Shown here: positions 1 through 36,072 of the stretch, one piece after another
Numbering within the stretch: position 1 is the first letter of the stretch
Layout of the letters: the number at the start of each line of letters is the position of its first letter
Assembly: GCA_017475525.1 (NCBI GenBank)
Contig: JAFVFH010000071.1
Coordinates: forward strand, 1-36,072
DNA from: Alphaproteobacteria bacterium
GTDB lineage: Bacteria; Pseudomonadota; Alphaproteobacteria; RF32; CAG-239
DNA length: 36,072 bases
Direction: 5' to 3'
Program-made: the position numbers and the translations under genes
The notes under the pieces: generated by a model
What the model was told of the DNA's origin: nothing
What the model saw: only the letters and a program-made list of their open reading frames with translations
Databases searched by the model: none

Positions 1-93
1 TAATGGCTTTGTCCTCGGCGGCGGGGTGATAAAGTCTGTATAACGGCTTGTCTAGAGCACTTTTCGGCGGGCTCGCAAATTAAAAGATAAACA

Positions 94-137
94 ATGTCAT
101 ACCTAAAGTCAGCGCAAGTCTGACGAATAAGGTATCT
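94..137. repeat. REP-like palindrome
   Basis: An outer arm ATACC (99-103) pairs with GGTAT (131-135), and an inner arm GTCAG (108-112) pairs with CTGAC (120-124). The flanks (GTCAT at 96-100, ATCTT after) match the GTCAT/ATC ends of the other palindromes in the window. It looks like a degenerate member of the same family. Confidence 0.45.
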
Positions 138-150
138 TCGATATAGATTT

Positions 151-181
151 CCCCCTTACACAGTGTAAGGGGATAGGGGGG
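151..181. repeat. Perfect 10-bp palindrome with G-rich flank
   Basis: CCCCTTACAC (152-161) pairs with GTGTAAGGGG (163-172) around a single base, and a second G run follows (176-181). The C5...G6-GATT outline resembles the palindrome at 9915-9948. It is probably an intergenic repeat; without a T run on either side it is a poor terminator. Confidence 0.45.
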
Positions 182-216
182 ATTAAAATACTGCTTTGTT
201 TATATACTAATTCGTA

Positions 217-258
217 GACCCCGTGACGTTTTTGCTAAAAGCAAAAACGAGGGGTGAC
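217..258. repeat. REP-like palindrome
   Basis: ACCCC (218-222) pairs with GGGGT (251-255) around a 10-bp stem, CGTTTTTGCT (227-236) with AGCAAAAACG (240-249). The unit ends in GAGGGGTGAC. It shares the plan [CCC.TGACG]-hairpin-[CGAGGGRTGAC] with the unit at 29432-29470, so the two are copies of one palindromic family. Confidence 0.6.
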
Positions 259-418
259 TTTTGGTGGATTCTTGGGATTTGCCTAACGGCAAAGCGAGCG
301 ATGACTCTTTAAACAATGCATTAAAATAATTTTTCTTTACTTTATTGCAAATATATGCTTTAATAAAAATTGGATATGAAAGAAATTTTATATCAAGTGT
401 CTTGTTAGGCGCGGAGCT

Positions 419-614
419 GTTAGAAAGCTTTTAATAGTAGGCAGTGAGGATAACACTGCATAAGTGTTATTTTTTTATAACACGATTATCCCCGACATAC
501 AGTCGGGGAACTGATGGTGAATGTTCAAGATTTTTATCCAAAGACCATTAGAGTCATTTCCTACTATATGATTTTCTAACTTCCCCGACCGCTCCTTCAA
601 GGTGCGGTTTTTTT
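419..614 (+). promoter_or_regulatory. Structured RNA leader A (type 2) upstream of surface protein A
   Basis: Stem P1 pairs TTAGAAA (420-426) with TTTCTAA (573-579). Stem P2 pairs TAGTAGG (435-441) with CCTACTA (560-566). Inside lies a 7-bp hairpin, CCCCGAC (490-496) with GTCGGGG (502-508). The 3' strand of that hairpin plus two bases (502-510) is also perfectly complementary to 581-589, which lies just before the terminator stem and overlaps it by two bases. A further stem pairs TGATGGT with ACCATTA, followed by GAGTCATTTC; the same core occurs in leader F. The layout implies a choice between hairpin and terminator-proximal pairing, meaning transcription attenuation. The ligand or effector is unknown, and I could not place a convincing promoter. 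Confidence 0.75.
588..614 (+). terminator. Intrinsic terminator closing leader A
   Basis: ACCGC (588-592) pairs with GCGGT (604-608), with an inner CCTT/AAGG extension, and a T run ends at 614. It sits 28 bases before the start of gene A, so it would stop transcription before the gene unless read through. Confidence 0.8.
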
Positions 615-642
615 AGTTTTAATAATAAATGGAGATAATTTG

Positions 643-1623
643 ATGAAAAAGATAATTTTGATTTCAAGTATGCTAGCAACTAGATGTGTGGCAATACATG
701 ATTTAGCGACACCACCAAGATGTGATGAATATGATTATGATCATTGCTATTATATTTTTACTGATGACAACGGTAATACACATAAAGCCCATTTTGGTTA
801 TGATGTCGGTAGTGGAGATGAGGGAGACTTAGAACATTATGATACTTTTCAAGGAGAAACAGTATATAACAGTGACGGAAAAGTCGTAAAAGAATATAAA
901 CCCAAAGATGGATATGAATATGAATCGTATTCGCCGGAAAATATGTATCAAACTGCAGCTTATGAATATACCGGCGATAAGTTAACACAAAAAACGACTT
1001 ATTACTCCAATGGTAATACTTCTACACAAGAGAATTATAATACAAATGGAGATTTAACACAAAAAACGGCTTATACGCAATCGGGGCAGGCATCAACAAT
1101 AACAAATATTTATGATGGAGACATACTAAGGGAAAGTATATATACAACAAACGGACTGGATGCTCAGTTTAACGTAGATAGTAGTACAGGTAATGGTCTT
1201 TTGGGGAATGGCGGAATAACTACTTTTTTTAAAAACATAGACGCTTTTAATGCAGATGGCATTGCCTTTGGACATGTGTGGTATGACAATGACGGAAACA
1301 TCATTAAAGAACAAGCGACAAGTAGGACTGATTTTGATATGGATAATGATGCTTGGCCAGAAATATCGGATGAAGATCGTGAAGCAGGAGTTACTCTTGA
1401 AAGTATGGGTATCTTCTCTGAAGTTTACGTTGATGATTTCAATGCGTATCTTGAAAATTTAAATAAAAAGACGATAGAGGTTAAAAATGCAGATGGAAGT
1501 ACAACAATTTATGATAAAGCCGGTAATGTACTTGGTTTTAAAAACAAGCGTATCTACACCGTTGAAGAAGCAACAAAGCTTTCCAAGCCGAGAGGAAATA
1601 CTTTTAAGATAAGATATAAATAA
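643..1623 (+). CDS. Exported YD-repeat-like surface protein A with KRIYT tail
   Basis: A 326-residue protein of unknown function, probably exported. The N-terminus (MKKIILISSMLATRCVA) looks like a short signal peptide. The body has imperfect tyrosine/asparagine-rich repeats of the YD/MORN-like kind (for example TYYSNGNTSTQENY, TNGDLTQKTAY, VWYDNDGNIIKEQ). The last 45 residues contain DGSTTIYDKAGNVLGF followed by the tail KRIYTVEEA...LSKPRGNTFKIRYK, which is shared with proteins B, C, E, F and G. I chose the ATG at 643 over an in-frame TTG at 640 because GGAG (631-634) is then eight bases upstream. Transcription is likely controlled by leader A. I infer a cell-surface or secreted role from the repeats and signal; no enzymatic motif is visible. 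Confidence 0.85.
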   Translation: MKKIILISSMLATRCVAIHDLATPPRCDEYDYDHCYYIFTDDNGNTHKAHFGYDVGSGDEGDLEHYDTFQGETVYNSDGKVVKEYKPKDGYEYESYSPENMYQTAAYEYTGDKLTQKTTYYSNGNTSTQENYNTNGDLTQKTAYTQSGQASTITNIYDGDILRESIYTTNGLDAQFNVDSSTGNGLLGNGGITTFFKNIDAFNADGIAFGHVWYDNDGNIIKEQATSRTDFDMDNDAWPEISDEDREAGVTLESMGIFSEVYVDDFNAYLENLNKKTIEVKNADGSTTIYDKAGNVLGFKNKRIYTVEEATKLSKPRGNTFKIRYK

Positions 1624-1630
1624 TAAAAAG

Positions 1631-1659
1631 CGCTCGGATAAAAAATCCGAGTGTTTTTT
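1631..1659 (+). terminator. Intrinsic terminator after gene A
   Basis: CGCTCGGAT (1631-1639) pairs with ATCCGAGTG (1645-1653), followed by a T run to 1659, eight bases after the gene A stop codon. Confidence 0.85.
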
Positions 1660-1669
1660 AAAATTACTC

Positions 1670-1697
1670 TTGCAATCTCAAAAAAAAGGCATATAAT
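1670..1697 (+). promoter_or_regulatory. Candidate sigma-70-type promoter for the DUF4167 operon
   Basis: TTGCAA (1670-1675), a 16-base spacer and a perfect TATAAT (1692-1697), about 110 bases before the DUF4167 start. Judged by eye only. Confidence 0.5.
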
Positions 1698-1809
1698 AAC
1701 CTCATAAATAAAGCAGGCGGTTTTGTTTTTTGCCTGCGGTTTATTTCCAAAGAAATACATTTTTAGTTTTAACAAAGAGCCGTTAAGGCTTGATTTTAGG
1801 TGTTTTGAT

Positions 1810-2349
1810 ATGAAAAAAAACAATAATAAGTTTCGTGGTAATAACAACAATAATAACAATATGTATAACTTAAACTATCGATTCGACAGTGTCAGTCCGG
1901 CAGGAAAATTTTCCGGCACGGCGCTTGATTTGATTAAACGTTATAATGAGCTTGCCAAAGAGGCACACGCTTCGGGCAACTATGTCGAAATGGAAGTTTT
2001 TCGCCAATATGCCGAGCACTATCGCAAGATTGTAACGGAAATCAACGAACGCAAGGCTGCAAATCAAGCACAGAATCAACAAAATCAACAAGCCAAAGTA
2101 GAGGAAAATCAGGAGCAACAAGCCTCGACTTCTTCTGAGCAAAATGCGACGGCACAAGTTCAAGCCTCAACAGAAGCTGCGCCTGAGCAAGCTATCACGC
2201 AACAGCCCTTGTCATTAAAGAAAAAGACTTTGAAAATTGTTGAAGTCAAAGAAAACGACAATGTGATTAAAGAGGCTGAAACAGATAAGCCCAAACGCAC
2301 CTACAAACGCAAGACAAAAGAAGAACCGGCAGAAGCAGCCGCTGTTTAA
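1810..2349 (+). CDS. DUF4167 domain protein
   Basis: A 179-residue protein. After an Asn-rich N-terminus it has the signature of the alphaproteobacterial DUF4167 family: NYRFDSVSPAGKFSGTALDL, then a helical stretch ending in YAEHYRKIV. The remainder is low-complexity Gln/Ala/Glu-rich sequence ending in a basic KPKRTYKRKTKEE segment. The biochemical role of the family is not established to my knowledge. The frame stays open upstream to 1723, but the ATG at 1810 matches the family N-terminus and has AGGTG about eight bases before it. Its TAA overlaps the ATG of the metallophosphoesterase (TAATG), which indicates translational coupling. Confidence 0.85.
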   Translation: MKKNNNKFRGNNNNNNNMYNLNYRFDSVSPAGKFSGTALDLIKRYNELAKEAHASGNYVEMEVFRQYAEHYRKIVTEINERKAANQAQNQQNQQAKVEENQEQQASTSSEQNATAQVQASTEAAPEQAITQQPLSLKKKTLKIVEVKENDNVIKEAETDKPKRTYKRKTKEEPAEAAAV

Positions 2350-3494
2350 TGATGCAAAGACAAAGGAAGAAGATGATGGTGTTCTTTTTTGGCATGCTTA
2401 TTCTTGTTGTGGCGGCAATTGCCGTGACATACAAAACATTGACGGGATATGCTTCATTTTCCGCTGTTTCGAAGATTTTGATTTTGCTCATTCTCACGGC
2501 ATCTTGGTTTTCGCCGATGTGGCTAAGGTGGATCAGAAACGGATATGAAATTTTAAACGGAACATTTTATGATATTGCCTATAAGCTCGGCTATTTTATG
2601 ATGGGATTTGTGCTCATTTTAGCAATGCTCCTTATTTTGCGCGATGTGCTGTGGTATGTGGTGTATTTTATCTCAAGGATAAAGGCACTCAATCCGGATA
2701 ATGCGCATGCCATCAATGTCGCCAATTTTATCACTGTTTTATTGGCGTTGACGGCCTCGTTTTATGGGGTGTATGAGGCGCATAAATCCCCTGATGTGAG
2801 GCAAATCAATATTTCGGATAATCGCATTAAAGAAAAAGTCAAGTTTGTGATGGCGTCTGATTTTCATATCAACCAATCAACACCCGTTTGGCATATTCAA
2901 AAAATGATAGACATCATCAATAAACAAAATCCGGATTATATTTTGCTTGTGGGCGATATTGTGGACGATGAGCCGGAGCGCACGATAGAAAAGTTCAAAA
3001 TGCTTGAAGCTTTGAGGGCAAAAAAGATTTATATTTCGCTCGGCAATCATGAATATTATCACAAGCCTTATGCATGGATGATCGAGTTCAATAATTTAGG
3101 TTTTGAAGTGTTGCACAATACAGGTGAAAAAATTGAAAACACCGGCGTGTATGTCGGTGGGGTGCCTGATGTGGGCTCAACAAGTGTAAACTACGACAAA
3201 GCTTTGGCAAACTCTGAGGATACATATAAAATTTTGCTCTCTCATGCGCCGACCGATTTTAAGGATATCGATAAGACAAAGTTTGATATTCAGCTTTCCG
3301 GACACACGCACGGTGGGCAAATTTTTCCGTTTCAATATATCACCAAAAGAGCAAATGACGGCTATTTGGCAGGGCTTTATGAAACAGATGATGCTGATTT
3401 GTTCGTATCTCGCGGAGCCGGTTATTGGGGGCCTCCGATGCGAATTTTGGCAGAACCTGATATTGCTGTTTTGAATTTGGAGCCTTCAAAATAA
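2349..3494 (+). CDS. Membrane-anchored calcineurin-like metallophosphoesterase
   Basis: A 381-residue protein with about four hydrophobic segments in the first 145 residues, then a calcineurin-like phosphoesterase domain. The metal-binding motifs are all present and in order: DFH (near residue 170), GDIVDD (near 201), GNHEYY (near 232), SHAP, and GHTHGGQ (near 317). This is the YaeI/YkuE-like subgroup of predicted membrane-bound phosphohydrolases; some members act on UDP-diacylglucosamine or related lipids, but the substrate here cannot be told from sequence. It overlaps its neighbours by one base on each side (TAATG junctions), so DUF4167, this gene and the next form one operon. ATG at 2349 or 2352 are both possible starts. 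Confidence 0.9.
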   Translation: MMQRQRKKMMVFFFGMLILVVAAIAVTYKTLTGYASFSAVSKILILLILTASWFSPMWLRWIRNGYEILNGTFYDIAYKLGYFMMGFVLILAMLLILRDVLWYVVYFISRIKALNPDNAHAINVANFITVLLALTASFYGVYEAHKSPDVRQINISDNRIKEKVKFVMASDFHINQSTPVWHIQKMIDIINKQNPDYILLVGDIVDDEPERTIEKFKMLEALRAKKIYISLGNHEYYHKPYAWMIEFNNLGFEVLHNTGEKIENTGVYVGGVPDVGSTSVNYDKALANSEDTYKILLSHAPTDFKDIDKTKFDIQLSGHTHGGQIFPFQYITKRANDGYLAGLYETDDADLFVSRGAGYWGPPMRILAEPDIAVLNLEPSK

Positions 3495-3922
3495 TGTCTT
3501 TGAGTTTTGAAGAGGGTATGAAGATTGCCTTTGAATTTGATGTTTCAACTGCAAAAGATTGTGCGGTGGTTTATAGCATCAGTTTTTTGAAAACAAGTGA
3601 AAACAGAGATAAGGCCTATGCTTATGTGAAAGCGCATGAAGGGTGCAAAACCTTGGATGATACGCCATGTGGTAAAACACTTTGCGAAAAGGGGTATCAG
3701 GCAACAAATGAGGTTGCAACAGATGAAATTAAAAAAATTTGGAAGACGGCATCCGAGCGTTTTATCAAATCTGCAAGCGGAAATTTGAGGGCGTTTGTGG
3801 ATGGAGCAGATAAGCGAAGCACCTTTTGCATGGTGGAAACGCCTGAGATATGCAAAAACGATAAAATCAAAACAATCAATGGCGTCGACAAGTTTTCCTT
3901 TTTGGAAAAATTTCAAAAATAA
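3494..3922 (+). CDS. Hypothetical 142-residue protein
   Basis: I do not recognise this protein. It has no signal peptide or membrane segment. It contains several cysteines (CAVVYS, GCKTLDDTPCGKTLC, STFCMVETPEIC) and mixed charged sequence. The start overlaps the metallophosphoesterase stop by one base, which supports expression as the last gene of that operon. The cysteine pattern is not a recognised zinc finger or iron-sulphur motif. Confidence 0.7.
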   Translation: MSLSFEEGMKIAFEFDVSTAKDCAVVYSISFLKTSENRDKAYAYVKAHEGCKTLDDTPCGKTLCEKGYQATNEVATDEIKKIWKTASERFIKSASGNLRAFVDGADKRSTFCMVETPEICKNDKIKTINGVDKFSFLEKFQK

Positions 3923-3925
3923 TGC

Positions 3926-3954
3926 TTGCATTTTAAAACAAAAAAGCTTAAAAA
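3926..3954 (+). promoter_or_regulatory. Candidate promoter for the ferredoxin gene
   Basis: TTGCAT (3926-3931), a 17-base spacer and TAAAAA (3949-3954). The same CTTGCAT -35 with a 17-base spacer occurs before rpmF and the tRNA-Pro gene, which supports it as a housekeeping promoter form here. Confidence 0.4.
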
Positions 3955-3993
3955 GAGGCTTTGATATATCAATTTAATTTTAGGAGAATTTAT

Positions 3994-4233
3994 ATGCCTT
4001 CAGTTGTTAATGATAGCTGTATTAAATGCAAAGCTTGCGCAAGTGTTTGTCCGGTTGATGCTTTTCATGAAGCAGAAAATCAACTCGTTGTGAATCCGGA
4101 TGTTTGCATCGATTGCGGTGTGTGCATTTCTGAATGCCCGCAAGAAGCAATTTGCAATGATGCAGATGCTGATCCTGAAGTTGTTAAGTTCAATGCAGAA
4201 CAAGCAAAAGTTTGCCCGAATGCAAACGACTAA
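3994..4233 (+). CDS. 2[4Fe-4S] ferredoxin
   Basis: A 79-residue low-potential electron carrier. It has two complete clusters of the clostridial type, CIKCKACASVCP and CIDCGVCISECP, each with the CxxCxxCxxxCP spacing, separated by about 28 residues. The C-terminal 25 residues are acidic. It lacks the 7Fe pattern of the common aerobic alphaproteobacterial FdxA, which fits an anaerobic metabolism. I chose ATG 3994, with AGGAGA at 3982-3987, over the upstream extension to 3961. It appears monocistronic, with its own promoter and terminator. Confidence 0.92.
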   Translation: MPSVVNDSCIKCKACASVCPVDAFHEAENQLVVNPDVCIDCGVCISECPQEAICNDADADPEVVKFNAEQAKVCPNAND

Positions 4234-4260
4234 TGCTTGAAATGAGCGTTTAACAAAAAG

Positions 4261-4285
4261 CCTCAAGTTTTCTTGAGGTTTTTTT
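4261..4285 (+). terminator. Intrinsic terminator after the ferredoxin gene
   Basis: CCTCAAG (4261-4267) pairs with CTTGAGG (4272-4278), followed by seven T. The T run abuts the -35 box of the leader B promoter. Confidence 0.9.
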
Positions 4286-4286
4286 G

Positions 4287-4315
4287 TTGACTTTGATATA
4301 AAACTCAGGCATAAT
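4287..4315 (+). promoter_or_regulatory. Promoter of leader B
   Basis: TTGACT (4287-4292), 17 bases, CATAAT (4310-4315). The same -35 / 17 / C-first -10 arrangement stands at the same distance before leaders C, D, E and G. Confidence 0.7.
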
Positions 4316-4321
4316 TAAAAT

Positions 4322-4481
4322 ATAACCAAAATGGTTATGGTGTCCATAAGGCATTTTCTAAACATCACACTCCTTAAACGGGAGTTTTCGAAATAAGCAC
4401 ATTTTGTGACGAATAAGGAAGGCTGAGTTTAGACAGTTTTATGGCTCCCACTTTGGATTTTTTATCTAAAGTGATTTTTTT
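4322..4481 (+). promoter_or_regulatory. Structured RNA leader B (type 1) upstream of surface protein B
   Basis: Pairings visible by eye: P0 ATAACC (4322-4327)/GGTTAT (4333-4338); P1 CCATAA (4344-4349)/TTATGG (4439-4444); P2 TCTAAAC (4357-4363)/GTTTAGA (4427-4433); P3 ACTCC (4369-4373)/GGAGT (4381-4385); a small CACA/TGTG hairpin at 4398-4408. The core reads GGAG, CGAAATAAG, TGTG, then CGAATAAG, as in leaders C, D, E and G. GGGAG (4380-4384) can alternatively pair with CTCCC (4445-4449) at the foot of the terminator. Conserved core, conserved geometry and differing stem sequences across copies argue for a functional RNA. Confidence 0.85.
4449..4481 (+). terminator. Intrinsic terminator closing leader B
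   Basis: CACTTT (4449-4454) pairs with AAAGTG (4468-4473), extended by GAT/ATC, with a T run 4475-4481. It ends 26 bases before the gene B start codon. Confidence 0.85.
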
Positions 4482-4507
4482 AATGTTATGTTAGAGGAGT
4501 GAAACTC

Positions 4508-5341
4508 ATGAAAAAAATATTTTTATTCTTTTTTCTTTTTACATTTTCGTTGCATGCTGAAATTATCGCCTCCGGCAATGATTGTGGCGATGATTGCCAC
4601 TGGGAAATTGATGCTCGGACAAAAACTTTAACCATTACAGGAAACGGCGCCATCAAGGATTATGAGCGCATTTACTCAGCAGACGCAATGGAGTACACAA
4701 CATCTGCACCATGGCGCGAATATGTTTACCAAGTTGAAAACGTGAATATCGGTGAAGGGATCACAAGTGTCGGTTATGATGCTTTTGAAGATATGTATTC
4801 AGTTAAAAATGTTTCTTTGCCAAGCACTTTGACGGATATTAAAGATCTGGCATTTCATACCTGCACCAACTTGCAGGAGATTACTCTACCTGAGAAGTTA
4901 AAAAACATAGGAGACGCCGCTTTTTCCGCTTCTGCCCTTCGATCTGTCACATTTCCAGAAAGTTTGGAAAGCATCGGACAGTATGCTTTTCCGATGCTAA
5001 AAACTGCCATTTTACAATCGGCAAAAGATTTAGCACTTGGCGCATTTGGCGATGATATTGCCGGTAGAAATGATACATGGAATCAATCACGTCTCGAAAA
5101 TTTATATTGTCAAACCGAGTTAATGGAAAAATGCAACAAGATTGCTTCAAGCCTTGGTATTGAAGCAACGGAATATAAAAAACTGCCGAATGGTCGTTAT
5201 GCTGTTAATGAAAAACAATTTCTCAGCTTAACCGACATTCAAAACGGTCGTATATATACACCTAAACGCATATACACCATCAAAGAAGCCGAAATGGTTT
5301 CCAAACCGACGGGTAATACTTTTATGATAAGATATAAATAA
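4508..5341 (+). CDS. BspA-like leucine-rich-repeat surface protein B with KRIYT tail
   Basis: A 277-residue exported protein. The signal peptide is MKKIFLFFFLFTFSLHA. A BspA-type N-module follows (SGNDCGDDCHWEID, then LTITGNGAIKDY), then about four leucine-rich repeats of the Treponema/BspA type (NVNIGEGITSVGYDAF, LPSTLTDIKDLAF, LPEKLKNIGDAAF, FPESLESIGQYAF). The C-terminus is the shared tail KRIYTIKEA...SKPTGNTFMIRYK. BspA-like repeats usually mediate binding to host or microbial surfaces; that role here is inference. ATG 4508 is chosen over GTG 4499 because GAGGAG (4493-4498) then has nine-base spacing and the signal peptide begins cleanly. It lies under leader B and ends two bases from the convergent TM1266-like gene. 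Confidence 0.9.
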   Translation: MKKIFLFFFLFTFSLHAEIIASGNDCGDDCHWEIDARTKTLTITGNGAIKDYERIYSADAMEYTTSAPWREYVYQVENVNIGEGITSVGYDAFEDMYSVKNVSLPSTLTDIKDLAFHTCTNLQEITLPEKLKNIGDAAFSASALRSVTFPESLESIGQYAFPMLKTAILQSAKDLALGAFGDDIAGRNDTWNQSRLENLYCQTELMEKCNKIASSLGIEATEYKKLPNGRYAVNEKQFLSLTDIQNGRIYTPKRIYTIKEAEMVSKPTGNTFMIRYK

Positions 5342-5343
5342 AG

Positions 5344-5583
5344 CTAAAAGAACATGGCTTGTGCCGTGACGCCTTTGATGGCGTTGAGCTCTTCAACCAA
5401 GTGTTCAACATCTTCTGAAAAGGTATCCATCACCACATGTATCAAGCGAATATTGCGCTTTTCATAAGGCAGACCTAAGCGACTGACAATGCAATCTGAA
5501 AAGTGGTGCAAAAGGGCATTGACTTCGGGGATTTGGGTAAAGTCTTCAATTTTAATGCCTAAGGTTGCAAGTTCTTTGTTCAT
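5344..5583 (-). CDS. TM1266-like ACT-type (NikR C-terminal-like) regulator
   Basis: A 79-residue protein resembling the TM1266 family, annotated elsewhere as an iron-only hydrogenase system putative regulator. Features supporting this are a central stretch (LLHHFSDCIVSRLGLPYEKRN), where family members have a DYIIGRMGIPY-like sequence, then a strand and a helix (VVMDTFSEDVEHLVEELNAI) and a short final strand, as in a ferredoxin-like ACT fold. No DNA-binding domain is seen. Its ATG overlaps the TGA of the antiporter gene (ATGA), so the two are translationally coupled. No hydrogenase gene lies in the window. Confidence 0.6.
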   Translation of the reverse strand: MNKELATLGIKIEDFTQIPEVNALLHHFSDCIVSRLGLPYEKRNIRLIHVVMDTFSEDVEHLVEELNAIKGVTAQAMFF

Positions 5584-7508
5584 GAATTTTCTCCTTTATC
5601 TGAAGTTGAAGGTTGATCACCGTTTAAGTTGTGTAAAAATTGTTTTTCCATTTTTAAATATTGATCCAAAAGCCATTGTGAACGGCTGATGGTGAAAAGC
5701 GAAATAATAAGCAAAACAAATGTCATCTTTGTGTTTTCGGTTAAAAACTGGTGAACCGCCGTCATAATGAAAAACATCACAAGCAAAAGCCTGAAACTTG
5801 TTAAAATCAAAAGAGGCAGACGGTTGGCAGATCTTCCATACCATAGCACAGCGTAGATTTTAGCAAGTCTTTCGTTAGAAATCAACAAGTTTTTGACTGT
5901 TTCTTTGTTGTCTTTTAATACATTTTTGAAAAGAGATTGGCTTGAGGGAATGCAGTTTTGATTGTTGCTGTTTTCGTTGCAAATCGGCAAATCATCTTTT
6001 TGGGGAGCTTTTTTCAAATGGAGCTTGATAAGAAGGGAATTGATGCTATCATCAGCCCGCAAGTTCCACCCGATAAGTCCTTTTAAAAATGGAGCCATGA
6101 CAAGCAAAACCGTTGCCGTCAAGAGGATGCGCATCGGCACATTTGGCAAATACAAGCTTGCAAACGGGCGCACAACTTGAGAAAACAGTGCTATGATAGT
6201 ATATAAGATGAGCGAAAATAAAATGATTCGAATAAAATAGCTCTTAAACAAAGCACGCCAGAGTTTTTCTTCCGTCATGGTCGCATTTTCTGATTTGGTT
6301 GCTTGATCAATGTAATCGTGCCATTTTTGAGGCAAAATTCTATCAAGAAATTTGTAGGCTCTCGGTGCGGAATTAATCATAATCGGGGTTAAAAAGGTGG
6401 TGATGACCGAAACAGCAACAATAATCGGATAAACAAACGAATCTAAGACTTCTAAACTCATCCCGAGCGAAGCGATAATAAAAGCAAATTCACCGACTTG
6501 CGCAAGCGAAAAGCCGCCTTGAACGGCTGTTTTAAGATTCTGCCCTGAAATCACAAAACCGAAGACGGAAAAAAGTGATTTACATATCAAAACAACAAGT
6601 GTGATAATAAAAATCGGGTAGGCGTAAGTGATAAACATATCAGGGTCAACCATCATTCCAACCGTCACAAAGAAGACAGCCCCGAAAAAGTCTTTGAGTG
6701 GTTTGATAACATTTTCAATGCGGTGTATGGCACCTGTTTCGGAAAGAAGCGAACCCATGATGAATGCACCGAGCGCCGATGAAAAGCCGGAATAGACTGC
6801 TAAACTGACCATGGAAAGAGCAAGTGCAATCGAAACAAGAAGCAGCATTTCATCATTAAGAAAAGAATCTAATTTCTTTAAGACAGTCGGAATAATATAT
6901 ATACCGACGACGAAACATAAAATCAAAAAAGTAAAGAGCTTTAGTGTGCTCAGACCGAGTTCTTCACCGTTGATGCCTTTACCGATGGCAATAGTCGGTA
7001 GCAATACGAGGAGAAGTATGCCCATAATATCTTCAATTACCAAAACTCCAAATACAAGGTCGGTAAACTTTTGTTTCTTGATTTTCAAATCATCAAAAGC
7101 CTTGATGATAATTGTTGTCGACGACATTGAAATCATTGACCCCAAAAAGAAACTGTCTATGGTGCTCCAACCTAAGAAAAGACCGGCGTAGTAACCAAAA
7201 AACAAAAGCAAAAAGATGTTGAGTGTGGCAGTCAAAAGTGCAGATTTTCCGACACTGACCATTTTGTTAAAACTGAATTCTAGTCCAAGCGAAAATAAAA
7301 GAAAGATAACGCCTATATCTGCCCATAAAATAATGTTTTCTCTATCAGAGACCGTCGGCAGAAAATTAAGATACGGACCGGCTAAAATACCTGCAAGAAG
7401 ATAACCCAAGACCATCGGTTGTTTGAGTTTCTTGAAAATTAAAGTCGTTATGGCGGCATAAACCGTTATCAGCATTAAATCAACAATTAAGGGGTGAAGT
7501 TCATGCAT
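5580..7508 (-). CDS. CPA2-family cation:proton antiporter (Kef-type)
   Basis: A 642-residue inner-membrane transporter. The first 385 residues show the CPA2 pattern: about 12 hydrophobic segments, FLLFSLGLEFSF, SMSSTTIIIKAF, VFGVLVIEDIMGILLL (the ion-binding ED region) and SLAQVGEFAFIIAS. These proteins exchange K+ or Na+ for H+. Instead of the usual cytosolic TrkA-N/RCK domain there is a C-terminal extension of about 250 residues with two to four more hydrophobic segments (near 420-480 and 565-610) and a charged linker. GAGG lies about ten bases before the ATG. The gene is coupled to the TM1266-like gene downstream. The precise ion is unknown. Confidence 0.88.
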   Translation of the reverse strand: MHELHPLIVDLMLITVYAAITTLIFKKLKQPMVLGYLLAGILAGPYLNFLPTVSDRENIILWADIGVIFLLFSLGLEFSFNKMVSVGKSALLTATLNIFLLLFFGYYAGLFLGWSTIDSFFLGSMISMSSTTIIIKAFDDLKIKKQKFTDLVFGVLVIEDIMGILLLVLLPTIAIGKGINGEELGLSTLKLFTFLILCFVVGIYIIPTVLKKLDSFLNDEMLLLVSIALALSMVSLAVYSGFSSALGAFIMGSLLSETGAIHRIENVIKPLKDFFGAVFFVTVGMMVDPDMFITYAYPIFIITLVVLICKSLFSVFGFVISGQNLKTAVQGGFSLAQVGEFAFIIASLGMSLEVLDSFVYPIIVAVSVITTFLTPIMINSAPRAYKFLDRILPQKWHDYIDQATKSENATMTEEKLWRALFKSYFIRIILFSLILYTIIALFSQVVRPFASLYLPNVPMRILLTATVLLVMAPFLKGLIGWNLRADDSINSLLIKLHLKKAPQKDDLPICNENSNNQNCIPSSQSLFKNVLKDNKETVKNLLISNERLAKIYAVLWYGRSANRLPLLILTSFRLLLVMFFIMTAVHQFLTENTKMTFVLLIISLFTISRSQWLLDQYLKMEKQFLHNLNGDQPSTSDKGENS

Positions 7509-7666
7509 AATTTTTATTCCTCATTTTTTATCATTGCAAAACATGATAATGAGGAAATATTAATATTTTTATAAATTACAAGCATATTTTTTTGCGTTGC
7601 TCTTGCGTATGGAAGTTTTGAAACCCATATATGAATTATGTTTTAACAAAGGGAGATTTTTTGATT

Positions 7667-9502
7667 ATGAGTGAAAAGATTGAATTTCAGACCGAAGTGG
7701 CAAAACTTTTGGATATTGTGATTAACTCACTTTATTCGGAAAAATATATTTTTTTGCGCGAATTGATTTCAAATGCAAGCGATGCTTGCGATAAGTTAAA
7801 GTTTTGGAGTTTGACAAATCCTGATGTCAAGGCATCTTCTGCTTTTAAAATCACCATCACGCCGGATTCGGAAAACAATACATTAACCATTTCTGACAAT
7901 GGTATCGGTATGAATAAAGACGATTTAATCAAACATATCGGTACGATTGCCAAGTCCGGTACGGCAGATTTTGTAAAAAATATGAAAGACAACGGCTCGG
8001 CAGTTGACCTCATCGGACAGTTTGGGGTGGGGTTCTATTCTGCATTTATGGTGGCAAAAAAAGTTGAAATCACCACCAAAAAAGCCGGTGAAAAACAAGC
8101 TTATCAATGGACGTCGGACGGATTGGACGGTTTTGAAATCATGCCTGCAAAACGCGATGAAAACGGCACGGATATCAAACTTTTCTTAAAAGATGATGCC
8201 AAAGACTTTACCGACACCATTTATTTGAGACACATCATCCGCACATATTCCGACCATGTGGAATATCCGATTGTTTTAAATTTAGGCAAAGCAGGGGAAG
8301 AAACCGTCAACACGGCATCGGCTTTATGGACGCGCAATAAGGCGGAAATCACCGAAGAGCAATATAAAGAATTTTATCATCACATTTCAAAAAACTTTGA
8401 TGACCCGTGGATGACACTTCATTTCAAAGCCGAGGGAAGCATTGAATACAACGCGCTTTTATATATTCCGTCAACTGCGCCGTATGACTTGTTTCAGCCT
8501 GATGTTAAGCAAAGCTTAAAGCTTTACGTGAATAAGGTGTTTGTTTCAGACAAGGTGGAAGGTTTGATGCCGGCATATTTGAGGTTTGTCAAAGGCGTGA
8601 TTGACAGCTCGGATTTGCCCTTGAACATCTCGCGCGAGATGTTGCAACAAAATGCGCTACTTTCCAAAATCAGACAAGGCACGGTCAGCCGTATTTTAAA
8701 AGAGCTCAAAAAGCGCCAAGCCGATTATGAAGACTACTTAAAGTTTTGGAATGCTTTCGGCACGGCTTTCAAAGAGGGTATTTATGAAGACTTTTCAACC
8801 AAAGAAGAAGTGGCATCACTTGCGCTCTTTGCCTCAACAAACGATGAAACAAAGCTCACCTCATTAGATGAATATATCGGCCGTGTTCAAGCAGAGCAAA
8901 AGGCGATTTATTATATCACGGGCGATGATGTGCCAACGCTTCGTAACAACCCGCAACTTGAAGCTTTCAAAGAAAAAGGGATTGAGGTTTTGCTCCTTGT
9001 TGACCCGATTGATGAGTTTTGGACACAGGTTTTGACCTCATACAAAACATTTGCCATCAAACACATTTCAACGGCAGATGTTGATCTCAAGATTGAGCGC
9101 AAAGATAAAAAGGCAGATGAGGGAAGCTTAAAACAACTGACAGACTTTATGGCGGAGCTGTTCAAAAACGAAGTTGCCAAAGTAGAGCCGAGCGAAAAGC
9201 TCACGAAAAGTCCCGCAGCCTTAAATGTGGAAAACGGGCAAATGAGCATCCACTTGGAGCGGCTGATGCGCAACCATCAGCAGCAAACAGCTTATGCCAG
9301 CACGCGTATTTTAGAGGTCAATCCGTATCATCCGCTGATTATCAAACTTTCGGATATGGTAACAGATGAAAAAAACAAAGACAAAGTGGCCGACATTTCA
9401 CGTCTGATTTTAGACCAAGCTAAAATCGCCGAAGGCGAGGCGGTGTCGGACGCGGCATTTTTTGCTGAAAAATTCAGCGATTACTTGCTCAAAGCCATAT
9501 AG
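7667..9502 (+). CDS. htpG: Chaperone HtpG (Hsp90)
   Basis: A 611-residue cytosolic Hsp90. The GHKL ATPase motifs are in order: ELISNASDACDKL (N36 region), DNGIGM (near residue 80), IGTIAKSGT and IGQFGVGFYSAFMVA. The middle-domain NISREMLQQN is present, as is an HtpG-like C-terminal dimerisation region. The length is typical of bacterial HtpG. I chose ATG 7667, preceded by GGGAG (7651-7655), instead of the upstream ATG at 7631, because residues from MSEKIEFQTE onward match the family N-terminus. Transcribed alone, divergently from the antiporter operon. Confidence 0.97.
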   Translation: MSEKIEFQTEVAKLLDIVINSLYSEKYIFLRELISNASDACDKLKFWSLTNPDVKASSAFKITITPDSENNTLTISDNGIGMNKDDLIKHIGTIAKSGTADFVKNMKDNGSAVDLIGQFGVGFYSAFMVAKKVEITTKKAGEKQAYQWTSDGLDGFEIMPAKRDENGTDIKLFLKDDAKDFTDTIYLRHIIRTYSDHVEYPIVLNLGKAGEETVNTASALWTRNKAEITEEQYKEFYHHISKNFDDPWMTLHFKAEGSIEYNALLYIPSTAPYDLFQPDVKQSLKLYVNKVFVSDKVEGLMPAYLRFVKGVIDSSDLPLNISREMLQQNALLSKIRQGTVSRILKELKKRQADYEDYLKFWNAFGTAFKEGIYEDFSTKEEVASLALFASTNDETKLTSLDEYIGRVQAEQKAIYYITGDDVPTLRNNPQLEAFKEKGIEVLLLVDPIDEFWTQVLTSYKTFAIKHISTADVDLKIERKDKKADEGSLKQLTDFMAELFKNEVAKVEPSEKLTKSPAALNVENGQMSIHLERLMRNHQQQTAYASTRILEVNPYHPLIIKLSDMVTDEKNKDKVADISRLILDQAKIAEGEAVSDAAFFAEKFSDYLLKAI

Positions 9503-9524
9503 GCGGACTTATCTAGCTCGTATC

Positions 9525-9603
9525 TCATACAGAAATTTCAGGACAGAAGTTTTCTCATGTACCTTTTTGTACACTGCGGAACTTCTGCCTTAATTTCTTA
9601 TGA
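9525..9603. repeat. Long imperfect inverted repeat after htpG
   Basis: A 79-base hairpin with nested arms: TCATA/TATGA at the ends, AGAAATT (9531-9537)/AATTTCT (9592-9598), AGG/CCT, AGAAGTT (9545-9551)/AACTTCT (9580-9586), GTAC (9559-9562)/GTAC (9569-9572). No T run follows, so it is not a standard terminator. It could be a dispersed palindromic element or an RNA-processing hairpin. Confidence 0.6.
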
Positions 9604-9680
9604 TATACACGCTATTCAAATCCTTTAGAGGCAATGATTAGATATCTGCTGAGTTTTTAATTGTTATTTGCATTTTTTGC

Positions 9681-9709
9681 TTGCAAGTTTTGGTAAAATA
9701 TGTCATCAT
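9681..9709 (+). promoter_or_regulatory. Promoter of leader C
   Basis: TTGCAA (9681-9686), 17 bases, CATCAT (9704-9709), with TGT immediately before the -10 (extended -10 form). The -10 is weak in itself, but its position matches the promoters of leaders B, D, E and G. Confidence 0.55.
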
Positions 9710-9717
9710 AACCTTAT

Positions 9718-9879
9718 CGTTTGAAATCAAACGACGGTGTCTAAACAACACATTAGGTCATAGCTCCTTTTCGGAAGGAGTTGTCGATATAAGTGCATTT
9801 ATGTGTCGAATAAGGCAGACTGTGACCTAACAGTTGTTTAACTCCTCCATTTTGAAGTTTTTCAAGGTGGATTTTTTTT
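9718..9879 (+). promoter_or_regulatory. Structured RNA leader C (type 1) upstream of surface protein C
   Basis: P0 CGTTTGA (9718-9724)/TCAAACG (9727-9733); P1 TAAACAAC (9742-9749)/GTTGTTTA (9833-9840); P2 TTAGGTCA (9753-9760)/TGACCTAA (9823-9830); P3 CTCCTT (9764-9769)/AAGGAG (9775-9780). The conserved core has CGATATAAG, TGTG and CGAATAAG, and CTG...CAG flanks the 3' strand of P2. AGGAGTT (9776-9782) can instead pair with AACTCCT (9840-9846) next to the terminator. P1 and P2 sequences differ entirely from those of leader B yet pair perfectly, which is strong internal covariation. Confidence 0.85.
9847..9879 (+). terminator. Intrinsic terminator closing leader C
   Basis: CCATTTTGAA (9847-9856) pairs with TTCAAGGTGG (9861-9870) using two G-T wobbles, followed by eight T (9872-9879). 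Confidence 0.85.
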
Positions 9880-9910
9880 GGTTTGGATTACTAATGCCAC
9901 CACCTCAAGA

Positions 9911-9965
9911 CCTTCCCCCTGTTGACCGCGCCAAAGGCGCTCAGGGGGGATTGAAAAGAGGGTGA
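9911..9965. repeat. Palindromic repeat between leader C and gene C
   Basis: CCCCCTG (9915-9921) pairs with CAGGGGG (9942-9948); the inner stem is GCGCC (9928-9932)/GGCGC (9936-9940). GGGTGAC follows at the right edge. It is GC-rich compared with its surroundings. In the other six units the terminator is followed closely by the gene; here the gap is about 110 bases, so this repeat looks inserted. Confidence 0.6.
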
Positions 9966-9988
9966 CTTTTAAAAAAAGGAGAAAACTT

Positions 9989-11350
9989 ATGACTAAAAAT
10001 AAACTCTTAACACCAATACTACTCGGCACGACCATCTTATCAACAGCCGCATTTGCCGACAATCTTATAACAGGAGAGAGCGGAAAATGCGGATCCACAG
10101 ACGCCCAGTGTCATTACGAAATCACAAACGGCGTGCTGACAATCACCGGAAATGCTTTTATATCATCAAAGCCTTGGAAAAATATCTCGGGATATAAAAC
10201 AGGTATTACCAGTGTTATTATAGAAAACGGCATAACAGGCATTACCAATAATGCGTTTGACGAAATAACAAGCTTGAAGAGTGTTGTGATTCCCAATAGT
10301 GTAAAAACTATTAACAATGCAGCATTTCATTATGCACCATCTTTGGAAAGTGTGACATTCGAAACAGGATCTCAATTAACAACACTGGCATCAAATGCAT
10401 TTTCTTATTCACCATCATTAAAAAGCATTGATCTTCCAGAATCCCTCACCGGAACTTTAGGTTCTTTTCAAGGGACAGGCTTAACAAGTATTGTTATCCC
10501 GTCGAAAGTAACACAGTTAGACAATTCATGTTTTAAAGATGCAACTTCACTAGAAAGTGTAACACTTCCGGATAGCTTAACATATATTCCGCAATATGGT
10601 TTTCAAAACACGAGTTTAAAAAGTATAGATATACCTAAAAATGTTACAACAATACAAGGGATGGCCTTCAAAGACATTAGCAGTTTAGAAAATATTACTT
10701 TTGCTTCGGATTCAAAACTTAGAGAAATTAATACCAATGCTTTTGAAAATGCAACGAGTTTGAAAAGTATTAATATTCCGGCAAGTGTTACACAACTGGG
10801 AGGATATCTATTTAAAGGCAGTGGATTGGAAAGTATCACATTTGACGAAGGTTCAAAACTGACAAGTATTCCTAATTATTTATTTTGGGATGCCTCAAAT
10901 TTGAAAAGTGTGATGTTGCCGGATTCTATTACCTCGGTTGGATGGGCAGCTTTTAGCGGAGTTCCTTCAACGGCAACAGTTTATTGTCAAGAAGGTGGGA
11001 ATAAGCATGGCGGAAAATCCTGTTCGGAGCTTTTTACAGCAAATTCCTCTTTTACCGGAACAATTCAATTGTATGCAAAAGATACAAACGGCAATATGAT
11101 TTTGTATGATAAAGATGAAACGACAGGCGAAATTACATCTAATGGAAAAAAATACGCTTCTATTGATCATTTAATTGCAGGAAGAGCAATGCATGAAATA
11201 CAACAAATTGAAAATAGTGACGGAAGTGTTTATCTATACGATGAAAACGGAAATCTCATCGGGATTAAAGGCAAGCGTATCTATACCGTTGAAGAGGCCG
11301 CACGACTTTCAAAACCGACAGGCAATACATTTAAGCTCAGATACAAATAA
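9989..11350 (+). CDS. BspA-like leucine-rich-repeat surface protein C with KRIYT tail
   Basis: A 453-residue exported protein, the largest of the set. The signal peptide is MTKNKLLTPILL... ending near AAFADN. The N-module has GKCGSTDAQCHYEI and LTITGNAF. About ten BspA-type leucine-rich repeats follow (VIPNSVKTINNAAF, LPESLTGTLGSF, LPDSLTYIPQYGF, LPDSITSVGWAAF and others). After a linker come DGSVYLYDENGNLIGIKG and the tail KRIYTVEEA...LSKPTGNTFKLRYK. ATG 9989 is used because AGGAG (9978-9982) is six bases upstream and a clean signal peptide results; the frame is open further up to 9962. Probably a surface adhesin or binding protein; the ligand is unknown. Confidence 0.9.
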   Translation: MTKNKLLTPILLGTTILSTAAFADNLITGESGKCGSTDAQCHYEITNGVLTITGNAFISSKPWKNISGYKTGITSVIIENGITGITNNAFDEITSLKSVVIPNSVKTINNAAFHYAPSLESVTFETGSQLTTLASNAFSYSPSLKSIDLPESLTGTLGSFQGTGLTSIVIPSKVTQLDNSCFKDATSLESVTLPDSLTYIPQYGFQNTSLKSIDIPKNVTTIQGMAFKDISSLENITFASDSKLREINTNAFENATSLKSINIPASVTQLGGYLFKGSGLESITFDEGSKLTSIPNYLFWDASNLKSVMLPDSITSVGWAAFSGVPSTATVYCQEGGNKHGGKSCSELFTANSSFTGTIQLYAKDTNGNMILYDKDETTGEITSNGKKYASIDHLIAGRAMHEIQQIENSDGSVYLYDENGNLIGIKGKRIYTVEEAARLSKPTGNTFKLRYK

Positions 11351-11352
11351 AA

Positions 11353-11379
11353 AAAAGAGGGAATAATTTCCCTCTTTTG
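11353..11379 (+). terminator. Intrinsic terminator after gene C
   Basis: AAAAGAGGGAA pairs with TTCCCTCTTTT around three bases, a few bases after the gene C stop codon; the A run before it makes it bidirectional in form. Confidence 0.8.
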
Positions 11380-11454
11380 TGACCTTTTGAGCAGACTTAA
11401 AGCCAAATGAATTTCAGATTTTTGACCTCTTGTGCAATCAAAAGGGACCTTTCC

Positions 11455-11520
11455 GGTTCGGCCTATGATGAGAAGCTAAATTCTATCTTCTAAAACATCA
11501 TCTTCCGAACACACTTGATA
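11455..11520. repeat. Stable interrupted hairpin in a non-coding stretch
   Basis: TTCGG, ATGATG and AGAAG on the left pair in order with CTTCT, CATCAT and CCGAA on the right. Roughly 400 bases here (11351-11758) hold no gene other than this hairpin, the gene C terminator and the repeats at 11588-11702. It may be part of an RNA or a decayed repeat. Confidence 0.4.
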
Positions 11521-11587
11521 TAAGACTTATTTTTTTGTTTTAAAGAAGGGTAGCCAAAAGTGTATATTGTTAATTTTTTATTGTTTT

Positions 11588-11702
11588 TGGATGCCTTATC
11601 CTCGTGCTTTCAGCACTCGGAGGCATGACGTAAAAATGCATCACACCTCCGAGCCGCTTTCCTTTCCGTCACACCTCCGAACGAAGTGAGGATAAGGTGT
11701 CC
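11588..11702. repeat. Inverted pair of REP-like units left of the GIY-YIG gene
   Basis: The left unit (11588-11630) runs GGATGCCTTATCCTC...CACTCGGAGGCATGAC. The right unit (11668-11702) is in opposite orientation and reads, on the minus strand, GGACACCTTATCCTC...CGGAGGTGTGAC. The 10-bp cores CCTTATCCTC (11594-11603) and GAGGATAAGG (11688-11697) are exact inverse complements. A partial extra copy (CACACCTCCGAG) lies between them. Confidence 0.65.
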
Positions 11703-11758
11703 ACAATAAATATAATAAAAACATTGACCGATAAAATATTTGCGTTTAAGTTTTAATC

Positions 11759-12046
11759 ATGAAACAAATGTACGTTTATATTGTCACAAACCACAAGCAT
11801 GGTACATTATATATAGGTGTCACAAATAATCTTGTTCGCCGAACATACGAACATCGAAATAAATTGATTGAAGGTTTTACGAAACAACACAACTTAACAA
11901 AACTTGTCTATTATGAAATATGGCAAGGCGAATTGGAAGCTATAGAAAGAGAAAAAAAGCTCAAGAAAGCCTATCGTAAATACAAAATAAGCCTAATTGA
12001 AAAACAAAATCCTGATTGGAATGATTTATACGATTCTATTGTTTAA
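11759..12046 (+). CDS. GIY-YIG domain endonuclease-like protein
   Basis: A 95-residue stand-alone GIY-YIG domain of the UPF0213/YhbQ-like type. The two-part signature is YVYIVTN...GTLYIGVT, followed by the catalytic arginine region NNLVRRTYEH, then the KLVYYEIW and EAIEREKKLKKAYRKYK segments with the conserved glutamate. The end, NPDWNDLYD, is typical of this group. The cellular role of such proteins is poorly known; single-strand or flap DNA nicking is proposed for the fold. The gene is flanked by REP-like units on both sides, with no operon partner. The Shine-Dalgarno sequence is weak. Confidence 0.88.
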   Translation: MKQMYVYIVTNHKHGTLYIGVTNNLVRRTYEHRNKLIEGFTKQHNLTKLVYYEIWQGELEAIEREKKLKKAYRKYKISLIEKQNPDWNDLYDSIV

Positions 12047-12050
12047 TTTT

Positions 12051-12119
12051 TGGGATCCCTTATCCTCGCGCTTTCAGTGCTCGTAGTGGTGCAGGAAAAA
12101 GATACGCTCGGAGGGTGAC
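12051..12119. repeat. REP-like unit right of the GIY-YIG gene
   Basis: It reads GGGATCCCTTATCCTCGCG then CTTTCAGTGCTCG, and ends CTCGGAGGGTGAC. About 30 bases match the left-hand unit at 11588-11620 with few differences, forming a direct repeat around the GIY-YIG gene. Confidence 0.6.
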
Positions 12120-12215
12120 CGGTAATGCTTGACAATCAAAAATTGAATATTGCTTGACAACAAAACATTAAAAGAGTAATTTTTTTCAAAGTTATTGATA
12201 TTAAGGATAAAAAAC

Positions 12216-13586
12216 ATGACAGACATATATTTGCATAACACCTTAAAACAAAGAAAAGATTTGTTTAAACCGATTGATGAAAAAAATGTGCGCATGTATG
12301 TCTGCGGACCGACGGTTTATGACAAAGCGCATTTAGGAAATGCCAAAACACCGGTTGTTTATGATGTTTTATATCGCCTGCTTTGCTATGTTTACGGCAA
12401 AGAGCATGTAACGTATGTTTCAAACATCACAGATGTTGATGATAAAATCTTGAACAAACATCAACAGACGGGAAAGCCTATCCGCGAAATTACAGAAGAA
12501 ACATATAATTGGTATATTCAAGATATGGAAAAGCTCAATGTTTTGGCGCCGAATTATCGTCCGCGTGCCACAGAATATATTTCCGAAATGATTGAGCTTG
12601 TCAAAAAGCTCCTTGCAAACGGGCATGCTTATGAGGCAGAAGGGCAGGTTTTGTTTGATGTCGATTCAATGAAAAACTATGGCTCGCTTTCAAATCGCTC
12701 AATGAAAGAGATGATGGCAGGGGCGCGTGTTGAAGTGGCAGATTACAAAAAAAATCCGGCAGACTTTATTTTGTGGAAACCCTCTGACCCGGATCAACCG
12801 GGGTGGAACAGCCCTTGGGGATACGGCAGACCGGGGTGGCACTTAGAGTGCTCGGCGATGAGCTCCAAACTCTTGGGCAACGATTTTGATATTCACGGCG
12901 GCGGTTCTGATTTGATTTTTCCGCACCATGAAAATGAATTGGCGCAAAGCACATGTGCTTTTCCGAACACGCATTTTGCGCATTATTGGGTGCACACCGG
13001 AATGCTCATGATTAACGGGGTGAAAATGTCTAAATCACTCGGTAATTTTTATACCGTTGCTGAGGTTTTGGAAAAGCAGCCTGCCGAAGCTTTAAGGCTT
13101 TTGTTTTTAACAACCCATTATCATCAGCCGTGTAACTTTACATTTGAAGGCTTAAATGAGGCAAAGAAAATTTTGGACAAGTTTTATAATGCCCTCGTTA
13201 AAAATGAAGATGTGCCCTCTCTTAAAGTTGAGCCGAGCGAAAAGCTGATTGATGCCTTAAAAGATGATTTGAACACACCGCTTGCGCTTTCATATTTGCA
13301 TGAAGATGTGAATGCCTTAAACAAGGCTGAAAAACTTGATGAGCGAAAAATCTTAAAAGCACAGCTCTTGGCAGATGCTTATATGTTGGGGCTTTTATAT
13401 AATGATCCGTCAGGTTGGTTTAAGGGTGAAAGCGACGTTTCAGAGATTGAAGCCATGATTGAAAAACGCACGGAGGCTAAGAAAAACAAAGATTGGGCGA
13501 CAGCGGATGCCATCAGAAATGACTTGAAAGAAAAAGGGATTGTGCTGGAAGATGGTCCGCAAGGCACAACTTGGAAAAAACTGTAA
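12216..13586 (+). CDS. cysS: Cysteinyl-tRNA synthetase
   Basis: A 456-residue class I aminoacyl-tRNA synthetase that charges tRNA-Cys. The HIGH motif appears as HLGN within YVCGPTVYDKAHLGNAKT, and the KMSKS motif as KMSKSLGNF. Zinc-binding residues are visible: the Cys of CGPT, the Cys of ECSAM, and the His-Glu of PHHENE. The length is standard. ATG 12216, with AAGGAT at 12203-12208, is chosen over the open frame starting at 12195 because MTDIYLHNTL is the normal N-terminus. Stands alone and converges on lpxK. Confidence 0.96.
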   Translation: MTDIYLHNTLKQRKDLFKPIDEKNVRMYVCGPTVYDKAHLGNAKTPVVYDVLYRLLCYVYGKEHVTYVSNITDVDDKILNKHQQTGKPIREITEETYNWYIQDMEKLNVLAPNYRPRATEYISEMIELVKKLLANGHAYEAEGQVLFDVDSMKNYGSLSNRSMKEMMAGARVEVADYKKNPADFILWKPSDPDQPGWNSPWGYGRPGWHLECSAMSSKLLGNDFDIHGGGSDLIFPHHENELAQSTCAFPNTHFAHYWVHTGMLMINGVKMSKSLGNFYTVAEVLEKQPAEALRLLFLTTHYHQPCNFTFEGLNEAKKILDKFYNALVKNEDVPSLKVEPSEKLIDALKDDLNTPLALSYLHEDVNALNKAEKLDERKILKAQLLADAYMLGLLYNDPSGWFKGESDVSEIEAMIEKRTEAKKNKDWATADAIRNDLKEKGIVLEDGPQGTTWKKL

Positions 13587-13633
13587 ACCTTGCATAATGG
13601 GGGACTTATTATTTACCTCATTATTCAAGGTTT
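13585..13633. terminator. Inverted repeat between convergent cysS and lpxK
   Basis: AAACCTTG (13585-13592) pairs with CAAGGTTT (13626-13633), with inner ATAATG/CATTAT arms. It starts at the cysS stop codon. There is no T run, so termination is inferred from position only. Confidence 0.45.
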
Positions 13634-13645
13634 AAGCGCATCTTT

Positions 13646-14602
13646 CTATCTGAAAGCCTTTGTTTTGATAAAATCTAAAATTTGATTTTTATCTTCAAAT
13701 TGAGCTTTGATGTTTAAAACATTGAAGCTTTTTTGCAAATTTTGCGGGATTTTCACATAGTCCTTTAAGGTGGTATAAATCGGCAAATTTTTCGTTTTTC
13801 CTTTTTTGATAAGAGCTTTCAGCTCATCTTTGGTGTAAAAATGATGATCGGGAAAATCATAAGAATTTGCAACCGCGAGCCCGCATTTTTGAAGCGAGTT
13901 GTAAAATTTTTGAGGGTATCCGATACCGGCAAAGGCAATCACTTTTGTGTTATGATGAGCGGGCCTTTCTTCTTTGATGAGAACACGAAAAACCGGTTTA
14001 TTGATTTGTTTTAAAAGTTCATATTTATCACGACCGATAAATATCACACCATCTGCGCGTTTTAAGCCTGATTTTAAGCCCTCGCGCAAGGGACCTGCCG
14101 GAATGGTTTTGCCGTTGCCGATGCCGAGCTCGCCGTTAAACACCAAAAAAGAAAGGTCTTTTTTCAAAGTCGGATTTTGAAAACCGTCATCCATAATCAA
14201 AACATCTGCTCCGTTTTTTTCTGCGATTTGAGCCGCAATTCCTCTATCGGCACAAACAACGGTCGGAGCAACGGCAGCAAGCATCAAAGGCTCATCGCCG
14301 ACTTCTTGAGGCGTGTGTTTTTTTAAGTCAATCAAAACACCGCTCAAACTTCCGCCATATCCGCGCGAAATGAAAAACGGATTTTTGCCGTTGGCTTTCA
14401 AGAGCTCAGCCAATGCAATTGAAACGGGGGTTTTGCCAACACCGCCGGCCGTGATGTTGCCGATGCAAATCACCGGCACATTTGCCTGATAAGGCTTTAT
14501 CCATTTCAAGCGCAAGGCTGTTGCCATGCTATATAGCGCGCCGATAGGCGTTAAAAGCGACGATATCAGATTTTGATGTTGCCAATATTGAGGGGTTTTC
14601 AT
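13646..14602 (-). CDS. lpxK: Tetraacyldisaccharide 4'-kinase LpxK
   Basis: A 318-residue inner-membrane-associated kinase that phosphorylates the 4' position of the lipid A disaccharide precursor. The P-loop is GNITAGGVGKTP (near residues 48-58), and the family DDGFQNP motif with its catalytic aspartate is at about 135. A hydrophobic N-terminal segment fits membrane attachment. It starts two bases after the waaA stop; gene order DUF374-waaA-lpxK forms a lipid A/inner-core operon. Confidence 0.95.
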   Translation of the reverse strand: MKTPQYWQHQNLISSLLTPIGALYSMATALRLKWIKPYQANVPVICIGNITAGGVGKTPVSIALAELLKANGKNPFFISRGYGGSLSGVLIDLKKHTPQEVGDEPLMLAAVAPTVVCADRGIAAQIAEKNGADVLIMDDGFQNPTLKKDLSFLVFNGELGIGNGKTIPAGPLREGLKSGLKRADGVIFIGRDKYELLKQINKPVFRVLIKEERPAHHNTKVIAFAGIGYPQKFYNSLQKCGLAVANSYDFPDHHFYTKDELKALIKKGKTKNLPIYTTLKDYVKIPQNLQKSFNVLNIKAQFEDKNQILDFIKTKAFR

Positions 14603-14604
14603 TT

Positions 14605-15870
14605 CTATTTTAAATATTTTTGAACCGTTTCAACAATACCGTCTAAAACTTTAGCTTCGCTTGTTGCCCATTCGTAGGCAAGGGAGCGCTTGGCTTCTAA
14701 AAAGTCTGGGGTGTTCAAAAGTTTTTCGACCATATCAATGAGTTCTAAAACATCATTCACTTGTATGATACCGTTTGCGGCGCGTGCTCTGTTCATGGCA
14801 TCCGTAAAGTTATGCATGTACGGGCCGACAACAACCGCATCGCGATAACGTGACGGTTCCATAAAGTTTTGTCCGCCGTGGGGGATAAGTGAACCGCCGA
14901 TAAACACAACCGGTATTAATTCATACCAAATGCCGAGTTCGCCGATGGTGTCTGCCACATAAACATCTGTTGTTTCATCAATATTTTCATTTGCCGAGCG
15001 CAGAGAAACATTCAAGCCATAATCTTTAATTAACTTTTCTTTGATTTCAACACCGCGATGAGGGTGACGAGGGGCAATAACCGTCAATAAATTCGGAACT
15101 TTTTTTTGCAAATCTTTCAAAAAACGACCGATTTTTGATTCTTCATCATCATGAGTGGATGAAACAAGCCAAACAGGACGGTTTGCAAATTGTTTTTGCA
15201 TGATTTCTTTTTTTGTTTGATCAACCGGCAAGGGAAGACCTGCATATTTCAAGTTTCCGAGGCTTGCCGTTTTTTTAGCGCCTAAAACGCTTAAACGACG
15301 AGTATCTTCATCTGATTGACCGAGACACAATGTAAAACAATCTAAAATTTGCTTGATGGCAAATTCAAATTGTTGCCAACGACGAAATGACTTGTTTGAA
15401 ATACGCCCGTTGACCAAAATAAGCGGAGTATTGCGTTTCTTGATTGTTGAGAGCATTGCCGGCCAAAACTCAGATTCAAACCAAAGCACTAAATCCGGTT
15501 TCCAATGACGAATAAAACGTGCGGCATGAAGCGGATGCTCAAGCGGAATATATTGGTGAAAAGCGCGATCAGGCAAACGTTTCGCCATAACTTCGGCGGA
15601 AGTGACCGTTCCGGTTGTGACCATAATGTGCAAATCAGGATAAATTTCTAAAAGTTTTGAAATAAGCGGAAGCATGGAAACCGATTCACCGACAGACGCG
15701 CCATGCATCCATATCAATTTTCCTTTCGGGCGGGGAAGGCTTGCTTTGCCTAATCGCTCATTAAAACGAGCTAAATCTTCTTTGCCATTCTTTTTGCGTT
15801 TTTCAATGTAGCGATTAAGCGCAAGCGGATACATTATCGTTAATATTGTTTTATAAAGTTTCAGTAACAT
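14605..15870 (-). CDS. waaA: 3-deoxy-D-manno-octulosonic acid (KDO) transferase
   Basis: A 421-residue GT-B glycosyltransferase that adds KDO to lipid IVA. It has the N-terminal membrane segment, WMHGASVGESVS (containing the catalytic Glu region), ILVNGRISNKSFRRW, IAPRHPHRG and the C-terminal VFIGGSLIPHGGQNFMEP. All are typical of WaaA/KdtA. It begins four bases past the stop of the upstream acyltransferase gene, in the same operon as lpxK. Confidence 0.95.
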   Translation of the reverse strand: MLLKLYKTILTIMYPLALNRYIEKRKKNGKEDLARFNERLGKASLPRPKGKLIWMHGASVGESVSMLPLISKLLEIYPDLHIMVTTGTVTSAEVMAKRLPDRAFHQYIPLEHPLHAARFIRHWKPDLVLWFESEFWPAMLSTIKKRNTPLILVNGRISNKSFRRWQQFEFAIKQILDCFTLCLGQSDEDTRRLSVLGAKKTASLGNLKYAGLPLPVDQTKKEIMQKQFANRPVWLVSSTHDDEESKIGRFLKDLQKKVPNLLTVIAPRHPHRGVEIKEKLIKDYGLNVSLRSANENIDETTDVYVADTIGELGIWYELIPVVFIGGSLIPHGGQNFMEPSRYRDAVVVGPYMHNFTDAMNRARAANGIIQVNDVLELIDMVEKLLNTPDFLEAKRSLAYEWATSEAKVLDGIVETVQKYLK

Positions 15871-15873
15871 TTC

Positions 15874-16605
15874 TCAGTCCTTTATTTCATAGTGTTTACG
15901 TGGTGTTGTTCCTTGTTTAATTTTAGGCATATTGAGCTCTCTGTCAAGTGCCCAAGTGAGTTCATTCATCTCTTTTTCGATTTGCAGACGATATGCTTCC
16001 AAATCTTCTTTAGAAGAATTTTTAGGAATAAAAAACGGTTTGGTTACAGCAACAATCCCCTTATGAAAAGGTAGCGGAATAAGCATCCGATCCCAGCTCT
16101 TGTTCAAAATTTTTGATTTGGCGATGGAATATGTTAAACCGATAACCGGTTTTCCCGTTGTTTTAGCATAATAAATCGGACTCATCGTCATTGTCATCGA
16201 CGGACCTCTCGGGCCGTCGGGAATAATGGCGATGCTGGCATCATTTTTGAGCTCTCGCAAGAGTTTGACGGCGGCACTGCGCGGATTTTCGTTGGTCGAA
16301 CCGCTGATGTTTTCAATGCCGAAACGATTTAGGAGCCCGGCAATGAGTTGTCCGTCCCGATGAGGCGAAACAAGTGCCGAAAGCTTTGAGGATCTGTTCC
16401 AAAAATAGGGAGCAAAAGCGATGCGCCCGTGCCAAGCAATGAAAATAACAGCTTTATGTTTTTTTAGGTTATCATAAAAAACGTCAATATTACGTCTTTC
16501 CCAACGCGTGGTGAGCGCAACAAACTTGACATACCAATAGCATAAAAAGCTGATGAAATGCGTCAAACAAGGCAATTTGGAAAATTTCTTCAACAAGTGC
16601 GTCAA
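15874..16605 (-). CDS. DUF374 lysophospholipid acyltransferase-like protein
   Basis: A 243-residue member of the DUF374 branch of the LPLAT superfamily, often next to waaA/lpxK in alphaproteobacteria. Visible motifs are AWHGRIAFAPYFW, VSPHRDGQLIAG (an H-x4-D-like acyltransferase site), STNENPRSAAVKLLRE and IIPDGPRGP. It probably acylates a lipid A precursor or related lipid; this is inferred from family and context. The frame opens with TTG at 16605, which has a poor ribosome-binding site (AGG only three to five bases upstream), so the true start is uncertain. First gene of the operon, divergent from lon. Confidence 0.85.
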   Translation of the reverse strand: MTHLLKKFSKLPCLTHFISFLCYWYVKFVALTTRWERRNIDVFYDNLKKHKAVIFIAWHGRIAFAPYFWNRSSKLSALVSPHRDGQLIAGLLNRFGIENISGSTNENPRSAAVKLLRELKNDASIAIIPDGPRGPSMTMTMSPIYYAKTTGKPVIGLTYSIAKSKILNKSWDRMLIPLPFHKGIVAVTKPFFIPKNSSKEDLEAYRLQIEKEMNELTWALDRELNMPKIKQGTTPRKHYEIKD

Positions 16606-16798
16606 ACCTGGTATAATTAAACAACAGGCTCATCATAGCGTATTTTTTTTAATCTGCAAGCATAAATCATGCACAAATTAAAACAAAATGTTACACAATA
16701 TTTTAATGAAAGTTTTGTGGATGAAAAGAAAAGCGGGGGTTGCTAAAAGAAAACTCATTGCCTATATTATAAAAAAAATAAAAGAATTGGAGAATTTG

Positions 16799-19144
16799 AT
16801 GTCTGAGGATTTAACTCAAAAACTTTATCCTGTTTTGCCGCTCCGTGATACGGTTGTTTTTCCGAAAATGATTGTACCGCTTTTTGTAGGGCGTGAAAAG
16901 TCTATCAAGGCGTTGCAAAAAGTTCATGACATAAACGGAACGATTGTGCTTGTGACGCAGAAAAAAGCCGCATTAGAAGATCCGAAAGATGAAGATATTT
17001 ATCATATCGGCACAATGGGCAGTATTTTGCAAATGCTTAAACTGCCGGACGGAACGGTAAAAGTTTTGATTGAAGGATTAGATAGAGTTCGAATTAAAAA
17101 ATTTAAGATGGATTCGGATTTTATTGAGGCTGACATAGAAGATTTGCCACAAATAAAAGAAGATATAACCCAGATGGAAGCCATGTCCCGTGCGGTTATT
17201 TCGCAAATGGAAGAATATGTACATACTTCAAAGCGTATTTCTCCCGATGTGATTACCGCTATTCATCAAATTGAAGATATGAGCAAACTTGCCGACACGA
17301 TTGCTTCGCATTTGACTTTGAAGGTTGAAGACAAACAATCTCTTTTGGAAGCAAATTCTTTGACGGAACGCTTTGATAAGTTGCTCTCACTGATGAATGC
17401 AGAGCTTGCAATGATGGAAATTGAAAATAAAATCAAATCGCGCGTTAAAAAGCAAATGGAAAAAAGCCAAAAAGAATATTATTTAAATGAGCAGATGAAA
17501 GCCATTCAAAAAGAATTGAACGACGGCGATGAAGATGATGAAGTGTCTGTTTATACAAAGAAAATAGAACACACAAAGCTTTCAAAAGAAGCCAAAGAAA
17601 AGGCGGTTGCCGAGGTCAAAAAGCTCAAAATGATGGGACCGATGAGCTCAGAGGCAACGGTTGTCAGAAATTATCTTGATTGGATACTTGATATTCCGTG
17701 GAAAGTGAAGTCAAAAGTCAATAAAGATTTGAAAAAAGCAACTGAAATCTTAGAAGCCGATCATTACGGCTTGGAAAAGGTCAAAGAACGCATTGTGGAA
17801 TATTTGGCTGTTCAGTCAAGGGCAAAAAATGACAAGATTAAGGGGCCGATTTTATGTCTTGTCGGTCCTCCGGGAGTTGGTAAAACCTCACTCGGGCAGT
17901 CGATTGCGCGCGCAACGGGGCGCAAGTTTGTAAGAGCATCGCTTGGCGGCATGCGCGATGAGGCCGAAATCAGAGGACACAGACGCACGTATATCGGTTC
18001 GATGCCCGGAAAAATAATTCAAAGTATGAAAAAAGCCGGCACATCAAATCCGCTCTTTTTGCTTGATGAGATTGATAAGCTTGGTGCAGATTGGCGGGGA
18101 GATCCGAGTTCGGCCTTGCTTGAGGTGTTGGATCCGGAACAAAACACGACATTCAATGACCACTATTTAGATGTGGATTATGACTTGTCGGATGTGATGT
18201 TTGTGACAACGGCAAACTCGCTTGATATGCCGAGACCCTTGCTTGACCGTATGGAAATTATCCGTCTTTCAGGTTATACCGAAGATGAAAAACTTGAAAT
18301 TGCCAAACGGCATTTGATACCAAAGATTTTCGGCGAAAATGCGGTGGAGTGTTCAGAGCTTTCCATTACAGACGATGCCGTGCGCGACATTATCCGTTAT
18401 TACACGCGCGAAGCCGGTGTGCGAAACTTGGAACGTGAACTCTCGAGCATTGCCAGAAAATCTGTCAAAGAGTTTTTGATGGCACCTGAAAAGTGTATCA
18501 AGATTGAGGTAAATTCCAAAAATTTAGAGAAATATTTGGGTGTTCGCAGATTTTCGTTTGGTGAAGCCGAAGAGGAAGACCATATCGGGGTCACAACGGG
18601 TTTGGCATGGACGGAAGTTGGCGGAGATATCCTCTTTATTGAAGCGGTTGATATGCCGGGTAAAGGACGCGTTCAGCAAACAGGTAAGCTCGGCGATGTG
18701 ATGAAAGAATCCATCGATACGGCTTATTCTGTTGTGAGGGCGCATTCAAAAGAGCTCGGAATTGATCCGAAAATTTTTGAAAAAACGGATATCCATATCC
18801 ATGTGCCGGAGGGTGCAACCCCGAAAGACGGACCGTCTGCCGGTATTGCCATGTTTACAACGCTCGTTTCGGTGTTTACAAAAACACCGGTCAGAAAAGA
18901 TGTGGCAATGACGGGTGAAATCACCTTGCAAGGCAGGGTTTTGCCTATCGGCGGATTGAAAGAAAAACTGCTTTCGGCTTTGCGTGGCGGAATCAAAACG
19001 GTGATTATTCCGAAAGAAAATGTGAAGGACTTGGCTGAAATTCCGGATAATGTGAAAAAGGGCCTCAAAATTATGCCGGTTTCAGAGGTTAAAGAAGTTT
19101 TGAAAATTGCCTTACGCCCGAAAACAAAGAAAAAAGCTTCTTAA
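16799..19144 (+). CDS. lon: ATP-dependent protease Lon
   Basis: A 781-residue cytosolic AAA+ serine protease that degrades misfolded and regulatory proteins. It has the N-terminal substrate domain (from YPVLPLRDTVVFPKM), a coiled region near residues 190-300, Walker A GPPGVGKTS, Walker B LFLLDEID, and a protease domain with the Ser-Lys dyad at S680 (PKDGPSAG) and K721 (GGLKEK), numbered nearly as in E. coli. ATG 16799, with GGAG at 16789-16792, is chosen over the open frame from 16688 because MSEDLTQKLYPVLPLRD is the normal start. No clpX neighbour is seen. Confidence 0.97.
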   Translation: MSEDLTQKLYPVLPLRDTVVFPKMIVPLFVGREKSIKALQKVHDINGTIVLVTQKKAALEDPKDEDIYHIGTMGSILQMLKLPDGTVKVLIEGLDRVRIKKFKMDSDFIEADIEDLPQIKEDITQMEAMSRAVISQMEEYVHTSKRISPDVITAIHQIEDMSKLADTIASHLTLKVEDKQSLLEANSLTERFDKLLSLMNAELAMMEIENKIKSRVKKQMEKSQKEYYLNEQMKAIQKELNDGDEDDEVSVYTKKIEHTKLSKEAKEKAVAEVKKLKMMGPMSSEATVVRNYLDWILDIPWKVKSKVNKDLKKATEILEADHYGLEKVKERIVEYLAVQSRAKNDKIKGPILCLVGPPGVGKTSLGQSIARATGRKFVRASLGGMRDEAEIRGHRRTYIGSMPGKIIQSMKKAGTSNPLFLLDEIDKLGADWRGDPSSALLEVLDPEQNTTFNDHYLDVDYDLSDVMFVTTANSLDMPRPLLDRMEIIRLSGYTEDEKLEIAKRHLIPKIFGENAVECSELSITDDAVRDIIRYYTREAGVRNLERELSSIARKSVKEFLMAPEKCIKIEVNSKNLEKYLGVRRFSFGEAEEEDHIGVTTGLAWTEVGGDILFIEAVDMPGKGRVQQTGKLGDVMKESIDTAYSVVRAHSKELGIDPKIFEKTDIHIHVPEGATPKDGPSAGIAMFTTLVSVFTKTPVRKDVAMTGEITLQGRVLPIGGLKEKLLSALRGGIKTVIIPKENVKDLAEIPDNVKKGLKIMPVSEVKEVLKIALRPKTKKKAS

Positions 19145-19158
19145 AAAAGAGGCATCTC

Positions 19159-19194
19159 ATGAAACTCCACCGGCTTACGCCGGTGGAGTTTCAT
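19159..19194. terminator. Perfect 16-bp hairpin after lon
   Basis: ATGAAACTCCACCGGC (19159-19174) pairs perfectly with GCCGGTGGAGTTTCAT (19179-19194) around TTAC. It lies 14 bases after the lon stop. The + strand lacks a T run directly after, so it may act as a transcript end-protecting hairpin or a weak terminator. Confidence 0.6.
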
Positions 19195-19201
19195 AAGGCT
19201 T

Positions 19202-19226
19202 AAAAAAAAGACCTCTTAAAAAGAGG
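19202..19226 (-). terminator. Candidate minus-strand terminator
   Basis: CCTCTT (19212-19217) pairs with AAGAGG (19221-19226); on the minus strand the hairpin is followed by eight T. It could stop minus-strand readthrough before lon. Between it and 19409 I see only AT-rich sequence without a gene. Confidence 0.45.
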
Positions 19227-19409
19227 CCAAAAAATCGTTATCAAAAATAACAGTTGGAAGTTTTCCAAGATTTTTTTAGTTTTGTAATCTAAAAATAATA
19301 ATACACCGACACCTTTCAGGTATCCGTTAAAAAACAGAATATCCGACTTTCATCTTCAATTCAAATTCAAAATGAAGTTATCACAAAAAATGTAAACAAC
19401 AGGTTAAGA

Positions 19410-19435
19410 AAAAAAAGAGAGTTTGTCACTCTCTT
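19410..19435 (-). terminator. Intrinsic terminator after the 310-residue gene
   Basis: On the minus strand AAGAGAG pairs with CTCTCTT around seven bases and runs into a T tract. It lies about 20 bases after the stop at 19453. Confidence 0.8.
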
Positions 19436-19452
19436 GCGCCTTTTTATATGAA

Positions 19453-20385
19453 TTATCTTTGATATATTCGCCTGTTCATCGCAATTAAATTAAGCTCAAG
19501 ATCTGTTTGAGGCGCTTCTTTGACAACACCGGCATTTGATTGTTCGTTTGGAGAGAATTTTCTGTTATGAGACAGTGCTTGCTCTAAAATTTGTTTTTGT
19601 TCATCTTTTAAGACTTTCTGATATAAAGATTTGCCCATTTCTTCTTGCAAACAGCTCATTCGGCCGGTAGAAATAATTTGTTTGACATATAAATCGGCTT
19701 GAACAAGAGCTTCTTGAGAATCTATTTTGCCTCGTTGAACATCGCGCAAAAAGTGCATCAACATACGTTCCGGCCGGTTGATGGCCGCATCATCTTTTTT
19801 GAGTTTATCTTCACTTAAACGAGTTTGTTTGATTCCTAAATCAATGAAACAGAGACGGTCGTTTCGGTCAGCAAGTGATAAGGAAACATCATTCATGATT
19901 TTTTGACGCTCAAGAAAAAGAACTTTTCGCAACACAAATTCATGCGACACTTTTTCTGAGGTTTTATAAGAATATCCCGTTCTTTGAAGCTCATTTGCGA
20001 GAAGCGTCATGGCAGCAATGTGCGCAGGTGTAACCTTCATGCCGCGCTCAAACAAGCCATGGTAAATCGGATGTTCCTCCAAATCCTTCGGAACAGGGGA
20101 GTAGAAATTATGATGTCTGTCGTGTTCTTCTTTTGCTCTTTTGGCATCCTCTTCGGTGAAATTCGGGTCAGATTTAGCCTGTTCAATCAAACAGGGCGGA
20201 TTAACGCGCCCATAGGCATCTTTATAATCTATCGGGATTTTGCGCCAAGCATCAAAATTGGCTTGGTTGCGATCAAAAATCGCATCAATATCAGCGCTTG
20301 AAATCAACGGATTGCCGAGTTTGTAGAAATCGTCCGGATTATAGGCCTTTAAGAAGTCCGTAAATTCTTTGCCGACATCTTGCAT
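19453..20385 (-). CDS. Hypothetical 310-residue protein
   Basis: I do not recognise this protein. It is soluble-looking, mostly helical and charged, with no signal peptide, membrane segment or known catalytic motif. An N-terminal part (FTDFLKAYNPDDFYKLGNP) precedes a His/Pro-rich stretch (EEHDRHHNFYSPVP, EEHPIYHGLF) and long helices. It has GGGAG before its ATG and lies 15 bases after the 555-residue gene, so the two are co-transcribed and possibly work together. It may be a structural, scaffolding or lineage-specific protein. Confidence 0.75.
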   Translation of the reverse strand: MQDVGKEFTDFLKAYNPDDFYKLGNPLISSADIDAIFDRNQANFDAWRKIPIDYKDAYGRVNPPCLIEQAKSDPNFTEEDAKRAKEEHDRHHNFYSPVPKDLEEHPIYHGLFERGMKVTPAHIAAMTLLANELQRTGYSYKTSEKVSHEFVLRKVLFLERQKIMNDVSLSLADRNDRLCFIDLGIKQTRLSEDKLKKDDAAINRPERMLMHFLRDVQRGKIDSQEALVQADLYVKQIISTGRMSCLQEEMGKSLYQKVLKDEQKQILEQALSHNRKFSPNEQSNAGVVKEAPQTDLELNLIAMNRRIYQR

Positions 20386-20400
20386 GATTATTCTTCTCCC

Positions 20401-22068
20401 TTATTTCCTACCCGTATTTCGAGTAATGATTGCTTGTCTTTCATTATAGGCTTTAATGAAATCATCATCTTTTGAGAATGAAACAGTTTTGATGACGTTA
20501 CCGTCTTTATCTTTGACTTCTTGATTGTAAGTTCCGGTTTTTCCGAGTCTTGCATTGCGAATGGCATTGAGCTCTGCTTCTCTTTGTTCTCTTTTTGCTC
20601 TTTCTTCAGGAGACATTGCGGCTTTTCGTGCGTCAATTTTAGCTTGGAGTTCATGAAGATGATCTTGGATTTCTTTTGCCTTAGCATTTTGTTTTTGGCG
20701 CTCAATTTCTTCTTTTAAAATATTTTGAACGTTTTTATCAAGAGATTTAAATGCGTCCGAATCTAAATTGATTTTCGGGGCATTAATCATCTGAATGTTT
20801 TTGTTTTCCAACACAGCGGCATAAAGCATGAGTTGTTGGGTTTCGGTTAAAGACGAATCGTTGGTAATGGATGCAAATTTTCGACGATGAGCGTCTTTGA
20901 CAATGCCCTGATAAGCCATGAAGGGAGAATCGGCAGTCAAGGCAACATGGTCGGGGGAAGAATATTCAATTTTGCTTTTGAGCTCGTTGTTCAAAGCAAG
21001 GCCGAATGCTAAAGATGTTTTAGATTTGTTTTCAGCGTCATCTTCGGCATAAGTCATGCCGCTTTCGCTTGCATGTTGTTGCCAAAACAGTCGCAAATCT
21101 TCAATCCATGCATTGTTGATATTTTCATCCGGTTCGGCACTCTTGGCGGAAACGATTAGTGTGTTTTCATCCGGATTTTCTTTGTCGGTTGTTTCTTTAT
21201 CATCTTTTTTAGGCATTTCGGAAGAATTTTCTTTTTCTTTCATCTTCTGTGAAATATCTTTTAAGGCTGCATCGTATTCTTCTTTTGTCTTCGGAGCATA
21301 TCCAGAAACGTCAATGCCGGCGGCTGCCGCATTTTTATATGCGTCGGAGGCTTTTAATTGTGTACTTAAATCTTCTGTTTTTTCTTCCATCGATTTTTCC
21401 TCTTTCTTTTCGTGATGTGTGTCTTCTGTTTTGTTTTTTTGTGCCCGTTTAATTTTTTGTTCTAATGCATGATACAACTTACTGCTTTTTGGAAAAACGG
21501 CAAGTGCTTGTGCGTTAACTTCAGGCTTGTTGTTTCGTATCCAGTCATTTAAATCTTTATTGATTTGTGTTCCAAAATCAGGATTGGAGGCATCATATTT
21601 TGAAATGTCCCAAATTTCAATTCCTGCCTCTTTCAGGCGCAAGGCGAGACGATAAAAACGCTCTTTCATGAGGGGATTTTCAGGTGTGTCAAGTTTTGTC
21701 TTAGGGGTTTTTGTTTCAGATTTTGGCTCGGACGCCGGCGCTGTTGTTTCCGTGGCGTTTTTTTCGGCGCTTTCAGGCTCGGGCGAGGGCGCGGAAGGAG
21801 CGCCAACCGCTGTGGCTTCCTGCTTTTCAGCCTCTTCAGCCTTTTTAGTCTTTTCAGCTTCTTGGTCTTGCAAATAGCGTTGATAAGTTGCTTTATCTTC
21901 TTCTGAAAGCTTGTTTTGATCAAATTTCATCTTGACGTATTTGACAATACGATCCAGTTCTATCTTCAGCGCATTTGGATTGGCAATTTTGATATTAGGA
22001 TTAAATTTATATTTTTTGGCTAACTCATATAGAGGGTGTTCTTGCGGTGTTTTATAAGTTTCTGCCAT
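20401..22068 (-). CDS. Hypothetical 555-residue charged repeat protein
   Basis: I do not recognise this protein. It is rich in Lys/Glu with low-complexity linkers (near 70-130 and 260-310) and a probable coiled coil near 450-510. Three related segments seem to repeat in the N-terminal half: HPLYELAKKYKFNPNIKI, then RLALRLKEAGIEIWDISKYD followed by INKDLNDWI, then NAAAAGIDVSGYAPKTKEEY followed by ALKDISQKM. The common pattern is an Ala/Leu helix, AGI plus a hydrophobic strand, a Tyr, and a second helix. There is no signal peptide. Upstream, TAGACA-17-TAGACT on the minus strand is a possible promoter. First gene of a two-gene operon. Confidence 0.75.
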   Translation of the reverse strand: MAETYKTPQEHPLYELAKKYKFNPNIKIANPNALKIELDRIVKYVKMKFDQNKLSEEDKATYQRYLQDQEAEKTKKAEEAEKQEATAVGAPSAPSPEPESAEKNATETTAPASEPKSETKTPKTKLDTPENPLMKERFYRLALRLKEAGIEIWDISKYDASNPDFGTQINKDLNDWIRNNKPEVNAQALAVFPKSSKLYHALEQKIKRAQKNKTEDTHHEKKEEKSMEEKTEDLSTQLKASDAYKNAAAAGIDVSGYAPKTKEEYDAALKDISQKMKEKENSSEMPKKDDKETTDKENPDENTLIVSAKSAEPDENINNAWIEDLRLFWQQHASESGMTYAEDDAENKSKTSLAFGLALNNELKSKIEYSSPDHVALTADSPFMAYQGIVKDAHRRKFASITNDSSLTETQQLMLYAAVLENKNIQMINAPKINLDSDAFKSLDKNVQNILKEEIERQKQNAKAKEIQDHLHELQAKIDARKAAMSPEERAKREQREAELNAIRNARLGKTGTYNQEVKDKDGNVIKTVSFSKDDDFIKAYNERQAIITRNTGRK

Positions 22069-22141
22069 GATTATTTCCTTTTCTTCAATTGATATTTGCA
22101 GTCTATCATATTTTTTCTTTTTTGTCTAGTATTTTTTTATC

Positions 22142-22172
22142 AAAAAAATGCACTTTTCAAAAAGTGCATTTT
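22142..22172 (-). terminator. Intrinsic terminator after gene E
   Basis: TGCACTTTT pairs with AAAAGTGCA; the hairpin is flanked by A and T runs on both sides, so it can act on the minus strand after gene E and in form is bidirectional. Confidence 0.8.
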
Positions 22173-22186
22173 AGGTCTGTTAAATG

Positions 22187-23050
22187 TTATTTATACCGAA
22201 GTTTAAAAATATTGCCCGTTGGCTTTGAAAGCCTTGAAGCCTCGTCGATGGTGTAAATGCGCTTGTTTTTGTAACCAATGACATTATTGTCTTTATAAAT
22301 AGACATGCTGCCATCGAAATCTTTTACATAATATGTGTTGCTATAAGTATCGCCTGAAATATCAGACCAATATGAAGTGTCATTTAAGTAAGACTTGCAC
22401 TCTTCCTCAGTTTCGCCATTAAAACATTTTTTCTTTTTTATCGAGACTAGATGTCCATAATTGTCATATTCATTATAGTAAACTGTATAGACAACATTAC
22501 CAGCAAGCGTACCATCTTCAAAAGTTTTGTTCCCATGTTTATCATATTCTGTCGTACGAGAAGAGCTTACCTCTTTTTTTGTTACCCATGTGCCATCTAT
22601 ATAAACATCTTCTGTTTTAAAATTCCATTGATTACTTAATCCGTGCCAAAATACATTAACCTCTCTTACATCTGGATTATTTGCATCATACGTATACACA
22701 TATTTATTTACGACTTCTTCTCTAGGGGGTGTTTCTCCCGGTACAATTTCATATGCTATAGCTTCATCTAGATTACCATCATTATCAATATCTTTATATT
22801 CCCAGCGTTTTGTGTCGGATATTATATTTCCTTCTTTGTCAAAATGAGACACAATTTCTCTACCACGCATATTTTGCACTTCTGTTTTATTACCATGTTC
22901 ATCGTATGTATAAGTATATTTTCTCATACCTTGGTCTTCTTCAATTAATCTATCTTGTTCATCGTACTTTCTTTGCACTGTTCTGGCTTGCGTTTCAAAA
23001 GCAAATATTAGTTCAATAACCGCAATAACGACAATATTGTTTTTTTTCAT
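22187..23050 (-). CDS. Exported YD-repeat-like surface protein E with KRIYT tail
   Basis: A 287-residue protein. The hydrophobic N-terminus (MKKNNIVVIAVIELIFAFE, then TQARTV) looks like a signal peptide. YD/RHS-like units follow: KYDEQDRLIEED, YTYDEHGNKTEVQN, EYDKHGNKTFEDG and EYDNYGHLVSIKK. The end has DGSMSIYKDNNVIGYKN and the shared tail KRIYTIDEA...LSKPTGNIFKLRYK. YD repeats in larger proteins form shells or bind surfaces; here there are only a few, so the function is open. AGGAGA precedes the ATG at 23050. The gene is under leader E, between the unknown operon and ileS. Confidence 0.88.
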   Translation of the reverse strand: MKKNNIVVIAVIELIFAFETQARTVQRKYDEQDRLIEEDQGMRKYTYTYDEHGNKTEVQNMRGREIVSHFDKEGNIISDTKRWEYKDIDNDGNLDEAIAYEIVPGETPPREEVVNKYVYTYDANNPDVREVNVFWHGLSNQWNFKTEDVYIDGTWVTKKEVSSSRTTEYDKHGNKTFEDGTLAGNVVYTVYYNEYDNYGHLVSIKKKKCFNGETEEECKSYLNDTSYWSDISGDTYSNTYYVKDFDGSMSIYKDNNVIGYKNKRIYTIDEASRLSKPTGNIFKLRYK

Positions 23051-23071
23051 GATATTTTCTCCTATTTATAT

Positions 23072-23105
23072 AAAAAAAATTCCGTTTTAGATAAACCAAA
23101 AACGG
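23072..23105 (-). terminator. Intrinsic terminator closing leader E
   Basis: On the minus strand CCGTTTT pairs with AAAACGG and runs into AATTTTTTTT, ending 21 bases before the gene E start. Confidence 0.85.
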
Positions 23106-23231
23106 AGGAGCCACAAAACTGTTACCACACAGTAGACTTATTCGACACAAACTGCCCTTATATCGTCATCTCCTCCAAACAAGGAGCTTGTGGTAAAAAT
23201 GTTTTGTGAACATCGCAACCATTATGGTTAC
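23072..23231 (-). promoter_or_regulatory. Structured RNA leader E (type 1) upstream of surface protein E
   Basis: Plus-strand coordinates: P0 23215-23220/23226-23231; P1 CACAAAAC (23112-23119)/GTTTTGTG (23201-23208); P2 TTACCACA (23122-23129)/TGTGGTAA (23189-23196); P3 near 23173-23186. On the minus strand the core shows GGAG, CGATATAAG, TTTGTG and CGAATAAG. The P3 3' strand (23170-23176) is a perfect seven-base complement of 23104-23110 at the terminator foot. The structure and spacing match leaders B, C, D and G. Confidence 0.85.
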
Positions 23232-23237
23232 GAGTTA

Positions 23238-23266
23238 ATTATGGCATATCAAAAGCCAAAAGTCAA
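23238..23266 (-). promoter_or_regulatory. Promoter of leader E
   Basis: Minus strand TTGACT (23261-23266), 17 bases, CATAAT (23238-23243), with TGC before the -10 (extended -10 form). Same plan as the other type 1 leaders. Confidence 0.7.
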
Positions 23267-23325
23267 ATAAAAAAACCACCTTAAAGTTTGCGCTTTAAGA
23301 TGGTTTATGCCTTGATTAGCAAAAA

Positions 23326-26300
23326 TTAAGCAACGATGGCATCAAAGGTGATGTTTTGTCCTTCAATCGTATCCGTTGTGCCGGATGGGCAAACATCTGA
23401 TGTTTGAACAGCCAGAACCTGCTCTTTGATGTAAGACTTATTTTCTTCCAAGGCTTTTGAAAGCTCAGCGCTGTCTGTGTGCCAGCAAAGCGCAATACGG
23501 TCTGAAATGTTAAAGTCTTTTTCTTTACGGAGTGTTTGCACCAAGCGCACAAAGTCGCGCGCCATACACTCGCGTTTGAGCTCGGGCGTTAAGTTGGTGT
23601 CAAGTGTGACAACGGCCTTGTTTGAGGCAAAAGATTGCCCTACAACGCCGTCTTTCATATCAAGACGCACTTCAAACAAATCTTTGGTTAAGGTCAGGTC
23701 TGCAATATTTAATGTGCCATCGGCGTTAAGCGACCATTCGTTTTGTTTGTAGGCTGCCATCACTTTACCCATATCCTTACCGAGTGTTTTACCCAAAAGC
23801 GGGGTGTAGAGATAGAGCTTTTTGTCGGCATAAGCGCTCAGGTTGGTGTCAAACTTGATTTGTTTGACATTGAGCTCATCTTTGACAATTTCTTGATAAG
23901 CGGGTGTCAAATCAGCACCGATTAAGGTCAGCGATGCAAGTGGCAAACGACCTCTCAAATTCTTCTCTTCACGGATAAATTTGCCTGCCGAGCAAAGTTC
24001 TTGCACAAAATCCATATCGGAAACGAGTTTTTCATCAACCTTAATATCATCTAATTTCGGAAAATCCGTTAAATGAACCGATTCGCCCTTTGTGAGGTTT
24101 TTATAAATATATTCACTCATAAACGGCATCAAAGGCGCCAAAATTTTGCTTAAGTTCAAAAGGACGGTATAAAGCGTGTCGAAAGCTTCTCTATCGCCTT
24201 CCCAGAAGCGATCGCGTGTGCGGCGAATATACCAGTTGTTCAAAACTTCCATAAATGTTGTGGCTTCCGTTGTGGCTTCAGACACATCATAGGTTGAAAG
24301 CCCGTGTTCAACCTTATTGCGCAACACTTTGAGCTTTGATAAAATGTAGTTGTCAATCGCCTGCAAAGAAGATGAAATCTCTTTTGCCTCATATTCTTCG
24401 GCGTTGGCATACAACACAAAGAAATAAAAAGCATTCCAAAGCGGGATTAATGTGGCGCGGGTGGCTTTTGCGATTTCTTTGCCTTCTTTGTCAACGGCTA
24501 AATTGCCGCCTTTCAAAACAGGAGAAGAAACCAAAAACCAACGTAGAGCCTCAGAGCCGATGTTTTCTATAACCTCAAACGGGTCAGGATAGTTTTTGAG
24601 GCGTTTGGAGAGCTTTTGCCCGCCTTCCGCCATGAGTAAACCGGTGCAAATGCAGTTCTTAAAAGCAGGTTTGCCCATCAAAGCGGTTGAAAGAACGGTT
24701 AAGGTATAAAACCAGCCTCTTGTTTGATCCATCGCTTCCACAATAAAATCGGCAGGGAAGTGATTTTCAAACCACGCTTTGTTGTCAAACGGGTAGTGAA
24801 CCTGCGCATAAGGCATCGAGCCGGATTCAAACCAGCAGTCAAACACATCTGACACACGGCGCATCATTGTTTTGCCTGACGGATCATCGGGGTTTTTATA
24901 AACAACTTCGTCAATATAAGGCTTGTGGAGGTTTTTCACCTCAATTCCCGTTTTTTCTTTGATCTCGGCAATGGAGCCGAAAACATCTATACGCGGGAAT
25001 TTCGGGTTGTCAGACTTCCATACCGGAATAGGTGTCCCCCAAAAACGATTGCGCGAAATAGACCAATCTCTTGCGCCTTCAAGCCATTTGCCGAAACGAC
25101 CATCTTTGATGTGTTCCGGAATCCAGTTGATTTGTTGGTTGTTTTGAACCATTTCATCTCTAAAATCCGTTACTTTCACAAACCAAGAAGACATCGCCTT
25201 ATAAATGAGAGGTGTATCTGTGCGCCAACAAAACGGATAAGAGTGTGTGTATTGCTCTTTTTTCACAAGCAGGCGATTTTCTTTTAGCCAAGCCATAATC
25301 GGCTCGTTTGTTTCAAAAACCTGTTTGCCTTCATAATCAGGCACTTCGGAAGTAAATTTGCCGGCTTCGTCAACAGGACAAACAATAGGGAAATTTTCGT
25401 CATAGGCACGGCAGGCGTCAAAGTCATCTTGACCAAAGCCGGGAGCAATGTGCACAATGCCTGTGCCGTCTTCTGTTGAAACAAAATCACCTGATAACAC
25501 CTTGAAAGCACCTTTTGCTTTTAGGCCTTCAAAATATTTGAACATCGGTTCATAAGAAAGTCCGATTAAATCAGATCCTTTTATAGAGCCTACTTTAACG
25601 GCATTTTCAAGCTGCTTTTTATATGCGCCTAAGCGAGCTTCAGCCAAAATGTATTTTTGCCCGTCTTCTTCCATAATAGCATAATCAATGTCACGCCCGA
25701 CTGCAAGCATCAGGTTTGAAGGAAGAGTCCAAGGCGTTGTTGTCCAAACAAGAATTTTCATCTCATTTTCAAGGGTGAACATCACCGTAATGGCATTGTC
25801 TGTTTTGTCTTGATAGCCTTGGTTGACCTCAAAGTTTGAAAGCGGTGTTTCTGCGGCCCAAGAATATGGCAACACGCGAAAATCTTCATAAATCAAACCT
25901 TTGTCATAAAGCGATTTGAAATTATGAATAACGCTTTCCATAAAGCTCAAATCCATTGTTTTATAATCATGCGAAAAATCGACCCAACGACCGATTCGCT
26001 TAAACATATCAACCCAAATGGAAGAATATTTCAAAACGTCGGCACGGCAAAAATCGTTAAATTTTTCAACGCCGTATTGTTCAATTTGTTTGCGACCTGA
26101 AACGCCGAGCTGCTTTTCGGCAGACATCTCGGCAGGCAAACCATGGCAGTCCCACCCCAAGCGACGCTCAACCTTTTTGCCCATCATTGTTTGGAAACGC
26201 GCAACAACATCTTTGACATAAGAAACCATAATGTGACCATAGTGCGGTGTGCCGTTTGCAAACGGAGGTCCGTCATAAAAAACGAATTCGGCGGCGCCGT

Positions 26301-26412
26301 CACGATTGTGGACGGATTTTTCAAACGTTTGATCTTCCTCCCAAAATTTGAGGACTTCTTTTTCAAGTTTCACAAAGTCAGGCTTTGCGCTGATATCAGC
26401 ATAATGTTTCAT
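23326..26412 (-). CDS. ileS: Isoleucyl-tRNA synthetase
   Basis: A 1028-residue class I synthetase that charges tRNA-Ile. The HIGH motif is HYGH at residues 57-60 (GPPFANGTPHYGH) and the KMSKS motif is KLSKR near 600. The CP1 editing domain carries TTTPWTLPSN. The C-terminal part is long (DALR-like anticodon-binding region followed by a 200-residue extension). The length above 1000 residues fits the eukaryote-like IleS2 type rather than the ~940-residue bacterial type with a C-terminal zinc finger; the type often found with mupirocin resistance. The type assignment is inferred from length and motifs. Confidence 0.95.
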   Translation of the reverse strand: MKHYADISAKPDFVKLEKEVLKFWEEDQTFEKSVHNRDGAAEFVFYDGPPFANGTPHYGHIMVSYVKDVVARFQTMMGKKVERRLGWDCHGLPAEMSAEKQLGVSGRKQIEQYGVEKFNDFCRADVLKYSSIWVDMFKRIGRWVDFSHDYKTMDLSFMESVIHNFKSLYDKGLIYEDFRVLPYSWAAETPLSNFEVNQGYQDKTDNAITVMFTLENEMKILVWTTTPWTLPSNLMLAVGRDIDYAIMEEDGQKYILAEARLGAYKKQLENAVKVGSIKGSDLIGLSYEPMFKYFEGLKAKGAFKVLSGDFVSTEDGTGIVHIAPGFGQDDFDACRAYDENFPIVCPVDEAGKFTSEVPDYEGKQVFETNEPIMAWLKENRLLVKKEQYTHSYPFCWRTDTPLIYKAMSSWFVKVTDFRDEMVQNNQQINWIPEHIKDGRFGKWLEGARDWSISRNRFWGTPIPVWKSDNPKFPRIDVFGSIAEIKEKTGIEVKNLHKPYIDEVVYKNPDDPSGKTMMRRVSDVFDCWFESGSMPYAQVHYPFDNKAWFENHFPADFIVEAMDQTRGWFYTLTVLSTALMGKPAFKNCICTGLLMAEGGQKLSKRLKNYPDPFEVIENIGSEALRWFLVSSPVLKGGNLAVDKEGKEIAKATRATLIPLWNAFYFFVLYANAEEYEAKEISSSLQAIDNYILSKLKVLRNKVEHGLSTYDVSEATTEATTFMEVLNNWYIRRTRDRFWEGDREAFDTLYTVLLNLSKILAPLMPFMSEYIYKNLTKGESVHLTDFPKLDDIKVDEKLVSDMDFVQELCSAGKFIREEKNLRGRLPLASLTLIGADLTPAYQEIVKDELNVKQIKFDTNLSAYADKKLYLYTPLLGKTLGKDMGKVMAAYKQNEWSLNADGTLNIADLTLTKDLFEVRLDMKDGVVGQSFASNKAVVTLDTNLTPELKRECMARDFVRLVQTLRKEKDFNISDRIALCWHTDSAELSKALEENKSYIKEQVLAVQTSDVCPSGTTDTIEGQNITFDAIVA

Positions 26413-26481
26413 GATTTTAACCTATTAAAAATATTAAATTATTAGTTTAAGATATATGATTTAAGATTTTGAATTTTATAT

Positions 26482-26548
26482 AAAAAGATGCATCCCCTTA
26501 GGGGATAATAATGGAAGGTATGTAAGCGTTAAAATAAAGCATCTTTTT
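26482..26548. promoter_or_regulatory. Two-level inverted repeat upstream of ileS
   Basis: AAAAAGATGC (26482-26491) pairs with GCATCTTTTT (26539-26548), and ATCCCC (26492-26497) pairs with GGGGAT (26501-26506) inside. On the minus strand the outer arm ends in a T run about 70 bases before ileS, so it could be a terminator-like leader for ileS or the 3' end of something transcribed from either side. Function unknown. Confidence 0.45.
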
Positions 26549-26613
26549 CTTTTGAATGAAATTAAACTTTGAGCAACATACAACAAGTTTTAGCTATCGT
26601 CAATAAAAAATTG

Positions 26614-26642
26614 TTGCAAAGACAAGAAAACTTTGGCATAAT
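26614..26642 (+). promoter_or_regulatory. Promoter of leader D
   Basis: TTGCAA (26614-26619), 17 bases, CATAAT (26637-26642), with TGG immediately before the -10. Confidence 0.65.
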
Positions 26643-26650
26643 AAAAACAT

Positions 26651-26812
26651 GATGATATTCATCTCGGCGTTCACAAAACGTCTGCAATCATATCGCTCCT
26701 CTAAGGGGAGTTTTCGAGATAAGCACATTTTTTTGTGGCGAATAAGAATGACTGAATGATTGCAGTTTTTGTGGCTCCCCGTTTTGAATATGATTTCAAA
26801 ACGGAATTTTTT
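26651..26812 (+). promoter_or_regulatory. Structured RNA leader D (type 1) upstream of pilin-like protein
   Basis: P0 GATGA (26651-26655)/TCATC (26659-26663); P1 CACAAAA (26672-26678)/TTTTGTG (26767-26773); P2 TGCAATCAT (26683-26691)/ATGATTGCA (26756-26764); P3 CTCCTC (26696-26701)/GGGGAG (26705-26710). The core CGAGATAAG, TGTG, CGAATAAG and the CTG...CAG flanks of P2 are conserved. GGGGAG (26705-26710) also matches CTCCCC (26775-26780) at the terminator foot. Confidence 0.85.
26779..26812 (+). terminator. Intrinsic terminator closing leader D
   Basis: CCGTTTTGAA (26779-26788) pairs perfectly with TTCAAAACGG (26795-26804), followed by AA and six T. Confidence 0.9.
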
Positions 26813-26836
26813 ATTAACAATATTCGGAGATGCATG

Positions 26837-27463
26837 ATGAAAATAAAACAAACCGGTCGTTCAATGGTTGAGATGTTAGGCGTTTTGGCTGTGATTGGTG
26901 TTTTATCTGCCGGCGCATTAGCAGGATACTCAAAAGCAATGCTACAATATAAATTAAATATCCAATCAGAACAAATCAACACAATTATGGATGGCATTTT
27001 ATTGTATGCAAACAAAATCAGCGAAGAAAAAGGAAGTTATTTAAGCGGTCAATCGCTGGTTCCTTTTTTGAAAGCAATCAATGCAGTGGATGAAAAAATG
27101 TATATTAAAGGGGATAGTTACAATTTGAGAGATATTTTTGAACATAATATTGCTATTGTCGTATATAAGGCTTACTATGGTGTTTATGTCGAGTTTAAGG
27201 TATATTTACGAGCAACGGATATCAAGCCCTGCATCAATTTATATCAAATTGCTAGCCTTAGAAATGCAGATTTATGGCGTGTTAAAATACAGCAATATAA
27301 TACAGGGACAAGCAGTACTGAAAGCGGAAGCGTTCTGAGTGATTTACATTGTTATAATGGTGCCAAATGCTTTAAGAATTTAACTTTGAGCGATATTGAA
27401 GGTTATTGCGAAGACGGACTTAAAGCTGAAGTAAATATGTTTTATTTCCAATATGAACTATAA
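26837..27463 (+). CDS. Type IV prepilin-like protein D
   Basis: A 208-residue protein with a prepilin-type N-terminus: a short basic leader MKIKQTG, then RSMVEMLGVLAVIGVLSAGA. If cleaved after the Gly, Glu falls at position 5, as in type IV pilins and type II secretion pseudopilins. The C-terminal domain is not recognisable; it has cysteines (IKPCIN, DLHCYNGAKCF, GYCEDG) that could form disulphides. It lacks the KRIYT tail. ATG 26837 is preferred to 26834, since CGGAGA (26825-26830) then has six-base spacing; the frame open to 26756 runs back into leader D and is not credible. Expression is probably controlled by leader D. Confidence 0.85.
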   Translation: MKIKQTGRSMVEMLGVLAVIGVLSAGALAGYSKAMLQYKLNIQSEQINTIMDGILLYANKISEEKGSYLSGQSLVPFLKAINAVDEKMYIKGDSYNLRDIFEHNIAIVVYKAYYGVYVEFKVYLRATDIKPCINLYQIASLRNADLWRVKIQQYNTGTSSTESGSVLSDLHCYNGAKCFKNLTLSDIEGYCEDGLKAEVNMFYFQYEL

Positions 27464-27464
27464 A

Positions 27465-27486
27465 AACTCGGGTTTTATCCCGAGTT
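27465..27486. terminator. Bidirectional intrinsic terminator between gene D and dpsL
   Basis: AACTCGGG (27465-27472) pairs with CCCGAGTT (27479-27486). T-rich sequence follows on both strands, serving the pilin-like gene and the convergent ferritin gene. Confidence 0.75.
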
Positions 27487-27518
27487 GCTTTAGAAAAGAA
27501 AATTCAAATGAAAATGAA

Positions 27519-28034
27519 TCAGTTTGATTCGTTTTTGGTGTAATAATTTTTGGCGGTTGACATATCTTTTAAGAAATCTTCCATTTCCTGTTCGTGGTCG
27601 ATTTCTTCTTTTAAGATATGTTCGGATATACGATATGTTTCATAGTCTTTGCCGAAGGTTAAATCGCAAATACCTTGATAGCGCCCGACAGCGCAACGCT
27701 CGGCATCCAGATTTTGTTTGACGAGTGAAAATGTGTCTTCATTCAAAGGAGCTTCATATTTACATTTGGCAAGTTTTGAAAAATCGTCAGGATTCAAAAC
27801 AGGTGTCCCGCCAAGCTCAATAATACGATCGGCAAGCATGGAAGCGTGTGCATATTCTTCTTTGGCATGTTCTTCAAATTCTTCAACAATTGAGGGACGC
27901 AGAATACCGGTTGCAAGCTTTGCCCCTAAAAAATACTGATAATATGCGAGCCATTCTTCCGCATAAGCTTCATTTAAGATTTTAATCAATTCATTGACAT
28001 CTGTTTTTGAGATGCGTCGTGCCATATCGCCCAT
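27519..28034 (-). CDS. DpsL-type ferritin (Dps-like/bacterioferritin-like)
   Basis: A 171-residue four-helix ferritin-like protein. Diiron ligands are visible in EEWLAYYQYFLGAKL, EEFEEHAKEEYAHA, NLDAERCAVGRYQ and KEEIDHEQEMEDF. The paired cysteines in LAKCKYEAP and AERCAVGRY are the mark of the thioferritin/DpsL subgroup known from anaerobes such as Bacteroides and from archaea. Family members oxidise and store iron while consuming peroxide. ATG 28034, with AAGGA eight bases upstream, is used; the frame stays open to 28286, but that would overlap gene F. Monocistronic. Confidence 0.88.
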   Translation of the reverse strand: MGDMARRISKTDVNELIKILNEAYAEEWLAYYQYFLGAKLATGILRPSIVEEFEEHAKEEYAHASMLADRIIELGGTPVLNPDDFSKLAKCKYEAPLNEDTFSLVKQNLDAERCAVGRYQGICDLTFGKDYETYRISEHILKEEIDHEQEMEDFLKDMSTAKNYYTKNESN

Positions 28035-28119
28035 TTTATTTTTCCTTTCATTTTTGTTGTTTTGAAAGCAAAATATGGTTTGATTTTCAAATTTCAAGAG
28101 CACAAAAAAATAAAAAAAA

Positions 28120-29034
28120 CTAACGATATCTGATTCTAAAGCTGTTTCCCTCCTTTTTTGAAATCGCTTCCGCTTCTTCAATGGTGAAAATGCGCTTGCC
28201 TTTATAGGTTTTAAGCTTCCCATTGCGATAAACCGCGGCTGCCCCGTCGGCACCATATTGATACGTGTCAACGCTTCCGTCTGCATTGTTGATGTTTAAT
28301 ACTGCTTTTTCTTTAATGGGGTAATATACGCCTTTTTCCCAAAATTTGGCCTGATTGAAATATTCTTCGCACTTTGCCCTGACGGCATCCGAACAATAAA
28401 TATTATCCACATCACTCAATGCTCTCAGTTCCAAGCCATAAAAATATTCGACTCCCTGCCTATCATCATAATTGTTGCCATCAACTGTAAAAATACTATC
28501 ATTTAAAACGACACTGTTAATGCCGGACAAATTAAAAGCATTTGCACTAAAAACTTTGACAGATTGAGGAATATTAATTTCTGTTAAATTCGGCAGATCG
28601 TTAAATGCACCTGCTCCGATGAATTCCAATTGCGAATTTTCGGCAAAAGTGACACTTTTTAAAGTACTCATACTTTGCACAGCGCCTTGCCCGATTCTCT
28701 CAACCGATGTCGGTATATTGATGCCACTTAAGTTTGTTTGAAAAAAAGCATAATCACCAATGGATTTAATTCCTTCTTCAATTTCAACACTTGTAACATT
28801 ATTTCCCCACGGGTGCTCAATATGATTTTTTATTTGTCCCCACGATGGTGAATAATCCGCCATATTTCCATCGCCGGTGATGGTCAGTTTTGTGCCGTCA
28901 AGGCGCGCTGTGCAATTATCCGCATCCGTTTTGCCGCAATCCCAACAGTTGTTGTTTAAATCATCACCGCAAGTATTAGCGGCATTGGCATTAAAACATA
29001 AAATCAAACTGAAAGCTAAAATCCATTTTTTCAT
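28120..29034 (-). CDS. BspA-like leucine-rich-repeat surface protein F with KRIYT-type tail
   Basis: A 304-residue exported protein. The signal peptide is MKKWILAFSLILCFNANA. The N-module NNCWDCGKTDADNCTARLDG then LTITGDGNMADY is nearly the same as in protein G. About five BspA-type repeats follow (EEGIKSIGDYAF, IPTSVERIGQGAV, IPQSVKVFSANAF). The C-terminus is a divergent form of the tail: KRIFTIEEA...ISKKEGNSFRIRYR, preceded by NADGSVDTYQYGADG. ATG 29034 has GGAG six bases upstream; the frame open to 29103 runs into the leader. Controlled by leader F. A surface-binding role is inferred from the repeat type. Confidence 0.9.
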   Translation of the reverse strand: MKKWILAFSLILCFNANAANTCGDDLNNNCWDCGKTDADNCTARLDGTKLTITGDGNMADYSPSWGQIKNHIEHPWGNNVTSVEIEEGIKSIGDYAFFQTNLSGINIPTSVERIGQGAVQSMSTLKSVTFAENSQLEFIGAGAFNDLPNLTEINIPQSVKVFSANAFNLSGINSVVLNDSIFTVDGNNYDDRQGVEYFYGLELRALSDVDNIYCSDAVRAKCEEYFNQAKFWEKGVYYPIKEKAVLNINNADGSVDTYQYGADGAAAVYRNGKLKTYKGKRIFTIEEAEAISKKEGNSFRIRYR

Positions 29035-29064
29035 TGTTTTCTCCATTTCTGTTGTTGTTATTAC

Positions 29065-29087
29065 AAAAAATCCGCTCTCACGAGCGG
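29065..29087 (-). terminator. Intrinsic terminator closing leader F
   Basis: On the minus strand CCGCTC pairs with GAGCGG around four bases, followed by A and six T, about 30 bases before the gene F start. Confidence 0.85.
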
Positions 29088-29303
29088 CAGGGGAGTTGAA
29101 CAATCATGTTGAGAGAAATGACTCCGATAGCCTTTAGGAAAAACCCTGTACATACGCCACCGGCTCCCCACCTATGCGGGGAATTTAAATACCAAAAAAG
29201 GCACCCAAAACGGATACCATTTCAGGTATCTCTCAACATAGAGCCGTTCAAAGCCCCGAACCTCTCGGTTCTTAAATAGAGAAAGACAAAACTATCTCTA
29301 TCA
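29065..29303 (-). promoter_or_regulatory. Structured RNA leader F (type 2) upstream of surface protein F
   Basis: Plus-strand coordinates: P1 TTGAAC (29096-29101)/GTTCAA (29246-29251); P2 TGTTGAGAGA (29107-29116)/TCTCTCAACA (29229-29238); P3 TCCCC (29165-29169)/GGGGA (29178-29182); extra hairpins at 29258-29271 and 29277-29300. The P3 strand CTCCCC (29164-29169) also complements GGGGAG (29090-29095) near the terminator. The core matches leader A: ATGT.CA, TTTTT, AAAG, then GAGTCATTTC, and the stem CGGTGGC/GCTATCG covaries with TGATGGT/ACCATTA of leader A. On the minus strand TTGACA (29335-29340) with a weak TACGCT 17 bases on may be the promoter. Confidence 0.75.
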
Positions 29304-29431
29304 TGTATTTAAGCGTATCATATTAAAAACGGATTGTCAATAATTTGGTACATTTTTCTTGAGTTAAATGATGTTCAAAAAAATTTACTTCAATTTAAGG
29401 TTTAAGGATTTTATTAAAAAAATACTTAGAA

Positions 29432-29470
29432 GATCCCTTGACGATTGCTTCAAAGCAATCGAGGGATGAC
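29432..29470. repeat. REP-like palindrome before rpe
   Basis: ATCCCT (29433-29438) pairs with AGGGAT (29462-29467), and the inner GATTGCTT (29443-29450) pairs with AAGCAATC (29453-29460). The right end is GAGGGATGAC. Same plan as the unit at 217-258. Confidence 0.65.
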
Positions 29471-29493
29471 ATTAAGTGTATGAGGTATGAAAC

Positions 29494-30129
29494 ATGGTTC
29501 TGATTGCACCAAGCATATTATCGGCTGATTTTGCAAGGCTCAAAGATGAGGTTGCCATGCTTGAAAAAGCAGGGGCGGATATGATTCACCTTGATGTGAT
29601 GGACGGGCATTTTGTGCCGAATTTGACTTTTGGTGCGCCGATTGTCAAATCATTGCGCGGATATACAAAATTGCCTTTTGATGTGCATTTAATGGTTTCA
29701 AATCCGATGATGTTGATTGAAGACTTTGTTTCAGCCGGTGCAAATATCATCACAATTCATGCCGAAAGTGTCACGCATTTGGACGGCGCTTTAGCGCAAA
29801 TCAAAAGCTTTGGGGTAAAGACAGGTGTTGCATTAAACCCCGCAACAGATGAAGAAACAATCAAATATGTTTTGGAGAAAATTGACCTTGTTTTGGTGAT
29901 GAGCGTTAATCCGGGGTTCGGCGGACAAAACTTTATCAGCTCAACACTCGAGAAAATCGAACGTGTCAAAAAAATGATAAAAGGCCGAGATATCATACTT
30001 GAGGTTGACGGCGGTATCAATGCCTTAACGGCACCGCAATGTGTGGCGGCAGGGGCAGATGTTTTGGTTGCCGGAACGGCTGTTTTCAAAGGCGGCGATT
30101 ATCAAAAAAACATTGAGGCTTTAAGATAA
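29494..30129 (+). CDS. rpe: Ribulose-phosphate 3-epimerase
   Basis: A 211-residue TIM-barrel enzyme that interconverts ribulose 5-phosphate and xylulose 5-phosphate in the pentose phosphate pathway. Signatures are APSILSADFARL, MIHLDVMDGHFVPNLTFG (metal-binding His and Asp), VNPGFGGQ and the C-terminal EVDGGI phosphate-binding loop. GAGG (29482-29485) precedes the ATG. It lies ten bases before the phoB-like gene, so the two are likely co-transcribed. Confidence 0.96.
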   Translation: MVLIAPSILSADFARLKDEVAMLEKAGADMIHLDVMDGHFVPNLTFGAPIVKSLRGYTKLPFDVHLMVSNPMMLIEDFVSAGANIITIHAESVTHLDGALAQIKSFGVKTGVALNPATDEETIKYVLEKIDLVLVMSVNPGFGGQNFISSTLEKIERVKKMIKGRDIILEVDGGINALTAPQCVAAGADVLVAGTAVFKGGDYQKNIEALR

Positions 30130-30139
30130 GGAGGCAAAA

Positions 30140-30835
30140 ATGGCAACAGTTTTGGTGGTTGAAGATGAAAACGCATTAGCACTATTGCTCAAATACAACC
30201 TTGAAAAAGAGGGCTATGATGTGTTGATTGAAGATAGAGGTGACAAAGTTTTAGGCGTGGTTGAGCAAAATGCGCCCTCGCTCATATTGCTTGACTGGAT
30301 GTTGCCGAAAATGTCAGGTGTTGACATTTGCAAACTCATACGCTCAAAGCCTGATTTGAAAAATATCCCGATTATTATGCTTACCGCTAAAGGTCAGGAA
30401 GAAGACAAGGTCAAAGGCTTAAACGCCGGTGCGGATGACTATGTAACCAAACCGTTTTCGGTGCCCGAATTGATGGCGCGTGTGCGCACCAATATGCGAA
30501 GAGCCCCCGAAATTATGACAGTTAAAGAATTAAGTTATGAAGATATTAGAATCGATTTGGTTCAAAAAAAGGTTTTCAGAAATGGTAATTTTGTTCATTT
30601 AGGTCCGACGGAGTTTAGGCTTTTGAAGATTTTAGTTGAAAACCCGACGCAGGTTTTTTCGCGTGAATATTTGCTTAAAACCGTTTGGGGAAACAATATC
30701 TATGTCGAGTCGCGCACAATTGATGTGCATATCAGGCGGCTTCGCAAAGCCTTAAACGAATTTGGACCGGACTACATCAGGACTGTTCGGGCAACAGGTT
30801 ATTCTATTGATAAAAATGATGTGGTCGGAGAATAA
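30140..30835 (+). CDS. phoB: PhoB-like OmpR-family response regulator
   Basis: A 231-residue DNA-binding response regulator. The receiver domain has the acidic pair E8/D9, phospho-acceptor D52 (ILLDWMLP), MLTAKG and the Lys of YVTKPF. The OmpR-type winged helix includes LGPTEFRLLKIL, RTIDVHIRRLRK and VRATGYSID. The sequence DWMLP...SG and LTAKGQEEDKVKGL is closest to PhoB (phosphate-starvation control). A strong AAGGAGG site precedes the ATG. No phoR kinase or phoU/pst gene is adjacent, so the identity as PhoB is probable, not certain. Confidence 0.82.
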   Translation: MATVLVVEDENALALLLKYNLEKEGYDVLIEDRGDKVLGVVEQNAPSLILLDWMLPKMSGVDICKLIRSKPDLKNIPIIMLTAKGQEEDKVKGLNAGADDYVTKPFSVPELMARVRTNMRRAPEIMTVKELSYEDIRIDLVQKKVFRNGNFVHLGPTEFRLLKILVENPTQVFSREYLLKTVWGNNIYVESRTIDVHIRRLRKALNEFGPDYIRTVRATGYSIDKNDVVGE

Positions 30836-30869
30836 TGAAAAGCTGGTTAAAGTGATTTCAGAAAAAAAA

Positions 30870-30898
30870 TTGACAAAAGAAAGAAAATCCATTAAACT
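30870..30898 (+). promoter_or_regulatory. Candidate promoter before the 78-residue gene
   Basis: TTGACA (30870-30875), 17 bases, TAAACT (30893-30898), followed by GGAG and an ATG 22 bases later. A short 5' leader would result. Confidence 0.6.
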
Positions 30899-30919
30899 CT
30901 ATAAAAACGGAGAAAATTG

Positions 30920-31156
30920 ATGGATATGAAAAAAGTGATGCAAAATACAATCGGCACGTTTGAGATTACAACTGGCGTCGCATTGAAATTGGCTGAGTTT
31001 GGCTTGACAGCTGTTGATACTGTTTTCTGCGGGGTCTTAAGTCCGTTTGTGAAAGAAAGTGATATGAAAATAGGAAGATCCTTTTTGTCTGGGATAGCAA
31101 AAAAAGGTGGTCAATTTGGTGAAAAGCTCAAAAAAGACGGGAAGGGGAGACTTTAG
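30920..31156 (+). CDS. Small hypothetical protein (78 residues)
   Basis: I do not recognise it. A mildly hydrophobic, amphipathic middle (GVALKLAEFGLTAVDTVFCGVLSPFV) is followed by a basic Gly-rich tail (KKGGQFGEKLKKDGKG). There is no cleavable signal, and it could be a peripheral membrane or phasin-like peptide. Start ATG 30920 with GGAG seven bases upstream; its own promoter lies just before. The next gene starts three bases after its stop, so the two form a small operon. Confidence 0.65.
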   Translation: MDMKKVMQNTIGTFEITTGVALKLAEFGLTAVDTVFCGVLSPFVKESDMKIGRSFLSGIAKKGGQFGEKLKKDGKGRL

Positions 31157-31159
31157 CTT

Positions 31160-31468
31160 ATGCAGCAAGAAGAATTTTATAAGGTGATTATCACCAATGA
31201 AGGTATTTTGGTTTTTATGATCAAATCAAGACCTGATGAACCACAAAAACCATTTGTGCTCTATGATGGCGGTAGGCACGCAACACTTTATAGAACAGAC
31301 AATGAAACAATTGCCTTGGATTATTTAGATGATCGTTTGCCACCGATTTTGAAGCAATCAGACAAGGTTTTGATTTTTGAACTTGATGATGAAATTGAAG
31401 ATTTGCTCCGCGCCTACGAGGCCCCGATTAAACACATCAAACACAATACATTTGTTGAGGATTTGTAA
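31160..31468 (+). CDS. Small hypothetical protein (102 residues)
   Basis: I do not recognise it. It is an acidic, soluble-looking protein with alternating strands and helices (FYKVIITNEGILVFMI, FVLYDGGRHATLYRTDN, QSDKVLIFELDDEIEDLL). It probably forms a compact alpha/beta domain. It follows the 78-residue gene by three bases and ends eight bases from the convergent surface gene G. No function is suggested by motif. Confidence 0.65.
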   Translation: MQQEEFYKVIITNEGILVFMIKSRPDEPQKPFVLYDGGRHATLYRTDNETIALDYLDDRLPPILKQSDKVLIFELDDEIEDLLRAYEAPIKHIKHNTFVEDL

Positions 31469-31475
31469 AAATCTC

Positions 31476-32327
31476 TTATTTGTATCTTAACTTAAATGTG
31501 TTGCCTGACGGCTTGCTCAGTTTTTCTGCTTCTTTAACGGTATAAATGCGCTTTTTGATGTTATTTTGTGTGCCGATATCGGAAAAACGGGCATAAAATT
31601 TACCGTTTGCAAAATATTCATCGCCGTATTTTTCGTAAGTTTGAAGATGAATGTTTTCAATAGGGCATTCAAGAGAAACACCGTTTTCCTTTCCGCAATA
31701 TTCACGGGCTGTCTTAAAATAGTTTTCACATTTTTGATGATTTTTTTCAGAGCAATATATGGTCATACCGCTTTTAAAAGTCATATAATGAAGGCCTGTT
31801 CCGTTGTCATTAAATAAAGAATCGGGCAATACTAGTGTTTGAAGCGAAGATGCTAAAAAATTATTGTAATTAAGCTTAACAATATCTTCCGGAAGTATGA
31901 GGGATTGTAACTTCGGCGTTATTTGAAAACTAGCGCCTGCAATATACACTTGGCCGCCGCTTTCAAACCAAACATTTGTGAGCTCGGGCATATTTTGAAA
32001 AGCACCGTCTTGTAAATAAGAAACAGATTTAGGCACATTAATTTGCTTGATTTGAGTGCCCCGAAAAGCAAGCGTTCCGACGGATGTGATGCCTTCGATT
32101 TCAAGTTCGTTGATATCTGTGCCCCATGGCAATGTCACATTGCCATAACTTGCCATATCGCCTGAGCCGGTAATTGTGAGTTTTGTGCCATCTTTGCGCG
32201 CCGTGCAAAGATCATTTGCCGTTTTGCCGCAATCCCAACAATTTTCTTCGTTTTCAGCGCAGTCATTTGAAGCAAAAGCCGGAAGCGAAAAGAGTAAGGC
32301 GCTTATAATCATTAAAGTGTTTTTCAT
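31476..32327 (-). CDS. BspA-like leucine-rich-repeat surface protein G with KRIYT tail
   Basis: A 283-residue exported protein. The signal peptide is MKNTLMIISALLFSLPAFA. The N-module NCWDCGKTANDLCTARKDG then LTITGSGDMASYG closely matches protein F, so the two are paralogues. A few BspA-type repeats follow (IEGITSVGTLAF, VPKSVSYLQDGAF, LPEDIVKLNYNNF). The tail is KRIYTVKEA...LSKPSGNTFKLRYK. AGGAG lies six bases before ATG 32327; the frame extends to 32384 into the leader terminator and is discounted. Controlled by leader G. Confidence 0.9.
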   Translation of the reverse strand: MKNTLMIISALLFSLPAFASNDCAENEENCWDCGKTANDLCTARKDGTKLTITGSGDMASYGNVTLPWGTDINELEIEGITSVGTLAFRGTQIKQINVPKSVSYLQDGAFQNMPELTNVWFESGGQVYIAGASFQITPKLQSLILPEDIVKLNYNNFLASSLQTLVLPDSLFNDNGTGLHYMTFKSGMTIYCSEKNHQKCENYFKTAREYCGKENGVSLECPIENIHLQTYEKYGDEYFANGKFYARFSDIGTQNNIKKRIYTVKEAEKLSKPSGNTFKLRYK

Positions 32328-32358
32328 GTTTAATCTCCTGTTTTCTATACTTGTTATC

Positions 32359-32389
32359 AAAAAAATCCATCTTGAAAACTTCAAAATGG
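32359..32389 (-). terminator. Intrinsic terminator closing leader G
   Basis: On the minus strand CCATTTTGAA (32380-32389) pairs with TTCAAGATGG (32367-32376) and runs into seven T after one A. Confidence 0.85.
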
Positions 32390-32517
32390 AGGAGCCAATA
32401 AACTGTAAGAGAACAGATAGATTTATTCGTCACAAATGCGCTTATTTCATCTACTCCCCCTAAAGGGAGACCTTTTCTCTTAAGTGTTTATTGAACACCA
32501 TAACCATTTTGGTTATA
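32359..32517 (-). promoter_or_regulatory. Structured RNA leader G (type 1) upstream of surface protein G
   Basis: Plus-strand coordinates: P0 TAACC (32501-32505)/GGTTA (32511-32515); P1 CAATAAAC (32396-32403)/GTTTATTG (32486-32493); P2 TAAGAGAA (32406-32413)/TTCTCTTA (32475-32482); P3 TCCCCC/GGGAGA near 32455-32470. The minus-strand core has GGAG, TGAAATAAG, TTTGTG and CGAATAAA. The GGGGAG strand of P3 can pair, with one wobble, with CTCCTC at the terminator foot. Fits the type 1 pattern. Confidence 0.85.
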
Positions 32518-32522
32518 AAAGC

Positions 32523-32551
32523 AGTATGCCATAATTTTTTTTTGATGTAAA
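32523..32551 (-). promoter_or_regulatory. Promoter of leader G
   Basis: Minus strand TTTACA (32546-32551), 17 bases, CATACT (32523-32528), with TGG before the -10. Confidence 0.6.
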
Positions 32552-32558
32552 GCAAAAA

Positions 32559-32590
32559 CAAAATAAAGGCTGCGTTTTTTTCCGCAGCCT
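32559..32590 (-). terminator. Intrinsic terminator after bamE
   Basis: AGGCTGCG (32567-32574 on the plus strand) pairs with CGCAGCCT (32583-32590); on the minus strand it runs into TTTATTTTG about 20 bases after the bamE stop. Confidence 0.75.
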
Positions 32591-32611
32591 CACTCAAGAT
32601 GATTTTTTAAA

Positions 32612-33055
32612 TTATTTTTCTTTAGAAGGGCCAATCGGCATATATTGCCCCACACCGCCGAAATATTTTTTGAAAAATCCGGGGTTGTGGCCTTCGCTTG
32701 CCGTTTCTTCCTCATCAACAGAGATGTTTTTGCCGTTTTTCTCGTCAAGTTTTGAAATTTCTTGAACTTTACCATTTTTGCCAAAACGGATGGTTAAAAC
32801 ATCGCGCTCTAAAATTTTTGGTTCAAAAAAAGCTACTTTTTTTAGGGTTGATGACATATATATCCACTCATTTTCGTTAATGCTTGAAACGGCAGACGGT
32901 GAACCTAAAATATCAGCCACTTCTTCTTTGGTTTGACCGGTTTGAACCATTGAGATTTTATCGTCGGAAGGCATATTGCCGTTGTGCACCAAAAAAACAT
33001 CTGAGCTGCAAGCACTTAAAAATAAAGCAGTAAAAACAAAATAGAACCTTGACAT
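32612..33055 (-). CDS. bamE: Outer membrane assembly lipoprotein BamE (SmpA/OmlA)
   Basis: A 147-residue lipoprotein of the BAM complex, which inserts beta-barrel proteins into the outer membrane. The N-terminus MSRFYFVFTALFLSAC gives a signal peptide and a lipobox ending in SAC. The family pattern MVQTGQTKEEVADILGSPS is followed by EWIYMSS and DVLTIRFGKNGKV. The C-terminal 50 residues are a charged, Gly-rich extension. ATG 33055 is used because the signal peptide starts there (AAGGAT upstream). Divergent from yceD, a common alphaproteobacterial order. Confidence 0.88.
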   Translation of the reverse strand: MSRFYFVFTALFLSACSSDVFLVHNGNMPSDDKISMVQTGQTKEEVADILGSPSAVSSINENEWIYMSSTLKKVAFFEPKILERDVLTIRFGKNGKVQEISKLDEKNGKNISVDEEETASEGHNPGFFKKYFGGVGQYMPIGPSKEK

Positions 33056-33109
33056 TTTTATATCCTTATCTTTATATTCTAGCAATGATATAACACAAGG
33101 AAATCAAAA

Positions 33110-33628
33110 ATGCAAAAAGATTTTTCATATATCTTGAAAACTGATGATTTAAAACAAAATGAGCAATATTATCACCTGAGCGCTGATAAAGGCGATTTGG
33201 AGGTGTTGAAAGATATTTTAAAAGTCGAGGATGTGAAATCTTTTAAGGCGGATATGGCGCTTAAAATGAGCCACAAATTGCACCGGCTTGATATTAAAGG
33301 TGAGGTCAGAGCCGTCTTGGAAGTCAAAAGCGTTGTTTCGCTTGAAAATTTTGAAAAAGAATATATTGCGCCGTTTGAATATTATTTTGACACATCGCTG
33401 ACCTATCAGGATATCAGAGATATGGATGCCGGAATTGATGAAGATGTGCCAGAAATTATTGAAAACGGGCAGATTGATTTGGCACAAATTGCCATTGAAC
33501 AGCTTTCACTTATCATGGATGATTATCCGCGGAAGGAAGGCGAAATTTTTGTTTTTCAATCGGAGTTTGACGATGAAACTACAAAGCAGGCAAATCCTTT
33601 TGCCGTTTTGGAAAAATTGAAAAAATAA
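33110..33628 (+). CDS. yceD: DUF177/YceD family protein
   Basis: A 172-residue protein of the YceD/DUF177 family. Support: acidic C-terminal half with ENGQIDLAQIAIEQLSLIMDDYPRKEG, the usual family signature, and position immediately before rpmF and plsX. In E. coli and plants the family is linked to 23S rRNA maturation. The Cys residues of some family members are missing, as is usual in alphaproteobacteria. The ATG has AAGGA upstream. Confidence 0.88.
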   Translation: MQKDFSYILKTDDLKQNEQYYHLSADKGDLEVLKDILKVEDVKSFKADMALKMSHKLHRLDIKGEVRAVLEVKSVVSLENFEKEYIAPFEYYFDTSLTYQDIRDMDAGIDEDVPEIIENGQIDLAQIAIEQLSLIMDDYPRKEGEIFVFQSEFDDETTKQANPFAVLEKLKK

Positions 33629-33647
33629 AAAATATTGAAAAAAAAGC

Positions 33648-33676
33648 TTGCATTGTTGAAAAAAATTGATTAAAAG
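33648..33676 (+). promoter_or_regulatory. Candidate promoter before rpmF
   Basis: TTGCAT (33648-33653), 17 bases, TAAAAG (33671-33676), 45 bases before the rpmF start. This would allow rpmF-plsX to be transcribed separately from yceD. Confidence 0.4.
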
Positions 33677-33720
33677 CTTTTTAACAAATTGGATTAATGT
33701 TTTTATAAAAGAGAAGAAAA

Positions 33721-33906
33721 ATGGCTACACCTAAAAAGAAAACATCTAAATCTCGCCGCGATATGCGCCGTTCGCATGATGCTTTAACGCCGGCTTCTTA
33801 TCAAGAATGTCCGAATTGCGGTGAGTTAAAACGTCCTCATAATGTTTGCCCGAAATGCGGTCAATATGATGGCAAAGAAGTGATTGCTCAAAATAAAGCA
33901 AACTAA
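33721..33906 (+). CDS. rpmF: 50S ribosomal protein L32
   Basis: A 61-residue ribosomal protein. The N-terminus [20 protein letters not shown] is typical of L32. Two CxxC pairs ([18 protein letters not shown]) form the zinc-ribbon version. Lies between yceD and plsX as in many bacteria. Confidence 0.96.
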
Positions 33907-33942
33907 AGTTTATATAAAAAAACCTTTAAGGAGGGCGGCTAG

Positions 33943-35001
33943 ATGTCTGAAAGCCCACTTTTGATTTCAGTTGACGCGATGGGGGGAGATAACTCTCCCC
34001 GAATCGTCGTTGAAGGCTTGGCTATTGCTGCAAAGCAAAATCCGGATATTCGGTTTTTGGTTTATGGCGATTTTGAACGTGTATCTGCAGAATTTAAAAA
34101 ATTTCCGCATTTGAAAAATGTCTGCGAAATCAGGCATTCGCCTGAAATGGTCCACAACGAAGATAAGCCTTCGCAGGTGATTAGAAATCGCAACACGAGT
34201 ATGTATCAGGCTATTGATGCCGTTAAGCAGGGCGAGGCTCAAGCTGTCGTTTCTGCAGGAAATACCGGCGCTTTGATGGCAATTTCAAAAATGCTGTTGA
34301 AAACAATACACAAAATTCACAGGCCTGCGATTGTAACAATTATGCCGCACAGATACGGCAAGTATGTAATGCTTGACTTGGGGGCAAACGCAGAATGCAC
34401 ATCGGTTAATTTGGCTGAATTTGCCGTGATGGGCAATATTTTGGCTAAAAAAGCTTTGAATATTGAAAAACCACGTGTCGCACTTTTAAATATCGGCTCT
34501 GAAGAAATGAAGGGTAGGGAAGAAATCAGGCATGCACTTTCCATGCTCAAAGAAGCTTCTGAAGATTTAAATTTGGATTTTATCGGCTATATTGAACCGC
34601 ACGACATTCCGTTTGGTAAAGCAGATGTAATTGTGGCCGATGGTTTTACGGGAAATGTTGCCTTGAAATCTATTGAGGGCACGGCTAAATTTGCGGCCGC
34701 AATGCTTAAAGATTCGATTAAGAAAACACCTATTTCATGGCTCGGTTTACCGTTTTTCTATTTTGCGGTAAAGAAAATCAAAAAAACAATGAACCCGAAA
34801 CAATATAACGGTGCAATGTTTGTCGGCCTTAACGGGTTGTCGGTGAAGAGCCATGGCGGTGCAGACGGATTTAGCTTTTCGGTTGCCTTAAACAATGCGG
34901 CAACTCTTGTTCGTCAAAACTTTGTGGCGACCATTAAGGAAGAATTGGAAGATATTGATCTTGATGAAATTTCTCAAGATATGTTTTATGATATGATGTA
35001 A
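33943..35001 (+). CDS. plsX: Phosphate acyltransferase PlsX
   Basis: A 352-residue cytosolic enzyme that makes acyl-phosphate from acyl-ACP for phosphatidic acid synthesis. Visible signatures are SVDAMGGDNSP, VVSAGNTGALMA, MLDLGANAECTS, ADGFTGNVALKS and the C-terminal YNGAMFVGLNG. A strong AGGAGGG site precedes the ATG. fabH, the usual next gene, is absent; a terminator follows at once. Confidence 0.96.
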   Translation: MSESPLLISVDAMGGDNSPRIVVEGLAIAAKQNPDIRFLVYGDFERVSAEFKKFPHLKNVCEIRHSPEMVHNEDKPSQVIRNRNTSMYQAIDAVKQGEAQAVVSAGNTGALMAISKMLLKTIHKIHRPAIVTIMPHRYGKYVMLDLGANAECTSVNLAEFAVMGNILAKKALNIEKPRVALLNIGSEEMKGREEIRHALSMLKEASEDLNLDFIGYIEPHDIPFGKADVIVADGFTGNVALKSIEGTAKFAAAMLKDSIKKTPISWLGLPFFYFAVKKIKKTMNPKQYNGAMFVGLNGLSVKSHGGADGFSFSVALNNAATLVRQNFVATIKEELEDIDLDEISQDMFYDMM

Positions 35002-35021
35002 AACTTAACAAAAACAAAACG

Positions 35022-35049
35022 AAAAAAGGTGCAGTAAGCATCTTTTTTT
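35022..35049 (+). terminator. Intrinsic terminator after plsX
   Basis: AAAGGTGC pairs with GCATCTTT (one wobble) followed by a run of T, about 25 bases after the plsX stop. Confidence 0.8.
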
Positions 35050-35116
35050 ATATCCGTTTGACTAAGATGATATTTATTTGGCAGAGTCTATATCTTTTTT
35101 ATTTGAGGAGAAAGAT

Positions 35117-35629
35117 ATGAAAAAAGTTTTGTTTGTTTTGGTGCTTATGATTGTCGGGTGTTATTTTTTAGATGATAACGCAAGATCAAATGTTTATTTG
35201 AAAAAAGGCAACAAACATGTTGGTCAGGTTCTTTTTAAAGATACACCACAAGGGCTGTTGGTTGAGGTCGATTTCAAAAATTTACCGGCAGGTGAACATG
35301 GCTTCCATATTCATGAAAATCCGAGTTGCGAGGACGGATTGGATAAAAACGGTATATTGCAAACAGCTTTGAAAGCAGGAAACCATTATGATCCTCATCA
35401 AACCGGCAAACATTTAGGGCCGAACGGAAAAGGACATAAAGGTGATTTGCCATTTTTGAAAACAGATTCGAAAGGCGAAACAAAAACCAGTTTTTATGTG
35501 CCGAATTTGACGGTGAAAGAAATTCGAGAGCGCTCGGTTATTGTGCATGAAGGCGGTGATAATTATAAAGATGAGCCGGCAGCGTTAGGCGGTGGCGGCA
35601 AACGTATTGCATGCGGGATTATCAGATAG
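35117..35629 (+). CDS. sodC: Cu/Zn superoxide dismutase, probable lipoprotein
   Basis: A 170-residue envelope enzyme that dismutates superoxide. The N-terminus MKKVLFVLVLMIVGC ends in a lipobox-like IVGC, so it may be lipid-anchored in the periplasm. Metal ligands are visible: GFHIHE (Cu), NHYDPH and LGPNGKGHKGDLP (Cu/Zn bridging His, Zn His and Asp) and VIVHEGGDNY (Cu). The disulphide Cys pair is in NPSCEDG and RIACG, with the adjacent Arg conserved. ATG 35117, with GAGGAG 35105-35110, is preferred to the open frame from 35078. Monocistronic. Confidence 0.93.
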   Translation: MKKVLFVLVLMIVGCYFLDDNARSNVYLKKGNKHVGQVLFKDTPQGLLVEVDFKNLPAGEHGFHIHENPSCEDGLDKNGILQTALKAGNHYDPHQTGKHLGPNGKGHKGDLPFLKTDSKGETKTSFYVPNLTVKEIRERSVIVHEGGDNYKDEPAALGGGGKRIACGIIR

Positions 35630-35663
35630 ATAAAATATACATTGTTTAAATTAAAAAAAATAC

Positions 35664-35692
35664 TTGCATATTTAAAAAGTTAGGTATATAGA
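35664..35692 (+). promoter_or_regulatory. Promoter of the tRNA-Pro gene
   Basis: TTGCAT (35664-35669), 17 bases, TATAGA (35687-35692), 15 bases before the tRNA. Confidence 0.6.
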
Positions 35693-35706
35693 GAAAAAAA
35701 TGTAAA

Positions 35707-35783
35707 CGGGACGTAGTTCAGCCTGGTAGAGCGCTTGCATGGGGTGCAAGAAGTCGGAGGTTCGAATCCTCTCGTCCCGACCA
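35707..35783 (+). tRNA. tRNA-Pro (anticodon GGG)
   Basis: A full cloverleaf of 77 bases: acceptor CGGGACG/CGTCCCG, D arm GTTC/GAGC, anticodon stem CTTGC/GCAAG with loop ATGGGGT (anticodon GGG, reading CCC), T arm GGAGG/CCTCT with loop TTCGAAT, and an encoded CCA end. Confidence 0.95.
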
Positions 35784-35787
35784 TAAA

Positions 35788-35814
35788 AGAGCCGCCTTTA
35801 TGGCGGTTTTTTTA
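35788..35814 (+). terminator. Intrinsic terminator after tRNA-Pro
   Basis: CCGCC pairs with GGCGG around five bases, followed by seven T. Confidence 0.85.
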
Positions 35815-35835
35815 TGGTCGAAATATCAGACTTAT

Positions 35836-35955
35836 TCGAACCTCCGAAGAAGGAGGTTCGACTACAAGGCAAAGGCGGATGAAAAGACACCGGTCGGCTT
35901 TGCCGATTGCCACAGTGAACGAAGCGTAAGCGTAGTAATCCTCTCGTTCCGACCA
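35836..35955 (+). pseudogene. Broken 3' copy of tRNA-Pro with an insert
   Basis: GGAGGTTCGA (35852-35861) repeats the tRNA T-arm, and AATCCTCTCGTTCCGACCA (35937-35955) repeats its 3' end with one change (T for C). Between them lie about 75 extra bases bounded by ACTAC (35861-35865) and GTAGT (35932-35936), which are inverse complements. An inverted T-arm copy (TCGAACCTCC, 35836-35845) sits just to the left. It looks like a duplicated tRNA 3' end later interrupted, possibly a relic of an integration site. Confidence 0.6.
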
Positions 35956-35961
35956 ATTTAA

Positions 35962-35987
35962 CGCCTTGATTTTTCAAGGCTTTTTTT
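35962..35987 (+). terminator. Intrinsic terminator at the right end
   Basis: GCCTTG pairs with CAAGGC around five bases, followed by seven T. Confidence 0.8.
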
Positions 35988-35989
35988 AT

Positions 35990-36072
35990 TCAGAATTTAA
36001 TTTGACCATCATTGAGAATTTTTAAGAAGTCATTTTCAAAATCATTATGAGTACTATTTTCTAGCATCAAAA
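35990..36072 (-). CDS. C-terminal end of a truncated minus-strand gene
   Basis: Reading the minus strand from the right edge, one frame stays open for 26 codons and ends at a TGA (35990-35992), giving an acidic end THNDFENDFLKILNDGQIKF. It is cut by the window edge, so neither start nor family can be seen. It could be a chance open frame. Confidence 0.4.
   Translation of the reverse strand, partial: LMLENSTHNDFENDFLKILNDGQIKF

Follow-up and report, generated by a model that had tools for sequence, protein, structure and literature searches.

The prepilin-like gene that closes positions 26614-27463 of the window (the whole stretch of 36,072 nucleotides analysed here) stands behind leader D, a full copy of a conserved, covarying RNA structure that we call the type 1 leader. 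On balance we favour reading leader D as a cis-acting, riboswitch-like transcription attenuator and as one member of a candidate orphan class with about 85 copies in its genome. The best reading of the sequences, taken together, is a new class of terminator-controlled leader RNA, riboswitch-like and of unusual copy number; to our knowledge, 85 copies of one cis-regulatory RNA in 1.4 Mb is far above what is usual for a riboswitch class.

Leader D and its fold

The span runs from the first base of a -35 box to the stop codon of the prepilin-like gene, and its features are as follows.

26614-26619, + strand: -35 box TTGCAA, by sequence reading
26637-26642, + strand: -10 box CATAAT, by sequence reading, after a 17-base spacer
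26651-26663, + strand: 5' hairpin P0, GATGA-TAT-TCATC, from sequence
26666-26779, + strand: leader D, a full type 1 structured RNA, from R1 match and covariation
26671-26679 with 26765-26774, + strand: helix P1, covarying over 85 and 90 copies
26685-26691 with 26756-26762, + strand: helix P2, CAATCAT with ATGATTG, all seven pairs changing on both sides
26696-26710, + strand: hairpin P3, CTCC (26696-26699) with GGAG (26707-26710), from alignment and covariation
26711-26750, + strand: arm P4, with covarying stems
26716-26723 and 26738-26745, + strand: internal loop (8x8) in arm P4, GAGATAAG / GCGAATAA, with invariant loop bases
26724-26737, + strand: hairpin P5, with a covarying stem
26705-26710 with 26775-26780, + strand: long-range alternative pairing, GGGGAG with CTCCCC, overlapping the terminator base and covarying beyond the core GGAG/CUCC in 157 copies
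26779-26815, + strand: intrinsic terminator, CCGTTTTGAA / TTCAAAACGG and a T tract, from sequence
26825-26829, + strand: ribosome-binding site CGGAG, before the ATG at 26837, from sequence
26837-27463, + strand: prepilin-like gene, 208 amino acids, without the KRIYT tail, from sequence

An open reading frame called from 26756 was rejected as spurious, its start falling within leader D. The promoter at 26614-26642 (+) is of the sigma70 type. Upstream of the prepilin-like gene lies a divergent class I tRNA synthetase gene, which we take to be ileS, and downstream a convergent ferritin-like gene, so that the leader's promoter is the only evident source of transcript; to judge from the sequence, there is no room for a second promoter between the terminator and the start codon. 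Between leader D and the divergent synthetase gene, at 26484-26547, a long inverted repeat (AAAAAGATGC ... GCATCTTTTT) could be a minus-strand leader of the latter gene.

The fold was derived from copies found by pattern search of the same genome, together with two more from the window. R1 was built from five well-aligned copies; in a nine-copy MAFFT alignment P2 and P3 had been misregistered. This model finds five type 1 copies in the window and 84 full-length copies in the genome's own assembly (1.44 Mb, 85% complete), or 85 distinct ones once the fetched regions were scanned. It matches leader D, which is not among the five copies it was built from, at 26666-26779 over positions 1-112 of 112 (72.1 bits, E ~1e-15), just as expected from the earlier note's description of a full type 1 copy.

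P1 and P2 are two long helices that close a three-way junction holding P3 and the P4 arm. In alignments made to the model, a procedure that favours the structure, 97.4% of the helix cells of the 85 own-genome copies are paired, against 66.6% after shuffling and no more than 45.5% when the partners are slid; two-sided changes occur in 24 of 29 helix pairs. For a set of 90 copies, of which nearly all come from 17 other genomes, the corresponding values are 96.5%, 63.6% (shuffled) and 28 of 29. P1, P2 and the terminator are also seen in most copies by single-sequence folding, which takes no help from the model. P2, a helix of seven pairs, has 76 different 5' strands in the 85 copies. Hardly any variation is seen in the internal loop GANAUAAG / CGAAUAA, the CUG and CAG beside P2, GGAG and CUCC. 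Two back-to-back UAA/GAN motifs were considered for the internal loop; a literature search on them found no paper.

Conservation is bounded upstream by the -35 box, which has a counterpart at the same position in 86% of the 85 copies, and downstream by the end of the terminator; P0-like stems of at least six pairs occur in the 26 bases upstream of nearly all copies. Such a complete promoter-to-terminator unit of about 150 bases could be the gene of a small RNA ending at the terminator, with the downstream gene reached by leakage or from another promoter. We hold this to be very improbable, since nearly every copy has a different P1 and P2, which leaves no common antisense sequence there, and since the start codon follows the T tract by a median of 27 bases, usually too short for a further promoter, with the divergent neighbour upstream in the case of leader D.

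The number of copies in genomes of the genus is high and uneven (85, 64, 32 and 0) and contig ends often lie beside copies, as might be the case for a mobile repeat or recombination cassette landing before genes by chance. This can hardly be credited: the copies are diverged (median identity 64%, with three pairs above 90%), nearly all of them are complete, with the promoter at one end and the terminator at the other, and the exact pattern is absent from viral contigs. Nor is the set of recent near-identical and truncated copies of a MITE-like element seen, the one short fragment lying at a contig edge. The adjoining of leaders and contig ends was observed in G000 and G125 (e.g., G000 C69, C44, C62, C16 and C12), and copy numbers are therefore probably underestimates.

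None of the 4227 models of Rfam 15, GEMM included, matches the type 1 leader at gathering or permissive scores, and literature searches found no description of it. GEMM riboswitches (c-di-GMP-I/cGAMP) are likewise terminator-linked leaders, present more than once in a genome and preceding surface genes, those of pili among them (PMC8683041), but the type 1 leader differs from them in fold, in having no Rfam match and in its 85 copies in 1.4 Mb; the model search does not support membership of GEMM. With the orphan riboswitch candidates of comparative genomics (PMC2864571, PMC11109978) it shares a covarying leader, an expression platform and no known ligand, although it is absent from Rfam 15; the texts of these two papers make no mention of HTH, pilin or alphaproteobacterial targets.

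A choice of pairings at the terminator

Of 185 copies, 181 have a terminator-like hairpin and T tract after the 3' CUCC, mostly with the stem starting from the very next base. Over 157 copies the base before GGAG and the base after this 3' CUCC form a Watson-Crick pair in 84.7%, against 39.3% after shuffling (G-C 80, A-T 37, T-A 10, C-G 6), whereas the same base shows no covariation with the base after the 5' CUCC (30.9% against 28.6% shuffled). Covariation with the 3' but not the 5' flank means that GGAG and one or two further bases are kept complementary to the terminator base. The four core bases GGAG are at the same time complementary to the 5' strand of P3, so that there are two states which exclude each other, one with P3 and the whole terminator, the other with the long-range pairing and a weakened terminator. 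As far as sequence goes, then, an expression platform (a terminator and an alternative pairing exclusive with it) is present, and the two exclusive pairings, our strongest argument for a switch, point to one. The alternative pairing could instead be a constitutive pseudoknot, with no switch.

Another reading is that the leader is a constitutive element of the 5' untranslated region, which stabilises the mRNA or enables polymerase to read through the terminator with no signal needed, as the put RNA of phage HK022 does. The conserved structure, and the same promoter-leader-terminator module before many genes, would suit such an element; yet retention of the terminator in 181 of 185 copies, together with that of a second pairing complementary to its base, is hard to explain without regulation, and we consider the idea improbable.

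If the leader is a transcription attenuator, as we prefer to read it, transcription would start just 5' of the small hairpin P0 and the sensor domain would fold next, with P1 and P2 closing the three-way junction that holds P3 and the arm formed by P4, the internal loop and P5. Pairing of the GGAG of P3 with the 5' CUCC of that hairpin would leave the terminator whole, while its pairing with the 3' CUCC, which runs into the terminator base, would weaken it. The balance between the two would be shifted by a common signal that the conserved junction and internal loop detect, and small HTH regulators, prepilins and the adhesin-like proteins with tails would then change together. The sequences themselves show the conserved fold, the alternative pairing, the promoter, the terminator and which genes lie behind the leader; we infer the switching itself, termination by default with signal-dependent read-through (or the reverse), a single shared ligand or protein, and the switching of these genes in concert. 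In this genome, much of the cell surface may in this way be under one signal.

Genes behind the leader

Besides leader D, R1 places four type 1 leaders in the window, each before a tail gene.

4339-4449, + strand: leader B, before the LRR/KRIYT-tail gene 4508-5341
9736-9846, + strand: leader C, before the LRR/KRIYT-tail gene 9989-11350
23106-23214, - strand: type 1 leader, before the tail gene 22187-23050
32390-32499, - strand: type 1 leader, before the tail gene 31476-32327

Targets in the own assembly were assigned by coordinates and inspection. The genome holds 116 KRIYT-tail genes and 23 prepilin-like genes, and a type 1 leader lies upstream of 56 of the former and nine of the latter that are intact; this enrichment of prepilins (9/23) has a hypergeometric P of ~1e-6, the copies being non-independent through duplication. 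The other 20 leaders comprise seven before secreted relatives that a contig end or a frameshift interrupts, one before a broken prepilin, six before HTH genes, two before unknown, apparently cytosolic genes, one before a gene broken by a repeat, and three at contig ends. Secreted or surface-type genes thus follow 73 of the 82 assignable leaders (56 tail genes, the seven cut or frameshifted relatives and 10 prepilins), and other species of the genus also have prepilins preceded by the leader, which gives substance, within the genus, to the proposal in the earlier note of a regulon of surface appendages and adhesins.

When leaders are compared outside P1 and P2, prepilin leaders have a nearest neighbour of their own kind in 10% of cases, against 12% by chance, and their nearest neighbours are mostly tail-gene leaders; leader D itself is closest to leader B (4339-4449). 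Prepilin and tail leaders are thus interleaved, so that one leader population serves both surface families. HTH leaders do cluster (67% with a nearest neighbour of the same kind, against 6% by chance). The type 1 leader links pilins, adhesin-like LRR proteins and HTH regulators, and its interchange between gene families means that a regulon can grow by gaining a control module. If it senses a metabolite, a second messenger or a host cue, surface control in these poorly known gut alphaproteobacteria would be explained, and we would have a new class of RNA sensor whose ligand can be tested.

Among 153 genomes of the order, 109 carry the leader, those listed all belonging to one family, and it is present in a few other alphaproteobacterial families; among 398 genomes sampled from the phylum it was found in none but its own. 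Named leader-bearing records are uncultured alphaproteobacteria, at least one of them explicitly from goat rumen. Class-level matches in G430 and G037 are weak (E ~1e-4 to 1e-3) and count as unproven, and pattern-scan matches in Methylomonas, Burkholderiaceae and Prevotellaceae, which R2 does not confirm, were rejected as chance.

Outside the genus the targets are of another sort. In the 90-copy survey, with targets assigned by reading the sequences and Pfam applied to four HTH proteins, 75 copies were assignable; about 67 of these stand before small XRE-like HTH genes of ~70-115 residues, six before a secreted cysteine-rich family (in one genus) and two before a prepilin (in another family). 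The HTH products are presumably cytosolic, and so the leader does not in itself mark surface genes; it has spread to such genes within this genus. The earlier note's wider claim, that the RNA is tied to surface display in general, accordingly stands for this genome (73/82) and falls in other genera (~67/75 before HTH genes): a leader found mostly before genes unrelated to the surface, which the note had named as the outcome speaking against it, is what we see outside the genus and not within the own genome. With such targets elsewhere, a single signal for surface function is not obvious.

The same targets bring in the main rival, namely that a protein rather than a small molecule reads the leader, with one of the small XRE-like HTH proteins encoded behind it in most genera, or another RNA-binding protein, binding the conserved loop and controlling termination, that of its own gene included. 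It draws on the ~67 of 75 copies in other genera, on the six HTH leaders here and on the HTH fold, predicted with confidence in one structure model. The close structural matches of this model, however, are DNA-binding HTH_3 regulators such as C.BclI, HipB and SinR, and the HTH proteins may simply be targets; we think this reading rather unlikely.

In several genera, a single HTH gene is preceded by two complete tandem leaders with about 100-150 bases between them (L114, L263, L267, L308, L309 and L159). The secreted cysteine-rich paralogues (CVATQDCATLGYTETSC...) behind the leader in one genus (L300, L301, L302, L304, L306 and L307) form another lineage-specific expansion.

Tail proteins, a second leader and the prepilin-like protein

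The tail KRIYTVEEAxxxSKxTGNTFKLRYK forms the C-terminus of 116 otherwise diverse proteins of secreted type in this genome, and looks, from its sequence, like a sorting or anchoring signal. Its copies in the window lie at 1540-1620, 5261-5338, 11267-11347, 22190-22270, 28123-28203 and 31479-31559. Pfam LRR_5 is present in the tail proteins of leaders B and C, as it is in BspA-type LRR surface proteins, from which they differ in the KRIYT...LRYK tail shared over 116 genes.

Most of the tested tail genes without a type 1 leader carry a second structured RNA, type 2, with a core of ~185 bases and closing helices that covary (two-sided changes in 20 of 49 pairs, 14 sequences). R3, the model of this type, matches 32 of 40 tested tail-gene upstream regions, three prepilins and two further tail genes of the window.

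412-588, + strand: type 2 leader (R3), before the tail gene 643-1623
29088-29258, - strand: type 2 leader (R3), before the tail gene 28120-29034

At least 54 copies are found in the own genome, and the leader is present in 23 of 37 genomes searched; type 2 has no match in Rfam. It likewise has a GGGGAG strand and a CUCC beside the terminator. It is possible, if somewhat doubtful, that two distinct orphan RNA sensors with the same kind of platform (GGAG-bearing strand, 3' CUCC and terminator) jointly govern through one signal most of the surface repertoire of these bacteria; in one 1.4 Mb genome this would take in no fewer than 90 of the 116 tail genes and 12 of the 23 prepilin-like ones.

The product of the gene behind leader D begins MKIKQTG|RSMVEMLGVLAVIGVLSAGALAGY and has 208 residues. 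In accordance with the earlier note, it is prepilin-like and lacks the KRIYT...LRYK tail. As in type IV prepilins and pseudopilins, a G ahead of the cleavage site and an E at +5 are followed by a hydrophobic stretch, a signal kept in all nine leader-bearing members; unlike them, the protein has R instead of F at +1, and it scores below the curated cut-offs of Pfam N_methyl (14.9 bits against 21.2) and TIGR02532 (13.9 against 16.3). The predicted structure, with a long N-terminal helix and a small sheet, is of low confidence (pLDDT 62), and Foldseek gave it no PDB match, only low-score unrelated ones. The genome has one prepilin peptidase (PF01478) and one protein with two T2SSF/PilC-type domains (PF00482).

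A repeated coding insert (MNKNDKEAVYVREGATP...LDDLTRCAG) is found inside or before prepilin reading frames at L117, L084 and L230 (upstream part), with similar pieces in L087 and L110; it appears to resemble the palindromic coding repeats known from Rickettsia.
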